Shown in pieces: positions 1 through 64,000 of a stretch of DNA of 64,000 bases. The DNA is taken from assembly GCA_947449735.1 (NCBI GenBank), contig CANFTB010000017.1, positions 1 through 64,000 of the forward strand. The letters are read 5' to 3'. The notes under the pieces are model-generated. The model was not told where the DNA came from. It saw nothing but the letters and a program-made list of their open reading frames with translations, and searched no databases. Source of the DNA: Chthoniobacteraceae bacterium. GTDB taxonomy: Bacteria; Verrucomicrobiota; Verrucomicrobiia; Chthoniobacterales; Chthoniobacteraceae. The position numbers were made by a program, and so were the translations under genes. Position 1 is the stretch's first letter; every line of letters begins with the position of its first letter.

Positions 1-230
1 ATAGCAGTTTTTTTATTGAATGGCATGACAGTGTCAGAAGGAAGGGTTGACGGCCGGAAAGGAGACGCCGGCGCTTGCGGAATGAACGGCAGGGTTGGTA
101 GGGCGTGGAGGGAATCCGGTCCATGCAAAACAGCCAATATTACTACAAATAGTATTTATGCTGAGCGGTTGGTAAGCATTCAGCGGATGTTTTAAGCGCG
201 CCTTCCTGCATTTCATAAACGCTCCGCTGT

Positions 231-944
231 GTGACGCGCTCGCACGTCTCCGCAAGCGGCCACAAACCAAACACCTCAAGCCCCTTGAACCTGACTCACC
301 GGCTGGTTGCCTTATTCCTAACGCTCAGCACGAGCGCGTTTGCTGGGTTAAATTGGGATCAAACGACTTGCTTGATTCGGACGACGCCAGACGCCGGAAG
401 CGTTGTTGGTGTATTCCGGTTTACCAACCACGGATCCGTCGCAGTGAGAATCCTGGAGACTGTATCAACGTGTGAGTGCACGGTTACTCAGTCCGAAGAT
501 GCAGAGGTGGCACCCGGAGGGACCGGCGAGATCAAGGTCCGGTTTGTGCTCGCCGGTCGTACCGGACTGCAGCGCAAAACTATCGAGGTACTCAGCAATG
601 ACCCTCAGACTCCGAGGACCACGCTGAATCTCCATGTCCAGATCGACCCTCAGATCACCATCAGTCCGGGGGTGTTGTGGTGGCGGATCGGCGGCGAGGC
701 ACGCACACAATCCGTTCGAGTCACGGCACCCGAGGGCGCGCCAGCGTGGTATGTCGGCGTGCACTGCTCGAATCCGTTGTGGCGCGTTGCATTAAAGACC
801 GAAGTTTATGGGCGGCAATACACGATCGAAGCGACGCCCGCCGCAACAGGTGAGCGCGGATCCGCGCTGGTAACACTGGAGCCTGCTGTGAATTCGGCCC
901 AAATGAACACCCCACGCCCGACCGTGCGGCTCCGCTTGCAATGA
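231..944 (+). CDS. DUF1573-domain exported protein
   Basis: A 237-residue protein with a hydrophobic signal-like segment at about residues 24-38 (LVALFLTLSTSAFA), followed by one Ig-like DUF1573 fold with the FTN.G signature near residue 64 and the family Cys pair as C81-E-C83 (usually CGC in this family). DUF1573 proteins are exported and of unknown biochemical role; the paired cysteines suggest metal or thiol chemistry. The start is a GTG without a visible ribosome binding site. A TTG at 285 would put the signal peptide right at the N terminus and is a realistic alternative. The stop overlaps the rhodanese start by 4 bases, so this is the first gene of a three-gene unit. The function is inferred from the family only. 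Confidence 0.8.
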   Translation: MTRSHVSASGHKPNTSSPLNLTHRLVALFLTLSTSAFAGLNWDQTTCLIRTTPDAGSVVGVFRFTNHGSVAVRILETVSTCECTVTQSEDAEVAPGGTGEIKVRFVLAGRTGLQRKTIEVLSNDPQTPRTTLNLHVQIDPQITISPGVLWWRIGGEARTQSVRVTAPEGAPAWYVGVHCSNPLWRVALKTEVYGRQYTIEATPAATGERGSALVTLEPAVNSAQMNTPRPTVRLRLQ

Positions 945-1366
945 TGCCGGAGGTCATGCGCAGGATATTGTGCATTGGATTCGCTGCGATAATTCCGGCG
1001 ACCGGTGCAGCGTTGTTGCACCCCAAGCGCCCGCGGTGGGGGACTGCCGACGCTGTTACAGAAGTTGAGTTGTCCGCAGTGCCCGCATTGGCTGGGAGGA
1101 TCTTGTGGGTCGATGCCCGCTCCAAGTCCGCGTATGACGAAGCGCATATTCCATCCGCGCTTCCGTTGACCCTGCTGGACTGGGAGACGCAGATTGACAC
1201 CACACTGGATGCGTGGACCCCCGAGCATGCAGTTGTCGTGTATTGCGGGGGAAATCGGTGCGAGACGAGTCGTGATGTGGCAGGCCGATTAAAACGCGAT
1301 GTACTACCTGGCAATAAGGTTTATGTGCTGAAGGGGGGCTGGGCCGCATGGCAGCAAAGGCTCTAA
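941..1366 (+). CDS. Exported/anchored rhodanese-like protein
   Basis: A 141-residue single rhodanese domain behind an N-terminal hydrophobic segment (residues about 7-25), so it is probably periplasmic or membrane anchored. The family landmarks are present: the WVDARS strand near residue 56, the AHIPSA loop near 68, and an active-site loop containing C102 (YCGGNRCETS) with a second cysteine at C107. Rhodaneses carry sulfur as a persulfide on the loop cysteine; here the loop CGGNRC differs from the usual C-R-x-G-x-R form, so substrate and activity are open. Its ATG overlaps the upstream DUF1573 stop and its end overlaps the MauE start by 19 bases, which indicates translational coupling across the trio. 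Confidence 0.85.
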   Translation: MMPEVMRRILCIGFAAIIPATGAALLHPKRPRWGTADAVTEVELSAVPALAGRILWVDARSKSAYDEAHIPSALPLTLLDWETQIDTTLDAWTPEHAVVVYCGGNRCETSRDVAGRLKRDVLPGNKVYVLKGGWAAWQQRL

Positions 1367-1908
1367 ATTCCTCCAAGGGACTGCTCCTCGCAGCCTTCGG
1401 ATGTGTGTTTGCAGTGTCGGGTGCAGTCAAAGCGCTGGATCCAGAGGCTTTTGCGGAGGCGATTTTCCGCTATCGCCTGCTGCCATGGACGTTGTGCGCG
1501 GCACTTGGTCTGTATTTGCCGTGGCTGGAGTTGAGCGCAGCCATTTGTCTTTTTTCAAGACGCAGCAGAAGGGCCGCGTCTGTGCTGATGCTTTTTCTAA
1601 CGTGCGTATTCAGCTGGGTGCTCATGATCAGTTGGTTCCGAGGGCTGGATGTGGAGTGCGGCTGTTTTGGCAGCGATAGTCCCGGAATCGGCTGGGCTCT
1701 GGCGCGAAATGCGGTCTTGCTGCTCGCCGGTCGCACGCTTTTGTCCCGTGGAGCGGACACTCCGAGCGTGAGGGGAGTACACGCACGCCCTTGTGATATC
1801 GCCGAAGAGAAAAGAAGGTCCGACGCGGAGACAAATGCGCCAACAAACTCGGATGGCTGCAGCCTTGGAGAATCGCGTTTTCTGATCGAGGAAAAACCGC
1901 ATCCTTGA
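1348..1908 (+). CDS. MauE/DoxX-family redox-associated membrane protein
   Basis: A 186-residue integral membrane protein with about four hydrophobic helices (around residues 10-28, 47-68, 76-96 and 112-128) and an unstructured, charged tail of roughly 55 residues. The ECGCFG motif (C104 and C106) is typical of the MauE branch of the DoxX-like superfamily, which supports electron or disulfide transfer to exported partner proteins. A purine-rich AAGGGGGG lies about 9 bases before the ATG and supports this start. Together with the coupled DUF1573 and rhodanese genes it suggests a small envelope thiol/sulfur redox module; the partners and the reaction are inference. Confidence 0.8.
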   Translation: MAAKALNSSKGLLLAAFGCVFAVSGAVKALDPEAFAEAIFRYRLLPWTLCAALGLYLPWLELSAAICLFSRRSRRAASVLMLFLTCVFSWVLMISWFRGLDVECGCFGSDSPGIGWALARNAVLLLAGRTLLSRGADTPSVRGVHARPCDIAEEKRRSDAETNAPTNSDGCSLGESRFLIEEKPHP

Positions 1909-2008
1909 GCGCGTACAAGCCGCGGAGGACATTTACATAAAAGATTTATGGAAATTAATTTATACTCCTCCGCGGCTCCACCCCTCCGCGTGAACTTCCG
2001 TTTCCGGG

Positions 2009-3625
2009 TTACTTCGAACGGGGCTGGACGCGTTTCCGCAAGACCTCGTCCAGCACCCGGAAGACCCCCTCCATCCCCTCGGGAGACGACTCGCCGGCGT
2101 GGCGCAAGCGCAAGCGCCCGTCGGGGCCGACCACCATCACCTCGATATTCGCGCCGGGCGTGCACAGGCCGGGGAAGGTCTGCGCCTCCCAGTCCATCAG
2201 TACCGGCCAAGGGGTGCCGTCCCGAATCATCAAACGCACCGCGCCCCTGAAAAGCTGGGGAATGCCCCGCACATCCGCCAACCCGAAAATCTCAACCTTG
2301 TCTCCGTAACGTTCGACCACCGGCTTCACCCATCCCCCCACCTTGCCCGTGCCTGAACGCGTCGACGCCACGATGTACACAGGCCGCTCCCTCGGAAAAC
2401 GAATCTCGTGGCGCACCCCGTGCTGGTCCTCCAACACCACCTCCGGACACCGCGCCTGCTCTGCCGCGAGCGCCGCGCCGCCGCTCAACCCCAGACAGAG
2501 CAGCCCCACCAGAGTACGCCCACGCCACCCCACAGGTTTCCCCAACCAAAAGCGCGCGGCGCCGTACCACTGGTTCAGCAAAAGAACCCCCACCGCCAAC
2601 GGTTGCAGCAGCACCCCGCTGAGCGGGTGGCTGAAACGCAAGGCCAGAATAGCCCGTGCAGCCCACGCCCCCAACAACGCGACAAACGCCCAGACCGCAC
2701 CAAAGCGGGAGAGGCTCCCCTCCAAAAGAGCGAGGAGCGGAAACACCTGTCCAAAAAACAAAAGCAGGCTGAAGGGAACCACAGACCCCGGCGAGGCCAG
2801 CCCTTCGTGCGCGTTTTTGGCAAAACCACGCCAGACCTCTCCAAACCCGGAATACATCCGGCACACGGCCACGTCTGTTGCGTCGAAAAGGTCCGTCACC
2901 CTTCCCTCCCTCCGAAACGCACGCGCCAACGCGAGCCCCTCATGAAAACTGCGTGTCGCCCGCGAGTGCCCGCCCACCTCCATATAACTGGATCGGCGAA
3001 ACAGCATCAACTGACCGCACGCAGCGGCAAAGCGCGGATCGCTCGAGCGCCTCATCCGTTCCATCGGCAGAAACCCCAGCAGCACGAAGTGAATCTGGGG
3101 TACAATCATCACCTCTGAAAGCGTCTCCACCTTCTGCAAAGGAACGCCGCTCAACAGATCGAGGTCGCCGCGAGAAAAAGCGGCGGCCATCCGAGCCAGG
3201 CTGTCGCCCCCCCGCAAACGCACATCCGCGTCCATGAACAACAACACCTCCCCTTTCGCGGCGTTTGCAAGACTCCAACAACCGAAGGGCTTGCCCGCCC
3301 ACCCCTCGGGAGGCGGACTGCCGGCCACAAACCGCACCCGGGGGTCGCGCGCCTCAATCTCACTCACGATTTCCGCCGTCCGGTCACTGGACCCGTCATC
3401 CCACACGAGCACCTCCACCTCCACCCCCTCGCACCCCAGAACAGACTCCACCGCCAACCGGATATTCGCTTCCTCATTGCGCGCTGGAATCAGCACCGAA
3501 ACGCTCGGCAGCTTCCGCAACACTGGGGGGGGCAGCCGCCTGTAATGGCGCAAATTGGAGACGATCAACCCAGCCGGCAAAAGCGACGCAGCGCAGCACA
3601 ATACCATCCATCCGGCATCCATCAT
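2009..3625 (-). CDS. crtQ: Carotenoid-type family 2 glycosyltransferase (CrtQ-like) with C-terminal thioredoxin-like domain
   Basis: A 538-residue protein starting at ATG 3625, which overlaps the acyltransferase stop by 4 bases (ATGA). Residues about 4-22 form a membrane helix. A GT2 catalytic domain follows, with LIPARNEE (45-52), DDGSSD (76-81) and MDADV (131-135), then further membrane helices at about 283-302, 308-328 and 337-352. This arrangement matches CrtQ-type enzymes that glucosylate carotenoid carboxylates. Unusually the protein continues: residues 370-388 resemble a signal or membrane segment, and 391-530 read as a thioredoxin-like fold ending in VVGPDGRLRLRHAGE, with the usual CxxC position occupied by STRSGTG. 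The tail is therefore probably not a disulfide reductase. It is the last gene of the carotenoid operon. Sugar and acceptor are inferred from context. Confidence 0.82.
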   Translation of the reverse strand: MMDAGWMVLCCAASLLPAGLIVSNLRHYRRLPPPVLRKLPSVSVLIPARNEEANIRLAVESVLGCEGVEVEVLVWDDGSSDRTAEIVSEIEARDPRVRFVAGSPPPEGWAGKPFGCWSLANAAKGEVLLFMDADVRLRGGDSLARMAAAFSRGDLDLLSGVPLQKVETLSEVMIVPQIHFVLLGFLPMERMRRSSDPRFAAACGQLMLFRRSSYMEVGGHSRATRSFHEGLALARAFRREGRVTDLFDATDVAVCRMYSGFGEVWRGFAKNAHEGLASPGSVVPFSLLLFFGQVFPLLALLEGSLSRFGAVWAFVALLGAWAARAILALRFSHPLSGVLLQPLAVGVLLLNQWYGAARFWLGKPVGWRGRTLVGLLCLGLSGGAALAAEQARCPEVVLEDQHGVRHEIRFPRERPVYIVASTRSGTGKVGGWVKPVVERYGDKVEIFGLADVRGIPQLFRGAVRLMIRDGTPWPVLMDWEAQTFPGLCTPGANIEVMVVGPDGRLRLRHAGESSPEGMEGVFRVLDEVLRKRVQPRSK

Positions 3626-4416
3626 GGCATTGAGTGATTTAACGCCGCCCGCTCCCCCCTGAACGCAGCCTTCAACCGCCGCCACAGGTCGTACGGAACC
3701 GAGGCCCCCCCGGCACCCTCCAACATCACCCTGAAACTTTCAGGAGTCCTCAGGCACACACGCTCGCGCAACGCCTCCTGGCACTCCTCCAGCGCATCCT
3801 GCAAAGCGCACTGCGCTCCGTCCGCACCGGTGCCCAGGGCAGCGCCGGAAAGCCCTCCGCCAAACCTCAGAAAAATCTCGGGCAGCCGTTCGTCCCCAAA
3901 CCCGTACTCGACCGCAAGCGGCACATACACCGCCCCCGGAAGCCTGGCCGCCAGGTGCGCCATCCCGGGCGCAAAACGCACCGGCCTTTCCCGCGCATCC
4001 GCGAACCTGCCCTGCGGCGTCAGCCACAGCATCGCCCCCCGGCGGGAAAGCACCTCCTGCGCGGTGCGCAAAAAAACCCGGGCGCCCGACGCAGTACCCT
4101 TCTCCACTCCAAAGATCCCCAAATGCTTAAAGAAACCGTACCGCTGCAACTGGCTGGCCTCGATCGGACCGTACTGATCCCGCCCCGGATACGCGTTCGC
4201 CCCCAGCCACAGCATCAGCAGCGGATCCCACCAGGAGGAATGGTTGAGGTACACCACTGCCGACGTCCCGGGATCCAGCACCGGGGGCAGGCCGCTTAAA
4301 TCCACCCGGACTGAATGAAACTGCCGCCCCATGCTCCAGTCGATGTAGCGGAGAAAAGGCTTCAACACCCAGGGGAGAATCCTGGGGGCGCCCGTTTGCT
4401 GGAGTCTCGCAGTCAT
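3622..4416 (-). CDS. crtO: PlsC-superfamily acyltransferase, CrtO-like
   Basis: A 264-residue acyltransferase with the glycerolipid-acyltransferase signature H-x4-D in NHSSWWDP (near residue 57) and the second conserved block TPQGRF near residue 134. In staphyloxanthin-type pathways an enzyme of this role (CrtO) esterifies a fatty acid onto the sugar of the glycosyl carotenoid; the family also includes phospholipid acyltransferases. The assignment to carotenoids comes from its position: it begins 17 bases after the end of a CrtN/CrtP-type gene and overlaps the glycosyltransferase start by 4 bases. It has no strong membrane helix, so it is probably a peripheral membrane enzyme. Confidence 0.8.
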   Translation of the reverse strand: MTARLQQTGAPRILPWVLKPFLRYIDWSMGRQFHSVRVDLSGLPPVLDPGTSAVVYLNHSSWWDPLLMLWLGANAYPGRDQYGPIEASQLQRYGFFKHLGIFGVEKGTASGARVFLRTAQEVLSRRGAMLWLTPQGRFADARERPVRFAPGMAHLAARLPGAVYVPLAVEYGFGDERLPEIFLRFGGGLSGAALGTGADGAQCALQDALEECQEALRERVCLRTPESFRVMLEGAGGASVPYDLWRRLKAAFRGERAALNHSMP

Positions 4417-4433
4417 CGAATTCTTGGCTAAAA

Positions 4434-5978
4434 TCAGGCCACCGCCGGCGGGGCAACCTGGCCGACTTCACCGTCGGCGTCCAGGGCGTCGGCGGCGATC
4501 CAGCCGCTCATCAACGCCATCGGCATGCCTGGTCCGGGATGGGCCGAACCTCCCGCCAGATACAGGCCCTTCACGTCGGGGCTGCGGTTGGAAGGCTTGA
4601 AGGTGCCGTTAAAGCGGCCGTGACTGGCAAGACCGTAAATGGCCCCGTTCAAGACCTGGTACCGGTCCTGGATGTCCTTCGGTGTCAAAATCCGCTCCGT
4701 CACGATGCGTTCCTCGAGGTCCTCGAGTCCGGCGGTGCGCTTGAGCTTTTCCAAAATCACGCGCCGATAGTCGGGCAGGAGCGACTGCCAGTCCTGGCCC
4801 GGCCGCAGATACGGAGTGTGCACCAGAACGTACAGCGCCTCGCCACCCTCCGGGGCCACGCCGGGCTCTGTCACCGCGGGAGCGCAAACGTAGCAGGTCG
4901 GGTCCGGCGCCGGGACGCCCTCGTCGTAAATGGCCTTGAACTCGACATGCGGGTCCTTGCTGAAAACAAAATTGTGGTGCAGCAGATGTTCGTACCGCTT
5001 CTTGAGCCCGAGGTAGAGCACCACCCCGGAGCACGCCGGTTCGTAGCTGCGGCGCCTCTGGAAGTCACGCGAGGGCTTTCCGCTCAACAGATCGCTGTGG
5101 GTGAGCACGGTGTCGCGGTTGGACACGACCGCCGAAGCGGCAATGCGCTCCCCGTGCGTCGTCTCCACTCCCACCGCCCGTCCGTTTTCCACGAGGATGC
5201 GCCCCGCGGAAACGCCGGTGCTGATCTCCACGCCCAGCTCGAGCGCCAGCTTCCGGAGCGCGGCCGGCACCGCCGCCGTTCCCCCTATCGGATACCACAC
5301 GCCCTCCCCCGACTGCATGTGCGCGATTCCGCACAATACCGCGGGCGAAAGCTCCGGCGAAGAGCCCACATACTGGGTGTAGTGGTCCAGCATCTGAGTC
5401 ACCTTTTCATCCGGCACGTAGGAGCGCAAAAGCCCCGAAACCGTCTGCCCCAAACGGATCGACAGCACGTCCTGCAGGGAGCCCGGTCGCAACAGATCCC
5501 GAGCCGAAAACATGTCGAACATCTTACCCACCGGTTTCCAGAAATAGACCCGGTGGGAAATCTCCGCCTGCACCTTCGAGAGCCCCAGAAAACGCCTGTA
5601 CCCGTCCCCGCTTCCCGTTCCGGGCGAAAACGCTTCAATCCGCTTTTCCATCGCTCCCACGTCCGCCACCAGATCGAGGGTGGACCCGTCCTCGAAAAAA
5701 CTCCGCCACTGCGGATCCAGACGCACCAGCTCCAGGCACTGCTCCAGCGAACGCCGGGCCTCCGAGAAAATCCGCTTCAACACGGACGGCACGGTCACAA
5801 TCGTGGGCCCCATGTCGAAGCGAAAACCTTGGTCTTCGTGGACAGCCGCCTTGCCTCCCAGCCACGCGTTGGTTTCCAACAGCCTGACGCGGTAGCCCCG
5901 CGCCGCGAGCGTACACGCAGCGGCCAGACCTCCCAGGCCTCCCCCAATCACTACAACCGGACTCGTGTTTGACTTCAT
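4434..5978 (-). CDS. CrtN/CrtP-type carotenoid desaturase or oxygenase
   Basis: A 514-residue FAD-dependent amine-oxidase-fold enzyme. The N-terminal dinucleotide motif is VVVIGGGLGGLAAA (about residues 8-21), followed by GGKA and FRFDMGPT blocks, and the C-terminal FAD-contact motif is YLAGGSAHPGPGMP. It is of normal length for bacterial phytoene/diapophytoene desaturase relatives. The ATG at 5978 is chosen because it places the FAD motif at the N terminus; an upstream in-frame start would add a poorly conserved basic tail. As the second such enzyme in the operon, next to an aldehyde dehydrogenase, it is a candidate for the terminal-methyl oxidase (CrtP role) acting on a C30 polyene, but the sequence does not prove which of the two paralogues does which step. 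Confidence 0.85.
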   Translation of the reverse strand: MKSNTSPVVVIGGGLGGLAAACTLAARGYRVRLLETNAWLGGKAAVHEDQGFRFDMGPTIVTVPSVLKRIFSEARRSLEQCLELVRLDPQWRSFFEDGSTLDLVADVGAMEKRIEAFSPGTGSGDGYRRFLGLSKVQAEISHRVYFWKPVGKMFDMFSARDLLRPGSLQDVLSIRLGQTVSGLLRSYVPDEKVTQMLDHYTQYVGSSPELSPAVLCGIAHMQSGEGVWYPIGGTAAVPAALRKLALELGVEISTGVSAGRILVENGRAVGVETTHGERIAASAVVSNRDTVLTHSDLLSGKPSRDFQRRRSYEPACSGVVLYLGLKKRYEHLLHHNFVFSKDPHVEFKAIYDEGVPAPDPTCYVCAPAVTEPGVAPEGGEALYVLVHTPYLRPGQDWQSLLPDYRRVILEKLKRTAGLEDLEERIVTERILTPKDIQDRYQVLNGAIYGLASHGRFNGTFKPSNRSPDVKGLYLAGGSAHPGPGMPMALMSGWIAADALDADGEVGQVAPPAVA

Positions 5979-6004
5979 ATTCTTTGTTTCTCTTTTTCTC
6001 TTTT

Positions 6005-7489
6005 CTAAGTGCCGGCGCTTCGCGCGGAAAGCCCCTTGCGCACCACCTCGCAAAATGCCCGAAATCTGGTGCCGAATCCCCTCCCGTAAAGCATCCGAGC
6101 CAGAGCGGAAACCATGGCAACCCCTGGCCCGGCTTCAGCCAGATGGGTCGTTCCGCCTCCACTCCTCGTCTGGACGACCTTGATCCGCGTCAGCTCCAAA
6201 AGCCCCTCCGCACCACGGGTCACGCCGTACCCGCTGCGCCCCGCGCCCCCGAAGGCGATCCGCGGATCCGCGCTCGGGACGATTAAATCATTCACCGAAA
6301 CCAGGCCGCACCGGACACCCGCCGCCATGCGGGCGGCAGCGTCGGCGTCGCGTGAAAAAATCGAGGCGCCCAGAGCGAATCCGCACTTTGACGCCAGTTC
6401 CAAAGCCTCAGCGTCGGAGTCCACAGCCATGATCCCGAGCACCGGGGCGAACACATCTTCCGCAAACAGCCGCATCCCGGGGCTGGCATCCGCGACCACG
6501 CAGGGAAGTTGGATTTCGCCCGAGGCATCCGGTCCCCCGTGGACAAACCGCGCGCCGCCCGCAACCGCATCCCTCAGGACCTCCCGCAAAGCCCCGACCC
6601 GCTCCCCAGACCAACCGCTACACGAAAGAAGGCGCCTAGACGCCGCCAACCCGCTTTGCAGCAACCGCTCCAATTCGCCCGAAACGCTCCTTGCCACAAA
6701 CACCCGTCTCGGCGCGAGGCAGGTCCGGCTTTCGTTGAAGGTGAGCCCGAAGCGCAGCGCCTTTGCGACCAGAGGCAAGTCAGCGTCGCTGCGAACAAAC
6801 ACAGCGTCGCACCCGGAAAGCTCCAGCACCACCGGAACCAGGTTGCGCGCCAGCCTCGAGGCCACGTCCACCCCGTTCGCATGCCCGCCGGTGAACACCA
6901 CCTTGTCCACCGCCGATTCCACCAGCACCCGCCCGCATTCAGCAGCCTCGGGCAGGACTTCCAGCACGTGCTCGGGCAACCCCGCCTCGAAAAGCAGCGA
7001 GGCAAAAAAGCCCGCCACGCGCCCGCCGCCCGGAGCAGGCTTCCAAACGACCGCATTTCCCGCAACCAGCGCCTGCACCACCGAAACGGCCCCAAGAAAC
7101 AACGGATAGTTTCCGGGTGAAACCACGGCGACCACGCCGAACGGTTCCCGGTACTGGACGCTCCGCACCCCCGGCAGCCAGAGAGGCCGGCCGCGCTGAC
7201 CGTAAGAAACCGGCTTCAACAAATCCGCCGCCTGACGCTCCAAAAAACGGCAGGCCTCCAGAAGCGGCAGCACCTCCGCGAGAAGGACTTCTTCGACCCC
7301 GTGTCCGTCGGACACCCCAGCAGCAGCGAGTTCCTCAGCGCACCCGGCGGCCAATTCCCGAAGCAAACGCACGACCCGCAACCGGCGGCTGACGCACTCC
7401 CCCCCCCATTGCCCCTGAGCCGTCCGCGCGCGCGCCACGGCGGCCTCCACACCAGCCTCCTGCCCGGTGGTCGCCGCGCCCAAAGTCAT
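6005..7489 (-). CDS. Aldehyde dehydrogenase, probably carotenoid-aldehyde oxidising
   Basis: A 494-residue NAD(P)-dependent aldehyde dehydrogenase. Visible landmarks are SPGNYPL with the oxyanion Asn, the cofactor-loop VFTGG, LELSG with the catalytic Glu, and SRTCLAPRR with the catalytic Cys. In staphyloxanthin synthesis an enzyme of this family converts the C30 carotenoid aldehyde to the carboxylic acid that is then glycosylated, which fits its position between the two desaturase-like genes. The ATG at 7489 is preceded by GGAGAG at good spacing; a TTG at 7513 is less likely. Its leader is the only long gap of the operon (226 bases) and carries a hairpin and the GGGGAC repeat tract, so its expression may be set separately. 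The C-terminal 60 residues lie beyond the core domain and are of unknown role. Confidence 0.88.
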   Translation of the reverse strand: MTLGAATTGQEAGVEAAVARARTAQGQWGGECVSRRLRVVRLLRELAAGCAEELAAAGVSDGHGVEEVLLAEVLPLLEACRFLERQAADLLKPVSYGQRGRPLWLPGVRSVQYREPFGVVAVVSPGNYPLFLGAVSVVQALVAGNAVVWKPAPGGGRVAGFFASLLFEAGLPEHVLEVLPEAAECGRVLVESAVDKVVFTGGHANGVDVASRLARNLVPVVLELSGCDAVFVRSDADLPLVAKALRFGLTFNESRTCLAPRRVFVARSVSGELERLLQSGLAASRRLLSCSGWSGERVGALREVLRDAVAGGARFVHGGPDASGEIQLPCVVADASPGMRLFAEDVFAPVLGIMAVDSDAEALELASKCGFALGASIFSRDADAAARMAAGVRCGLVSVNDLIVPSADPRIAFGGAGRSGYGVTRGAEGLLELTRIKVVQTRSGGGTTHLAEAGPGVAMVSALARMLYGRGFGTRFRAFCEVVRKGLSARSAGT

Positions 7490-7518
7490 AGCACTCTCCG
7501 GTGAACGCCCCAAACCAT

Positions 7519-7564
7519 CCCCGTCCCCGTCCCCGTCCCCGTCCCCGTCCCCGTCCCCGTCCCC
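7519..7564 (-). repeat. Hexanucleotide tandem repeat (GGGGAC)7 in the aldehyde dehydrogenase leader
   Basis: Seven exact copies of CCCCGT on the plus strand plus a final CCCC, 46 bases with no mismatch. On the transcribed sense it reads GGGGAC, giving eight runs of four G separated by two bases, which is strong potential for a G-quadruplex in the mRNA. It ends 30 bases before the ATG at 7489. Short exact tandem repeats of this kind can also change copy number by slipped-strand mispairing. The unit length of six would not shift a reading frame, so an effect would act through leader structure or spacing. Confidence 0.95.
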
Positions 7565-7689
7565 GCAAGCCGACGCCCCGTCCGAGCGAACCTTCCGCGG
7601 TCCCCCCGGACGCGAAAGGCTCCCGAAACGGGACGGCGGCTTGCGGGGACCATGGGCTTCTGCAACCCAAGATCCAGCCTGTCTGAATC

Positions 7690-7714
7690 GCTAATGATCA
7701 TCGCAAACATTAGC
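7690..7714 (-). other. Intercistronic hairpin right after the CrtN-type gene
   Basis: A perfect 7-base inverted repeat, GCTAATG and CATTAGC, with an 11-base loop, begins one base after the TAA stop at 7716-7718. No T-run follows, so it is not a standard intrinsic terminator. Its position fits an mRNA 3' stabilising or processing element, or an attenuator ahead of the aldehyde dehydrogenase leader. Confidence 0.55.
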
Positions 7715-7715
7715 T

Positions 7716-9296
7716 TTAGCAATGGGAACCCGCCTTCGAAGCCACTTTCGCGGCGATTTCCCCCCAGGGTTCAGCCTCCCCCACAGGCGCCTCCAGAGAG
7801 CGAGGTTCGGGCATGGAAACGCCAAAATCCTCGCACAAAAGCCGCGCCGTGATGCGCGCACCCTCGTAAATCACCGGCAGGCCGCTTCCGGGATGCGTCC
7901 CCCCGCCAACCAGATACATGCCGTCCAAATCTTCAAACCGGTTCCGGGGCCGGAAATGGAGCATCTGCGTAAGGGAGTGCGCCAGATTGAAAGTCGCCCC
8001 CCGGTATATGGAATAATCGCTCTCCCAGTCGGAGGGGGTCACCATCTTTTCAAATTTGATCCGGCTGCGGAGCCCGCTAAAGCCAGCGGCCTCGGCCGCG
8101 TCCAGCAACCGGTCCCGGAAGGCCGCCTTTTCCACGTTCCAGTCGATGTTGGCGGTCTTGTGCGGCACCGGCGCAAGGATGTAAACCGTGCTGCATCCTT
8201 TTGGGGCGAGCGAAGGGTCCGACACACAGGCGTTCTGGACGTAAAAAGAGGGTTCCGTTGGGATGACCTTCAAATCCTCGATCTCCCTCAGGTTCTGTCT
8301 GTAACCGCTGGAAATCTGGATCGTGTGGTGCGGCATTTCCGGGAAATCGCCCTCCACCCCCAAGTAGAGCATGAAGGTGGAACAGGAGTACTGCTTCTCC
8401 TCCAACCTCTTGTCCGTCCAGTTGCGCCGCAGAGAGTCCGGCACAAGCGAACTCATCGCATGCGCAAAGTCCGCGTTCATCACCACCGCGTCGGCCTTGT
8501 AACTCCCGCTCCGAGTGCGCACGCCCACCGCCCTTTTTCCCTCAAACTCGACGGCCTCCACTGCCTCCCCGAGACGGATCTGCACCCCGAGTCGCTCCGC
8601 CACGCGCGCCATCGCCTGGCTCACTTCCCCACACCCGCCCACCGGATGCCAGACGCCATAGTCATACTCCAGATAGCTCAGAATACTGAACAAACTGGGG
8701 CAACGGAAGGGAGACATCCCCAAATACTTGCTCTGGAAACTGAAGGCCAGGCGGACGCGCTCGTCTGCAAAGAAACGGTGCAGATACCCGTCCACCGACT
8801 CCCAGGGCCGGATATGGGGCAGCGACGCGATCACCTCGGGCGCCAGGAGGCTTCCCCATCCGAGGAAAGGCCGCTCCAGACAGGACCGAATGCTGTTAAA
8901 CTTCGCCCGGTTGTCGTCGATAAACCGCCGGAACCCCTGCGCATCCCCGGGGCAGATCTGCGCGATCTGCCGCTCCATCTCGAGGGGGTCCGCCGTCGCG
9001 TCGATCTGTCCGCCCGCCCCAAACTGCACCCGGTACTGCGGGTCGAGGCGCACCATCTCCACCTCCCGCCGCAGGGAGGTTCCCGCCACTGTCAAAATTT
9101 CGTCCAATATTTTGGGGTACAGGAAGAAGGTCGGCCCGAGGTCGAACCGGAAGCCGTCCGCCTCGATGGAGGACGTTCTCCCCCCGACCGTGTCCATCTT
9201 CTCGAGGAGCGTCACCTGAAAACCGGAGGCCGCCAGCAGAATGGCCGACGCCAACCCGCCAGGGCCGGCTCCTACTATCACAACGTCTCGCTTCAT
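7716..9296 (-). CDS. crtN: CrtN-type (diapo)phytoene/squalene desaturase
   Basis: A 526-residue FAD enzyme of the phytoene desaturase family, starting MKRDVVIVGAGPGGLASA, with GGRTSS and FRFDLGPTFF blocks at about residues 38-58, and a C-terminal YLVGGGTHPGSGLPV motif near residue 478. In this family the N-terminal Rossmann motif binds FAD, and successive dehydrogenations build the conjugated polyene at the membrane. It follows the DUF2892 gene by 27 bases and is the first enzyme of the operon. The companion genes (second desaturase-like enzyme, aldehyde dehydrogenase, acyl- and glycosyltransferase) suggest a C30 substrate such as dehydrosqualene or squalene rather than C40 phytoene. No synthase for either is encoded in the window. 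Confidence 0.87.
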   Translation of the reverse strand: MKRDVVIVGAGPGGLASAILLAASGFQVTLLEKMDTVGGRTSSIEADGFRFDLGPTFFLYPKILDEILTVAGTSLRREVEMVRLDPQYRVQFGAGGQIDATADPLEMERQIAQICPGDAQGFRRFIDDNRAKFNSIRSCLERPFLGWGSLLAPEVIASLPHIRPWESVDGYLHRFFADERVRLAFSFQSKYLGMSPFRCPSLFSILSYLEYDYGVWHPVGGCGEVSQAMARVAERLGVQIRLGEAVEAVEFEGKRAVGVRTRSGSYKADAVVMNADFAHAMSSLVPDSLRRNWTDKRLEEKQYSCSTFMLYLGVEGDFPEMPHHTIQISSGYRQNLREIEDLKVIPTEPSFYVQNACVSDPSLAPKGCSTVYILAPVPHKTANIDWNVEKAAFRDRLLDAAEAAGFSGLRSRIKFEKMVTPSDWESDYSIYRGATFNLAHSLTQMLHFRPRNRFEDLDGMYLVGGGTHPGSGLPVIYEGARITARLLCEDFGVSMPEPRSLEAPVGEAEPWGEIAAKVASKAGSHC

Positions 9297-9323
9297 AAAT
9301 TGGGTCCGGGTTGGCGCGTGAAA

Positions 9324-9527
9324 CTAGATCGGGGTCTTGATGCCGCAGGCGCGGGCCACGCACCAACCCTTGAAAGCTTCGAAAAGCATGAACAAACCGC
9401 TGCCGCACAGGAGGACCGCGGCAACAGGCACGTGTCGCGACAACGCCGCCCCGGCGAGGCACGCTACGCCGCACGCACCTCGCACCACCCGCCCTAGGGT
9501 TCCAATGTTGGGTTTGAAAAAACTCAT
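9324..9527 (-). CDS. DUF2892 small membrane protein
   Basis: A 67-residue protein with the KPNIGTLGRVVR opening typical of DUF2892 and two hydrophobic helices (about residues 14-28 and 33-51). The family (also found as the C-terminal part of YgaP) consists of small inner-membrane proteins without an assigned reaction. The ATG at 9527 is chosen because the family motif starts right behind it. It lies first in the carotenoid operon, about 40 bases downstream of the predicted -10 box and 27 bases before the crtN start. A role in organising the membrane-bound carotenoid enzymes is only a guess. Confidence 0.75.
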   Translation of the reverse strand: MSFFKPNIGTLGRVVRGACGVACLAGAALSRHVPVAAVLLCGSGLFMLFEAFKGWCVARACGIKTPI

Positions 9528-9566
9528 AGAGAAAGGCCGGCACCCCGCTGTGGAGCGCACAACCGG

Positions 9567-9595
9567 ATACCATCGACAAATCGCCGGCTTGTCAA
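9567..9595 (-). promoter_or_regulatory. Predicted sigma70-type promoter of the carotenoid operon
   Basis: On the minus strand a perfect -35 TTGACA (9590-9595) is followed after exactly 17 bases by TGGTAT (9567-9572), a weaker -10. Transcription would start around 9560, just ahead of the DUF2892 gene. The strong -35 with a poor -10 suits a promoter controlled by a MerR-family protein. Confidence 0.55.
9573..9595. promoter_or_regulatory. Candidate CarH operator (inverted repeat across the shared -35 region)
   Basis: TCGACAA, 9 bases, TTGTCAA: an inverted repeat with six of seven matching positions and a perfect GACAA/TTGTC core. It covers the minus-strand -35 and spacer and also the plus-strand -35, so a bound repressor would block both promoters. 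The assignment to CarH is inferred from its position next to that gene and from the known autoregulation of CarH proteins. Confidence 0.5.
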
Positions 9596-9617
9596 ATTTT
9601 TCACCCCTGAAATTATC
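9589..9617 (+). promoter_or_regulatory. Predicted sigma70-type promoter of the carH-like gene
   Basis: TTGTCA (9589-9594), a 17-base spacer and ATTATC (9612-9617) on the plus strand, about 55 bases before the ATG at 9674. The -35 overlaps the -35 of the divergent carotenoid operon promoter. Confidence 0.5.
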
Positions 9618-9673
9618 CAAGGTCTAGTATTTGATGCTTTAAAGATTGAACAAGGCGGCCCTTTGTCGAATTA

Positions 9674-10642
9674 ATGGCGGCTGTGATCCCCGTTTCCATC
9701 AAGACCGTCTCAAGACGCACCGGACTCACTTCGCACGTGATCCGCGCGTGGGAACGCCGCTACCAAGCCATCGAACCCGAGCGTTCCCAAGGTCGCCACC
9801 GGAAGTACACAGAGCGCGACGTCGAACGGCTGAACCTGCTCACCCAGGCCGTGCGGACCGGGCAGCTCATCAGCCGGGTGGCGAAGATGAGCAATGAAGA
9901 GCTCCGTTCCATTCTCGAAAACGCCATCCCGGACACCCAGAAAGGACTGCACTCAGAAGCCCCCCCCGAGTCCGGCGCCCTGATCGAAGCCGCCTGGCAC
10001 CAGACCCTTGACGCCATCCGAAGCCTTGACGCGCACCGTTTTGATTCTGCCCTTCAAGGCGCCCTCATTTCCCTGGGAGATCAGGGGGTTTTGCGCCGGT
10101 TCATCGCCCCCATGGCCCGGACCGTCGGAGCTCTTTGGCACACCGGCAGGATGACAGCGGCGCAGGAACATTTCTTCACCGCCAGCGCTAGAGCGTTCAT
10201 TTGGAACATCACACGCCAGTACACGGTCGACGAGTCCGCCCCGAGAATCGTCGTGGGGACCCCCTCTGGACAACTCCACGAACTCGGCGCGGTGATCGCG
10301 GCCGCAGCCGCGGCGAACGCCGGATGGAAGGTGGCCTTCATCGGGCCAAACCTGCCCGCGTTCGAACTCGCCGGCGCCGTCCAGACCGTGAATGCGAACG
10401 TCCTTCTGCTGAGCCTCGTTTACCCTGAGGACGACCCGAAGCTTCCTCAGGAGTTGAAGAGCCTCAAGCGCCTGCTTCCGCCCCACGTGAGCGTCATTAT
10501 CGGCGGACGCGCCTCCTCCGCCTACCTCGACACCATCCAAAAAATCGGAGCCACCCTGCTCTCGAGCCTCGAAGATCTGGACACAAACCTGGACAGACTC
10601 AGGAAAGCCTCCTTTCGCGCCGGAGCGCCAAGCGGCCTTTAA
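9674..10642 (+). CDS. carH: CarH-type MerR/B12-binding photoreceptor regulator
   Basis: A 322-residue regulator. Residues about 8-75 are a MerR-type helix-turn-helix (RAWERRY, RKYTERDVERL), 100-180 a helical B12-capping domain, and 188-310 a Rossmann-like cobalamin domain. The CarH light-sensing signature W-x9-EH is present as W155, E165 and H166, and the lower axial His occurs as H202 in LHELGA. In characterised CarH proteins adenosylcobalamin keeps a tetramer bound to DNA in the dark; light breaks the Co-C bond, the tetramer falls apart and carotenoid genes are expressed. The gene is divergent from the carotenoid operon, and a shared-promoter inverted repeat lies between them. No ribosome binding site is evident. 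SRPBCC follows after 12 bases. Confidence 0.9.
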   Translation: MAAVIPVSIKTVSRRTGLTSHVIRAWERRYQAIEPERSQGRHRKYTERDVERLNLLTQAVRTGQLISRVAKMSNEELRSILENAIPDTQKGLHSEAPPESGALIEAAWHQTLDAIRSLDAHRFDSALQGALISLGDQGVLRRFIAPMARTVGALWHTGRMTAAQEHFFTASARAFIWNITRQYTVDESAPRIVVGTPSGQLHELGAVIAAAAAANAGWKVAFIGPNLPAFELAGAVQTVNANVLLLSLVYPEDDPKLPQELKSLKRLLPPHVSVIIGGRASSAYLDTIQKIGATLLSSLEDLDTNLDRLRKASFRAGAPSGL

Positions 10643-10654
10643 AGCGTCCGACAC

Positions 10655-11140
10655 TTGAAAACAAACCACACCAAAATCCGATGGGAACAATGGATCCCCG
10701 TCGCCCTGCCCGAAGTGTTCAGCTTCTTCTCGGACGCACAAAACCTTGAGAAGGTCACCCCTCCCTGGGTCGGGTTCCGGATCCTCACCCCGCTTCCCAT
10801 CCAAATGGCGGTGGGAACCCTGATCGACTACGAGGTCAAACTGAGAGGCATCCCCATGCACTGGCGTTCTGAAATTACAGAATGGGATCCCCCGCGGAGC
10901 TTCGCCGACCGGCAGCTCAAGGGCCCCTACGCCTTCTGGCTCCACACGCACTCCTTTGCGGAGAAGGACAACGGCACACTGGTCACCGACGACGTCGAGT
11001 ACGCCCCGCCGCTCAGCTGGGTGCCCGGCGCGTCGCTGGTGAACCGCTGGTTCGTCCGGCCCGAATTGAACCGCATTTTTGAACACAGAAAAGCCGCCCT
11101 CCGCAGCCACTTCGGCCTACCGCCTGAGCGGGCGCTTTGA
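10655..11140 (+). CDS. SRPBCC-family ligand-binding protein
   Basis: A 161-residue START/Bet v 1-like protein (the family annotated as polyketide cyclase/dehydrase or coenzyme Q-binding), with typical elements PVALPEVFSFFSDAQNLEKVTPPW near the N terminus, a mid-protein DYEVKLRGIPMHWRSEI strand pair and a C-terminal long helix. The fold binds hydrophobic molecules such as isoprenoids or lipids. The start is a TTG 12 bases behind the carH stop with no other good start nearby, so it is probably translated by coupling to carH. The context suggests a role linked to carotenoids or light stress; the ligand is not known from the sequence. Confidence 0.8.
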   Translation: MKTNHTKIRWEQWIPVALPEVFSFFSDAQNLEKVTPPWVGFRILTPLPIQMAVGTLIDYEVKLRGIPMHWRSEITEWDPPRSFADRQLKGPYAFWLHTHSFAEKDNGTLVTDDVEYAPPLSWVPGASLVNRWFVRPELNRIFEHRKAALRSHFGLPPERAL

Positions 11141-11268
11141 AGTCTGAGCCTCCCACCCGCCCAAACTCCACCAACAGCACGATTGCATCCACCTCCCCGT
11201 CTGGGGCTGAATTGCCGGCGGCGGCCTCCAACGCAGACCCTTTTCAGAATCCGCATCGAATTTTACTC

Positions 11269-12465
11269 ATGAACGAAATCAACCGATCCCTGCCCCCGGC
11301 TGCCCCGCTCCTAAACGACTACAGCGGCCGCGTATTCCCCGAATTCAGCCTGACCCGCCTCCTGCGGACGGTCTTCACCCCAACCGAGGGAGCCAAAGTT
11401 TGCATCCTCATCGACCTTCCGGATCCGGCCCTTATGAAGGACTACGCTTTCCTCTCAAACACGCAGTTCACCATCCAGCGCAACGCACACGAGGTCTTTT
11501 ACAAAGGCCTCCAAAACGGCGGCCTCTCCGAACTCGGCATGTCGGGCGGGGAAATGTTCGCCTACGAACTCACCGGCGGCAGCAACCTGGACCTCCCCGA
11601 AACCGCGGTGAACGCCGCGGGCGCAGTCGTCTCCTTCAAGGAGGCCGTCTACACGAAGTACGACCTGATCCTGTGCGTCTCCACCTACTCGGCCACCGCG
11701 CCGCTGACCGCGTTCGCGAAGGAGTACGGTTTCCGCGGCGCCACGCTGCACGGCCTGAACGAGACCATCCTGCGCACGGGCCTCTCTGTGGACTACAACG
11801 AGGTCAGCGTCCTCGCCGAACGCTTCCGCAAGGGGCTCACCTGCGCGGACCGAGTGGAAATCGACTTCACCGTCGGTGAGGAAAAGGCGACGCTCCGCCT
11901 GGAACTCGCAGGGCAGGAGGCCCAAAAGAGCCACGGCCTCTGCCCGGGAACCGAACCGGACGTGGCGAACCTCCCCGCTGGAGAGGTCTATTTCGTGCCG
12001 GTCGGCGCCGAGGGCCATTTCCCGATGAAATACGAAGACGGAACGCTGGCGATGATGCACGTCACCGGCGGGCGCATCGTGAGCGCGCGGCTCATCCGCG
12101 GAAACGCCGCCGTAGTTGACGCCCACAACGCCAAGCTTCAGTCGGATCCCGTCACCGGGGAACTGGGTGAACTGGGCTTTGGAACCCAGGAACTGCCTCC
12201 GAGCGGACGGGACATTCAGGACGAAAAAATCCTCGGCACCCTCCACGTCGCCACCGGACGCAGCGACCATCTGGGCGGAACGCTCACCCCCGACCGTTTC
12301 GCGAGCCGCCTGAACGCGACTCACGACGACGTTCTGTTCAGCTCCACGAAAACTCCGGAAATCAACGTCCCCCAGGCGCGCGTGTACAAAAACGGCGCGG
12401 TATTCCCCGTGATCGAAAACTACCGCCCGTCGGCTGAGGTGAAGGCCCTGCTCGCCGGCGCATAG
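11269..12465 (+). CDS. M29-like metallopeptidase family protein
   Basis: A 398-residue protein resembling thermophilic aminopeptidases of family M29 in its C-terminal half. The expected metal ligands can be traced as E239 (AGEV), E301 (GELGFGT), H326 (GTLHVATG), H352 and D354 (THDD). The family contains aminopeptidase T as well as the related ring-cleaving dioxygenase NicX, so the reaction could be peptide-bond hydrolysis or oxygen insertion. No signal peptide is visible. The ATG at 11269 fits the family N terminus better than an upstream in-frame start. The next gene, a histidine kinase, begins 52 bases downstream. The residues are seen; function is inferred. Confidence 0.65.
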   Translation: MNEINRSLPPAAPLLNDYSGRVFPEFSLTRLLRTVFTPTEGAKVCILIDLPDPALMKDYAFLSNTQFTIQRNAHEVFYKGLQNGGLSELGMSGGEMFAYELTGGSNLDLPETAVNAAGAVVSFKEAVYTKYDLILCVSTYSATAPLTAFAKEYGFRGATLHGLNETILRTGLSVDYNEVSVLAERFRKGLTCADRVEIDFTVGEEKATLRLELAGQEAQKSHGLCPGTEPDVANLPAGEVYFVPVGAEGHFPMKYEDGTLAMMHVTGGRIVSARLIRGNAAVVDAHNAKLQSDPVTGELGELGFGTQELPPSGRDIQDEKILGTLHVATGRSDHLGGTLTPDRFASRLNATHDDVLFSSTKTPEINVPQARVYKNGAVFPVIENYRPSAEVKALLAGA

Positions 12466-12517
12466 CCGACCGGGTTGCTTCGGCACGCCCGCCGCAGCCA
12501 GCTCCCTCCTCGCCGAC

Positions 12518-13699
12518 ATGAAATCCGGTTTCCTCGACAAACTTATCGGGAAGATCGACCGCGTCCGCCCCGAAGACCTGGAGTCCCAGCTCCTGCGTCT
12601 GGCGGACGAAAAGGGGTTTTTAGAGACGATCTTCAACGCCCTCCACGAGGGCGTCATCGTCACCAACCTGCGCGGGCAGATCAACTACCTGAACCGGGGC
12701 GCCTGCGAACTCTTCGGCCTGGACCGGGAGCAGTGCATGGGGGAACCGGTTCAAGACAAGATCAAGGGGATCAACTGGACGGAACTTCTGCAGGGGGGAA
12801 AGGTCGTGTCCCGGGACGTCGAAGTCTTCTATCCGCAGCACCGGTTCGTGAACCTGTACATCGAGCAGGTCCGCCTGGAAAAAACCCACACCAAGCGCCC
12901 GGACGCGGACGCACCTTCAGCCCCGGAGGGGTTTGCGGTCATCCTGCGGGACATCACCGAAAACCGGCGTTCCACCGAAGAGACGATCCACAGCGAGCGG
13001 CTTTCGGCGCTTACCCTTCTCGCGGCGGGCGTGGCCCATGAAATCGGCAACCCGCTCAACTCCCTCAATATCCACCTGCAGCTCCTGGACCGGAAGCTGC
13101 GCAAAGTCCCGGCCAAGGTTCGCGAGGACCTCCAAAGCGTGCTGGACGTGGCCAAGGGCGAAATCGACAGACTGGATTCCATCGTCCAGCAATTTTTGGG
13201 CGCCATCCGGCCCACGACGCTCAACATAGGACTCGAAAACCTCAACACGCTGGTGCGTGAAACCGTCGACTTCCTTCACCCGGAGATCACGGACCGCAAC
13301 ATCCGGGTCGAACAGCGGCTGCGCACGGACCTTCCCCTCGCGGAGGTGGACAGGACGCAGATCAAGCAGGCCTTCTTCAACATCATCAAGAACGCCATCC
13401 AGGCGATGCGCTCCGGCGGCCTGCTGCGCGTGGAATCCGCCCTCGAGGACAACTTCATCCGCATCACCTTCCGGGACACCGGCGGCGGCATTCCCCCCGC
13501 CAACATGAGCATGATTTTTGAGCCCTACTTCACCACGAAGTCCGGCGGCTCGGGACTGGGACTGCTGATTGTGCGCAAAATCATCCGCGAGCACGGCGGG
13601 GAGATCGACCTTGTTTCGCACGACGGAGAGGGCCTCGAGTTTTCGATCCGACTGCCCCTGCGCGACCAGCGCGCCCGCCTGCTCCCGCCCAGCTCGTAG
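12518..13699 (+). CDS. Soluble PAS-domain sensor histidine kinase, NtrB-like
   Basis: A 393-residue cytoplasmic kinase without membrane helices. A PAS domain spans about residues 33-148 (LHEGVIVTNLRGQINYLN). The dimerisation/phosphoacceptor helix has H174 in AAGVAHEIGNPLN. The ATPase domain shows an N box (NIIKNAIQAM), G1 (DTGGGIP), F box (FEPYFTTK) and G2 (GGSGLGL). The arrangement matches NtrB/AtoS-type kinases, which usually pair with a sigma54-dependent response regulator. No response regulator lies in the window, so this is an orphan kinase here. It is close behind the M29-like gene and may be cotranscribed. The signal is unknown. Confidence 0.9.
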   Translation: MKSGFLDKLIGKIDRVRPEDLESQLLRLADEKGFLETIFNALHEGVIVTNLRGQINYLNRGACELFGLDREQCMGEPVQDKIKGINWTELLQGGKVVSRDVEVFYPQHRFVNLYIEQVRLEKTHTKRPDADAPSAPEGFAVILRDITENRRSTEETIHSERLSALTLLAAGVAHEIGNPLNSLNIHLQLLDRKLRKVPAKVREDLQSVLDVAKGEIDRLDSIVQQFLGAIRPTTLNIGLENLNTLVRETVDFLHPEITDRNIRVEQRLRTDLPLAEVDRTQIKQAFFNIIKNAIQAMRSGGLLRVESALEDNFIRITFRDTGGGIPPANMSMIFEPYFTTKSGGSGLGLLIVRKIIREHGGEIDLVSHDGEGLEFSIRLPLRDQRARLLPPSS

Positions 13700-13891
13700 T
13701 CCTGACTTTTTAAATCCACGCAAGGCCCCAGAATCCTCGCGCTCTTCCGACTCTTCCTAGTCGCAAGGGGAGGACGTTTGCCTCCGACGTTGAGGGATCG
13801 TTGAATACTACTTTTGCGTTCTTTTGAACGCTGCCTCACGTGGAAATGTCCCAAGCGCTTCAGCTCAATAGAGCACTTGCTTAGACTACCA

Positions 13892-15301
13892 ATGAACACC
13901 TGCAGAACACACATAACCACGATTTTGAAAATGCCGCGCCTGCTGTGGTGCATGCTCCTGCTCATGAGCTTCCTTGCGTCTAAGGCGCAGGCTCTCCCAA
14001 GTTTCTCCCGCCAGACCGGCATGTCCTGTGTGGATTGCCATGCTGGGTTTCCCGTTCTGACCGAGGAGGGGCGCATGTTCAAAATCGGGGGTTACACCAA
14101 GACCGATGCCTTGGAGAAATCGAACTTCCCTCCCCTCTCGCTGATGTTACAGCCCTCTTTGACGCACACTGACAAGAGTCAACCCGGCGGTGCGGCGGCG
14201 CATGTGGGAAAGAACGACAATGTCGCCCTGAGCGCCGTGAGCCTCTTTTACAGCGGGCGTCTTCTGCCTGCAGGCCTCACTGCTGGAATGGATTCAGACG
14301 CCGCTGCGTTTCTGAACAAGTTTGGAGCCTTCACACAAGCCACCTACGACGGGGGCGCACGGCAATTCCACTGGGACAATGTGGAATTTCGCTATGCCGA
14401 CAAAGCCCGCTGGTTTGGAACACCCACGACCTACGGCTTGTACGTGAACAACAATCCCAGTTTTTCGGACCCGTGGAACACGCTTCCCGCATGGACCTTC
14501 CCGTTCAGCTCGTCTGTTGTGGCGCCCAAGCCGGCCGCAGCCACACTGTTGGACGGCGGTTTTGCCCAACAGGTGCTCGGGCTGGGAGGATACGCATTCC
14601 TCAATAACACCATCTACCTCGATGTAGCTGGATACCGCACCCTCGGACGTCGATTCCAGAGGGCCATGGGGGTCGACCCCAACGAAAACGCCTTAATCAG
14701 CGGCATCGCTCCCTACTGGAGGTTGGCCTATACGAAGAAAATCCGGAACTCCTCCTTCGAAGCGGGGATCTTCGGCCTTCACGGTTCCACGCACCCCGGG
14801 CGCGACACCTCATCCGAGACCGATCGCACGCGTGACATCGGTTTTGACGCGCAATACCAGTTCTCCAAAGGAGTGGCGGAATTGAATGTGTTCTTCTCAC
14901 GCATTCAAGAGCGCACGATTGAGAATGCATCCGAGGCACTTGGAGGCAGCGCGAACCACACCAACCATCTTCACAGCACAAAGCTCGGTTTTGATTACCT
15001 GCATGACAAAACCATCGGAGGAACGGTCGGCCTTTTTCGGGTCGATGGTTCCACTGACGCCACCCTCTACGCCGACAATCTGACCGGTTCCCCAAAGAGT
15101 GACGGTGCTTTCTTTCAGGTGAATTACCATCCCTTCGCCAAACGCGGCGGTCTCCCGGGCATGCCCAACAGCGATGTGAAAGTCTCTCTGAAGTACGTCA
15201 TGTACAGCCACTTCAACGGAGCCCGCGAGAACTACGACGGAAGCGGCCGCAACGCCAAGGACAACAACACCCTCTATCTGGAAACTTGGTTCAACTTCTA
15301 G
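13892..15301 (+). CDS. Monoheme cytochrome c fused to a predicted outer-membrane beta-barrel (Cyc2-like)
   Basis: A 469-residue protein with a signal peptide ending near residue 34 (SKAQA) and one heme site C46-V-D-C49-H50 directly behind it in the context [11 protein letters not shown]. The remaining roughly 400 residues lack helices and are rich in alternating aromatic/polar strands, ending in a terminal Phe (LETWFNF), typical of outer-membrane barrels. A single N-terminal heme followed by a porin is the architecture of Cyc2 iron oxidases and of a wider family of cytochrome-porins. Extracellular electron transfer is therefore possible, but the substrate cannot be read from the sequence. An alternative start is the ATG at 13931. 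The gene stands alone, with about 190 non-coding bases before it and 220 after. Confidence 0.72.
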
Positions 15302-15524
15302 GCACCGCACGCCAACCAAACCTCGGTTCTGGGGGGAAGGAAGGGAACCCACTCGGAAAAATTCAGGCGTCTGGACGTTGTCTCTGGGAACTGACGGCCG
15401 CGTCACCCAAGCCCCCACCCACAGCGAGGCGCTCTCAGGTGTACTGCCCCGGAGGCGCCCGCAATCAGAGCGCTTGCGCTGGAGGACCGAAACGCTTTTC
15501 CTTGTCGTTTTCCAATTCCCTCCC

Positions 15525-17474
15525 ATGAGCTCCAAAAACATCGAGTCGCACCTGGTCGAAAAACGCGTTTTCAAACCCAGCAAGGATTTTGCAAAGAAGG
15601 CGCGCATCGGCAGCCTCGCCGAATACAAGCGGCTCTGGGAGGAATCCATCCAGAAGCCCGACAAGTTCTGGGCCCGCGAGGCCTCCGAACTGGTCTGGCA
15701 GCAGAAGTGGGGCAAGGTTCTGGAGTGGAAGGAGCCCTTCGCCAAATGGTTCGTCGGTGGAAAGTTGAACGTTTCCGAAAACTGCCTCGACCGGCACCTC
15801 GGCACCGCCCGCCAAAACAAGGCCGCCATCCTGTGGGAGGGCGAGCCCGGGGAAAAAAGAGCGCTCACCTACCAGCAGCTCCACCGCGAAGTGTGCCGGT
15901 TCGCCAACGTCCTCAAGGCGCACAAGGTCAAAAAGGGCGAGCGGGTCATCATTTACATGCCGATGGTTCCGGAGGCGGCGATCGCCATGCTCGCCTGCGC
16001 CCGCATCGGCGCCACGCATTCCGTCGTCTTCGGAGGCTTCAGCGCCGAGGCCATCCGCGACCGCATCTCGGACTCGCAGGCGGTCCTCGTCGTCACCGCC
16101 GACGGCGGCTACCGCCGGGGAAGCGTCGTGGGACTCAAGCGCAACGTCGACGACGCCCTCAAAGGCGACGCCCAGACGGTGCGCGGCGTCGTCGTCTTCA
16201 AGCGCACGGGCCAGGAGGTTTCCATGGAACCCAACCGGGATCACTGGTGGCACGAAGAGATGGATAAGGTCGACGCCAACTGCCCCGCGGTCGCGCTGGA
16301 CAGCGAACATCCCCTTTTCATCCTCTACACCTCCGGCTCCACGGGCAAACCCAAGGGCATCCTGCACACCACCGGCGGCTACATGGTGGGCGCTTACGTC
16401 ACCTCCAAGTACGTCTTCGACCTCCGCGATGAGGACGTCTACTGGTGCACCGCCGACGTCGGCTGGGTCACCGGCCACAGCTACCTCGTCTACGGTCCGC
16501 TCGCAAACGGCGCCACCTCCCTCATGTACGAGGGCGCCCCAAACTGGCCGGAAAACGACCGGTTCTGGAAAATCATCGAGGACTACCGCGTCACCATCTT
16601 CTATACGGCTCCAACCGCCATCCGCGCGTTCATCCGCTGGGGCGACCAGTGGGTCAAGAAGCACGACCTCTCCAGCCTGCGGCTGCTCGGCTCTGTCGGC
16701 GAACCCATCAATCCCGAAGCCTGGATGTGGTACCACGAACTCATCGGCGGTGGACGCTGCCCGATCGTAGACACCTGGTGGCAGACCGAGACCGGCGGAA
16801 TCATGATCACCCCCCTCCCCGGCGCGGTGCCCACAAAGCCCGGCTCAGCGACGCTTCCCTTCTTCGGCGTGGACGCGGCGGTGGTGGACGACGAGGGCAA
16901 CGAGGTTCCCGCAAACGTCGGGGGCAAGCTTGTCATCCGCAAACCGTGGCCCTCGATGCTCCGCAACATTCACGGCGACAAGGCCCGGTACAAGCAGACC
17001 TACTGGAGCGAGGTGAAGGGCGCCTATTTCGCAGGCGACGGCGCACGGCGCGACAAGGACGGCTATTTCTGGATCGTCGGACGCATCGACGACGTCCTCA
17101 ATGTCGCCGGACACCGCATCGGCACCAGCGAACTCGAGAGCGCACTGGTCTCCCATCCCGTCGTCGCCGAGGCGGCCGTGGTCGGGCGCCCGGACGACCT
17201 CAAGGGCCAGGCCGTCGTCTGCTTCGTGACCCTCAAACAGGACGTCACCGCCACCGACCAGCTCAGGGACGACCTCAAGAAGCACGTCCGCCACGTGATC
17301 GGACCGGTGGCGACGCCGGACGAAATCCGCTTTGCCGAGGCGCTTCCAAAGACACGCTCGGGCAAGATCATGCGCCGGCTTCTAAAACAGATCGCCAGCG
17401 GCGCCGTCGTGACAGGCGACACCACCTCGCTGGAGGACCTTTCCATCCTCGCCAAACTCTCGAAGGAAGACTGA
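15525..17474 (+). CDS. acs: Acetyl-CoA synthetase
   Basis: A 649-residue AMP-forming acetate-CoA ligase of normal length, with the N-terminal ACAS region, the adenylate-forming signature [11 protein letters not shown] near residue 268, [10 protein letters not shown] near 415, and the C-terminal RSGKIMRR with K614, the lysine that is acetylated to switch the enzyme off in other bacteria. It makes acetyl-CoA from acetate in the cytoplasm. The ATG at 15525 is used because the conserved N terminus begins right there. No protein-lysine acetyltransferase or deacetylase gene is adjacent. A small membrane protein gene follows after 5 bases. Confidence 0.95.
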
Positions 17475-17479
17475 CGCGC

Positions 17480-17917
17480 ATGGCTCAGGCTCCTTTTCAA
17501 AACACGCCCCACCCCTCCTCTCACCGGGAGGGCAAGGACTTGTCGAAGGCAGCCGTTGCCTGGACGATCGTTCTCATCGCCGGCGTTTCCTTTGCGGCAG
17601 CGTCGGCGTTCAAGGACAGCCAGAACCGCGGCGTGCTTGAAAAGGCGGTTGAGCGCACAGCCGTCGGCGACAGAAACTGGTTTCCATTGGACGCCACGCC
17701 CCTTCCCTCGCTCGTACTTGACGGCGCTCCGCTGACCCCCGCAGCGAAGCAGCCGGAAACCATGGCCGAGGTGAGTATGCGGATTGCCGGCGTCACAGAA
17801 GGCGGCAATTACCGCCTGTACGTTCCCCAGGAGCGAGCCGGAGAAAACGCCGAGACGGGCGGTCCGTCTTGGTACGTCAAGACGGGGCCGGGCCAGTTCC
17901 TGCGGCTGACCCGCTGA
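17480..17917 (+). CDS. Small single-pass membrane protein of unknown function
   Basis: A 145-residue protein with an N-terminal cytoplasmic stretch of about 22 residues, one membrane helix (about residues 24-44, AAVAWTIVLIAGVSFAAASAF) and a soluble region of about 100 residues with no family I recognise. Its ATG lies 5 bases behind the acs stop, so it is probably cotranscribed with acs. The codon usage resembles its neighbours, which supports a real gene. A function linked to acetate use is only suggested by position. Confidence 0.6.
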   Translation: MAQAPFQNTPHPSSHREGKDLSKAAVAWTIVLIAGVSFAAASAFKDSQNRGVLEKAVERTAVGDRNWFPLDATPLPSLVLDGAPLTPAAKQPETMAEVSMRIAGVTEGGNYRLYVPQERAGENAETGGPSWYVKTGPGQFLRLTR

Positions 17918-18098
17918 GGCAGGGACCGGACGGGTCTGGGACCGAGAGGCGGCGTGGCGGTGCATGATGCGGCGCCGCGCTTGAAGTGCCTTGTTAGTTT
18001 CGGGTTGGGGCAGGCGCTAAGGAACGGCGCGGAAGCCGATTGTTCTCGAAGGAGCCACGGCATGCAGTATACCATGCGCATCCTGCGGACCACCCCCG

Positions 18099-20810
18099 AT
18101 GCACGCTCGCACCCGATACCTTCTGGCGCTGCTTCTCGCCATCCCTCTGGCGGGCGTTGCCGCGCCTTCGGATGCCTCCGTCATCGACGCGGGGAAGCTG
18201 GAGCATTTTGAGAAAAAGGTCCGCCCTATTCTCCTCGAGCGCTGCCTGGAATGCCACAGCGCCGACAAGAAGATCAAGGGAGGCCTCTCCCTCGACACGG
18301 GTGCGCTGACGCTCAAGGGCGGGGACACAGGGCCCGCCATCCTGCCGGGCGACCCCGACAAAAGCCTGCTCATTGAGGCCGTCCGCTACGCAAACCATGA
18401 CCTTCAGATGCCGCCGAAAGGCCGCCTGAGCGACTCCGAGGTGAGGGCGCTGGAGGAATGGATCAGGATGGGCGCCCCCGACCCGAGGACAGGCACGGCA
18501 CAGTCCAAACCCGCCCGCACCATAGACATCGAAAAGGGCCGCAGCTTCTGGAGTTTCGCGCCTCTGCAGACCGCTCCCGGACCGGCCTTAAAAGAGACGC
18601 CCGTCACTATCGACGGCTTCGTGCGCGACGCCCTCCAAAAGGCGGGCCTTTCCATGTCGCCACCCGCCGACAAGAGGACGCTCATCCGCCGCGCGACATT
18701 TGATCTCACCGGCCTGCCGCCGACTCCGCATGAGATCGACGTGTTTCTAGCAGACTCCTCGCCGGAAGCGTTCGAAAGGGTGTTCGAGCGCCTGCTGACC
18801 TCCCCCCAATACGGCGAGCGCTGGGGCCGCCACTGGCTGGACGTTGCGCGCTACGCCGACTCGAACGGGATGGACGAGAACATCGCCTTCGGCCACGCCT
18901 GGCGTTACCGGGACTACGTCGTCGACGCCTTCAACAACGACAAGCCCTTCGACCGCTTTATCATCGAGCAGATCGCGGGCGACCTGCTGCCCGCCTCCAA
19001 AGAGACGGTCACCGCGACAGGGTTTCTCTCGCTCGGAGCCAGAGTGCTGGCGGAACCGGATTTGCAAAAGCTCGAGATGGACATTATCGACGAGCAGATC
19101 GACACCGTTGGAAAGGCCTTCCTCGGAATGACACTCGGCTGCGTCCGCTGCCACGACCACAAGTTCGATCCGGTCACCCAGGAGGACTATTACGCCATGG
19201 CCGCGATCTTCCGGAGCACCCGGAGCCTCTCGTCCGAGAAGATGGGGGCCATTAAATTCTGGCACGAACACTCCACCGCCACGGCGGAGCAGATGGAGGA
19301 AAGCAAGAAACACCAGGACACCCTCAAGGCAAAGAAGGCCGAGGCGGCGGCGTACACGGAGAAATGCAGGACCTCCGCGCGCGTTCATGTTCAGGAAAGT
19401 GCGACGGATTACCTGGTTGCAGCGGCGGATCTTCCCGCGGATCCCACGCAGGCGCAGGCGGAGAACGCCGCCAAACACGCCGGCCTCAACGCCGCGGTCC
19501 TTCTCGCATGCCGGAAACACCTCGCAGTCCAAAGCGCCGACCCCGTCTTTGCACGCTGGCACGCGCTGGCGGCCGACGGCGGGAGGGACGAAATCCGGGC
19601 GCATTACGCTCCTCTGTTCAAGGGTGCGCTTGAAGCCAAAAAAGGAGCCGAATACGAGGCACTTACGAATTCCAAGGGGCTCCTGGTGCTGCCGGTGAAA
19701 AACGCGGACCTTCTGGACAAGGAGCAACTCGCCAAGATCGAGAGTCTGACCCAGCAGGCGGCCCGGATCGAGGCCGATGCCCCGGAGCTTCCGGGGGTGA
19801 TGAGCGTCGCGGACAAGGAGGTGGTGAAGACCATCAAAGTCCACCTGCGCGGCAACTACCTGACGCTTGGAAAAAGCGTCGAACGCGGGTTTCCCGAGGT
19901 CATGCGCACCAGCCTGACCAAGCCCATCTTCCCCGCAAAACAAAGCGGCCGCCTCGAACTGGCGAAGTGGATCGCCAGCGGGGAGCATCCGCTGACGTCG
20001 CGAGTCATTGTAAACCGAGTCTGGCGCTGGCATTTCGGCAAGGGCATCGTCGCGACCACGGACAATTTCGGGATCCTGGGCGCGAAGCCGAGCCACCCGG
20101 AACTGCTCGACTGGCTCGCCCGCGGCTTTGTGGAAAACGGATGGTCCATCAAGGATCTCCACCGGCAAATCATGAGCTCCGCGGCCTACCAGCAGTCGAG
20201 CTTCCCCGCCCCGCCGGCCCCGGGCCGGCCGGATCCGCAGACGCTCGACCCGGAAAACAAACTGCTCTGGCGCGCCAACATGCGGAGGCTCGAGGCGGAG
20301 GAGATCCGGGACTCCATGCTCGCCTGCAGCGGGTGGCTGGACCGGACGCTTGGGGGGAAAACCATCCCCCGCCGCAACCGCGAGTTCGTCTTCAACCACA
20401 CCAGCAAGGACGCCACGACGTATGAAAGCGCGCGGAGGGCCCTGTACCTTCCGATTATCCGGAACCACCTGTGCGACATCTTTGAACAGTTCGACTACCC
20501 CGACCCCACGACACCCACGGGCAGCCGCAACAGCACGGTCGTCGCCCCTCAGGCCCTGATCATGATGAACGCCCCGGTCGTGGCCCAGTGCGGAAAGGAA
20601 CTCGCCGGCGCGCTCGACCGCATCGCGGACGAACCGGCGCGCATCGAGGCGGCCTACCAGATTTTGTACGCACGCATGCCCTCCGCGAATGAACTCGAAA
20701 GCGCCAGGCGTTTGATCCTCGACTTGAAATCCTCCGGGGACACTGCCCTTGCCTGGCCGCTGTTCTGCCAGACCCTGTTCGCCGCCAACGAGTTCATCTA
20801 CCTAAGGTAA
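18099..20810 (+). CDS. Planctomycete-type cytochrome (PSCyt1-DUF1549-DUF1553) protein
   Basis: A 903-residue exported protein. After a signal peptide (residues 1-22) comes a PSCyt1-like heme domain with C49-L-E-C52-H53 and the family PPKGRLSD stretch. DUF1549 follows (about 195-390) and contains a second C348-V-R-C351-H352 motif in CVRCHDHKFD, then a helical insertion and the C-terminal DUF1553 (about 625-900, including RVIVNRVWRWHFG). Such proteins are hallmarks of Planctomycetes and Verrucomicrobia, occur next to DUF1501 genes, and are thought to act in the periplasm, perhaps in redox steps of glycan breakdown. The biochemical role is not established. The DUF1501 gene starts 4 bases after the stop. 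Confidence 0.92.
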   Translation: MHARTRYLLALLLAIPLAGVAAPSDASVIDAGKLEHFEKKVRPILLERCLECHSADKKIKGGLSLDTGALTLKGGDTGPAILPGDPDKSLLIEAVRYANHDLQMPPKGRLSDSEVRALEEWIRMGAPDPRTGTAQSKPARTIDIEKGRSFWSFAPLQTAPGPALKETPVTIDGFVRDALQKAGLSMSPPADKRTLIRRATFDLTGLPPTPHEIDVFLADSSPEAFERVFERLLTSPQYGERWGRHWLDVARYADSNGMDENIAFGHAWRYRDYVVDAFNNDKPFDRFIIEQIAGDLLPASKETVTATGFLSLGARVLAEPDLQKLEMDIIDEQIDTVGKAFLGMTLGCVRCHDHKFDPVTQEDYYAMAAIFRSTRSLSSEKMGAIKFWHEHSTATAEQMEESKKHQDTLKAKKAEAAAYTEKCRTSARVHVQESATDYLVAAADLPADPTQAQAENAAKHAGLNAAVLLACRKHLAVQSADPVFARWHALAADGGRDEIRAHYAPLFKGALEAKKGAEYEALTNSKGLLVLPVKNADLLDKEQLAKIESLTQQAARIEADAPELPGVMSVADKEVVKTIKVHLRGNYLTLGKSVERGFPEVMRTSLTKPIFPAKQSGRLELAKWIASGEHPLTSRVIVNRVWRWHFGKGIVATTDNFGILGAKPSHPELLDWLARGFVENGWSIKDLHRQIMSSAAYQQSSFPAPPAPGRPDPQTLDPENKLLWRANMRRLEAEEIRDSMLACSGWLDRTLGGKTIPRRNREFVFNHTSKDATTYESARRALYLPIIRNHLCDIFEQFDYPDPTTPTGSRNSTVVAPQALIMMNAPVVAQCGKELAGALDRIADEPARIEAAYQILYARMPSANELESARRLILDLKSSGDTALAWPLFCQTLFAANEFIYLR

Positions 20811-20814
20811 ACCG

Positions 20815-22233
20815 ATGCACACAACGCCCCCGATTTTAATGACGCGCCGGCGGCTCCTCCAGGGCAGTTCTGCCGGCTTTGGCTACCTGGCGCTCCAGGC
20901 CCTGCTCGGCGGGGACAATGCCCTGGGCGCAGCCGCGAACGTCCTCGCAGCAAAGGCGACGCCGGCCCGGGCGCGCGCGAAGCGGGTGGTGTTTCTTTTC
21001 ATGAAGGGCGGCCCGAGCCACGTCGACACCTTCGACCCGAAACCCCTTCTCCAAAGGGACGACGGGAAGCCCTATCCCTTCAAACAACCCCGCGTCCAGT
21101 TCGCACAAACGGGCAAGCTGCTCAAATCCCCCTGGACCTTCAAGCAATACGGCCAGAGCGGGCTGCCGGTGAGCGAGCTCTTCCCGCACGTCGCGCAGTG
21201 TGTTGACGACCTCTGCGTCATCCGCTCCCTCCACGGCACCAACCCCGCCCACGGAGGCGCCCTCCTAAAACTTCACACCGGAAGCGACACCCAGGTGCGG
21301 CCCAGCATGGGCGCGTGGACAGTTTACGGCCTGGGCACCGAAAATGAAAACCTCCCGGCCTTCATCACCATCTGCCCCACGCTGGCGCACGGCGGGGTCA
21401 ACAACTGGGGCTCCGCCTTCCTTCCCACGTACTGCCAGGGCACCCCGATCGGCAACGCCAGCATCCCGTCCGATCAGGCCCTGGTGAAGCACATCCGAAA
21501 CGCGCAGCTGAGCGGCGATCAACAGCGCAGGCAGCTCGAGTTCCTCGCCGAGGCCAACCGCTCTCACCTCGCACTGTCCGGCGCCGACCAGGCGCTCGAG
21601 GGACGCATCAACTCCTTCGAACTCGCCTACCGGATGCAAAGCACCATGCCGGAGGCGCAGGACATCGCCGCCGAAAGCGAATACACGAAACGTCTTTACG
21701 GCGTGGACCATCCCGTGACCGCAAATTTCGGCCGTCAATGCCTCATGGCCCGCCGCTTCCTCGAGCGGGGCGTCCGTTTTGTGCAGGTCACCCACAGCGA
21801 TGGAGAGGTCCAATGGGACCAGCACGGCAGCCTTTTCAAGGGCCATTCCAAGAACGCCGCCGAGGTCGACAAGCCCATCGCCGGGTTCCTGCGCGACCTC
21901 AAAGCGCGCGGCCTTCTTGACGACACCCTGGTACTCTGGGGCGGCGAGTTTGGAAGAACCCCCACCGCCCAGGGCGCCGACGGCCGCGACCACAACCCGC
22001 ACGGCTTCACCATGTGGATGGCGGGCGCCGGGGTGAGGCCCGGATTCGCCTACGGCGCCACCGACGACTACGGTTACTTCGCGCAGGAGAACAAAATGCA
22101 CATTCACGACCTGCACGCGACCATGCTCCACTTGCTCGGGGTCGACCACGAGAAGCTCACATTCAGGCACGCCGGCAGGGATTTCCGCCTGACGGATGTG
22201 GAGGGCCACGTCGCCTCCGATATCCTGGCCTGA
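20815..22233 (+). CDS. DUF1501 Tat-exported sulfatase-like protein
   Basis: A 472-residue member of DUF1501 (alkaline phosphatase/sulfatase-like fold). The N terminus shows a twin-arginine-type signal (TRRRLLQGSSAGFGYLALQ). Family blocks include FLFMKGGPSHVDTFDPKP near residue 62 and LVLWGGEFGRTPTAQG near 375, with a possible metal-site H-N-P-H-G. These proteins nearly always accompany DUF1549/DUF1553 proteins, as here with a 4-base gap, and are thought to form a functional pair in the periplasm. The substrate is unknown. An MFS transporter gene follows after 22 bases. Confidence 0.92.
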   Translation: MHTTPPILMTRRRLLQGSSAGFGYLALQALLGGDNALGAAANVLAAKATPARARAKRVVFLFMKGGPSHVDTFDPKPLLQRDDGKPYPFKQPRVQFAQTGKLLKSPWTFKQYGQSGLPVSELFPHVAQCVDDLCVIRSLHGTNPAHGGALLKLHTGSDTQVRPSMGAWTVYGLGTENENLPAFITICPTLAHGGVNNWGSAFLPTYCQGTPIGNASIPSDQALVKHIRNAQLSGDQQRRQLEFLAEANRSHLALSGADQALEGRINSFELAYRMQSTMPEAQDIAAESEYTKRLYGVDHPVTANFGRQCLMARRFLERGVRFVQVTHSDGEVQWDQHGSLFKGHSKNAAEVDKPIAGFLRDLKARGLLDDTLVLWGGEFGRTPTAQGADGRDHNPHGFTMWMAGAGVRPGFAYGATDDYGYFAQENKMHIHDLHATMLHLLGVDHEKLTFRHAGRDFRLTDVEGHVASDILA

Positions 22234-22255
22234 CCCGGGGGCCACCCACCACCCG

Positions 22256-23518
22256 ATGGATCCAAGCCCCAAACAGTCCCGCGCCCCCTCGTGGAAGTGG
22301 TGGATCACCGGCATGCTGTTGCTCGCGACGACGATCAACTACATGGATCGCGTCACGCTCGCAAACGCCTCGGTCAGGGTCACCTCTGAACTCGGGCTCT
22401 CCAACGCGCAGTACGGCACGCTCGAGCTGCTTTTCGGCTGGGCCTTCGCCGCGGGTTCGCTGGTGTTCGGCTTTCTGGCGGACCGCGTGTCCGTCTATCT
22501 TTTGTACCCCGCGGTGCTCGCCGCCTGGTCGCTAACCGGCGTCGCGGCGGGCTGGAGCCACGGCTTCACGGAGCTTGCGGTCTGCCGGGCCCTGCTCGGC
22601 TTTTTCGAGGCGGGCCACTGGCCATGCGCGCTCAAGACGACCTTCAAGCTTCTGGATGAAAAGGACCGCACCATGGGCAACAGCATGCTCCAGAGCGGAG
22701 CCTCGATCGGCGCCATCCTCACGCCGCAGATCATGAAGCTGCTCATGACCAGCGAGGCGGGCTCGTGGCGCAATGCATTCATTGTCGTGGGGGCGGTGGG
22801 TTTCCTCTGGGTTCTCTGCTGGTTTCTCATCCTAAAACCAGCCGACCTTGCCGAACCGAAGCGGGACAGCAACTCCACCCCGGCGTCTCCGCTTTGGCCG
22901 GTGTTGGTGGGCAGAAAGTTCTGGGCGGTCGCCCTGCTGATCGTTGGGGCCCAGGCGGCATGGCACATCTACCGGGTGTGGCTGATGAAATTCCTGCAGA
23001 GCGGCCGCGGTTACGAGGAGGCTTTCGCCCTCAATTTCAACTCCCTCTACTACGCGGCCACCGACGCCGGGTGCCTGCTGGCGGGCGCCGCATCCCTGTG
23101 GCTTGTGCGACGCAACACGCATCCCCACGACGCGAGGCGCACGGTCTACACCGCCGCGTGTGTGCTCACCTCGTTCAGCCTGTTTATACCGTGGCTGGGA
23201 CAGGGCTGGCCGCTCCTCCTCGCGCTCCTCGTCATCGGCGCCGGCGCGCTCGCGCTTTTCCCCTGCTATTACAGCTTCGTGCAGGACCTCTCCCGCGAAC
23301 ACGTCGGAAGGCTCACCGGCATCCTGAGCCTCTGGGTGTGGGCCGTCACCTCCCCCATGCACCGCCTCTTCGGCAGCATCGTCGACAAAACCCAAAGCTA
23401 CGATCTTGTGCTGCTCGCCGCGGGCCTGGCCCCTTGGATCGGCGTCGCCGCAATGAAACTGCTCTGGCCCCGACCCGGAAAGGGCACATCCGCCGCACCC
23501 GCAGATTCGTCCCTCTAG
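22256..23518 (+). CDS. MFS transporter, anion:cation symporter (hexuronate-type) family
   Basis: A 420-residue transporter with about 12 membrane helices. The first helix carries TTINYMDRVTLANAS, the INYxDR form typical of the anion:cation symporter branch (ExuT/GudP, glucarate and hexuronate carriers), and LLGFFEAGHWPCALKT matches the conserved fourth-fifth helix block. It probably imports an organic anion such as a sugar acid by proton symport. The ATG at 22256 starts a normal N terminus. It sits in a run with the DUF1501 gene upstream and an aminotransferase downstream (14-base gap), which suggests uptake of a product of extracytoplasmic degradation. The substrate is inferred. Confidence 0.85.
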   Translation: MDPSPKQSRAPSWKWWITGMLLLATTINYMDRVTLANASVRVTSELGLSNAQYGTLELLFGWAFAAGSLVFGFLADRVSVYLLYPAVLAAWSLTGVAAGWSHGFTELAVCRALLGFFEAGHWPCALKTTFKLLDEKDRTMGNSMLQSGASIGAILTPQIMKLLMTSEAGSWRNAFIVVGAVGFLWVLCWFLILKPADLAEPKRDSNSTPASPLWPVLVGRKFWAVALLIVGAQAAWHIYRVWLMKFLQSGRGYEEAFALNFNSLYYAATDAGCLLAGAASLWLVRRNTHPHDARRTVYTAACVLTSFSLFIPWLGQGWPLLLALLVIGAGALALFPCYYSFVQDLSREHVGRLTGILSLWVWAVTSPMHRLFGSIVDKTQSYDLVLLAAGLAPWIGVAAMKLLWPRPGKGTSAAPADSSL

Positions 23519-23532
23519 ACCCCTCCCCTTAA

Positions 23533-24657
23533 ATGCTTACTCCACAGAGCCGCCAGCAGGATTTTCCGGCCCTCGCCGGGATCACCTACCTCAACACTGC
23601 CGCCGAAAGCATCCCCCCTGAATGCGTCGGGCATGCTCTCCATCAATACTCCGAGGACAAGCTCCGCGGAATGAAAGGGCGGGACGCGCACTTCGCCCAG
23701 GTCGAGGCCTGCCGCGAAACGAGCGCACGCCATCTTGGACTCACACCCGGCGAGGTGTCCTTTTGTTCCTGCAGTTCCGAGGCATACAACCTCCTCGCCT
23801 CCGCGCTTGAACTCGACTCCGCCGCGGAGGTCGTCGTGAACAACCTCGACTTCCCCGCGGGCGTCACGCCGTGGCTCAGGGCCAAGACTCCGCCCGTCTT
23901 GAAGTTATGGGAGGCCCGTGACGGCTCCCTCTCGCTGGAAGATTTGAAAGGCCTCCTCAACGAGCGCACCAGGCTCGTCCAAATCTCGCTGGTGAGTTTC
24001 TACAACGGCCACCGGATCCAGTGGACAGCCTTCCGCGACCTGGTCCGGCGCATGGCACCGAACGCGGTGATCGCCGTCGATCTCACCCAGGCCCTGGGAC
24101 GCATCTCCCCTGACTGGGAAGGTGCCGACATCCTGATCTCGAGCACGCACAAATGGACGCTCGGTGTCCACGGAGGCTGCATCATCGGCGTTCCTGAGGC
24201 GGCCTCCGAACGCCTCACCACGCGGGCGGGAGGCTGGCTCCACATTCAAAACGCTTTTGACGAAAACCGCTTCCAAACCGCGCACACCAAGACCGGTGCG
24301 GCCAGCTTTTCGGTGGGCATGCCGAACTTTGCGGCGTTGTACGCGCTGAACGCATCGCTGCGGTATCTCCAGGAAACGGGCATTGCAAACATCGAAGCGC
24401 ACGCTAACCCGCTCGCTGCGACCGCGGAGAGCGGCGTCCGTGCGCTGGGCATCACCCCGCTCTGCAACTGGGAGCCCGCGAATCCCACCGGCATCATCGC
24501 CTTTAAACACCCGCGCAGCGTCGAGTTGCACGCTGCTTTGGAAAGGGAGAACATCCACGTGATGCACAACGCCGGCCGCATCCGCATCGCGGTCCACGGT
24601 TACAACACCGCCCAGGACATCCAGCGGTTCCTGAGCGTCCTCGCAAATCTCCTTTGA
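23533..24657 (+). CDS. Class V aminotransferase / cysteine desulfurase-fold PLP enzyme
   Basis: A 374-residue PLP enzyme of the class V (NifS/isopenicillin-N epimerase) superfamily. The Schiff-base lysine is in SSTHKWTLGVHGG, with an upstream AVDLTQALGRI block binding the cofactor ring nitrogen through Asp. No catalytic desulfurase cysteine loop near the C terminus can be recognised, so a transaminase, epimerase or lyase role is more likely than sulfur transfer. It follows the MFS gene by 14 bases and ends an apparent four-gene run that began with the DUF1549/DUF1553 gene. Confidence 0.85.
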   Translation: MLTPQSRQQDFPALAGITYLNTAAESIPPECVGHALHQYSEDKLRGMKGRDAHFAQVEACRETSARHLGLTPGEVSFCSCSSEAYNLLASALELDSAAEVVVNNLDFPAGVTPWLRAKTPPVLKLWEARDGSLSLEDLKGLLNERTRLVQISLVSFYNGHRIQWTAFRDLVRRMAPNAVIAVDLTQALGRISPDWEGADILISSTHKWTLGVHGGCIIGVPEAASERLTTRAGGWLHIQNAFDENRFQTAHTKTGAASFSVGMPNFAALYALNASLRYLQETGIANIEAHANPLAATAESGVRALGITPLCNWEPANPTGIIAFKHPRSVELHAALERENIHVMHNAGRIRIAVHGYNTAQDIQRFLSVLANLL

Positions 24658-24675
24658 ACCCGAGCACAGAATTTT

Positions 24676-24766
24676 ACGCGGAGACACGGAGCCGCGAAGT
24701 TCAGAATAAATCCCTACCTTCTATTTGTTTACCAAAAACTTCTCCGCGCTCTCCGCAGCTCCGCGT
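24676..24766. repeat. Imperfect inverted repeat between convergent genes
   Basis: The left arm 24676-24701 begins ACGCGGAG and ends GCGAAGTT. The right arm 24737-24766 is its imperfect reverse complement (AACTTCTCCGCG to CTCCGCGT), separated by an AT-rich loop of 35 bases. It lies between the ends of the aminotransferase and M20 genes and could end transcription from both sides. The GGAG-rich arms also resemble short dispersed intergenic repeats seen in Verrucomicrobia, from memory. Confidence 0.6.
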
Positions 24767-24781
24767 GAGATCTCATTTTCT

Positions 24782-25924
24782 CTACGCGCCGAAACGGAGC
24801 GCAAAGCTTTTGTAAAACTCAGCCGCTTTCTCGACCTCCGCCAGCTCGACGAACTCCACCGCCGCATGGGCCTGGTCGATGCTGCCCGGCCCGATGACAA
24901 TTGAGGGAACCCCGCACGCGGATAGCTTGCTGGCGTCGCTCCCGAAGGGAACCCCGCACAGCTCTCCGTCCAGTCCCATCTCGGAAAGCAGCTGCGAAGC
25001 GAGCACCGCGGGAGCGGCCCCGGGCTCGGTTTCCAGAGCCATGTCGGTGAGCATGGGCGCCTCCATCCGGGCATCAAGCGTTGGATACTCGCGCTTCAAG
25101 CTATCGAGCAAAACCTGGTAGTGCGCCAGCACGCCGTCCACCGTCTCCCCCGGCAGCAGGCGCCGGTCGACTTCGATGCAGCAATAATCCGGCACGAAAT
25201 TCACCTGCACGCCGCCCTTAATCACACCGACGTTCAAGGTGGCCGGGCCGAGGAGCGGGTGAGGGCTTCCGGCGAGGCGTTCATGGTCACGTTCAAGGAC
25301 AAGGATAATCCGGGCCATATGCTGTATGGCGTTCACTCCCAGATGCGGCTTTCCGCTGTGCGCCGCCCTTCCATGCACCGCAATACGCCAGCGCACAACC
25401 CCCTTGCTGGCTATCACCGGCCGCAAGCCGGTCGGCTCCGCGACGAGGGCCGCGTCCGCCCTAAGCCCCTCGCAGAGCCTGACCACGCCGCGATAGGAAA
25501 ACTCCTCGTCCACCACCGCCGCGAGCCACAAGTCGCAGGGCGGCCGTACCCCGCTTTCATGAATCAAGGCCACCGCATGCATCATCGCGCCGAGACCCGC
25601 CTTGGTGTCGCAACTCCCGCGCCCGAACATCCTGCCGTTCGCAATCCGGGGTTCAAAGGGTGGGATCTCCATTCCTGCCACTGAGACTGTGTCCATGTGC
25701 GCCTCAAACACGACCTTCCGCGAACCGTCACAACCCGGGATTTTTGCGATGACATTCGGCCTTCCAGGAAATACCTCCTGCTCGCAGACGGCGACTCCGC
25801 GGTCCTCGAAAAAGGCCCTCACCCATGCGGCGATCGCCCCCTCGCCGGGCCCTCCCTCATACGCGGAGTTAACGCTGTTGATGGAAACAAGATCGGCGAG
25901 TATCTGTGCGACGGGGGGGACCAT
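24782..25924 (-). CDS. M20-family deacylase/peptidase (ArgE/DapE type)
   Basis: A 380-residue zinc hydrolase of the M20 family. Metal-site motifs are EAHMDTVS (His-x-Asp), GRGSCDTKAGLGAMM (Asp with the neighbouring G-x-D-x-K-G signature) and DEE (catalytic Glu plus ligand Glu). A dimerisation insert follows (RAAHSGKPHLGVNAI), and the C terminus contains a likely final His ligand (IDQAHAAVEFV). The family removes acyl groups from amino acids (acetylornithine, succinyl-diaminopimelate) or cleaves dipeptides. No arginine or lysine pathway genes lie nearby, so the substrate remains open. The ATG at 25924 is preferred; a TTG at 25942 is possible. It is divergent from the lipoprotein gene. Confidence 0.88.
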   Translation of the reverse strand: MVPPVAQILADLVSINSVNSAYEGGPGEGAIAAWVRAFFEDRGVAVCEQEVFPGRPNVIAKIPGCDGSRKVVFEAHMDTVSVAGMEIPPFEPRIANGRMFGRGSCDTKAGLGAMMHAVALIHESGVRPPCDLWLAAVVDEEFSYRGVVRLCEGLRADAALVAEPTGLRPVIASKGVVRWRIAVHGRAAHSGKPHLGVNAIQHMARIILVLERDHERLAGSPHPLLGPATLNVGVIKGGVQVNFVPDYCCIEVDRRLLPGETVDGVLAHYQVLLDSLKREYPTLDARMEAPMLTDMALETEPGAAPAVLASQLLSEMGLDGELCGVPFGSDASKLSACGVPSIVIGPGSIDQAHAAVEFVELAEVEKAAEFYKSFALRFGA

Positions 25925-26145
25925 GGCTTCAAGCGTCCTCAAAAACCGACCGGCTTTGCGAGACAGAAGCTTGGGACAAATAAACTCCCCGCCAGCAAAT
26001 CCATTCCTCGGCGCGCACCCGAAGAACCATCAAAATCCCCCTCATTGCTTCGGGCGCGAGGCAAGCCGGCATTCAACTAGAAAGACTCCATGAACGTCAT
26101 AATTGCTTTCGCCAGGACCACAAACCGCTTAGGTTGAACTCCCCT

Positions 26146-26808
26146 ATGAGTGCCCGCCTTGTTTTGTCAAATCTCGCTCCTGCCGTCGCGGTCATTCTTT
26201 CGGGATGCTGTTCGATGGATGATGTGTTTGAGCCCCGCAGCAAAGCGGCCACGCCAGCCCCTAAACGCCCCTTGGTCCAGGCAAATGGCCCGACGCCGAA
26301 AAGCCCTGAACAGGGCGCGCAACAGTGGACGGCCGGCGTCGAGCCCAGAATGAGCACAGCTGCCCCAGCAGCTCAAAAACCGGCGTTGCCCGACCGATCC
26401 AGGCTGAACCAGCTCAATTCGGAGGAACTCGCCATCCGTAACAACAAAAGCCTCTCTCCAGCCGAACGCAACCAGCAGCTTCAAAGAGTCTGGAAGGAAC
26501 AAACCGAAGCAGGCTCGGGCATTCAGGCGAAGGACACGCCGCCCCCCCTGCAAAGGCCCGCAAGCCAACCCCCTTCTCCAGCGACAACGCAACCCGCTCA
26601 GCCCAAAATGACTGCCGGCGCGCCACAAACGACGCCGACTGCCGCCGCGGCGCAAAAAACCGACGAGCCGAAGTACGCAATACGCGTGCCGGGGAAGTCG
26701 GGAATCATCAAGAGCCCTTACGACGGCAAGCTTCTGGATGCGACTGGCGTCCCCCCGGGAACGGAAGTCAAAGATCCGTCGACGGGAAAAGTCATGCTAG
26801 TTCCCTGA
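26146..26808 (+). CDS. Small lipoprotein with Verrucomicrobia-type C-terminal motif
   Basis: A 220-residue protein whose signal peptide ends in a lipobox ILSGC (lipidated C21). The middle is a low-complexity, Pro/Ala/Gln-rich linker of about 120 residues. The C-terminal 45 residues form a compact motif with GKSGIIKSPYDGKLLDATG and PPGTEVKDPSTGK, which I recognise from small lipoproteins of Verrucomicrobia. It is probably anchored in a membrane with the C-terminal motif as the functional part. A TTG four codons upstream is also possible. It converges on the PhzF-family gene with an 11-base gap. Confidence 0.7.
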   Translation: MSARLVLSNLAPAVAVILSGCCSMDDVFEPRSKAATPAPKRPLVQANGPTPKSPEQGAQQWTAGVEPRMSTAAPAAQKPALPDRSRLNQLNSEELAIRNNKSLSPAERNQQLQRVWKEQTEAGSGIQAKDTPPPLQRPASQPPSPATTQPAQPKMTAGAPQTTPTAAAAQKTDEPKYAIRVPGKSGIIKSPYDGKLLDATGVPPGTEVKDPSTGKVMLVP

Positions 26809-26819
26809 GGAAGGGTTTT

Positions 26820-27611
26820 CTAGTGGAGGAGGCTGATCCGGCTCATCATCACCGCCTGCCCCCTGAGCAAAACCCTCCCGCCGCGCACGCTCAAGCGGAC
26901 CTCTCCACCGCGGGCGCTGACCTGGAAAGCCCGAAACTCAGAACGACCGGTTTTAGCCTCCCAATACGGACCAAGCGCGCAGTGCGCTGAACCCGTGACA
27001 GGGTCCTCGCTGACGCCCACCGCCGGCGCGAAGAACCGCGACACGAAATCCCAGCCGGGAGAAGCGCTCCGGCAAGTCACGATCACGCCGCGCACCGGCA
27101 GCCGCGCAAGCGCTGCGAAATCAGGAGACAAACCGCGCAAAACTTCCTCGTTTTCAACCTCCACCAGATAATCCATCCCGTTGCTTCCGCTTTCGAGCAC
27201 CATGCATCCAAGAGCGCTCTCAAGCCCCTCAGGAACGGCGCAAGGCGTACAAACCTTTGCGGGAAAATCCATCTCGATCCAGTCCCCCTCCCGCCTGCAG
27301 GAGAGCAAGCCGCTCAGAGTGTGAAAGCGGGCCGGACTTCCAGAGTCCAGAACGCCCGTCTCCCACAACACATGCGCCGTCGCGAGAGTGGCGTGGCCGC
27401 AAAGCTTCACTTCTGAAAGAGGTGTCAACCAGCGCAGTGAGTACCCCTCCTCCAGGACATGCACGAACGCCGTCTCGGACAAATTCATCTCCCTGGCCAG
27501 AAGCCGCATCCATTGCTCCGGAGCCGGCTCCGGCAGCAGACATACGGCCGCGGGGTTGCCGGAAAAAGGCGTGGATGTAAAAGCATCCACGGTAAACAAC
27601 GCGCGCTCCAT
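26820..27611 (-). CDS. PhzF-family isomerase-like protein
   Basis: A 263-residue member of the PhzF/diaminopimelate-epimerase fold. The N terminus is typical (VDAFTSTPFSGNPAAVCLLP), with the conserved acidic residue in NLSETAFV (E46) and the C-terminal DPVTGSAHCALGPYW block. PhzF itself isomerises a phenazine precursor, but most homologues have unknown substrates, and no phenazine genes are present. It starts 18 bases after the O-methyltransferase stop, so the two are likely cotranscribed. Confidence 0.88.
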   Translation of the reverse strand: MERALFTVDAFTSTPFSGNPAAVCLLPEPAPEQWMRLLAREMNLSETAFVHVLEEGYSLRWLTPLSEVKLCGHATLATAHVLWETGVLDSGSPARFHTLSGLLSCRREGDWIEMDFPAKVCTPCAVPEGLESALGCMVLESGSNGMDYLVEVENEEVLRGLSPDFAALARLPVRGVIVTCRSASPGWDFVSRFFAPAVGVSEDPVTGSAHCALGPYWEAKTGRSEFRAFQVSARGGEVRLSVRGGRVLLRGQAVMMSRISLLH

Positions 27612-27629
27612 GATACTGAAAGAAACGCT

Positions 27630-28661
27630 CTAAACCTTCCGAGCAACGACCACACTCCTGTCGACGGCCGTTGGATGATGTCCGGCCCATTCAAGACCGG
27701 CATGCTCCAGCCACGAACGGATCTCCGAAACGGAAAAACAGCGCCCCTCGGTACAATGCAGCAACAGGGCTGAATACATCGCCACCGGAAGCGGTCCGGT
27801 GGACTCCGCATTCAGAAAGGCGTCGTGAATCAACAAAAGCCCACCCGAGGGCAGCGCGCGCGCGGCCTTCTGCACCAGGGCCGCCGCGACTGGATCATCC
27901 CAGTCGTGCAGCACGTTCGAGAGCAGTATGACGTCAAATCCCGAGGGCAGTTCGGACTGGAACATGTCTCCGGCAATCACATCCACCCGGTCCGAAAGTC
28001 CCCGTCGGGCGACAGCCTTCCGGGCGATGCGATCGACGGGAGGCTTCTCAAACACGCTGGCACGCAGGTGTTCAAATCGCGCGCTCAATGCGCACGCATA
28101 AATTCCAGAGCCGCCGGCAACATCGAGCAAGGCGCGATTTCCGGAAAGATCGAGTTTTCTGGCGAGAGCCGGCGCCAAGACAATCCCCCTGCAGTCCATC
28201 GCCGCCGTAAACTCGTCGGCAAACTCGTCGGACTCCATCGCCTGCGCCCACGCGTTGGAATGCGTACTGCCCCAGTTGGCGGGCTTCCCGGTTTTAAGCA
28301 CCTCCACGAACTCCCTGGTCTGCGGCCGGTTCTTGAGCGTGTCGTAATAAGGTTTGAGACACCAGGGCGACCCCTCCACCAGATGCTCTCGAGCGCGTGC
28401 GGTCACGTGAATCACACCCCCGGCCTGAGTCACCAGTCCGAGCGCGGAGCACAATGTCATCAGAACCCCAGCGGGACGGGCGTGCATTCCAAAATGCGCA
28501 GCGAGGGATCCCACCGTCGCGGGATGATCGGCCAACCAGGTAAACAGGTTGAAATGAGACACGGCGGCGGCCAGCAAATCCACGCCCATCAATCCGTCAC
28601 GCAACCGGTACAGAGGCAGGGGATCGGTCACCGGTTCGTCGCTCAATAATGGATCAATCAT
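27630..28661 (-). CDS. SAM-dependent O-methyltransferase (dimerisation plus Methyltransf_2)
   Basis: A 343-residue methyltransferase with an N-terminal winged-helix dimerisation domain (about 20-110) and a C-terminal SAM domain carrying motif I LLDVAGGSGIYA near residue 176 and SNVLHDWDDP near 251, whose His is the usual catalytic base. The family includes plant-type O-methyltransferases, antibiotic-pathway enzymes and CrtF (hydroxyneurosporene methyltransferase). The carotenoid locus is about 17 kb away, so a CrtF role is not supported by position. Its partner gene encodes a PhzF-family protein, which hints at a small-molecule pathway of two steps. Confidence 0.87.
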   Translation of the reverse strand: MIDPLLSDEPVTDPLPLYRLRDGLMGVDLLAAAVSHFNLFTWLADHPATVGSLAAHFGMHARPAGVLMTLCSALGLVTQAGGVIHVTARAREHLVEGSPWCLKPYYDTLKNRPQTREFVEVLKTGKPANWGSTHSNAWAQAMESDEFADEFTAAMDCRGIVLAPALARKLDLSGNRALLDVAGGSGIYACALSARFEHLRASVFEKPPVDRIARKAVARRGLSDRVDVIAGDMFQSELPSGFDVILLSNVLHDWDDPVAAALVQKAARALPSGGLLLIHDAFLNAESTGPLPVAMYSALLLHCTEGRCFSVSEIRSWLEHAGLEWAGHHPTAVDRSVVVARKV

Positions 28662-28848
28662 AGAAATTTCTCTCCTGCGTCACACTGCCCCTTCCTCAAA
28701 AGTGAATCAGAGGGCCTCCTCTCAGCTCAAAACCCCTCCCATTGCCTCACCGCCCGCGGATCACCCGCAAAAGCCGGAAGTGTTGAACCGGGAGTGTTCG
28801 ACCTCCACGTGGATCAAAACTCCCCCCCAAGCCAAGCCCTACGACAGC

Positions 28849-31431
28849 CTAACGTGTCTTGCCCGGTGTGGCACGTACCACACGGAAGCTGTAGTTGTCG
28901 CTTTCCTTGTCCGGCATCGAATGAATCCGGCACGAGGACAAGAGACTCAACTGGAGGGCACCCTGAAACCACGAACCGCCGCGCAGCACTCGCGAGCGGG
29001 CCTTGGGATTCCACGTGTCCATACACCATTCCCAAGCGTTGCCACCCATGTCATACAAACCCTGAGCGTTCGGAGGGAAACTGCCAACCGGCGAGGTGTG
29101 GGCATATCCATCATCGTAACCCGGGATATAGACCTCGGCGCCGGTCTCCTTGCCCGTGTAGTTTCCTGCTCCTTTGGGCGGAGGCCACTGAGTACCCCAA
29201 GGGTACTGGTCCTGAATCCCCATGTCCCGCATCTCAGGAGAGGCGCCCCTCTCCAAAGGCAACCCGACCCCCTTGCTCCACTCCAAATCCGTGGGAAGCC
29301 GGTAGGACTCGCCGGGCTTCAACAATCCCGCGGCGTGCTCCTTGTCAGTCAACCATTTGCAGAACGAGAGGGCATCCGTCCAACTGACCATCACGACGGG
29401 ATCGTCGGGAGTCTGGGCAAAGCCCGGAGACTTCCAACGGGTTTTGGGGTAGCCGGTCTCCTTCACAAACTGGGCATAGTCCTTGAGGCGCGTCTTGCAG
29501 GTGGAAACCTGCACATCCCCCATTTGGACGAATTTCATGCCAATGCTGTTTTCCACCGCACCGGGAGTGTCAAGCTTGGCAGCCTGCGCAGTGGGCTTGG
29601 CTTCGGAGGCCGGCTTGGCCGGTTCAGCTTTCGGCTGTGGCGCAGGCAATTCGGCCTTGGCCACGGGCGGCAACTCAGCCTTGGCTGGAGGCAATTCCAA
29701 CTTGGCTGGAGGAGGCGCCACCACAGGCGGAGCCGCCTTCTCCGCCTTGATCTTGGCGAGTTCCTCCTGCTCCTTCTTCGCAAGCTCCTGCTCCATACGC
29801 TCCACTTCCTGAGCCTTGCGGGCCAGTTCCTGTTCGCGCTTGGCGATGCCGTCCTGCTTGATGGATTCGGCCTTGATTCTTGCGAGGTCGAGTGCCCTCT
29901 GCGCCGCAATGTCGGGGTCCTCTCCAATGGGCGGCACAGGAGTCTGATTCGTCTTTGACGAAGCAAGGGGACCGACGTTTGCGCTGCCTTTTGCAGCGGC
30001 CGTAGAAGCATCTCGAGGAGGAGGCTCCATGGTCACCGGCGTCGGCAAACCCTCGATGCCCGGGTCCACTCCATTCGGGAGGCCGACCTTGGGCTTGGGG
30101 GGGGTACCGGGACGCAGCGCGGTCAACTCCGGCGTCGAACCGGGCTCGGTCGGCGCCACAAACTTCGCATCCGGAATTTGCTCCGGCTCGGGAATTTTGG
30201 GAGCCGCGGCAACCTCCGCGGGTTCGTCCTCTTCGAAATCTTCGTTTTTTTCAAAAAAGAAACTCGCTCCGAACCAAGCCCCCACTGCCCCGGCCAATAC
30301 AAGGAGGGCCGCAAGCGCCAATTTCTTTCCGCCCGAACGCCGCTCAGGCGGGAACGACGTGAGCATGGGGCGCGGCGCGGAGATCCTTTCATTCGCCTCG
30401 GCACCCTCCTCCTCAGGCTCCTCCTCGCTTCCAGCAACCCCCATGTGCTGTGGTGTTTGCGCAGACGCTTTCGCCGCGGCAGCCTTGGCTGCGAGTGCCG
30501 CCGCCACCGGGGACACAGACTTCTTCTCGGGCTCAACTTGGCCGGCTAGCCTCTTCACCAAATCGCCAATCGTCACCGGCCGCTCGCCAGGATCTTTGGA
30601 AAGACACTGGGCAATGGTGCGCTCCCAATTCGCGTAAAGCTCCTGCCCGTCGCGATTCAATTTGTGACGCAACTCAACGACCCCCGGGGGACGCTCCACC
30701 CGGATGTTGTTCTCCACATCCGTTCCCTCAAAAACACGCTTCCCAGTCAGCAACTGGAACAAGGTCGCCCCAATTGAGTAAATGTCGTCGCTGATCGTGG
30801 CCGCGGCCCCCCCAAAAAGTTGAGGACTCGTGTGGGAAAGATATTTACCCTCCCGAACTCCGGAGCGCCGCAGCGCATCGACGATCACCCTGCGCGTGCC
30901 AAACCCGGAGAGCAACACCTCCCCTTTCGAAGTGATAATAATGTCCGCCGGGCTAAGGTTCCGGTGCAATACAGGAACGCTGTGAACGTCCGCCATCGTT
31001 CTTAGAACAGGGTCAATCCACCCTTTCACTTCACTCGATTCAAAAAACCCAGTGGATTCCTCCTGCAGACGCCGGGCCAGAGACTCGCCCTCGTAGGCGT
31101 TTGTCACCACGGCCGCCCAATCCTCTCCCTCGATCAATTCGTGTACGCGAAGGATACTCTCATGATGCAGATTGCGGGTTTTCTTCACCTCCTCCTTCAA
31201 GGCTGCACGCAAGTCCGGATCCTTAGACACCTCAGCCGGCACAAAATGAAGGCACACCTGCCTTCCGGCAACCTCGTCCTCCGCCAGCCAGACAGGAAAC
31301 TCGCCAAGAGCGGAAGGAATGACACTGCGGAGAGCGAAAGTCTCGGCGATGATTTGGCCTGCGCGCAGGTACTCGGGGTCGAAACCCTCGTGGGAGGGTA
31401 CACTTACGTTGCCGGCTGTTTCGTTGGACAT
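28849..31431 (-). CDS. Receptor-like pseudokinase with coiled coil and SUMF1 (FGE-like) domain
   Basis: An 860-residue protein. Residues about 30-300 have the fold of a bacterial Ser/Thr kinase, but all key catalytic residues are changed: the VAIK lysine position reads VCLH (H62), HRD reads HRN (N158) and DFG reads GFG (G176), while the structural SDDIYSIG block is kept. A linker, one membrane helix (370-393), a Pro-rich stretch and a charged coiled coil (about 507-566) follow, then a SUMF1/formylglycine-enzyme-type domain (626-858) with NAWEWC and VLRGGSW but without the catalytic CxxxxC. The kinase part would be cytoplasmic and the SUMF1 part external. It is probably a scaffold or sensor rather than an enzyme. 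It is divergent from the pilT genes. Confidence 0.88.
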   Translation of the reverse strand: MSNETAGNVSVPSHEGFDPEYLRAGQIIAETFALRSVIPSALGEFPVWLAEDEVAGRQVCLHFVPAEVSKDPDLRAALKEEVKKTRNLHHESILRVHELIEGEDWAAVVTNAYEGESLARRLQEESTGFFESSEVKGWIDPVLRTMADVHSVPVLHRNLSPADIIITSKGEVLLSGFGTRRVIVDALRRSGVREGKYLSHTSPQLFGGAAATISDDIYSIGATLFQLLTGKRVFEGTDVENNIRVERPPGVVELRHKLNRDGQELYANWERTIAQCLSKDPGERPVTIGDLVKRLAGQVEPEKKSVSPVAAALAAKAAAAKASAQTPQHMGVAGSEEEPEEEGAEANERISAPRPMLTSFPPERRSGGKKLALAALLVLAGAVGAWFGASFFFEKNEDFEEDEPAEVAAAPKIPEPEQIPDAKFVAPTEPGSTPELTALRPGTPPKPKVGLPNGVDPGIEGLPTPVTMEPPPRDASTAAAKGSANVGPLASSKTNQTPVPPIGEDPDIAAQRALDLARIKAESIKQDGIAKREQELARKAQEVERMEQELAKKEQEELAKIKAEKAAPPVVAPPPAKLELPPAKAELPPVAKAELPAPQPKAEPAKPASEAKPTAQAAKLDTPGAVENSIGMKFVQMGDVQVSTCKTRLKDYAQFVKETGYPKTRWKSPGFAQTPDDPVVMVSWTDALSFCKWLTDKEHAAGLLKPGESYRLPTDLEWSKGVGLPLERGASPEMRDMGIQDQYPWGTQWPPPKGAGNYTGKETGAEVYIPGYDDGYAHTSPVGSFPPNAQGLYDMGGNAWEWCMDTWNPKARSRVLRGGSWFQGALQLSLLSSCRIHSMPDKESDNYSFRVVRATPGKTR

Positions 31432-31656
31432 CAGAGGGTCTGCTTAGGTGAACGGAGGAACCCCAAAGGACAAACCCCTCGAGAGCCCCAATTGCCCCGG
31501 ATCGACACAAGCCGTACCCGCAAGGACACTCTCTAAGGGTAATGCGTTCGCGGCTGATTCGCCAACAGGAAATTAGCTCATTTACAGCCCACTCTCTGCT
31601 TTGGTTCTGGAGAGTTCCCGACTATTTACACAAGAATCACGCTCGCATCGCTCCCT

Positions 31657-32763
31657 ATGGAACCCCTACCCACCGCAGAATATTCCTACAACGGCGTCCA
31701 AATTACACACGTCGACCAGTTTCTCCAGTACGCCCAATCCGCGGAGGCTTCCGACATGCACCTTTGCAGCGGCGCCCAACCCACCTGGCGCAGGTGCGGA
31801 AACATCGAGGTCATGTTCCCGGACGCGGAATACCTCACCGCCGGCCACACCAGGATGCTTGCCGAGAGCTTTTTGAGCCCCGAACGACTCGCTCAGCTCG
31901 ACGCCCAGGGCGACGTCGACTTTGCCTACGAGGCCACCTTCGGCCGTTTCCGCGCCTCCGTAATCCGCCAGCGCGTGGGATACGACCTCGTCTTCCGCAT
32001 TATCCATGCAAAGCTGCGCACCCTAACCGAACTCGGCCTGCCCGATTCCCTGAAGTCGCTCACCCAATTCCACAACGGCCTCGTGTTGGTCACCGGCCCC
32101 GTGGGTTCCGGAAAATCCACCACCCTCGCAGCCCTCGTCGACGCCATCAACCAAGAGCGCAACGACCACATCATCACCCTCGAAGACCCCATCGAGTACC
32201 TCATCCCCTCCGCAAACTGCCACGTGACCCAGCGCGAGGTCCGCACCCACACCAAGAGCTTCGCCGCCGCCCTGCGCGGCGCCCTGCGCGAGGACCCGGA
32301 CGTGATCATGGTGGGCGAAATGCGCGACCTGGAAACCATCCAGCTCGCCATCAGCGCCTCCGAGACGGGCCACCTCGTGCTCGGCACCCTTCACACAGGC
32401 AACGCAGCCCGAACCCTCGACCGGGTGCTCGACGTCTTTCCCTCCGACCAGCGCGACCAGATCCGCGTCATGGTCTCCGAATCCCTCCGCGGCATCGTCT
32501 CCCAGCAACTCATCCCACGGGCGGACGGACAAGGCCGCGTCCTCGCCCTTGAAGTCCTCACCAACAACTCGGCCGTCGCCAACCTCATCCGCGACGGAAA
32601 AACCTTCATGCTCCCCGGCGTCATCCAGACCGGAAAGCGCGCCGGGATGAAACTCATGGACGACTCCCTCACCGAACTCCTCGAGGCGGGCCTGATCACA
32701 GGCGCGGAAGCCTACGTTCGCTGCGAGCAAAAGACGCTGTTCCGCAAGTACATGAACTCGTAG
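31657..32763 (+). CDS. PilT-type retraction ATPase (first copy)
   Basis: A 368-residue type II/IV secretion ATPase of the PilT branch. The N-terminal domain carries SDMHLCSGAQP, followed by Walker A GPVGSGKSTT, the Asp box TLEDPIEY, Walker B DVIMVGEMRDLET and the His box LGTLHTGNA. PilT hexamers power retraction of type IV pili. A second paralogue follows after 34 bases. The first copy is less typical in its N-terminal domain and could be the PilU-like accessory motor. No pilin or pilus-assembly genes are in the window. The start ATG has a short spacing to the divergent pseudokinase promoter region. Confidence 0.88.
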   Translation: MEPLPTAEYSYNGVQITHVDQFLQYAQSAEASDMHLCSGAQPTWRRCGNIEVMFPDAEYLTAGHTRMLAESFLSPERLAQLDAQGDVDFAYEATFGRFRASVIRQRVGYDLVFRIIHAKLRTLTELGLPDSLKSLTQFHNGLVLVTGPVGSGKSTTLAALVDAINQERNDHIITLEDPIEYLIPSANCHVTQREVRTHTKSFAAALRGALREDPDVIMVGEMRDLETIQLAISASETGHLVLGTLHTGNAARTLDRVLDVFPSDQRDQIRVMVSESLRGIVSQQLIPRADGQGRVLALEVLTNNSAVANLIRDGKTFMLPGVIQTGKRAGMKLMDDSLTELLEAGLITGAEAYVRCEQKTLFRKYMNS

Positions 32764-32797
32764 ACCGACCCGCCCCCACCCTTCATCAACTTTCGAT

Positions 32798-33871
32798 ATG
32801 GCATACATTGACCAATTCTTTCAGGTGCTCGTCACCGCAGGCGGCTCGGACCTTCACATGGCCCAGGGTGCCCCGCCGAAGATCCGCCAGCACGGGGGCA
32901 TGGTCCCCATCCGGCAGGAGCCGCTGAGCGAGGAGGAGATGACCTACATGATGAGCGAGATCAGCGGCCCCGAGCGCTGGCAGAAATACCTGGAAACAGG
33001 CGACCTCGACTTCGCCTACCAGATGGACGCCAACTCGCGCTTCCGGTGCAACTACCTCAAGCAAGCCCACGGGTTCGGCTGCGTTTTCCGCATCATCCCC
33101 ACCAAAATCATGACCCTCGACCAGCTCGGCATCCCCGAAGTGGTCAAGGAGTTCGGCAAGCTCAGGGGCGGAATCGTCCTCGTCACCGGCCCCACGGGAT
33201 CCGGAAAATCGACCACGCTCGCGGCGCTGATCGACTACATCAACACCAACTTTTCGAGGCACATCGTCACGATCGAGGAACCCATCGAGTTCGTGCACCC
33301 CAACAAGCGCTCGGTCATCACGCAGCGGGAGGTGCCGGAACACTCTCCCAACTTCCCCGTGGCCCTGAAAGCCGCCCTGCGGGAGGACGCCGACATCATC
33401 CTCGTGGGTGAAATGCGCGACCTCGAAACCATCAGCCTCGCGCTGACCGCCGCGGAGACCGGCCTTCTCGTCTTCGGCACACTGCACACAAACAACGCCC
33501 GCAAGACCGTGGACCGCCTCATCGACGTCTTCCCCTCCGACCAGCAGTCGCAGGTGCGCACGATGCTGGCGAACTCCCTCCGGGGAGTCGTGGCCCAGGT
33601 TCTGATGAAAAAGGCCGACGGCAAGGGCCGGAAGGCGATCAACGAGATTCTCATCGTCAACCCGGCGGCGAGCGCGATCATCCGCGAAGGAGCGACCCAA
33701 AAACTCCAGGACGTCATCGTGGGCGGCAAATCCGAAGGGATGCAGTTCATGGACGACGCCATCCTCGACGCCCTGAAGGCGGGAATCGTTTCGGCGGAAG
33801 AGGCCTACGTCAAAGCCACCGACAAGAACAAGTTCAAGGCGTTCCTCCCCGCGGGCGCCGCGGCCCACTAA
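32798..33871 (+). CDS. pilT: PilT twitching-motility ATPase (second copy)
   Basis: A 357-residue PilT with all family motifs: SDLHMAQGAPPKIRQHG at the N terminus, Walker A GPTGSGKSTT, the Asp box TIEEPIEFVH, Walker B DIILVGEMRDLET and the His box FGTLHTNNARKT. It closely fits canonical PilT length and order. It is probably cotranscribed with the upstream paralogue (34-base gap); paired PilT/PilU motors cooperate in pilus retraction in other bacteria. It is followed by a strong palindrome at 33888-33911. Confidence 0.92.
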   Translation: MAYIDQFFQVLVTAGGSDLHMAQGAPPKIRQHGGMVPIRQEPLSEEEMTYMMSEISGPERWQKYLETGDLDFAYQMDANSRFRCNYLKQAHGFGCVFRIIPTKIMTLDQLGIPEVVKEFGKLRGGIVLVTGPTGSGKSTTLAALIDYINTNFSRHIVTIEEPIEFVHPNKRSVITQREVPEHSPNFPVALKAALREDADIILVGEMRDLETISLALTAAETGLLVFGTLHTNNARKTVDRLIDVFPSDQQSQVRTMLANSLRGVVAQVLMKKADGKGRKAINEILIVNPAASAIIREGATQKLQDVIVGGKSEGMQFMDDAILDALKAGIVSAEEAYVKATDKNKFKAFLPAGAAAH

Positions 33872-33887
33872 ATAGTCCGGCACAACC

Positions 33888-33952
33888 CCGGACGCCCGGC
33901 CGGGCGTCCGGCGCCAGAGGGCCTTCCTTCTTTTTTTTAAAAAAAAGGCCCC
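33888..33952. terminator. GC-rich palindrome plus T8A8 hairpin behind pilT
   Basis: 33888-33911 is a perfect 24-base palindrome (CCGGACGCCCGG and its complement). It is followed at 33919-33952 by GGGCC, a run of eight T then eight A, and GGCCC, which also pairs with itself. The combination lies 16 bases after the pilT stop and most likely ends transcription; the T-run follows the first stem by about 19 bases, so the second hairpin may be the working part. Confidence 0.6.
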
Positions 33953-33994
33953 ACGCCCAGCGGATGTCCCACCCTGCCTGCAAGAATGGGTGGC

Positions 33995-34174
33995 ATGAAA
34001 CACATCCCTCCCGTCTCTCGCATTTTCAAGCTCCTGGCCCGCGCGGCATCGCAAATCGGTGCACGTCTGGCGCGCCTCGCTCCGACGAAAAAGCGGGGAC
34101 CGGAGCAGCTAGACTTCCTTTCCACGCTGAATGTTTCAACCCGGCAGGAAGGCGGCAGGGCGGGCGCCAATTAG
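33995..34174 (+). CDS. Possible small basic protein
   Basis: An open frame of 59 residues from ATG 33995, basic and with an amphipathic stretch (IFKLLARAASQIGARLARL). It sits in the 398-base stretch between pilT and the TPR gene (33872-34269), which otherwise holds only the terminator-like palindromes. There is no strong ribosome binding site and I recognise no family, so this may be chance. The remainder of the stretch, 34175-34269, shows nothing I can name. Confidence 0.25.
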   Translation: MKHIPPVSRIFKLLARAASQIGARLARLAPTKKRGPEQLDFLSTLNVSTRQEGGRAGAN

Positions 34175-34269
34175 TCTGCTGCTAAACATCCGGGAGATTT
34201 CAAGAATCTCGAGGACTTTCGCGAGCAAACCCTTCCGCTGAAGAGGGGAACCCGCTAACCTCTCGGGCG

Positions 34270-37176
34270 ATGGGCTTCCACCCTACCCCTCACCCACAGA
34301 AACAGCCCCCGGAGCCGCGCGCAATTCCCCTGCGAATTGCCGGCTCCCTCGCGTCAGTTTGTATTGCAGCGGGCGTTTTCTCCCTCTCGCTGGCGCCCGT
34401 CTCGAGCGCCCAGACTCCGGGTGGAACAGCACAGCTGGGAGAGACATACGCAAAGGCGATGAACGCCTTCGGCGCCGGTGACTTCGCCGCCGCCCTCGCC
34501 GGCCTGGAGGAGATGCTCTCATCGAAGGCCGAGGGACCCGCGATGGAAAGCGTCCACTTTTCCATCGCCGCCGCCCACTTCAATCTGAACGACCCCAAGA
34601 AAGCCAAGGCCGCCTTTGAGCGTTACCTCAAACTCTACCCGAACGGCGGCAGAGCTGCAGACGCCGAGTTGAACATGGCGCACTGCCTGGCGCTGCTGGG
34701 ACAAAAAGAACAGGCGGCCGCCGCCCTCGGAGCACTTGCCCAGAAAGGCGGCCCCAACAAGGAGCAGGCCGTTCTCACTCGCGCGTCCCTTTTAAAAGAA
34801 ATTGGTAAGACAGCCGATGCCGCACAAATCCTTCAAACACTTGTCGCGGAAGGCTTTAAGACGCAGGAAAGCGTTCAGGCGGCGCTTCTTCTGGGAGCGG
34901 TGGAGGCGGGGCGGGGAGAAAGGGACAAGGCGCTGAAGATTCTCGAGGCCCTTCAGGGCCGCCTTTTGTCCCTTGTGGACAATCCGCTGCAACTCAACGC
35001 GCTCGCATTCGAAGTCGGCGACGCTTTCCTGCATGCCCTGGAGATGAAAAAAGCGCTCGCGGCCTACTCCATGGTCCGCCGCAAGGAGGAAACCGTCATC
35101 CTGCAACAGCAGCGCATCCAAGGCATCGTGCGCCGGATGGAAGCCAACGTCGCCGCGGCCAAGGCGGATCCCGCCAGGACGGTCGAGCTTACAGGAGTGA
35201 ACAGCCGGCTCCGCGTCCTGCTGGACGCCGCGCGCCTGGCGCTCGAACAGGCGACTCAGGCCCCGGACCAAACCGCCGCCCTGCGGGCCCGGCAAGCCTC
35301 CGCCTACCAGGAGATCGGACGCCTCGAAGAGGCGATTCTTCTGCTCGAGTCAGTGCTGCCCACCGCCGACAAATCAAACCGCGAAGCCGGCCTGTTCAGC
35401 CTCGGCTCCCTGCACGCGAGAGCCGGCGATTCCGCGGCGTCCGAAAAGATCCTTCAAACCCTCCTGGAGGAGTTTCCGCAAACCCGCAACGCGGACGCGG
35501 CACTCCTGCTCCTTGGAACGCAAAAGCTTCAAGTCAGCGCGTTTGACGAGGCTTCAGAGGCATTCTCAAAACTCCTCGCCTCCCACCCCAAAAGCCCCCA
35601 CGCCCCGACGGCCCAGTTTGTTCTGGCCAACACCCTTTTTTCGAAAGGCCGTTATCCAGAGGCCATCGAGGGGTACGACCGCTACCTCAAAGGATGGCCC
35701 TCAGGAGAGTACGCCGGCGAGGCCGTCTACCGGACGGCGCTCGCGAAATTTTTCCAGGGCAAATACGGCGCCGCGCTGGCCGCCTTCGAGTCGATCCTCA
35801 AAAACAGCCCGGACGGCCTCTACGCTCCGGACGCCGAGTACCGGATTGCCGCCTGCTATCAGGCCGCCCGCAAAACGGAGGAGGTAGCCCGGCGCTGCTC
35901 GCTCTGGGAGGCGCGTTACGGAGACCACCCGACGGCCGGCGACGTGCTCTCCCTCCACGGGGACGCACTCACAGCCCTCAACAAACACGAAGAGGCCGCT
36001 GCACTCTACAGAAAGGCAAGCCTTTGCGGCAGCTCCGAGGAGGTCGTACACTACGCCCTTTTTGAGGCAAACAAGCAGCTCCAGCGCCTCGGCCAGTCGG
36101 AAACCGCCGCGCAGATGTTCCGCGAGTTTCTTGCCTCCAAGCCGGACCATCCGTCCAACGTGCTGGCGATGTACTGGATTGCCAAGGCCACCGCCCGGGC
36201 CGGCAAGCTCGACGAGGCCAGGACTTTTCTAGGCGAGAAAATCCGCGACTTCATAGCCGACCGCAGCAGGGACGCCGTGGAGCAGCTCCTAGCCCAGCTC
36301 GCCCAGCTTTCGCTCAAAGCGCAAAAACCCGCCCCCGGCGCAGACGGTGCCCCCCCGGCCGAGCCCCCGCACGACCCTGCTGCCGTTCTGGAAAAACACC
36401 TGAACGCGTCCGGCTTTCCCGACACCCCCCTGGTGGCCGCGCGGATCGCCTACGCGCGCGCCGAACTCGCCCGCCTGCAACGCAAGCCCGAGGCTGCGGC
36501 CGCCGTCATGGACGGCATCTGCGACAAGACTCCCCCCGCCTCCCTCGGAGCGGCGCTCCTCGCGCAGTGCGGCGACCGGCTGCTGGAACGCAATGAACTT
36601 AAGAGAGCCGGCGCCTTTTACGACGAACTGGCAAAGGCTTTTCCAAAGTCTGAATTGTTGGACTACGCCTACAACGGCAGGGGCCAGATCGCCCTCAAAC
36701 AAGGAAAACCGGACGAGGCGCTCAAGTGGTTCAGCGACGCTGTAGACAAGGCCGGCGCCTCCTCCAAGCTGAAGGACGTCACGCTGGGGCGCGCCAAGGC
36801 CCTGCTCGAGACGGGAAGCCTGGACGAGGCAAAGGCCCTCTTCGAGCAGGTGGCGTCCACTCGCGAATGGCGCGGAGAGTCCACAGCGGAGGCAATCCTC
36901 ATGCTCGGCAACGTGCTCTTGAAGAAGGGCGACCCGACCGGCGCGGTCCAGTATTTCCAGCGTGTTTTCGTGGCCTACCAGCGCCACGAGCGCTTCGTCT
37001 CTCAAGCCTACCTGCTTGCCGCGGAGTGCTTTGAAAAACTCCAAGAACCCGACAAGGCGGCGGCTCACTACCGCGAACTACTGGCAAAACCGCGTCTGGC
37101 CTCGCTGCCGGAAGCCAAGACCGCGAGAGAACGCCTCGACTCTCGGAAGGCCGCCACACCTCAGGAGACCAAATGA
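34270..37176 (+). CDS. Large exported TPR-repeat protein
   Basis: A 968-residue protein with a signal-like segment at about residues 22-46 (ending PVSSAQT) and then many tetratricopeptide-type helical pairs through to the C terminus, several with BamD/YbgF-like spacing (for example the region around residues 430-560 with YPEAIEGYDRYLKGWP). TPR arrays bind other proteins; this one is probably periplasmic and acts as an assembly or scaffold factor. The next gene overlaps its stop by 4 bases. In Verrucomicrobia similar pairs can precede ExbB/ExbD genes, from memory, but here aconitase follows. Confidence 0.85.
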   Translation: MGFHPTPHPQKQPPEPRAIPLRIAGSLASVCIAAGVFSLSLAPVSSAQTPGGTAQLGETYAKAMNAFGAGDFAAALAGLEEMLSSKAEGPAMESVHFSIAAAHFNLNDPKKAKAAFERYLKLYPNGGRAADAELNMAHCLALLGQKEQAAAALGALAQKGGPNKEQAVLTRASLLKEIGKTADAAQILQTLVAEGFKTQESVQAALLLGAVEAGRGERDKALKILEALQGRLLSLVDNPLQLNALAFEVGDAFLHALEMKKALAAYSMVRRKEETVILQQQRIQGIVRRMEANVAAAKADPARTVELTGVNSRLRVLLDAARLALEQATQAPDQTAALRARQASAYQEIGRLEEAILLLESVLPTADKSNREAGLFSLGSLHARAGDSAASEKILQTLLEEFPQTRNADAALLLLGTQKLQVSAFDEASEAFSKLLASHPKSPHAPTAQFVLANTLFSKGRYPEAIEGYDRYLKGWPSGEYAGEAVYRTALAKFFQGKYGAALAAFESILKNSPDGLYAPDAEYRIAACYQAARKTEEVARRCSLWEARYGDHPTAGDVLSLHGDALTALNKHEEAAALYRKASLCGSSEEVVHYALFEANKQLQRLGQSETAAQMFREFLASKPDHPSNVLAMYWIAKATARAGKLDEARTFLGEKIRDFIADRSRDAVEQLLAQLAQLSLKAQKPAPGADGAPPAEPPHDPAAVLEKHLNASGFPDTPLVAARIAYARAELARLQRKPEAAAAVMDGICDKTPPASLGAALLAQCGDRLLERNELKRAGAFYDELAKAFPKSELLDYAYNGRGQIALKQGKPDEALKWFSDAVDKAGASSKLKDVTLGRAKALLETGSLDEAKALFEQVASTREWRGESTAEAILMLGNVLLKKGDPTGAVQYFQRVFVAYQRHERFVSQAYLLAAECFEKLQEPDKAAAHYRELLAKPRLASLPEAKTARERLDSRKAATPQETK

Positions 37177-37958
37177 AGCCGCTGCGAAGCCTGCTCCCGT
37201 TTCTACTACTCCCGGGCCTGCTGCCCGCCGAAACCGTTTTTCTCAAGGACGGCAAGGTCCATGCAGCCAAGGAAATGCGGCGCGATGGGAACTTCCTCTT
37301 CCTGAAAGTTCCCGGACCGAACGGCGCCCTCGCCGACGTACTCACCCCCTTAAACCAGGTCGACCGCGTGGATTTCGGAGATCCGCCTGAGCTTTCCGAG
37401 GCGCGCCAGTTGGCAAGGGCGGGCGACGCTGCGGGCGTTCTGGAGAAAACCGCCGCCGCCGCCGGCTTCTTCAGGGGGTTCTCCGACGTCCCGGGAAACC
37501 AGTGGGCAGAAGTGATGCGCCTCCGCCTGCCCGCCCTGGCGGTCAAGGGCGACGACACCTCAATGGCGGAGCTTCAAAAACAGTGGACCCCCACGGGCGA
37601 ACAGGAACTCGACACCGCCTACCGGCTGCTGGTGGCCGCGCAAACCGACCCCGCCGGCGCCAAGACCGCATGGAACGCGCTCGCACAACCGGGCGCAGGA
37701 ACCCTGGCCGCCGGCATCTCCTGGCTGGCGCTTGGGAAGGCGGCGCTTGAGGCAAAGCAATGGAAAGACGCCCTGCGGGCGTTTCTTTCCGTGGAGGTTT
37801 TTCTCCCGTCGCAGCGCCTGCTGCAGCCGGCGGCCCTTCTGGGCGCGGCGCGCGCATTTGTGGAGTCTGGGGAAAGAGCTAAGGCCGCAGCACTCGTGGA
37901 GGAGATCAAGGCAGAGTACCCCTCCTCCGCCGGCAAAGCAGCCGCTCTGCTTCAATAG
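37173..37958 (+). CDS. Exported protein coupled to the TPR gene
   Basis: A 261-residue protein with a signal peptide (residues 1-19, ending LLPAE), an N-terminal beta-rich stretch of about 45 residues (TVFLKDGKVHAAKEMRRDG, similar to small barrel domains that follow 'VFLKDG' openings), and a C-terminal part of helical TPR-like repeats (about 150-255). Its ATG overlaps the upstream TPR gene stop (ATGA), which implies coupled translation and probably a joint function in the periplasm. I recognise no named family. Confidence 0.75.
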   Translation: MKPLRSLLPFLLLPGLLPAETVFLKDGKVHAAKEMRRDGNFLFLKVPGPNGALADVLTPLNQVDRVDFGDPPELSEARQLARAGDAAGVLEKTAAAAGFFRGFSDVPGNQWAEVMRLRLPALAVKGDDTSMAELQKQWTPTGEQELDTAYRLLVAAQTDPAGAKTAWNALAQPGAGTLAAGISWLALGKAALEAKQWKDALRAFLSVEVFLPSQRLLQPAALLGAARAFVESGERAKAAALVEEIKAEYPSSAGKAAALLQ

Positions 37959-38135
37959 ACGCAGAGCAATGAGTGCGGTCCTTCTGGATCCGAACCGCCG
38001 TCCAAAAACCGGAGACACTAGCAAACCAGGGGCAAAAAACGTCTGGGCTCCTGTTTTTTTGAGTCCTAGTGTGACGTTTCCGCGACGCAGGCTTGCCCCA
38101 TCGTCCCCAAATCGTTTCCCTTTTCAGAAGTCACC

Positions 38136-40862
<2,727 letters not shown>

Positions 40863-40883
40863 GACAATAAAATCAACGGAGGA

Positions 40884-40923
40884 ATGTCGCGCCCGGCACT
40901 ACCACCGGGCGCGACATCTTTTT
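40884..40923 (+). terminator. Intrinsic terminator of acnA
   Basis: A perfect 13-base stem (ATGTCGCGCCCGG, 40884-40896, and its complement 40905-40917) with an 8-base loop is followed by C and five T. It begins 21 bases after the acnA stop. The following 230 bases up to 41157 show no gene I can support. Confidence 0.92.
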
Positions 40924-41157
40924 ACCCATGTCACCCAGCCGCAGTTCATAAACAGCAGCGGCTGTAATCAGGCTGCCTGCTTGGGCCTCGGCCCGATCGT
41001 CGAATGCGACGATATCCTGCCTGCGCGTCAGCAAACTGCGACAGTCCGCTTCACCATTATTTTTTAAAGCCGCTCTCCCGACCGGCTCCGCAAAACTCCA
41101 GCGCAACTCGAGGGCCTGTGCGGTTTTTAAAACTGCAGCATCAACCCGAATTCCTCC

Positions 41158-43281
41158 ATGCGCCCCCACTCCAGAAGTGCTGCTTCCTGCCTTGCGGTAC
41201 TTTCATTGCTCGGACTTCCGGCCGCTGCTGCCAAGCCTGACCGCAAAACGGCTGCTGCCAAGCAGACCCCCGCCGAAAAGCCCGCCCTCCAACCCACCCG
41301 CCCCAAGGACGCCTGGCATGTGTGGAGCGACGCCGCGGGCCGCAAAATCAACGCGGAACTCCTCTCCGTCGACGGCGTCCACATCACCGTGCGCACCGAA
41401 ACGGGGGAGACCCACAGGCTGAACCTCACCAAACTGGTCCCCGCCGACAAAGCCTTCGCCAAAGCCGCCGCCCCGATCCTCGCCGCCACGCCGGTCCCCG
41501 TCGAACAGTCGGCCGCCCGGCTTGACGCGCTTGTTGGCGCGGGTCTCACAAAAGCGGGAGTCCAGCGCAACGGCCCCCTCTCCGAGGACCAGTTCGTGCG
41601 CCGCCTATATTTAGACGTCGCAGGCAGGATCCCCACCGCAGCAGAACTGACCGGCTACCTCGCCGACAGAACACCCGGCAAGCGCGGCAAACTCATCGAC
41701 ACCCTGCTCGCCTCTGACGGTTACAACTCGCAGTTCTTCGACTGGCTCTCGGACATGCTGCGCCTGAAGGACGAGTTCGGAATGGGGGGAAAGGCCGTCA
41801 AATCCTACGTCTACCAGGAGTGGGTGAAGGAGCAGATCGCGTCCAACCGTCACTGGGACACCATCGTGTATGAAATGATGACGGCCGAGGGCCGCATGAC
41901 ATCCACCGGGCCCGTCGGCTACCTGCTTCGCGACCGCGGCATGCCGCTGGACAACCTGTCCAACACGCTCACCACCTTCCTCGGCGCGAACGTCGCATGC
42001 GCCCAATGCCACGACCATCCGATGGCGCACTGGACGCAGCGCAATTTCTTTGAAATGGCGGCCTTCTTCGGCGCCACCGACCAGAGCTACGAGAAGGCCA
42101 ACCTTAGGAGCCTCCAGAAGTCCGGAGTACTCGACAAGCAAACCATCCTCAGGCTGATGGGGCCGAACCTCGCGCGCGTCGAAACGTTGCCGGCCAACAA
42201 ACTTGTGTTCCCGCAGGACTACAAGTACGACGACGCGAAACCCGGCGCGCCCGTGGCACCCAAGATGATTACTTGGAGCAAGGAGGACGCAAAGAACCCG
42301 GCCTATACCCCCGCCTCCACCGGCGACCCGGCCAAGCTCAGGGACCAGTTTGCTGTCTGGCTCACGCACCCCGAGAATCCTCGCTTTGCCGCGGCGATCG
42401 CGAACCGTCTTTGGAAGAAGCTCTTCGGACTCGGAGTTCAGGAGCCTGTCAGCGACCTGGACGATCCGAAGCAAAGCTTCAACCCGGAACTGCTCGCGCA
42501 TCTTGCCTCGGAGATGAAGCGCGTGCACTTCGATCTGCGCGAGTTTCAAAGGATCGTCCTCAACTCAAAAACGTACCAAGCCCAGGCAAGTCCGACTCCG
42601 AAAGCCGACGCATCCCCGTACGCCTTTCCCGGCCCGCTTCTGCGGAGAATGACTGCGGACCAGATCTGGGATTCCGTTCTCACCCTCACAGTCGGCGCCG
42701 AGGTGGACAAGTTCAAACTCCGCCGAGCCGGAGAGATGCGCAAGCTGGACATTCCCGTCGACAACCCGACCGAGAAGGACATCGTGGCCAAGCTGGCCTC
42801 CCTCAAGGAGGAGGGCGAAGGGAAAAGAGTGCGATTCGGCAAGAAGGGAGGAAAGGGTGGCGACGTCCGCTCGGACGAGTTCGAAGGCGAGCCGCCGCCC
42901 CGCTTCGAAGGCCTGACTCTCGCGCGCGCTTCTGAACTGACACAACCGGCAAAGGAAAGCCACTTTCTGCGCAACTTCGGCCAGTCCGACCGGGATGTAG
43001 CCGATTCCAACAGCACTGAAGGCGGGGTGCCCCAGGTGCTGCTGATGATGAACGGAGAAGTTCAGAAGGCCGTCACGAGCCCGACATCCACCGTGATGAA
43101 GGAAGCCGCGAAGTCGTCCTCTCCAGAAGAACAGGTCCGGCACTTCTACCTCAGTTTTCTGGGCCGGACGCCGAGTGAAGCCGAGGCTGCGTCCACCCGC
43201 TCGATGCTCGACAAAGGACTCAAGGCCAAAGATCTCTGCTGGGTTCTACTGAACACCCGCGAGTTTATCTTCGTCCAGTAA
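41158..43281 (+). CDS. DUF1549/DUF1553 protein with N-terminal SHD1-like domain
   Basis: A 707-residue exported protein with a signal peptide (residues about 1-25). A short SHD1-like domain spans about 52-100 (WHVWSDAAGRKINAELLSVDG to LTKLVPAD), a module frequent in PVC-group exported proteins. DUF1549 follows (about 115-310) with a CxxCH at C281-A-Q-C284-H285, then the C-terminal DUF1553 (from about 390). Compared with the 903-residue paralogue at 18099 it lacks the N-terminal PSCyt1 heme domain, and SHD1 takes its place. The DUF1501 partner gene starts 20 bases downstream. The role is unknown, presumably periplasmic. Confidence 0.9.
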   Translation: MRPHSRSAASCLAVLSLLGLPAAAAKPDRKTAAAKQTPAEKPALQPTRPKDAWHVWSDAAGRKINAELLSVDGVHITVRTETGETHRLNLTKLVPADKAFAKAAAPILAATPVPVEQSAARLDALVGAGLTKAGVQRNGPLSEDQFVRRLYLDVAGRIPTAAELTGYLADRTPGKRGKLIDTLLASDGYNSQFFDWLSDMLRLKDEFGMGGKAVKSYVYQEWVKEQIASNRHWDTIVYEMMTAEGRMTSTGPVGYLLRDRGMPLDNLSNTLTTFLGANVACAQCHDHPMAHWTQRNFFEMAAFFGATDQSYEKANLRSLQKSGVLDKQTILRLMGPNLARVETLPANKLVFPQDYKYDDAKPGAPVAPKMITWSKEDAKNPAYTPASTGDPAKLRDQFAVWLTHPENPRFAAAIANRLWKKLFGLGVQEPVSDLDDPKQSFNPELLAHLASEMKRVHFDLREFQRIVLNSKTYQAQASPTPKADASPYAFPGPLLRRMTADQIWDSVLTLTVGAEVDKFKLRRAGEMRKLDIPVDNPTEKDIVAKLASLKEEGEGKRVRFGKKGGKGGDVRSDEFEGEPPPRFEGLTLARASELTQPAKESHFLRNFGQSDRDVADSNSTEGGVPQVLLMMNGEVQKAVTSPTSTVMKEAAKSSSPEEQVRHFYLSFLGRTPSEAEAASTRSMLDKGLKAKDLCWVLLNTREFIFVQ

Positions 43282-43301
43282 CCCGCCCCCACCCCGCCAC
43301 G

Positions 43302-44606
43302 ATGAAAGATCCGTTTCACAAACTCTCTCCTTTGTCCCGCCGGCTGTTTTTGGAGAGATGCGCAGCATCAGCCCTCGGTGTCACCCTCGCCCCTTCGGTC
43401 GGGTCGCTCGCCCACGCCGCCGCGGCAACGTCCGTCCAGGGCGCGGCCACAGCCACTCCAAGCGGCCCCGGATTCGGCTCCGCAAAACGCATCATCTTTA
43501 TACAACTGCGCGGTGGAATGAGCCACATCGACACCTTCGACCCCAAGTCCGGCCCGAGCAAGGGGCCGAAGGGCGCCATCAGCACCAAGGCGGGGTTTCA
43601 GATCTCGGAGTTTCTTCCAAACATCGCGAAGGTTTCAGACAGGATCTGCGTCATCCGGTCGATGTCCGCAAAAGTCGGCGTGCACGCCACAGCGACCTAT
43701 CTGATGCGGACCGGATACGAACCCCGGGGAACCATCCGCCACCCGATGCTCGGCGCCTGGGGGCAGCATTACCTCGGCCCGAGCCACGAGACTCTTCCCT
43801 CGAGCGTATCCGTCAACCACAACTCGGACAATGGGAACGGCTTCTTTCCCGCAACCTACACCCCGCTGCCAATCATCGACCCGGACGCCGGCCTGCAGTA
43901 TTCGGTTCCGTACGCCGGCATGAAGACCGTCGAGGAAAGGCTCTCCCTCGTACGCGAGGTGGACGCCGCTTTCCAGCAGCGCTTTCCCGATGAAAACATC
44001 GCGGCCTACAACGATTTCTACGACGCAACGGTGCGTTTGATGAAGAGCACCGAACTCCGCGCGTTCGACCTCAAGCACGAGTCAGAGGCAACCAAGAGCG
44101 CCTACGGGGATTCCCAACTCGGACGTGGCTGCCTCCTGGCGCGGCGCCTGGTGGAGAGCGGGGTGCGTTTCGTTGAGGTGGGCAACGGAGGCTGGGACAT
44201 GCACAACAACCTGAGCGACGCCATGGAGTCGACCGGTGCCACATTCGACCGCGTTTACGCGGCGCTCATCAACGACCTCCAGAGCCGCGGCATGCTGGAC
44301 AGCACGCTGGTCGTGGTAGCAACCGAGTTCGGCCGGAAGCCCGAATATACGGGATCCGGGCGGGGCCACTACCCGACTGTCTTTTCCACAGTACTTGCCG
44401 GCGCCGGCATCAAGCGGGGCTTCGTGCACGGGGCGAGCGACGCGGTAGGCGCCAAAGTCGAGAAGGACGCTGTCTCCATCGGGGAACTGCACGCCACCAT
44501 CGGGTGGGCCGCTGGGTATCCGCTGGATCAGGTCGTGACGGCCCCGAACGGCCGTCCGTTCAGCGTTGGCAACAAGTCAAAGCCCGTCTCTGGCGTCTTT
44601 GCATAA
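43302..44606 (+). CDS. DUF1501 Tat-exported protein
   Basis: A 434-residue DUF1501 protein with a twin-arginine-type signal (SRRLFLERCAASALGVTLAP), the block FIQLRGGMSHIDTFDPKSG near residue 67, and VVVATEFGRKPEYTGSGRGHY near 345. It partners the preceding DUF1549/DUF1553 gene (20-base gap), repeating the arrangement at 18099-22233. The two DUF1501 proteins are clearly diverged, so each cassette probably has its own substrate. A small EF-hand gene follows 20 bases downstream and may belong to the same transcript. Confidence 0.92.
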   Translation: MKDPFHKLSPLSRRLFLERCAASALGVTLAPSVGSLAHAAAATSVQGAATATPSGPGFGSAKRIIFIQLRGGMSHIDTFDPKSGPSKGPKGAISTKAGFQISEFLPNIAKVSDRICVIRSMSAKVGVHATATYLMRTGYEPRGTIRHPMLGAWGQHYLGPSHETLPSSVSVNHNSDNGNGFFPATYTPLPIIDPDAGLQYSVPYAGMKTVEERLSLVREVDAAFQQRFPDENIAAYNDFYDATVRLMKSTELRAFDLKHESEATKSAYGDSQLGRGCLLARRLVESGVRFVEVGNGGWDMHNNLSDAMESTGATFDRVYAALINDLQSRGMLDSTLVVVATEFGRKPEYTGSGRGHYPTVFSTVLAGAGIKRGFVHGASDAVGAKVEKDAVSIGELHATIGWAAGYPLDQVVTAPNGRPFSVGNKSKPVSGVFA

Positions 44607-44626
44607 ACGCATTGCAGCAGTCCCTT

Positions 44627-44926
44627 ATGAAAATAGTAATTACGACCCTTCTGCTCCTATGCATCGGCAGTCCGTTGTGCCTGGCCAAGGAAAAGAAAAA
44701 GAGAACCGGCCCGCCCTCTGCTGAAGAAGCTTTCAAGACGCTCGACAAGAGCGGGGATAGCGCGCTTTCGCTGGAGGAATTTTTGGAAGGCAAGAGCGGC
44801 CAAGAGAAAGCTAGGGCGGACTTTACCAAGGCGGACGTGGACAAGGATGGAAGCCTCACTCTGGAGGAATTCTCAACCATCGAACGTTCCGGAGCCAGAG
44901 AACGGAAAAGAAAGAAAAAGGAATAA
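44627..44926 (+). CDS. Small exported EF-hand protein
   Basis: A 99-residue protein with a signal peptide (residues 1-20, SPLCLA) and two EF-hand calcium-binding loops: D40-E51 (DKSGDSALSLEE) and D70-E81 (DVDKDGSLTLEE), followed by a basic tail. The second loop is canonical; the first has Ser in place of the usual Gly at position 6. The ATG at 44627 is chosen because the signal peptide begins there. Such exported EF-hand proteins are common next to DUF1501 genes and may bind calcium in the periplasm. Confidence 0.85.
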   Translation: MKIVITTLLLLCIGSPLCLAKEKKKRTGPPSAEEAFKTLDKSGDSALSLEEFLEGKSGQEKARADFTKADVDKDGSLTLEEFSTIERSGARERKRKKKE

Positions 44927-44958
44927 TTCCGTTCCGCGGAGTTTCGCCCCTGATCGGA

Positions 44959-44978
44959 GGGCAAAAGTGGTCTTGCCC
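44959..44978. terminator. Weak hairpin between convergent genes
   Basis: GGGCAA and TTGCCC with an 8-base loop, without a clear T-run. It lies in the 174-base gap between the EF-hand gene and the converging NHL/SUMF1 gene and may end transcription from either side. Confidence 0.3.
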
Positions 44979-45100
44979 CGTTTGCGAGCTGGTCAAACTT
45001 ACGTCCTATAGACCTCCGAACAAACCAAGCTTGCCTCCACCCGGTTTGTTGCCAGCGATCACGGCTACCCGGAGGCTGCTAACCTAACGCAACGCCCCGT

Positions 45101-47758
45101 TCACCGGCCCTTCGAAGCGGGTGCACGAACCACGCGGAAGCCGATGAATCCAGCCTCCCGGTCCGGTGCGGCCGGGATGCGGCAGGAGGACAGAAGACCG
45201 AGTTGCATCGAGCCTTGATACCAAGACCCGCCCCGGAGCACGCGGCTGCGGTCCTTGGCGTTCCAAGTGTCGCTGCACCATTCCCATGCGTTTCCACCGA
45301 GGTCGTAAAGGCCCTTGCTGTTTGGCGGAAACGCTTCCACAGGCGACGTATAGCGAAAGCCGTCATTGTAGCCTGCGATCACCTTGTCCGCTCCAGATTC
45401 CTGTCCCGTGTAATTTCCCGCACCCTGCGGCGGAGGCCACTGGGCGCCCCAGGGAAAGTGGTTTTTGACGCCCATGTCTCTTGCCTCGGGCGTAGACCCC
45501 TTTTCAGCGGGCAGACCGACCGCCTGGCTCCACTCCAAATCCGTTGGCAGGCGATAAACTTCGCCTTGTTTGAGTCGACCGGCGGCCCGTTCGCGATCCG
45601 TCAGCCATTTGCAGAAGGACACGGCGTCCACCCAACTCACCATCACCACGGGATGGTCCGGCGTCTGCTCAAAACCTGGCGAACGCCAACGCGTCTTGGA
45701 ATGGTGTGTGTCCGCGACGAACTGCTCGTAATCCTTCACCCGCGTTTTGGTGGCCGCAAAATGAACGCCACCAACAGGAACGAACTTCATTCCGAGGCTG
45801 TTTTCCGCAACCGGAGCGACCGCTTGGGACTCTCCGAAGCGAGGAGGAGCATCGCTTGACTGAGCGGCGCCCTTGGGGACGACTTGAGTCGATAAAGCAG
45901 CGGGAGGGGCAGGGGCAGCAGCCTGAGTCGGGGCAATTACCTGGGGTTGGCTCGCTCCCGGAAGTCTCGCGGCCTTCGCCTTCTCGAGATCGGCCATGCG
46001 CCGCTTCAAATCCTGTTCCCGGCGGGACAACTCTGCTTCTTTCGATTGCACCTCCCTGAGGCGAAGGGCATCTGCCTGCTGGAGGAGCTCCAGTTGCTTC
46101 TTTTCAAGAGCCCGCTCCCTGCGCTCGACCTCCGAAACCTTCTGAGCAAGCGCCTCCTCTCTCTTACGCAAAGACGCTTCCTTTTCGGCCTCAAACTTTA
46201 AGCGGGCCTCCTCCAGCGCCTTCTTGGCGGCCAAATCAGGTTCCTCCGTGAGCGAAGTCGGCTCCCGTTGAGGTTTCGAGGCCGTCGCAGTCACAACCGC
46301 CCCCGGCTTTTCAGTTTTGAGTTCCGGACGCGGCGCTGCGGGAGGCTCGGGCTTTGCCTGCGGCGGCTGGACAGCTGCAACGACCGCAGGTTTACTCTCT
46401 TCCTGGATAGTTTTTTGAGCAGGAGCGGCTTCCTTTTTAACCGCCTCAACGGCGACCGGGGACGCGGGCGCGGCGGCGGGCGCGGCTTTGGCAACAGCCA
46501 CACCCTTGGCAGATCCCTCAACCGCAGCTGGCATCGATCCGGGAGCGGCCGACACCTTGCTGAGCGAATCCCCTCCTGTGGCGTTCATGGCTAGCATCTC
46601 CGCCTTGGCCGCGGAAACCGGTTTGGCCGCCGAGGGCTTGGCGTCGGGCGCCTGCACCGGAACCGCCGCAGGCTTGGCGTCGGGTCTCAAAACCCTGATC
46701 CGGTGAGCCTCACTGTCTCCCACGAAAACAGAGCCGTCTTTGTCCGCAAAAATTCCCTGCGGCATCTTAAGCGGAGACGCCAAGGCGTCGCCGCTCGGCC
46801 CATCCTCGCGCTCACCGGTGCCCGCCACGCGCTCGATCTTGCCATCCGCAGAAACCTTCCGGATCGAATAGTTTCCGCCATCCACAATCCAGGCGCTGCC
46901 TTCGCGGTCGATCGAAATGCCCTTTGGACTGTTGAGCGACGCCTTCTTCGCCGGACCGCCGTCGCCGTCGCTTCCCTTCTGTCCGTTGCCGGCGACGTGC
47001 TTGATCGTCCCCGACTTCAGGTCCAGTTTCAGCACCAGATTCGAGTCCCGCGACACCACCCAGGGATTTCCGTCCCTGTCGAAATCAATCGCCCGCGGCG
47101 CTGAAATCGGCGTCCCTTCAAGAGACGCACCGTCCGGAGTCAGGCCGGGTTTACCCGTCCCGGCGACATTCGAGATGACACCGGTCTTCACGTCCAATCT
47201 GCGGACCGCATGATTTCCCGTGTCGCAAATATACAGGCTGCCGTCGGGTGCGAACTGCATGCCGCTGGGATGCTTGAGATGCGCGGTGGTCGCCAGATCA
47301 CCGTCGCCCTCGTAGCCGCCGAAGCCGGTGCCGGCGACCGTTTTGATCACCCCGGTTTTCAGCTCGACCTTGCGGATGCTGTGGTTCGCCATGTCGGCGA
47401 TATACAGGTCGCCGGCGGAGTCGAACCGGATCTCATGGGGCTTGTTGAGCTTTGCCTTCAGGGCCTTGTCGCCGTCTCCAGCAAACCCACTTTCACCTGT
47501 CCCGGCCACAGTCATCACGCGACCGTCCGTGCCCACCTTGCGCACGCGGTTTCCGCCATACTCGCAGAACCACAGGGCTCCGTCCGGGCCACGAACCACC
47601 CCAAAAGGCTTCTCCGTTTGAGCGTCGGATACCTTTTTGAAGTCGCCCTTGAACCCGGGATTTCCGTCTCCCAGAAAACTATCAACCTTCCACGCGCCGC
47701 TCACGCCGCTGAGTGCCAGTACTTGTGTGCCCAGGCACAGGAAGAGAAGACGCTTCAT
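45101..47758 (-). CDS. Exported NHL-propeller protein with coiled coil and SUMF1 domain
   Basis: An 885-residue protein. A signal peptide (1-21) is followed by about six NHL/SMP-30-type repeats (24-365), each with a phrase like PDGSLYICDTGNHAVRRLD or VAGTG, forming a beta-propeller. A Pro/Ala-rich linker, a long coiled coil (about 520-620, rich in Glu/Lys/Arg) and a C-terminal SUMF1/FGE-like domain (about 660-885, NAWEWCSDTW, VLRGGSW) come next. The SUMF1 part lacks the catalytic CxxxxC. This C-terminal half is clearly paralogous to that of the pseudokinase at 28849-31431. It starts 61 bases after the Gfo/Idh/MocA gene. It may be a periplasmic recognition scaffold. Confidence 0.88.
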   Translation of the reverse strand: MKRLLFLCLGTQVLALSGVSGAWKVDSFLGDGNPGFKGDFKKVSDAQTEKPFGVVRGPDGALWFCEYGGNRVRKVGTDGRVMTVAGTGESGFAGDGDKALKAKLNKPHEIRFDSAGDLYIADMANHSIRKVELKTGVIKTVAGTGFGGYEGDGDLATTAHLKHPSGMQFAPDGSLYICDTGNHAVRRLDVKTGVISNVAGTGKPGLTPDGASLEGTPISAPRAIDFDRDGNPWVVSRDSNLVLKLDLKSGTIKHVAGNGQKGSDGDGGPAKKASLNSPKGISIDREGSAWIVDGGNYSIRKVSADGKIERVAGTGEREDGPSGDALASPLKMPQGIFADKDGSVFVGDSEAHRIRVLRPDAKPAAVPVQAPDAKPSAAKPVSAAKAEMLAMNATGGDSLSKVSAAPGSMPAAVEGSAKGVAVAKAAPAAAPASPVAVEAVKKEAAPAQKTIQEESKPAVVAAVQPPQAKPEPPAAPRPELKTEKPGAVVTATASKPQREPTSLTEEPDLAAKKALEEARLKFEAEKEASLRKREEALAQKVSEVERRERALEKKQLELLQQADALRLREVQSKEAELSRREQDLKRRMADLEKAKAARLPGASQPQVIAPTQAAAPAPPAALSTQVVPKGAAQSSDAPPRFGESQAVAPVAENSLGMKFVPVGGVHFAATKTRVKDYEQFVADTHHSKTRWRSPGFEQTPDHPVVMVSWVDAVSFCKWLTDRERAAGRLKQGEVYRLPTDLEWSQAVGLPAEKGSTPEARDMGVKNHFPWGAQWPPPQGAGNYTGQESGADKVIAGYNDGFRYTSPVEAFPPNSKGLYDLGGNAWEWCSDTWNAKDRSRVLRGGSWYQGSMQLGLLSSCRIPAAPDREAGFIGFRVVRAPASKGR

Positions 47759-47819
47759 TCTTTTGGGGGGAAAGAGGAGGAAAAGGCTGGCGGACGATCA
47801 GAACTGCAAAACGGACAGG

Positions 47820-49169
47820 CTAAACCGCAACATACTTACCGGGAATCGGCAATGGGTACACGCCATTCTCGTCGGGTTGAACAGGCGCGGGATCCTGAAG
47901 GGAGGTAATGGGAGCGTGTAAGAGACGCTCGGAGGCAAGCGCGTCGTCCCACTCGATCTTGTTTCCGGAGTACCCGGCCATGCGGCCCATGATGGCAGTC
48001 ATGCTACTAAGCGCCCCGCGCTCCGCCTCGTTGTAAGGAAGGTCCTTCACAATGGCCTCGAAAAGGTCGTCGTGCTCCTTTTGGTAGGGATTCACAATGG
48101 GCTTCTCAAGTTCGTACTTCCAGGCGTTCTGCCCGGTGATCTGGAAAATATTGCGGTCGTTCAACATTTCAACCGACCCAAGGGTGCCGTGCAGTGCTTC
48201 CGCCACGTAGTTGAAGCAGCCGGGAATCTGCCGGTTCTGGGCAAACAAACGTGTGCCGTCCGCGTACTCATACTCGATGGAGAAATGGTCGTACAGGCAT
48301 CCCGAATCGCGGCCCCTCCGCACCTCCGCACCGCCAACCCCCATCGCCCGGACCGGATAGGCGCCCTTCACCCAGTTGATGACGTCGATGTTGTGCAGCC
48401 CCATGTCGAGATGGATGTCGCCGCACTGCCAGGCGAAATAAAACTGGTTGTGCAGCTGGTACTCAAGTTCGTTCCAGGCCGGATTGCGCGGCAGCATCGC
48501 ACGGGCCGTTCCCATGTTCCAGAACGTGCGCGCGTACATGATCTGCCCGAGAGCGCCGTCCTGCACCCGTTTGACAGTCTCCTGATAGCCGAGCTTGTGC
48601 CGTCGCTGCAACCCGACACCCACCTTCAAATTCTTGCGCTTCGCTTCCTCGGCGGCGGCAAGCACGCGTCTCACCCCGGGCGCATCCACCGCCACGGGCT
48701 TCTCCATAAACACATGCTTCCCCTGGCGCACGGCCTCCTCGAACATCGCCGGACGGAACGTGCAGGGCGTCGCCAAAATCACAACGTCGCACGCAGCGAT
48801 CGCCTGCTTGTAGCCTTCAAACCCAAGGAAAAGCCGCTCCGGCGGCACGTCCACCTTGTCAGGATGTTGAGCCTTCAAACTGTTGATAGCGGACTCGGCC
48901 TTGTCCGAAAACAACTCCGCCATGGCCACCAAACGCACGTCAACTCCAGAGCGGAGGGCTTGGTTTGCGGCTCCCGACCCGCGCCCGCCCCCGCCAACCA
49001 TTGCCAACCGCAGCGGGCCCGATCCCGAGGCCGCGTGCGCAAACCGACCGGCGGGGAGGTTTGCGGCTGCAACCGCCAGGGAACCCGCGGCTGCTCCCTG
49101 CAAAAAGGAGCGACGAGAGAGCGTTGATCCTTGCCCGGAAGCAGGGGAAGAAAGGGGGGAAGAATTCAT
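47820..49169 (-). CDS. Tat-exported Gfo/Idh/MocA-family oxidoreductase
   Basis: A 449-residue NAD(P)-dependent oxidoreductase. A twin-arginine signal (SRRSFLQGAAAGSLAVAAA, about residues 18-36) precedes the Rossmann motif MVGGGGRGSGAA, and the EKP motif (VFMEKPVAVD) marks the active site. Exported members of this family are frequent in Verrucomicrobia and Planctomycetes and are thought to act on sugars or sugar derivatives with tightly bound cofactor. The ATG at 49169 is used; a TTG directly before it is unlikely. The NHL/SUMF1 gene follows 61 bases downstream on the same strand. Confidence 0.9.
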   Translation of the reverse strand: MNSSPLSSPASGQGSTLSRRSFLQGAAAGSLAVAAANLPAGRFAHAASGSGPLRLAMVGGGGRGSGAANQALRSGVDVRLVAMAELFSDKAESAINSLKAQHPDKVDVPPERLFLGFEGYKQAIAACDVVILATPCTFRPAMFEEAVRQGKHVFMEKPVAVDAPGVRRVLAAAEEAKRKNLKVGVGLQRRHKLGYQETVKRVQDGALGQIMYARTFWNMGTARAMLPRNPAWNELEYQLHNQFYFAWQCGDIHLDMGLHNIDVINWVKGAYPVRAMGVGGAEVRRGRDSGCLYDHFSIEYEYADGTRLFAQNRQIPGCFNYVAEALHGTLGSVEMLNDRNIFQITGQNAWKYELEKPIVNPYQKEHDDLFEAIVKDLPYNEAERGALSSMTAIMGRMAGYSGNKIEWDDALASERLLHAPITSLQDPAPVQPDENGVYPLPIPGKYVAV

Positions 49170-49405
49170 CAAGCCTACGAAATTAGAGGAGCGCCCAAAA
49201 TGTTACAAGAACTGAGAGAGGGCGCCGCAAGGCTGCTTTCCTCGGATTACCAAGCCGTTAAACTCGCGGTGGACGCGGTTGGGCCGCACCTAAACTCGTT
49301 TTCGATCCGCCCCTAGGAGATCAATTACCGCGAATCCGCAAACAAATTGTCTCAATGCGGCCGCTTGCCGTTCCGGCGCGAGCCTGCTTTCCTGTGGGTT
49401 TGACT

Positions 49406-49900
49406 ATGGACGGCCCACACATCGAACAAGCCACACTGGAGGATCTCCCGCATCTGACGGAGCTTCTCACTGAGCTTTTCACCATCGAGGGAGACTTCGT
49501 CCCGGACCCGACCCGCCAGACCCGCGGCCTTCGCATGCTTCTGGAGCAACCGAATCGGGGCCGCATTTTTGTGCTGAAGCAGAACGGTCAGATTCTGGGA
49601 ATGATCAACCTGCTCTTCACCATTTCAACCGCGGAGGGTGGATTCGTGATCATCCTCGAGGACCTGATCATCAAGAAGGACTACCGCGGCCATGGCCTCG
49701 GGACGCGCCTCCTGAATTACGCGATGGAGTATGCGCGCAAAAAAGACTTTAAGCGGATCACGCTGCTAACCGATCAAGGCAACGAGGAGGCCCACAAGTT
49801 CTATAAGCGCCACGGCTTTTTCGAGTCCGCCATGCAGCCTATGCGCTACGTCTTAAGCGCAGACTCCGGCACCCATCCTCCCGACCGCCCCCGACTCTGA
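49406..49900 (+). CDS. GNAT-family N-acetyltransferase
   Basis: A 164-residue acetyltransferase with the acetyl-CoA motif A as DYRGHGLGTRLL near residue 93, and motif B HKFYKRHGFFES near the C terminus. The substrate cannot be told from the sequence. The ATG at 49406 matches the family start (HIEQATLEDLPHLTELL). Its stop overlaps the larB ATG by one base (TGATG), so the two are translated together; whether they share a pathway is unclear. Confidence 0.87.
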   Translation: MDGPHIEQATLEDLPHLTELLTELFTIEGDFVPDPTRQTRGLRMLLEQPNRGRIFVLKQNGQILGMINLLFTISTAEGGFVIILEDLIIKKDYRGHGLGTRLLNYAMEYARKKDFKRITLLTDQGNEEAHKFYKRHGFFESAMQPMRYVLSADSGTHPPDRPRL

Positions 49901-50655
49901 TGAACTTCGTGGACTTGGGATATGCGCGGGTAGACACCGACAGGCAGAGTCGATGCGGGTTTCCCGAGGTTATTTTCGGCGCGGGAAAAACGCCGGAGCA
50001 GGTCGCCGGAATCGCGCAGGTGATCCTCGCACACCACGGAGTGGTTCTGGCAAGCCGTGTGGAGGAAGCCCATTACATTGAGCTCAAAAAATCATGCCCG
50101 CACGCGCGCTGGCATGCAGAGGCGCGCTGCGTGAGCGTTGAGAACTCTCCCCTTCCGAAGCAGGGCGGAATCGTCGGAGTCATTTGCGCTGGCACGTCCG
50201 ACCTTCCAGTGGCGGAGGAGGCGGCCGTCACCCTGGAGATATTTGGAAACTCCGTTCTGCGGATCTCCGACGTCGGGGTTGCCGGCATCCACAGGCTCCT
50301 CGCGGTTCGAGACACGTTGGAGGAGTGCGCCGTTTTGATCGTTGTTGCAGGAATGGAGGGCGCCCTTCCGAGCGCGGTGGCCGGGCTCACCAGCAAACCA
50401 GTGATAGCCGTACCGACCAGCGTGGGGTATGGTGCCAGCTTCGGAGGGCTTGCCGCATTGCTCGGCATGCTCAACAGCTGCGGAAGCGGCGTCACGGTCG
50501 TCAACATAGACAACGGCTTTGGCGCAGCCTACGCCGCGGCGCAAATCAACCGGCTTCTAGCACAGGCCACCCCTAGGTCCGAGGAAAAGACCGACCGCCG
50601 GCCAGTGCCGGATGTCGCGCCCGCTCCGGTCGGTTCACCCCAAGCTTCAGCTTAG
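49900..50655 (+). CDS. larB: LarB, pyridinium-3,5-biscarboxylate mononucleotide synthase
   Basis: A 251-residue protein of the LarB/AIR-carboxylase-like family, which carboxylates and hydrolyses nicotinate adenine dinucleotide in the first step of nickel-pincer nucleotide cofactor synthesis. The conserved C-terminal block with the catalytic Cys is present as C194 in LNSCGSGVTVVNIDNGFGA, and GYGASFGG precedes it. The tail of about 30 residues is unstructured. LarC, LarE and LarA are not in the window, so if the pathway works here the other genes are elsewhere. Coupled to an upstream GNAT gene. Confidence 0.9.
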   Translation: MNFVDLGYARVDTDRQSRCGFPEVIFGAGKTPEQVAGIAQVILAHHGVVLASRVEEAHYIELKKSCPHARWHAEARCVSVENSPLPKQGGIVGVICAGTSDLPVAEEAAVTLEIFGNSVLRISDVGVAGIHRLLAVRDTLEECAVLIVVAGMEGALPSAVAGLTSKPVIAVPTSVGYGASFGGLAALLGMLNSCGSGVTVVNIDNGFGAAYAAAQINRLLAQATPRSEEKTDRRPVPDVAPAPVGSPQASA

Positions 50656-50671
50656 TTCAGCATCGTTTTCA

Positions 50672-51895
50672 ATGACATCAGACTTTCAACATTTTAGCCT
50701 GCACGAGGCGGTTGTGCACGGCGTTCAATCCATGGGCTACTCGGAGCCCACTCCGATCCAGGAGCAGGCAATCCCCGTCATCCTCAGCGGCAAGGACCTC
50801 ATGGGCTCCGCCCAAACGGGCACCGGAAAAACAGCGGCCTTCGCCCTGCCCCTCCTCTCGCTCCTGGCAAAGCACGGCAAAATGCGCTGCCTCATTCTGG
50901 AACCGACACGGGAACTCGCGGCGCAGGTGGAAATCGCCTGTAAAGACTACTCGCGTTTCTTCGACGTGGAAGTCGGGATGATCCACGGCGGCGTCGCGCA
51001 CGGCCCCCAGCGCCAGATGCTCCAGCGCGGAGTCGACGTGCTCGTCGCCACGCCCGGACGCCTCCTCGACTTCATGGAAGAAGGAGACATCCGCCTCGAC
51101 GACATCCAGTTTCTGGTTTTGGACGAAGTGGATCGCATGCTCGACATGGGCTTCCTGCCCCAGGTCAGGCGCATTGTGGAGCGCTGCCCCAAGGAACGGC
51201 AGACCCTTTTCTTCTCCGCCACCCTGCCTCCCGAAATCGAAAGCCTCACAAAATGGGTTCTCAAAGACCCTCAGGTCATCGCGATCGGCCAGCGCCGTTC
51301 TCCCGCCGAAACGGTGACTCACGCGGTCTACCCCGTCGCCAAGGACCAGAAGTTTGACCTGCTTCTGGCCCTTCTCGAGAAGACTCAGTACCACAGCGTC
51401 ATCGTGTTTACGGCGACGAAAATGATGGCCGACCGCGTCGCGGCCCGGCTCCAGGAACTCAACCACCCGGTGGCCTGCATGCACGCCGACCGCAGCCAAA
51501 AGGAGCGCATGGATGCTCTCGAGGGGTTCAAGTCCGGGAAGTTTGAAGTGCTTGTGGCGACGGACGTAGCGGCGCGCGGACTGGACATCGCAAGCGTCTC
51601 GCACGTGATCAACTTCGACGTACCCTCCCATCCCGAGGATTATGTGCACCGGATCGGGCGCACAGGCCGCGCCCAGCAGGAAGGGGACGCGTTCACACTC
51701 TTCACCGCGGAGGAACTTGACACGGTCCGAGCCATCGAAAGGTACATCGAGACCACCATCCCGAGGCAGAAACTGGAGGGCTTCCCCTACTTCTACACCG
51801 CCCTCTTCAACGAAAGCGCGATTCCTCCGGGCGGGAACGCAAAAGGCGGCCGCACACTCAAGGGGTACTCCTTCGGCGCCAAAAAGCGCCGCTAG
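50672..51895 (+). CDS. DEAD-box RNA helicase (RhlE/DeaD type)
   Basis: A 407-residue ATP-dependent RNA helicase: Q motif (GYSEPTPIQEQAIP), Walker A AQTGTGKT (47-54), PTRELA, motif II written DEVD (151-154) rather than DEAD, SAT in FFSATLP, and the C-terminal HRIGRTGRA. It has a short basic C-terminal tail. It probably remodels RNA in ribosome assembly or mRNA decay. The ATG at 50672 is 16 bases behind the larB stop; an upstream in-frame start would overlap larB. It converges on the cysNC gene with a shared terminator between. Confidence 0.93.
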   Translation: MTSDFQHFSLHEAVVHGVQSMGYSEPTPIQEQAIPVILSGKDLMGSAQTGTGKTAAFALPLLSLLAKHGKMRCLILEPTRELAAQVEIACKDYSRFFDVEVGMIHGGVAHGPQRQMLQRGVDVLVATPGRLLDFMEEGDIRLDDIQFLVLDEVDRMLDMGFLPQVRRIVERCPKERQTLFFSATLPPEIESLTKWVLKDPQVIAIGQRRSPAETVTHAVYPVAKDQKFDLLLALLEKTQYHSVIVFTATKMMADRVAARLQELNHPVACMHADRSQKERMDALEGFKSGKFEVLVATDVAARGLDIASVSHVINFDVPSHPEDYVHRIGRTGRAQQEGDAFTLFTAEELDTVRAIERYIETTIPRQKLEGFPYFYTALFNESAIPPGGNAKGGRTLKGYSFGAKKRR

Positions 51896-51959
51896 ACCTC
51901 ACCTGCCGGGCCAACACCATGCAGTTCGCCTTGGGCGGACCCGCGGTTCAGACAGCAAC

Positions 51960-51995
51960 AAGGGCGGAAGAGATTCACCATCTCCCCCGCCCTTT
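51960..51995. terminator. Bidirectional terminator between the helicase and cysNC
   Basis: AAGGGCGG and CCGCCCTT arms with an inner GAGA/TCTC pairing and a 7-base loop; the right arm runs into TTT on the plus strand. It sits between convergent genes. Confidence 0.7.
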
Positions 51996-52053
51996 CTGAT
52001 TCTTCAGGTCCGGGAGCCTTTCCCCCTGACGAATTTGCGTGCGGAACTCTCCG

Positions 52054-53994
52054 CTAGATCGATACCTCGTCCTCAGCGACCGCGCGGATCCGGGGTACGA
52101 TGTAGTCCAGCACCAGAGCTGACGACTCGTCCAAACTGAGTTCGCCGGTGCGCACATCCAGTTCCGGGTTCTCCGGAGCCTCGTAGGGCGCGCTGATTCC
52201 GGTGAAGTCGGTGATCTCCCCCGCCCTGGCCCGCTTGTAGAGCCCCTTCACATCGCGCGCCTCGCAGACCTCTAGCGAGGCGTCCACAAAGATTTCGGCG
52301 AACTCGTGCCCTCCCTCGAGCACGATCTCGCGCGCCCGACGGCGGTCTTGGCGATAAGGCGAGATAAAAGCCGTGATGACAATCAGCCCCGCGTCCGCCA
52401 TCAGCGTCGCCACCTCGGCCACGCGGCGGATGTTCTCCATGCGGTCCTCCGGGGAGAACCCGAGGTTGGAATTGAGCCCGTGGCGGATGTTGTCGCCGTC
52501 GAGGACGTAAACCTGCCGGCCGCCGTTGAAAAGCTCCCGCTCCAGATTTCGTGCGAGGGCCGACTTGCCCGAACCGCTGAGCCCGGTCAACCACAGAACA
52601 GCGCCCCTGTGCCCGTTACGCAGCGAACGGTTCCGAGGCAGAACGTTGCCCTCCGACCAGTAGATGTTGGAGCTCTTGACCTTGGTGCGGTCCGAATAGA
52701 CGCCGCCGTGGATGATGCCGCCACCCGCCACATTGCGGTCGTCGACGATCACAAACCGCCCCATGAACGGGTTGCTGTCGTGGTTGTCCATCACCAGGGC
52801 ACCCCGTGTCTGGAGGGTGACCTCGGCGACGTCGTTGCGGTTGATGAAGGCCTGGCCGCCTGAGACGGTGTCGAGCGTGGAGGCGTCGATCACGCGCTCC
52901 ACGGAAACCACTTCTGCGTCGAGTTCCTGAGTCGCCAGCTTGAGCTTGTAGGGACTGCCCACCGCAAGGGGACGCTTGCCCATCCAGAAAAGCCTCGCCT
53001 TGAATCGGTTTGATTCAATCGGCGCGTGCGCCTCGTGCGAGGCGACATGGCCGCGCTGTACGAAAATCTGCTCCCTCAAAGTGATCGCAACAGACTCCCC
53101 GGCGAGCGCGAAAGTCTTTTCCGGGCCGCTCCAGTTTTCAATGGAGGCCACCACACTCGTCTTGTTGTTCGGAGAAAACACCAGCGTATCCCCAACGCGC
53201 AGGGTACCGGACTCGATCCGGCCGACCAGCAGGCGGCGCTCGTCAAAGCGGTAGATGTCCTGAATCGGCATGCGCAAGGGCATGGCGACCAGAGGCGCCG
53301 GCGGCTCGAAGGTGTCGAGCATCTCCAAGACAGTCGGACCGTCGTACCAGGAAATGGGATTCTCCGCCCCCGCGTCGGGGGTGCGACCCGCCACGTTGAC
53401 TCCGTTGCGGGCGGCGATGGGGACAAAGGCGCGAGCCTCAACACCGATCCGGCTCAAAAACGCGCTGTACTCGGTGCGGACAGCCTCGAAGGTCTCCTGG
53501 GAATACCCCACGAGATCCATCTTGTTCACGGCGACGACCACCTGCTTGATCCCGAGCAGGCTCAACAGGTACCCATGACGGCAACTCTGCTCCTGCACAC
53601 CCTCGTTCGCTGCGATGAGCAGGACCGCGGCGTCCGCGCTTGCCGCTCCGGTGATCATGTTCTTGAGGAACTCCTTATGCCCGGGGGCGTCGATGATCAC
53701 GTAGGGCCGCTTGGCGGTCTTGAACTGGATCTGCGTCGTGTCGATCGTGATGTTTTGCTCCTGCTCCTCGAGCAGGGCGTCCAGCAGGAAGGCGTATTCA
53801 AAATCCATCCCCTCCTCCGCGCAGGCCTTGCGGATCTGGTCCACCTTGCCGTCGGGAAGGGAGTTCGTGTCGTAAAAAATACGGCCGATCAGGGTCGACT
53901 TGCCGTGGTCAACGTGGCCGACGAAGACGACGCGCAGGCGGCCGGTCTGTCCGGGCGCCAGGGTTTCGTGAGATGCGGGAGAAGCAGAGGACAT
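52054..53994 (-). CDS. cysNC: Bifunctional sulfate adenylyltransferase subunit 1 / APS kinase
   Basis: A 646-residue fusion. The N-terminal GTPase has GHVDHGKST (26-34), DAPGHKEF and NKMD, followed by EF-Tu-like beta-barrel domains: this is CysN, which with CysD activates sulfate to APS. The C-terminal 190 residues or so are an APS kinase with [13 protein letters not shown] and the [10 protein letters not shown] block, which phosphorylates APS to PAPS. The cysD gene ends 60 bases upstream. The fusion is common in bacteria. The kinase domain matters here because the adjacent reductase looks like an APS-type enzyme that does not need PAPS. Confidence 0.96.
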
Positions 53995-54054
53995 GGAAGA
54001 AAGTGTGAATGGTGTTCAAAAACAGGGTGAAGGGCGCGACCTGCCGGTCCGGGC

Positions 54055-55026
54055 CTACATGAAGCCCTTTGCGCGAAGCTTCTGCATCGCGTTGCGCTCG
54101 TGATGGTCCTGCGCACGGCCAGCGCGCTCGCTCGTCGTGGTGACAGCGAGCTCGTCGATGATCTTGTCGATGGTGTCCGCCTCGCTCTCCACCGCCCCGG
54201 TGATCGGCCAGCAGCCGAGGGACCGGAACCGGTAACGCTTTCCGTCGGGACCGGTCCGGGCAAAGTACATGTGGGGAATCGGAATCCCCTCGCGCTGGAT
54301 ATAGAGCCAGATGTCGCGCTCGCTCCAGTCCAAGAGCGCCTGCACGCGAACATGTTCGCCCGCCGAGCAGGAGGTGGTGAATTGGTTCCAGAACTCCGGC
54401 GGCTGGTCCTTGTAGTCCCATTCGAAGTCCTTGTTGCGCGGTGAAAAGTAGCGCTCCTTGGCGCGCGTGGGATCTTCGTCGCGGCGGATTCCGGTGATGA
54501 GCGCGCTCCACTGGTGTTCGGCCATCACCTGCTGCAGGGCGGCGGTCTTCAGCTCGTGCGTGACGGTCACGGGGTCGGCGGTGTCGTAGCCGATGGGGCC
54601 CCTCGCGGCGTACGCCCCGGTGCCGGCACGTGCGTCCTCGTTGATCTTCACGTGCAGGTTCAAGGAGTGGTAGCGCACGGCCCAGTCACGGTAGACGAGC
54701 ATCTCTGGAAACTCGTAGGTGGTGTCGATGTGCAGAAGCGGGTAAGGAATGTGGCCGCCAAACGCCTTGCGCGAGAGCCAGATCAGGACGTTTGAATCCT
54801 TGCCCATGCTCCACGGCATGCAGAGATTTTTGAAATGGTGGTAGGCCTCCCGCAGCAGGAAAATGCTCTGGGCTTCAAGCGCGTCCAGGTGCGCCGCATC
54901 ATCCCGGCTGATCTTCTCGGGAAAAAACGCCGGGCATCCTCCGGCGGGCGGCGCGGGATACTTCCCCGCGTGGGCGGGATGCGAGGAGAAGTCCGGCAAC
55001 AACAATTCGGAAGCGCTTGTGCTCAT
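54055..55026 (-). CDS. cysD: Sulfate adenylyltransferase subunit 2
   Basis: A 323-residue PP-loop ATP sulfurylase subunit: the SMGKDSNVLIWL motif binds ATP pyrophosphate, followed by LHIDTTYEFPEM and the C-terminal RFRSLGCWPITGAVESEADT block. Length is close to the family norm with an N-terminal extension of about 30 residues. The ATG at 55026 is used because the family N terminus begins shortly after it. It is the middle gene of cysH-cysD-cysNC, 76 bases behind cysH, and its product forms a heterodimer with CysN. Confidence 0.96.
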   Translation of the reverse strand: MSTSASELLLPDFSSHPAHAGKYPAPPAGGCPAFFPEKISRDDAAHLDALEAQSIFLLREAYHHFKNLCMPWSMGKDSNVLIWLSRKAFGGHIPYPLLHIDTTYEFPEMLVYRDWAVRYHSLNLHVKINEDARAGTGAYAARGPIGYDTADPVTVTHELKTAALQQVMAEHQWSALITGIRRDEDPTRAKERYFSPRNKDFEWDYKDQPPEFWNQFTTSCSAGEHVRVQALLDWSERDIWLYIQREGIPIPHMYFARTGPDGKRYRFRSLGCWPITGAVESEADTIDKIIDELAVTTTSERAGRAQDHHERNAMQKLRAKGFM

Positions 55027-55102
55027 TTTATATGAATAGGAGATGGAAGTGGTTTTGAAAATTGGAAGCCGCCCGGCGCGAACCGAACTCGGAGACGCAG
55101 AC

Positions 55103-55840
55103 CTAGCTGGCGGCAGGAAGGAAGGTGTGGATGCCGCACTCGGTTTTCTCGAAACCGGTCCACCGCCCGGCGCGCTCGTCGCCGCCGTCACCCGACGGGC
55201 GCGTGCACGGACCGCAGCCGATCGAGCGGTAGCCTTTGTCATGGAGAGGGTTATACGGAATATTGTGCTCGTGGATGTACTCCCAAACGGCGTCCCGCGT
55301 CCAAGCAGCCATTGGATTGAGCTTCAAAATGTACCGCTCCGCGATTGGGTCAAAGAGGTAGCGCTCCAAAATCCCGGCTCCACTGCGCGATTCGCTCTGC
55401 TCCTGGCGCACCCCGGTGATCCAAACCGATAGGGAGTTGAGCCTGCGCTTTAAGGGCTCCACCTTGCGCAGCAGGCAGCAGGTGTCGGGACGCGTATTCC
55501 ACAACCCGGCTCCAAAATCCCGGGCCTGCTCGTCCAGCGAAAGCTCCGGGTGCACGGACTCAATCCGGCAGCCGAAAAAACGCTCCAAACGCGAGGAAAG
55601 CTCCAGAGTTTCGGGAAACAAAAGACCCGTATCCAGGGTGAATACGGGCAACCGCAGTCCAGCCTGCACAGCATGATGGATCATGACGAGCCCAGCGCCC
55701 TGAAAGCTGGTTCCAATGGCAGCCCGGTCTCCAAAAGTGTCGCTCGCCCAGCGCAAAACGTCTGCTAGCGGGGCGCGGGAGAGCACCTCGCTTTGGGCAA
55801 GCACGGCTTCGGAAGACTCAAGGAGGGTGGCGGAATTCAT
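55103..55840 (-). CDS. cysH: Adenylylsulfate (APS)-type reductase with Fe-S cysteines
   Basis: A 245-residue PAPS/APS reductase. It carries the Cys pair C121-C122 (DTCCLLRK) and C209-x2-C212 (GCGPC), the CC-x80-CxxC pattern that binds [4Fe-4S] and marks APS-preferring enzymes, plus the catalytic C235 in ECGIH and the VRQEQSESR loop. It reduces activated sulfate to sulfite for cysteine synthesis with thioredoxin as donor. It is the first gene of the cys unit, and its leader contains a short inverted repeat at 55845-55861. No sulfite reductase gene is in the window. Confidence 0.93.
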   Translation of the reverse strand: MNSATLLESSEAVLAQSEVLSRAPLADVLRWASDTFGDRAAIGTSFQGAGLVMIHHAVQAGLRLPVFTLDTGLLFPETLELSSRLERFFGCRIESVHPELSLDEQARDFGAGLWNTRPDTCCLLRKVEPLKRRLNSLSVWITGVRQEQSESRSGAGILERYLFDPIAERYILKLNPMAAWTRDAVWEYIHEHNIPYNPLHDKGYRSIGCGPCTRPSGDGGDERAGRWTGFEKTECGIHTFLPAAS

Positions 55841-55844
55841 ATAC

Positions 55845-55861
55845 CCGACAATTCTGATCGG
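55845..55861. promoter_or_regulatory. Short inverted repeat in the cysH leader
   Basis: CCGA, 9 bases, TCGG (4-base perfect arms), located 5 bases before the cysH ATG and next to an AT-rich segment (55862-55880) that could hold a promoter. It may be the site of a cysteine-metabolism regulator such as an Rrf2-family protein, but the short arms make this uncertain. Confidence 0.3.
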
Positions 55862-56060
55862 TTTAATATTATTTCAATTCTTACCCACTAACGCAAGCGC
55901 TTTTGCGTGCCCGCCGGCCGGCGCTTACGCTTCCTACACCCCCCGCCCCCCCGAAAAACCAGCCCCTTCAATTGCGACCTAAAGCAACCGATTGACTCGC
56001 CACCCGCCGAGCGCGAAGGTGCTCTTTTAGCCGAGCAATGCTCCACCTTTAGCCCACCGA

Positions 56061-58337
56061 ATGATCGAAAAGCACATCCTCAAAATCACCAAGGAACTCA
56101 AACTCGAGGCCCGCCAGGTTGCCGCAACCGCGGTGCTTCTGGAAGAAGGGGGGACAGTCCCCTTCATCGCCCGCTACCGCAAGGAAAAGACGGGGGAATT
56201 GGACGAGGTCCAGATTACCGCGGTCCGGGATCGCCTCGAGCAGTTGGGGGAGTTGGACAAGCGCAGGGATGCGATCCTCGTTTCACTCGCGGAGAGGAAC
56301 CTTTTGGAAGACAAGCTCAAGGCCCAGATCGACGCCGCGGAAACACTGTCCACGCTGGAGGATCTTTACCTGCCGTTCCGCCCCAAAAAGCGGACGCGTG
56401 CGACAATCGCAAAGGAGCGCGGCCTCGAGCCGCTCTCCGAAATCCTCTGGCTGCAGGCCGCGGGTTGCAACCCCCTGTCGGAGGCCGCTGCGTTTGTGGA
56501 TGCCGCCAAGGAAGTACCCGATGCGGAGGCGGCACTCGCAGGAGCACGCGACATCATCGCGGAGCGGATCAACGACGACGCGGCCGCGCGTGCGAAGCTG
56601 CGCGACCTTTACATTTCCCAGGGCGTCATCCGCTCCAAACTGGTGGCGGGCAAGGAAGAAGAGGGCTCCAAGTTCAAGGACTACTTTGACTGGAGCGAAC
56701 CTGCGACGAACGCACCCTCCCACCGGGTGCTCGCGATGCGCCGGGGTGAAGAGGAGGGTTTCTTGTTCACCCGCCTCACCCCGCCGGAGGACGCGGCCAT
56801 CTCGACGCTGGACTCCATGTTTGTGAAAGGCGCCTCCCCGGCGGCTCTGCAAGTGAAGGCCGCGGTGTCGGACTGCTACAAGCGCCTCCTCGGATTCGCG
56901 ATGGAGGGCGAGGCGCGCATGCACTTCAAAAAGAGGGCCGACGAGGAGGCGGTCCGGGTGTTCGCGGAAAACCTGCGCGAACTGCTTCTCGCTGCTCCGC
57001 TTGGACAGAAGACCGTGCTCGCCATCGATCCCGGCTTCCGCACCGGCTGCAAAGTGGTGCTGCTGGACCGCCAGGGCAAGCTGCTGGCAAACGACGTGAT
57101 CTACCCCGAAAAGAGCGCCCGCGAGCAGGCCGAGGCTGCGGAAATGGTCCTGTCGGTTGTGAAAAAGTTCAACGTCGAGGCCATCGCCGTCGGCAACGGC
57201 ACGGCTTCTCGCGAAACCGAGGCGTTCATACGCAAGCTTGGGCTTCCCGTGGCGATCCCCGTGGTCATGGTAAACGAAAGCGGAGCGTCCATCTACTCGG
57301 CGAGCCCGGCCGCGCGGGAGGAGTTTCCCAACCACGACATCACAGTGCGCGGCGCGGTTTCGATCGGCCGCCGCCTGATGGATCCGCTGGCTGAACTGGT
57401 AAAGCTCGACCCCAAGTCGATCGGCGTCGGACAGTACCAGCACGACGTGGACCAGAACGCGTTGAAGCGCTCTCTAGATGACGTGGTCGTCTCGTGTGTG
57501 AACCGCGTGGGAGTCGAGCTCAACACAGCGAGCAAACACCTTCTGGCTTACGTCTCCGGACTCAACGGACGCACCGCCGCAAACATCGTCGCGCATCGCG
57601 ATGAAAACGGCCCCTTCCGGTCCCGCAAGGAACTGCTGAAGGTTGCCGGCCTCGGCCCGAAATCCTTCGAGCAGGCGGCCGGATTCCTGCGCATCCGCGG
57701 CGGCGAACATCCCTTGGATTCGAGCGCCGTACACCCCGAACGCTACACGCTTGTGGACACGATGGCGGCGGACGCCAACTGCTCTGTCGACGACCTACTG
57801 AGGGACTCTTCCAAGCGGTCTAAAATCGACCCCAAACGATACATCACCACCGACATCGGGCTTCCAACGCTGCAGGACATCCTTGCGGAGCTTTCGAAGC
57901 CGGGCCGCGACCCGCGCCAGCAATTCGAAGCCTTCTCCTTCGCGGAGGGCGTCGAGAAGGTCGAGCACCTCCAACCGGGCATGAAGCTGCCGGGCGTCGT
58001 CACGAACGTCACAGCTTTCGGCGCGTTTGTGGACGTCGGCGTCCACCAAGACGGCCTCGTGCACATCTCCCAGCTCTCCGACAATTTTGTGAAGGACCCG
58101 TCGGAGGTCGTCAAAGTCGGCCAGCGCGTGCAGGCCACCGTGATGGAGGTGGATCTGCCGCGCAAACGAATCGCGCTCTCCCTCAAAACCAACCCGGAAG
58201 TGGGCCCAAGAGCCCCCCGCGAAAGCGGCGGCGCAGGCCCCGGCCCCAGACGCGACGGACCGCCGCGTCAGGACCAGCGCAAAAACACCGCTCCAGCCGT
58301 GGATTGGTTCACTGCCGCCACCCAAAAGAAGCGCTAG
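56061..58337 (+). CDS. tex: Tex-family RNA-binding protein
   Basis: A 758-residue Tex/YhgF protein: an N-terminal helical region with FIARYRKEKTGELDEVQ, an RNase H-like fold (YqgF) beginning LAIDPGFRTGCK near residue 323, helix-hairpin-helix motifs (around 485-555), and a C-terminal S1 RNA-binding domain (about 638-710, LPGVVTNVTAFGAFVDVGVHQDG). A glycine- and arginine-rich tail follows. Tex acts on transcription and RNA in other bacteria and is a general housekeeping protein. Confidence 0.95.
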   Translation: MIEKHILKITKELKLEARQVAATAVLLEEGGTVPFIARYRKEKTGELDEVQITAVRDRLEQLGELDKRRDAILVSLAERNLLEDKLKAQIDAAETLSTLEDLYLPFRPKKRTRATIAKERGLEPLSEILWLQAAGCNPLSEAAAFVDAAKEVPDAEAALAGARDIIAERINDDAAARAKLRDLYISQGVIRSKLVAGKEEEGSKFKDYFDWSEPATNAPSHRVLAMRRGEEEGFLFTRLTPPEDAAISTLDSMFVKGASPAALQVKAAVSDCYKRLLGFAMEGEARMHFKKRADEEAVRVFAENLRELLLAAPLGQKTVLAIDPGFRTGCKVVLLDRQGKLLANDVIYPEKSAREQAEAAEMVLSVVKKFNVEAIAVGNGTASRETEAFIRKLGLPVAIPVVMVNESGASIYSASPAAREEFPNHDITVRGAVSIGRRLMDPLAELVKLDPKSIGVGQYQHDVDQNALKRSLDDVVVSCVNRVGVELNTASKHLLAYVSGLNGRTAANIVAHRDENGPFRSRKELLKVAGLGPKSFEQAAGFLRIRGGEHPLDSSAVHPERYTLVDTMAADANCSVDDLLRDSSKRSKIDPKRYITTDIGLPTLQDILAELSKPGRDPRQQFEAFSFAEGVEKVEHLQPGMKLPGVVTNVTAFGAFVDVGVHQDGLVHISQLSDNFVKDPSEVVKVGQRVQATVMEVDLPRKRIALSLKTNPEVGPRAPRESGGAGPGPRRDGPPRQDQRKNTAPAVDWFTAATQKKR

Positions 58338-58395
58338 AGCGCAACGCCAAGCCAATGCCCGCGGAACCGCCTCAAACAACCGCCGGACCTCCACG

Positions 58396-59757
58396 ATGAG
58401 CGAGTCCTCCCGCATTGAAGCAACCGCACGCAAGGTCGTCGCGCGTCTCCAGGAATCAGGACATGAAGCCTTGTACGCTGGGGGATGCGTTCGCGACCGC
58501 CTCCGAGGCGTCGTCCCGCACGACTACGACGTGGCTACGAGCGCGCGGCCCGAGGAGGTCCAGGCGCTGTTCCGCCGGACCGTTGCCGTGGGAATCCAGT
58601 TCGGCGTCGTCCGCGTTCTCGAAGGCGATGTCGAGGTCGAGGTGGCGACCTTCCGCTCCGACGGCGCATATGCGGACGGCAGGCATCCGGAATCCGTCCA
58701 ATTTTCCAACGCGGAGGAGGATGCAAGGCGCCGCGACTTCACGGTCAACGGCCTCTTCTTCGACCCCATCCTCGGCGAGCTGCGTGATTACGTCGGCGGA
58801 CGGACCGATCTCGAGGCCCGTGTTTTGCGTGCGATCGGCGACCCCGAGGAGCGTTTCGCAGAGGACCGTTTGCGGATGCTCCGGGCCATCCGCTTTGCCA
58901 CAGTCCTCGGCTTCGAAATTGAGGAAGCCACGTGGAACGCCGTCTGCAAGCACGCTGCGGCTATTTCACAGGTGAGCGCGGAGCGCATTCGCGAGGAGTT
59001 GCTCAAGACACTGCACTCGCCCGACCGCGTCCGCGGTTGGGATCTGCTCGACCGCAGCGGCCTGCTGCGGCAAATCATCCCCGAGTTAGAGAAGCTCAAG
59101 GGCTGCGAGCAGCCTCCCCAGTTCCACCCGGAGGGCGATGTGTGGGTCCACACCCGGCTCATGCTGAGTTTGCTGCCCCCGGAAGTGTCCACTCCCCTGC
59201 TGCTCTCCGTCGTCTTTCACGACATCGCAAAGCCCGCCACCTACTCGCTTGACCCGGCCGAGGGCAGGATCCGCTTCAACGGCCACGAAAAGGTCGGCGC
59301 CGAAATGACAGAGTCCATCCTTTCCCGGCTCCGTCTTCCCCGCAAGGACATCGACGCCACCGTGGAGGCAGTCGCCAACCACATGGCGTTTAAAGACGTC
59401 CAGAAAATGCGGGTCTCGCGGCTGAAGCGTTTCCTCGCCCGGCCGACGATGCCGGACGAGCTCGTCCTCCACAAGGTCGACTGCGCGAGCAGCAACGGAG
59501 ACATTTCGAACTACACCTTTCTCCTTGGCAAAATCGAAGAGTTCTCGAATGAGCCTCTGATTCCGCCCCCGCTCGTCACGGGGAAAGACCTGCTGGGAAT
59601 GGGCATCAAAGCCGGACCCGTTTTCGCCGAACTTCTGGAGGAGGTCCAAAGCCGGCAGCTCGAAGGCGCGCTGACCACGCGGGAGGAAGCTCTGCATTGG
59701 CTGCAAAACCACCTCGCCCAAAGCGGCCTTATTCCACAATCAGATCACCGCGCATGA
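58396..59757 (+). CDS. CCA-adding / poly(A)-polymerase-family nucleotidyltransferase
   Basis: A 453-residue class II nucleotidyltransferase with YAGGCVRDRLRG near residue 27 and the catalytic D43-Y-D45, RRDFTVNGLFFDP near 115, and an HD phosphohydrolase-like domain (VVFHDIAKP near 275). The presence of the HD domain suits bacterial CCA enzymes that repair tRNA 3' ends, though poly(A) polymerase activity cannot be excluded without comparison. Its 3' end overlaps the 3' end of the opposite-strand gene by 29 bases. Confidence 0.9.
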   Translation: MSESSRIEATARKVVARLQESGHEALYAGGCVRDRLRGVVPHDYDVATSARPEEVQALFRRTVAVGIQFGVVRVLEGDVEVEVATFRSDGAYADGRHPESVQFSNAEEDARRRDFTVNGLFFDPILGELRDYVGGRTDLEARVLRAIGDPEERFAEDRLRMLRAIRFATVLGFEIEEATWNAVCKHAAAISQVSAERIREELLKTLHSPDRVRGWDLLDRSGLLRQIIPELEKLKGCEQPPQFHPEGDVWVHTRLMLSLLPPEVSTPLLLSVVFHDIAKPATYSLDPAEGRIRFNGHEKVGAEMTESILSRLRLPRKDIDATVEAVANHMAFKDVQKMRVSRLKRFLARPTMPDELVLHKVDCASSNGDISNYTFLLGKIEEFSNEPLIPPPLVTGKDLLGMGIKAGPVFAELLEEVQSRQLEGALTTREEALHWLQNHLAQSGLIPQSDHRA

Positions 59758-62700
59758 TCCGCCAGTGCCCCGGGAAGGTGCAAAGGAACGCATAGCGCCC
59801 GGGCGCTTTCGGCGCGGTGAAGGAAATCTCGCTGCGTCCTCCCGGGTTCACCAGGGGAGTCGCGCTCAGAACCGAGGGAGAGTCCGGCACAAAGTTTTTA
59901 GCCATGCCGTCCGCCTTAGTTGCCATGAGGTCGGCCATCTTTCCGACCTCCTCGTCGGCTCCCGCCGCCACCACGACAAGGTTGTGCTGCATCAAATCAG
60001 GGTTCTCAAAAATCAATCGAACAGGCTGCCCGGCCTTAGCCCGCAGCTCCCTCGGGGCGAACTGCATCAAGTTGGGCACGGCCTGCACGCGCAATGCACC
60101 CTCGTCGGCAGCCTGCGCCTTTTTCCATTCGGAGGCGAAGGCCTGAAGGCCCGCACTGTCTCCGGCAAAGCGCACCCCTGCGAGGGGAGCGCCGGCGGTG
60201 TCGAAAATGTAAACAGGCGGAGGCGACGCCTTCTCCTTGAGCCTCCGGAAGTCGATAGAGATCACGTTCAGGCCCTTGACCAGTTCCACCTCTACCTGCT
60301 GCAGCGAACTGAAAGGATTGTCGGCGCCAAAGACCTGCACCCCGTTCACCGTGATGTCCAGAAAGCTGTGTTTGAGGCTGATCAACGCCGTCTTGCGGTC
60401 ATCCGCCTCGCAGAAGGTCCGGTAAGTCCGCACCTTCACACCACTGGCGTTTGCCTTTGCGAGATCGGCTGCCGAGGGAAAGGAGGACAACTCCACGCCT
60501 CCCGAAACGCCGCCGTCCAACCACTGCTCAACCCTTGTCGCGGGATTCACTGAAAGTACCGGGACCGAACGTCCGCGCTTTGTAATGGTGCCGGCCTTGA
60601 GATCTTTGAGCATCTTCTGCACCCCCTCCCCCTCGGGACCGACCGCGTTGATCACAGCATCGGCGGAAAACGCGCTGCCCGCATGCACATGCCCGTCCAC
60701 CGCGGCGCCCGCTGGCTGGGACGGCGGATTCAATTCCATGGAGCGCAGGTGCGACACCGTGTTCAGAACGGCCATCCGCACACGCGGGTGCACGTCCTTT
60801 CCCGCATCCACAAGAAAGCCCTGCGCATCCGGCATCTGCCGGCGCAAAAATCGCACGGCCAGGACCGCGGCTGAGCGCATGCGCGGGTCCGCGCTTTTCA
60901 TAAGTCCCTGCATCAACTCGCCTCTTGCTAGACCCTTTGAAGCAAGCACCAAAACCGCCTCGAGCAACCCCTGCTCCGTTGACGGCTTCGTGCGGTCGAG
61001 GCCGCTCACCCAGGCATCAACAGCCGGAACCAGATCGACCGGCGCGATCTTCCGAAGCTGAATCCGCGCGTGCTCGCGAACCAGATCTTGCGGATGCAGC
61101 AGGAGTTGCAGCAACTCGGGCAGCGGGGCTCCTTCAATGCGGGGCCAGTCGCGAACCACGGGCTTGTCCTTTGAAACCACTCTCCAGATTCGCCCGCGCG
61201 TATGGTTCCACTGCGGATCCCGCATCGGGTGCTGCGCGTGGCCGATGATGCGGCTCGCAAAATCAGAAACGTAGAGCGCCCCGTCCATTCCAAAGGCGGT
61301 GTCGACGGGGCGGAACGCGGAGTTCTGCGAACTGAGAAGGTCCAGCCTTTCGACGCCGACCATCGCCCCGGCTTCGACGTCCGCCGCTGCCATCGAGACG
61401 ATGTAACTGCCCAGGAGCGACGACGAGACCACTCCCTGCTGGTAGCGCTCGGGAAAGTTCGGGCTGGAAACAATGCTCAGCGAAGACCCTTTAGCGTAGT
61501 TCACAACCGTCCCATTTCCATAAGGATGAGCGACCCCGAGCGGCGTCCACGTCTGAGGGAGACCGTCAAGGACATGGCCGCCGCCAAACCGTTGGAAGAT
61601 GCTTCCGAAGCGGTCGAAGGCCACCTTCCAAGGATTGGGTGTGAGGCCCTGCCACTCGAAGGAAACCCTGCCCGTGTTGATGTCGAGCCGGTACGTGGTC
61701 GAGTCAATTCCGCGCACGACACCGTAGGGCGTCTCGAACTGCGAACGATGAAAAACACCGTCGCTGAAAATCACGTGCCCCAAGGGATCTGTCGCAATCA
61801 TCCCCCCATGGTGCGAATCCGTCACGTCAACGCCCCGGAGCAGCTCCTCCCGCGTATCGGCGCGCCCGTCCCCGTCGGTGTCGTTGAAAAGCAACAGTCG
61901 GGGCTGCGCGGACACGATCACGCCGCGCTCGTGAAAGGCCACCCCGTCCAGGGCGTCAAAGCCGCCGGCGAATGTCGTGCAGCGGTCCGCCTTCCCGTCC
62001 CTGTCGGTGTCCTCGAGAATCAGGATTCTGTCGTCCGGTTTTTCGCCGGGAACGGTATGGGGAAAAGAAGGCATCGTCACCACCCAGAGGCGCCCCCGCG
62101 CGTCAAAGGAGATCTGCACGGGGTTTTTGAGCTCGGGAAAGTCAGCCTCCGATGCAAACAGATTCAGACTGTAACCCTCAGCCACCGTGAGGTCTTTGAT
62201 CTGCTCCGTCGGGTCCTTCAAAACCCCGCCGCTGAAACGGTCCGGCACGCTTTTTCCCTCCGGAAGAGGAGGCAGGGAGGGGGCAGGATAATCGGCAAAA
62301 CCTTTCGATGCATCGCGCACCAGCGCGTGAATCAACTCGTCCGACTGGGTGATCAGCTGGTGGATGCGGGGGATTTCGGCGGCGTACTCCTCGGGCCGTT
62401 TGCGGACTCCGTAGTACACAACTCCGTTTTTGGGACGCACCACGTCGGCAACGTACCCGGCCTTTTGGGCCGCCGCTTTCGCGACCTCCGAGATGCGTTC
62501 GGCCGGGAGCACCTCCACCGCCTCCCTGCCAAGCAATCCCTCGGCCACGAGCTTCGCGATTGCCCTGGTCCCCTTCTCGTTCAAATGCATGCCCTGCGAG
62601 GTCAGCGGCTCGCTGCTTTTCGCATAAGCCAGCCCGCTCGCCGTGAACAAGTCGAGAAACTGAACGCCGTGCCGGCCCGCAACTTCCTTGATCACGTCCG

Positions 62701-63187
62701 AATAAGCCTGAATGTCCCGGTTTCGAGCCGCCGCGTCCACGGCACCCCCGGATTGGGAAGCCACCGGCCCCAGAAGCACGACCCTGGCATTGGGATGCAA
62801 ACTGCGGATCTCCCTGAGGTAGACCTCCCAGTCCTTGCGAAACTCGGCGAGTCCCGCGGCTCCGTGAAAAGACTCGTTGTTCCCAAAACCGATGACCACC
62901 GTGTCCGCCGGCCATTCGGCCAGAAGGCCCTTCATGTGCTCTACGTACCCCTCGGGACGGAGACGATACCCCACCTCATCCCCGGTCCACGCAAGGCTGC
63001 GCACCTTCAAAACAGACTTCGGCTGTGCGAGTTGCAGGCAGGCTTCCAGGTCCCCTCCCTCTAGCAACCGCTCCACCAAACCACCCCCGTAAAATAAAAT
63101 GCCTGACCCGGAGCTCTCGGCAGCGAAGGCGGTTCCAGCTGAACAAAAAAGAGCGACGCCGAGGCGGGCAAGGAGTTTTGAATTCAT
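59729..63187 (-). CDS. Multidomain SGNH / membrane-bound dehydrogenase-type propeller / HEAT / cupredoxin protein
   Basis: A 1152-residue exported protein. After a signal peptide (1-23), an SGNH-hydrolase-like domain (about 28-275) shows GFGNNES and MHLNEKG blocks, but its first block reads YGGGLVE without the usual GDS serine. A propeller of the PVC 'membrane-bound dehydrogenase' type (about 320-710, with DRDGKADR and DTDGDGRAD) and HEAT-like helices (about 730-850) follow. A carbohydrate-binding-like stretch (about 880-1010) and a C-terminal cupredoxin domain close the protein, with type 1 copper ligands H1068, C1136, H1141 and M1145. I see no heme CxxCH. It overlaps the CCA-type gene tail to tail. 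Likely a periplasmic redox enzyme acting on glycans, inferred. Confidence 0.88.
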   Translation of the reverse strand: MNSKLLARLGVALFCSAGTAFAAESSGSGILFYGGGLVERLLEGGDLEACLQLAQPKSVLKVRSLAWTGDEVGYRLRPEGYVEHMKGLLAEWPADTVVIGFGNNESFHGAAGLAEFRKDWEVYLREIRSLHPNARVVLLGPVASQSGGAVDAAARNRDIQAYSDVIKEVAGRHGVQFLDLFTASGLAYAKSSEPLTSQGMHLNEKGTRAIAKLVAEGLLGREAVEVLPAERISEVAKAAAQKAGYVADVVRPKNGVVYYGVRKRPEEYAAEIPRIHQLITQSDELIHALVRDASKGFADYPAPSLPPLPEGKSVPDRFSGGVLKDPTEQIKDLTVAEGYSLNLFASEADFPELKNPVQISFDARGRLWVVTMPSFPHTVPGEKPDDRILILEDTDRDGKADRCTTFAGGFDALDGVAFHERGVIVSAQPRLLLFNDTDGDGRADTREELLRGVDVTDSHHGGMIATDPLGHVIFSDGVFHRSQFETPYGVVRGIDSTTYRLDINTGRVSFEWQGLTPNPWKVAFDRFGSIFQRFGGGHVLDGLPQTWTPLGVAHPYGNGTVVNYAKGSSLSIVSSPNFPERYQQGVVSSSLLGSYIVSMAAADVEAGAMVGVERLDLLSSQNSAFRPVDTAFGMDGALYVSDFASRIIGHAQHPMRDPQWNHTRGRIWRVVSKDKPVVRDWPRIEGAPLPELLQLLLHPQDLVREHARIQLRKIAPVDLVPAVDAWVSGLDRTKPSTEQGLLEAVLVLASKGLARGELMQGLMKSADPRMRSAAVLAVRFLRRQMPDAQGFLVDAGKDVHPRVRMAVLNTVSHLRSMELNPPSQPAGAAVDGHVHAGSAFSADAVINAVGPEGEGVQKMLKDLKAGTITKRGRSVPVLSVNPATRVEQWLDGGVSGGVELSSFPSAADLAKANASGVKVRTYRTFCEADDRKTALISLKHSFLDITVNGVQVFGADNPFSSLQQVEVELVKGLNVISIDFRRLKEKASPPPVYIFDTAGAPLAGVRFAGDSAGLQAFASEWKKAQAADEGALRVQAVPNLMQFAPRELRAKAGQPVRLIFENPDLMQHNLVVVAAGADEEVGKMADLMATKADGMAKNFVPDSPSVLSATPLVNPGGRSEISFTAPKAPGRYAFLCTFPGHWRIMRGDLIVE

Positions 63188-63404
63188 GTGATTCGGGTAA
63201 CTGTCTGAAGGGGGCCAATCACGCCGAGGCAGGAGAGACCCTGCCTTGCGACAATGCCATGAGCCCAAGACAACCCCGAAGGACGACAAATCCAAGGAGC
63301 AAATCCACGCCAACGGCTCAGAAAGAAGAGACACCGCCTGCAGGCACCGGCTCATCGTCCCGTCCGCGAACGCCCGCCGCGACGCCGGGACTCGCGAACA
63401 CAAC

Positions 63405-64000
63405 CTACTCGATGTACTGGGGCGCCCAGAGGCCGCTCTTCACCTCGGGCATCTTCCCAGACTTGGGCAGACTGGAGGCGACAGCCGATTGCAACTGACC
63501 CGAAAGCATTGCCACGGTCCCCTGATGCTCCTGCTTCTCCGCGAGGTTGTTGATCTCCTTCGGATCGTTGTCGTGATCGTACAACTCCCTGCCCTTGCGT
63601 CCCTCGTCCCACTCCGTGTACCGCCACTTGGCCGTACGCAGGCTGTAGCCGAAAAACATCTTCCCCTCCGAACCCACGTCGCTGCGCGCGCTTGCGCGCC
63701 CCCAGTTGCCAGCCCCCCGGGCCACCTGGGTGAGCGCCCAGCCCCGCCCCTCCTTGGAAGGATCCTTGAGCATCGGCACGAGGCTCTGCCCCTGCACATT
63801 GTCGGGAACCGGCACGCCGCACAGCTCGCCGAGCGTCGGCAGCAAATCCACCAAACTCACGGGCGAGGCCGCCTGAACACCCTTCTTCATCCCCGGCGCG
63901 ACCACCAGTAACGGCACGCGGGCGCTCTCCTCAAACAAACTCATCTTCTGCCAGAGCCCGTGCTCGCCAAGATGATAGCCGTGGTCGCTCGTGAACACGA
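63405..64000 (-). CDS. Sulfatase, C-terminal part (5' end outside the window)
   Basis: The last 198 or so residues of a type I sulfatase. It opens with FTSDHGYHLGEHGLWQK, whose Asp-His is a metal/substrate site of the alkaline-phosphatase-like fold, then the PLLVVAPGMKKG and SLVDLLPTLGELCGVPVP blocks and the C-terminal ELYDHDNDPKEINNLA, resembling iduronate-2-sulfatase-type enzymes. The region with the formylglycine cysteine lies upstream of the window edge. It would release sulfate from glycans; the SUMF1-domain proteins in the window are not its maturase because they lack catalytic cysteines. The gap 63188-63404 holds no gene I can support. Confidence 0.93.
   Translation of the reverse strand, partial: VFTSDHGYHLGEHGLWQKMSLFEESARVPLLVVAPGMKKGVQAASPVSLVDLLPTLGELCGVPVPDNVQGQSLVPMLKDPSKEGRGWALTQVARGAGNWGRASARSDVGSEGKMFFGYSLRTAKWRYTEWDEGRKGRELYDHDNDPKEINNLAEKQEHQGTVAMLSGQLQSAVASSLPKSGKMPEVKSGLWAPQYIE

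Follow-up and report, generated by a model that had tools for sequence, protein, structure and literature searches.

The gap upstream of the aldehyde dehydrogenase (ALDH) gene in the 64-kb window, the 64,000-nucleotide stretch of Chthoniobacteraceae DNA analyzed here, holds two adjoining features: a G-rich hexamer repeat that appears to be ordinary and, beside it, a hairpin that apparently represents an undescribed structured RNA, with a function that we infer below from sequence comparison across the genus. As this pair suggests, a conspicuous repeat can distract from a neighbor that is far better conserved, and a hairpin arm may seed a microsatellite. The reading that we tentatively favor, with somewhat less than even confidence, is that the repeat is a microsatellite private to one species and that the conserved hairpin lies within a translated short open reading frame (ORF), where it would set the output of ALDH. 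Both the 92-nt hairpin, which shares six bases with the repeat tract, and the ORF running through the two were absent from the initial annotation of this locus.

Genomic context

The window comes from contig C17 of the source assembly, and the gap belongs to an operon of five genes on the minus strand. It separates the gene for ALDH (PF00171; 6005-7489) from the upstream gene for a crtI/crtN-type desaturase (TIGR02734; 7716-9296), here called crtN; the same operon encodes a second crtI-family oxidoreductase (4434-5981), an acyltransferase (PF01553; 3622-4416), and a family 2 glycosyltransferase (2009-3685), and a CarH-like MerR/B12-binding regulator (9674-10642, plus strand) is encoded divergently from it. 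At 226 bases (7490-7715), this is indeed the only long gap among the five operon genes, as the initial annotation had it, and a scan for simple sigma-70 promoters found no site within it. Placement of ALDH in a carotenoid acid branch, also proposed there, follows from the gene neighborhood only, and the 25 NCBIfam matches listed all fall below the curated cut-offs. The verrucomicrobia include Rubritalea squalenifaciens. According to PMC3967232, this species esterifies a C30 carotenoid diacid, an observation compatible with the pigment assignment but not proof of it.

A conserved hairpin in the gap

The hairpin (7559-7650, minus strand) is imperfect, spans 92 nt, and comprises 40 consensus pairs, a GGGG apical loop, and one bulged C. 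Folded alone, it has a predicted energy of -76.8 kcal/mol (z -9.1), and the stem is near-continuous and very stable (-65 to -82 kcal/mol) in the nine sequences folded with their flanks. Across these nine sequences (alignment A1, without G004, which contributes 28 bases at a contig end), 96.7% of the pair cells are paired (348/360), 11 of the 40 pairs have changed on both sides, and the RNAalifold table holds 10 covarying pairs. The covariation score was reached by none of 500 shuffles, and slid versions of the structure had 0-5 double-changed pairs, with the covariation and wobble cells not being independent because the genomes are related. A further 17 of the 40 pairs are invariant, as is the apical loop. 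The hairpin is thus well supported as a structured RNA under selection. Function most likely resides in the sense RNA because G-U cells on the sense strand far exceed A-C cells (58 vs. 3, with G006 left out of half of this comparison) and the sense fold beats the antisense fold by 14-25 kcal/mol in 9/9 sequences; the scores of covariance model R1, 83-103 bits on the sense strand vs. 31-51 bits on the antisense strand, were likewise ordered in 9/9.

The hairpin was shown to be conserved far above neutral sites. Among operon-bearing relatives, six (G011, G009, G005, G001, G007, and G003) have hairpins 80-85% identical to that of the source genome and a seventh (G006) has one 72.5% identical, whereas the fourfold sites of crtN in the same seven are 30-39% identical to those of the source genome. 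The spacer just upstream of the hairpin is 30-39% identical in 14 of 15 genome pairs, from which G000 (the source genome) and G006 were left out, and 67% identical in the remaining one, the sister pair G009/G005. Because fourfold sites within the hairpin, taken in the frame of the short ORF described below, are 75-89% identical (12/16 to 16/18) in all eight relatives, the constraint appears to act on nucleotides rather than amino acids. By this comparison, the hairpin, and not the tract, is the candidate functional element.

No Rfam family matched at gathering strength, the best match being 17.3 bits on the other strand (E 0.11) against a gathering score of 70. An intrinsic terminator was rejected, as the hairpin is followed on its 3' side by GGGGAC repeats with no U run and the sole terminator-like site in the scanned stretch lies elsewhere (7860-7843).

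Distribution of the hairpin

A DNA search recovered the hairpin in 10 of the 12 genus genomes, namely, the source genome, eight others with 78-87% identity over the matched stretch, and G004, where the 28 bases at the contig end were matched; the other rows of this search were matches to the end of crtN (G005, G007, and G011) and one G-rich stretch (G007:C34). With R1, matches were obtained in 9 of the 40 family genomes, all within the genus and at a single place each, and in 10 of the 213 genomes of the order, that is, the same nine plus a weak match in G507 (28.4 bits, E 0.0097). The latter was counted as chance, given that none of the 13 query proteins matched in the 10.2 kb around it and that its hairpin lacks the conserved core. 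In the phylum sample, to which stricter filters were applied, the source genome alone was matched (1/387). Across 54 sources (the window, 48 of the 80 loci, L131, L132, and L153-L155), R1 was strong only in the window, L021-L023, and L131, with weak matches of 20.5 bits to L090 and 17.7 bits to L032. Folds upstream of ALDH were also compared in a crude way against 30 mononucleotide shuffles for each sequence: z lay between -2.1 and 2.6 for 12 loci from outside the genus and was -1.6, -3.1, and -6.3 for three loci from within it, so that the ranges overlap. Searches of the open-access literature yielded no paper on such an element. The hairpin is apparently undescribed and restricted to this genus, the only one in which our searches found it.

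A short ORF through the gap

The gap is probably translated as a short ORF, a reading that is supported rather than proven and in light of which an empty leader was rejected as less likely. In the source genome, this ORF (7486-7701, minus strand; 71 aa) starts with ATG at +17, counted from where the crtN stop codon begins (another in-frame ATG lies at +8), passes through both the hairpin and the tract, and ends with a TGA overlapping the ALDH ATG as ATGA (7489-7486); its peptide is MIISDSDRLDLGLQKPMVPASRRPVSGAFRVRGDRGRFARTGRRLAGTGTGTGTGTGTGTGMVWGVHRRVL. The initial annotation had assigned the tract to an untranslated leader, which, given this overlap, is probably not where it lies.

Openness of the frame means little because, in each of the nine genomes, the hairpin can be traversed in two or three frames without a stop; the evidence lies instead in the fixed ends of the ORF. 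A start codon occurs at +15 from the crtN stop in six of the eight operon-bearing genomes (ATG in three and GTG in three), and the ORF is 62-76 codons long in seven. Its stop overlaps the ALDH ATG as ATGA in 5/8 genomes (G000, G011, G001, G007, and G003) and begins 9 nt (G005) or 8 nt (G009) before an ALDH ATG in another 2/8, the ALDH start in each genome being the one we infer to be used; such overlapping or near-overlapping stops and starts are the mark of termination-reinitiation pairs. G006 is ambiguous: there, the ORF crosses the hairpin in a different frame, whose stop overlaps just one of the six candidate starts of ALDH, with the candidate aligned to residue 1 of the window ALDH lying 56 nt further on. 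Readthrough of the crtN stop was also considered as the source of the short ORF. Six genomes have the short ORF in the crtN frame. The distance between the start of the crtN stop codon and the hairpin, which is 69 nt in 6/8 and 98 nt in G006, is however 68 nt in the source genome, so that simple readthrough fails there.

Possible roles of the hairpin in the operon

Operons with several enzymes per message need a means of setting their ratio, and the arrangement of the gap suggests one. Ribosomes finishing crtN would reinitiate on the short ORF, ~15 nt after the crtN stop, would have to melt the hairpin while on this ORF, and would then terminate at ATGA and reinitiate on ALDH. The hairpin would, in effect, be a fixed or regulated valve for the output of the genes from ALDH to the glycosyltransferase relative to the desaturase. 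In the source species only, the array would add a second obstacle, in the form of possible G-quadruplexes, together with (Gly-Thr)7, with the frame kept. Termination-reinitiation at overlapping gene pairs has been shown in H. volcanii and E. coli (PMC6728339). The likeness to those pairs is that the short-ORF stop overlaps the ALDH start in 5/8 genomes; the difference is that the upstream partner here is a short ORF with unconserved ends and a conserved hairpin inside. If this putative mechanism is correct, a sequence-constrained hairpin in a coupled short ORF would constitute an unusual ratio-setting device, and the hairpin sequence yields precise predictions that can be tested in the laboratory.

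A rather unlikely but substantial alternative is that the hairpin acts in intercistronic processing or stability, being cut by an RNase III-type activity or blocking 3'-5' exonucleases such that the crtN part of the message would persist longer than the ALDH part, the short ORF then being incidental. The high stability of the stem and its fixed position behind crtN in 6/8 genomes are consistent with such a role, for which the puf operon of Rhodobacter offers a precedent: the puf hairpin, for which Klug reportedly provided the precedent in 1987, makes one mRNA segment outlive the other. In both cases, a stable RNA hairpin lies between cotranscribed pigment genes, differing output being a proposal in the present case. 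Unlike in puf, the hairpin here seems to lie within a short ORF that is translated, and there is strong constraint on both its sequence and its loop. Such constraint is hardly required for a role in stability, yet the apical loop and 17 of the 40 pairs do not vary; processing also leaves unaccounted for both the ATGA junction in 5/8 genomes and the retention of the hairpin in two genomes without crtN, to which we now turn.

Retention of the hairpin without the operon

Neither crtN (at E 1e-60) nor ALDH (at E 1e-40) was detected in G004, G010, G002, and G008, of which G010 has a completeness of just 62%. Two of the four, G004 and G010, retain the hairpin (in G004, as far as the contig reaches) together with the carH side of the locus, and a remnant of the crtN tail is clear in G004 (0/300 shuffles vs. 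each of four tails) and, in G010, clear vs. one of the four. The shared part of the hairpin is 26/28 identical between these two genomes, compared with 41/66 positions upstream (p 0.0016). The short ORF of G010 ends 8 nt ahead of the ATG of the next gene, which follows the glycosyltransferase gene in 3/7 relative loci (L101, L105, and L106) and was not seen in L102 and L104, which reach ~1.5 kb past the glycosyltransferase. No hairpin was found genome-wide at E 0.01 in G002 and G008, where the best match is 9.5 bits on the carH contigs. A tree of three neighboring genes, which covers 10 of the 12 genomes because the stretches of G011 and G006 do not carry all three markers, groups G004, G010, G002, and G008 (support 91). 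The hairpin can therefore outlive the operon and can also be missing. As a separate observation, the loci of G004 (L132) and G010 (L131) have another, dissimilar small ORF in the interval from carH to the hairpin.

Survival of the hairpin in G004 and G010 is not predicted by a pure crtN-ALDH valve and leaves room for a wider role in two species that lost the operon. One version of such a role, to which we assign a low probability, is that of an undescribed class of regulatory RNA, a ribosome-read hairpin that has changed very little amid saturated neutral sites and has outlived the carotenoid operon in these species through a trans or next-gene role of its own, with the tract being a recent mutation of the regulator. 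Less probable still is that the element is an independent small RNA acting in trans, or one recognized by a protein of its own, and that its place in the operon is incidental. Persistence in the two operon-less genomes, with greater identity of the hairpin than of its upstream sequence, and occurrence at one place per genome in 9/9 matching genomes would suit a separate RNA. However, the element is always at the same locus, the comparison of G004 and G010 involves 28 bases only, the simple promoter scan of the gap found none, and the element is absent from G002 and G008.

An apparently species-specific G-rich repeat

On the minus strand, positions 7519-7564 read (GGGGAC)7GGGG, with eight GGGG runs separated by AC loops, which bears out the initial annotation of an exact 46-base tract on the mRNA-sense strand. 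In the tandem-repeat listing of the 64-kb window, it appears as a perfect period-6 array, (CGGGGA)8 (7518-7565, minus strand; 8.0 copies, 100% matches), the sole period-6 row among seven. Between the tract and the ALDH ATG (7489-7487) are 29 bases, close to the 30 originally given, and the tract lies 19 nt upstream of a Shine-Dalgarno-like GGAGAG (7494-7499). A perfect hexamer repeat of 46 bases is far beyond chance. The last six bases of the hairpin, GGGGAC, are at the same time the first unit of the array; because the 3' arm ends in this way, the array would have arisen most simply by repeated duplication of those six bases.

We read the tract as a probable microsatellite of this species alone, given that similar G-rich stretches occur elsewhere in 6 of the 12 genus genomes and that none of 56 relatives has the tandem repeat. 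At least three tandem GGGGAC units are found in the source genome (4.18 Mb, 67 contigs) at the tract locus only, and at least four in just 1 of 57 genomes, the source genome itself, being absent from all 56 relatives searched; on this ground, the tract was rejected as a conserved regulator. Seven other operon-bearing genus genomes lack the tract at the locus, so the operon of the genus is independent of it. Fourfold GGGGNN stretches, which differ from the tract in location and unit, resemble the microsatellites usual in G-rich genomes: among five inspected, that of the source genome lies between ORFs, three overlap ORF-like frames, and that of G007:C2 lies past the listed ORFs, close to the contig end. 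Matches to this pattern include a plain G run (G011:C138) and an irregular stretch (G006), and the control of the scan carries no weight because the reversed pattern is identical to the pattern itself and gives equal counts. The source genome also has a second array, (GGGGCC)n, at G000:C15:85153-85198 (L156), which is intergenic and in no obvious leader position.

The initial annotation read the tract as a contingency locus, or as an RNA G-quadruplex tuning ALDH, with copy number influencing pigment type, and we regard this as quite improbable. The RNA could, by prediction, form tandem G-quadruplexes: when these are allowed in ViennaRNA, the leader folds at -172.6 vs. -119.2 kcal/mol. Thus, this part of the proposal, with the strand correctly given, holds on paper, whereas the tract on which it depends is not conserved. 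According to PMC4692102, the heptamers GGGAATC (Xanthomonas) and GGGGACT/GGGGATT (Nostoc/Anabaena) form G-quadruplexes in vitro, with DNA (GGGGACT)3GGGG of Nostoc (Anabaena) origin reaching a T1/2 above 95 C in K+. The tract resembles these repeats as a tandem, short, G-rich, and predictedly G-quadruplex-capable array; those heptamers, however, are described there as occurring many times per genome, whereas here a single hexamer array stands beside a hairpin arm ending in GGGGAC. Same-form stretches lie at unrelated places, and the position upstream of the Shine-Dalgarno-like site speaks against tuning of ALDH as well. In the frame of the short ORF, the tract reads (Gly-Thr)7, and because the unit has six bases and lies inside an open frame, a change in copy number cannot shift the frame, so that a classical on/off switch is not expected. 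Compared with phase-variable contingency loci, the locus has neither the repeat in relatives nor a frame-shifting unit or, as far as the simple sigma-70 scan shows, a promoter-spacing position.

Coding potential of the hairpin region and the DNA palindrome

It is very improbable that the hairpin is a by-product of the codons for a small conserved Arg-rich protein (core ASRRPVxGAxRVRGDRGxFxRAGRRLA). In eight aligned ORFs, 16 core columns are invariant, although the peptide ends are not conserved, and a codon test inside the hairpin, with G006 left out, gave a weak synonymous excess that is suggestive only (synonymous fraction 0.373 vs. a null of 0.260, sd 0.071; p 0.056). Against a protein, fourfold sites are about as conserved as other sites; the changes at pair 38-62 preserve pairing while replacing an amino acid at each side, and those at 37-63 and 39-61 replace one at a single side; the RNA, but not the peptide, persists in G006; and Pfam has no family for the short-ORF peptide of the window. 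Among eight scanned members, two Pfam families gave one match each (best E 0.0038 and 0.15), which look like chance.

A palindrome acting at the DNA level, either a mobile-element remnant of the REP/MITE type or a protein-binding site, is scarcely credible, for although the 23-nt outer arms, 91% complementary, form an imperfect palindrome, the wobble pairs are strongly strand-biased, and an origin as a dispersed, plasmid, phage, or viral element was rejected with one place per genome in 9/9, no hairpin match in plasmids or phages, and no exact 20-mer of the core in viral contigs. Rickettsia palindromic elements occur in reading frames, and the hairpin resembles them as a palindrome read as part of an ORF, but it differs in occupying a single place per genome, at one locus, with no dispersal.

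Additional features of the locus

Draft contigs end within the hairpin (G004:C8, L132:1-28) and beside a G-rich array (G007:C2, L158:1504-1533), which suggests that such structures break assemblies. The glycosyltransferase (2009-3685) carries a C-terminal extension of ~150 residues that has no Pfam or NCBIfam match and is covered by tblastn alignments in each of the six operon loci with the gene; it may be thioredoxin-like. Beside carH, a 442-aa ORF (11137-12465) has no match in Pfam or NCBIfam at E 0.001 and is 71-78% identical in eight of nine aligned genus loci, the ninth (L153) aligning in two pieces of 60% and 74% identity.
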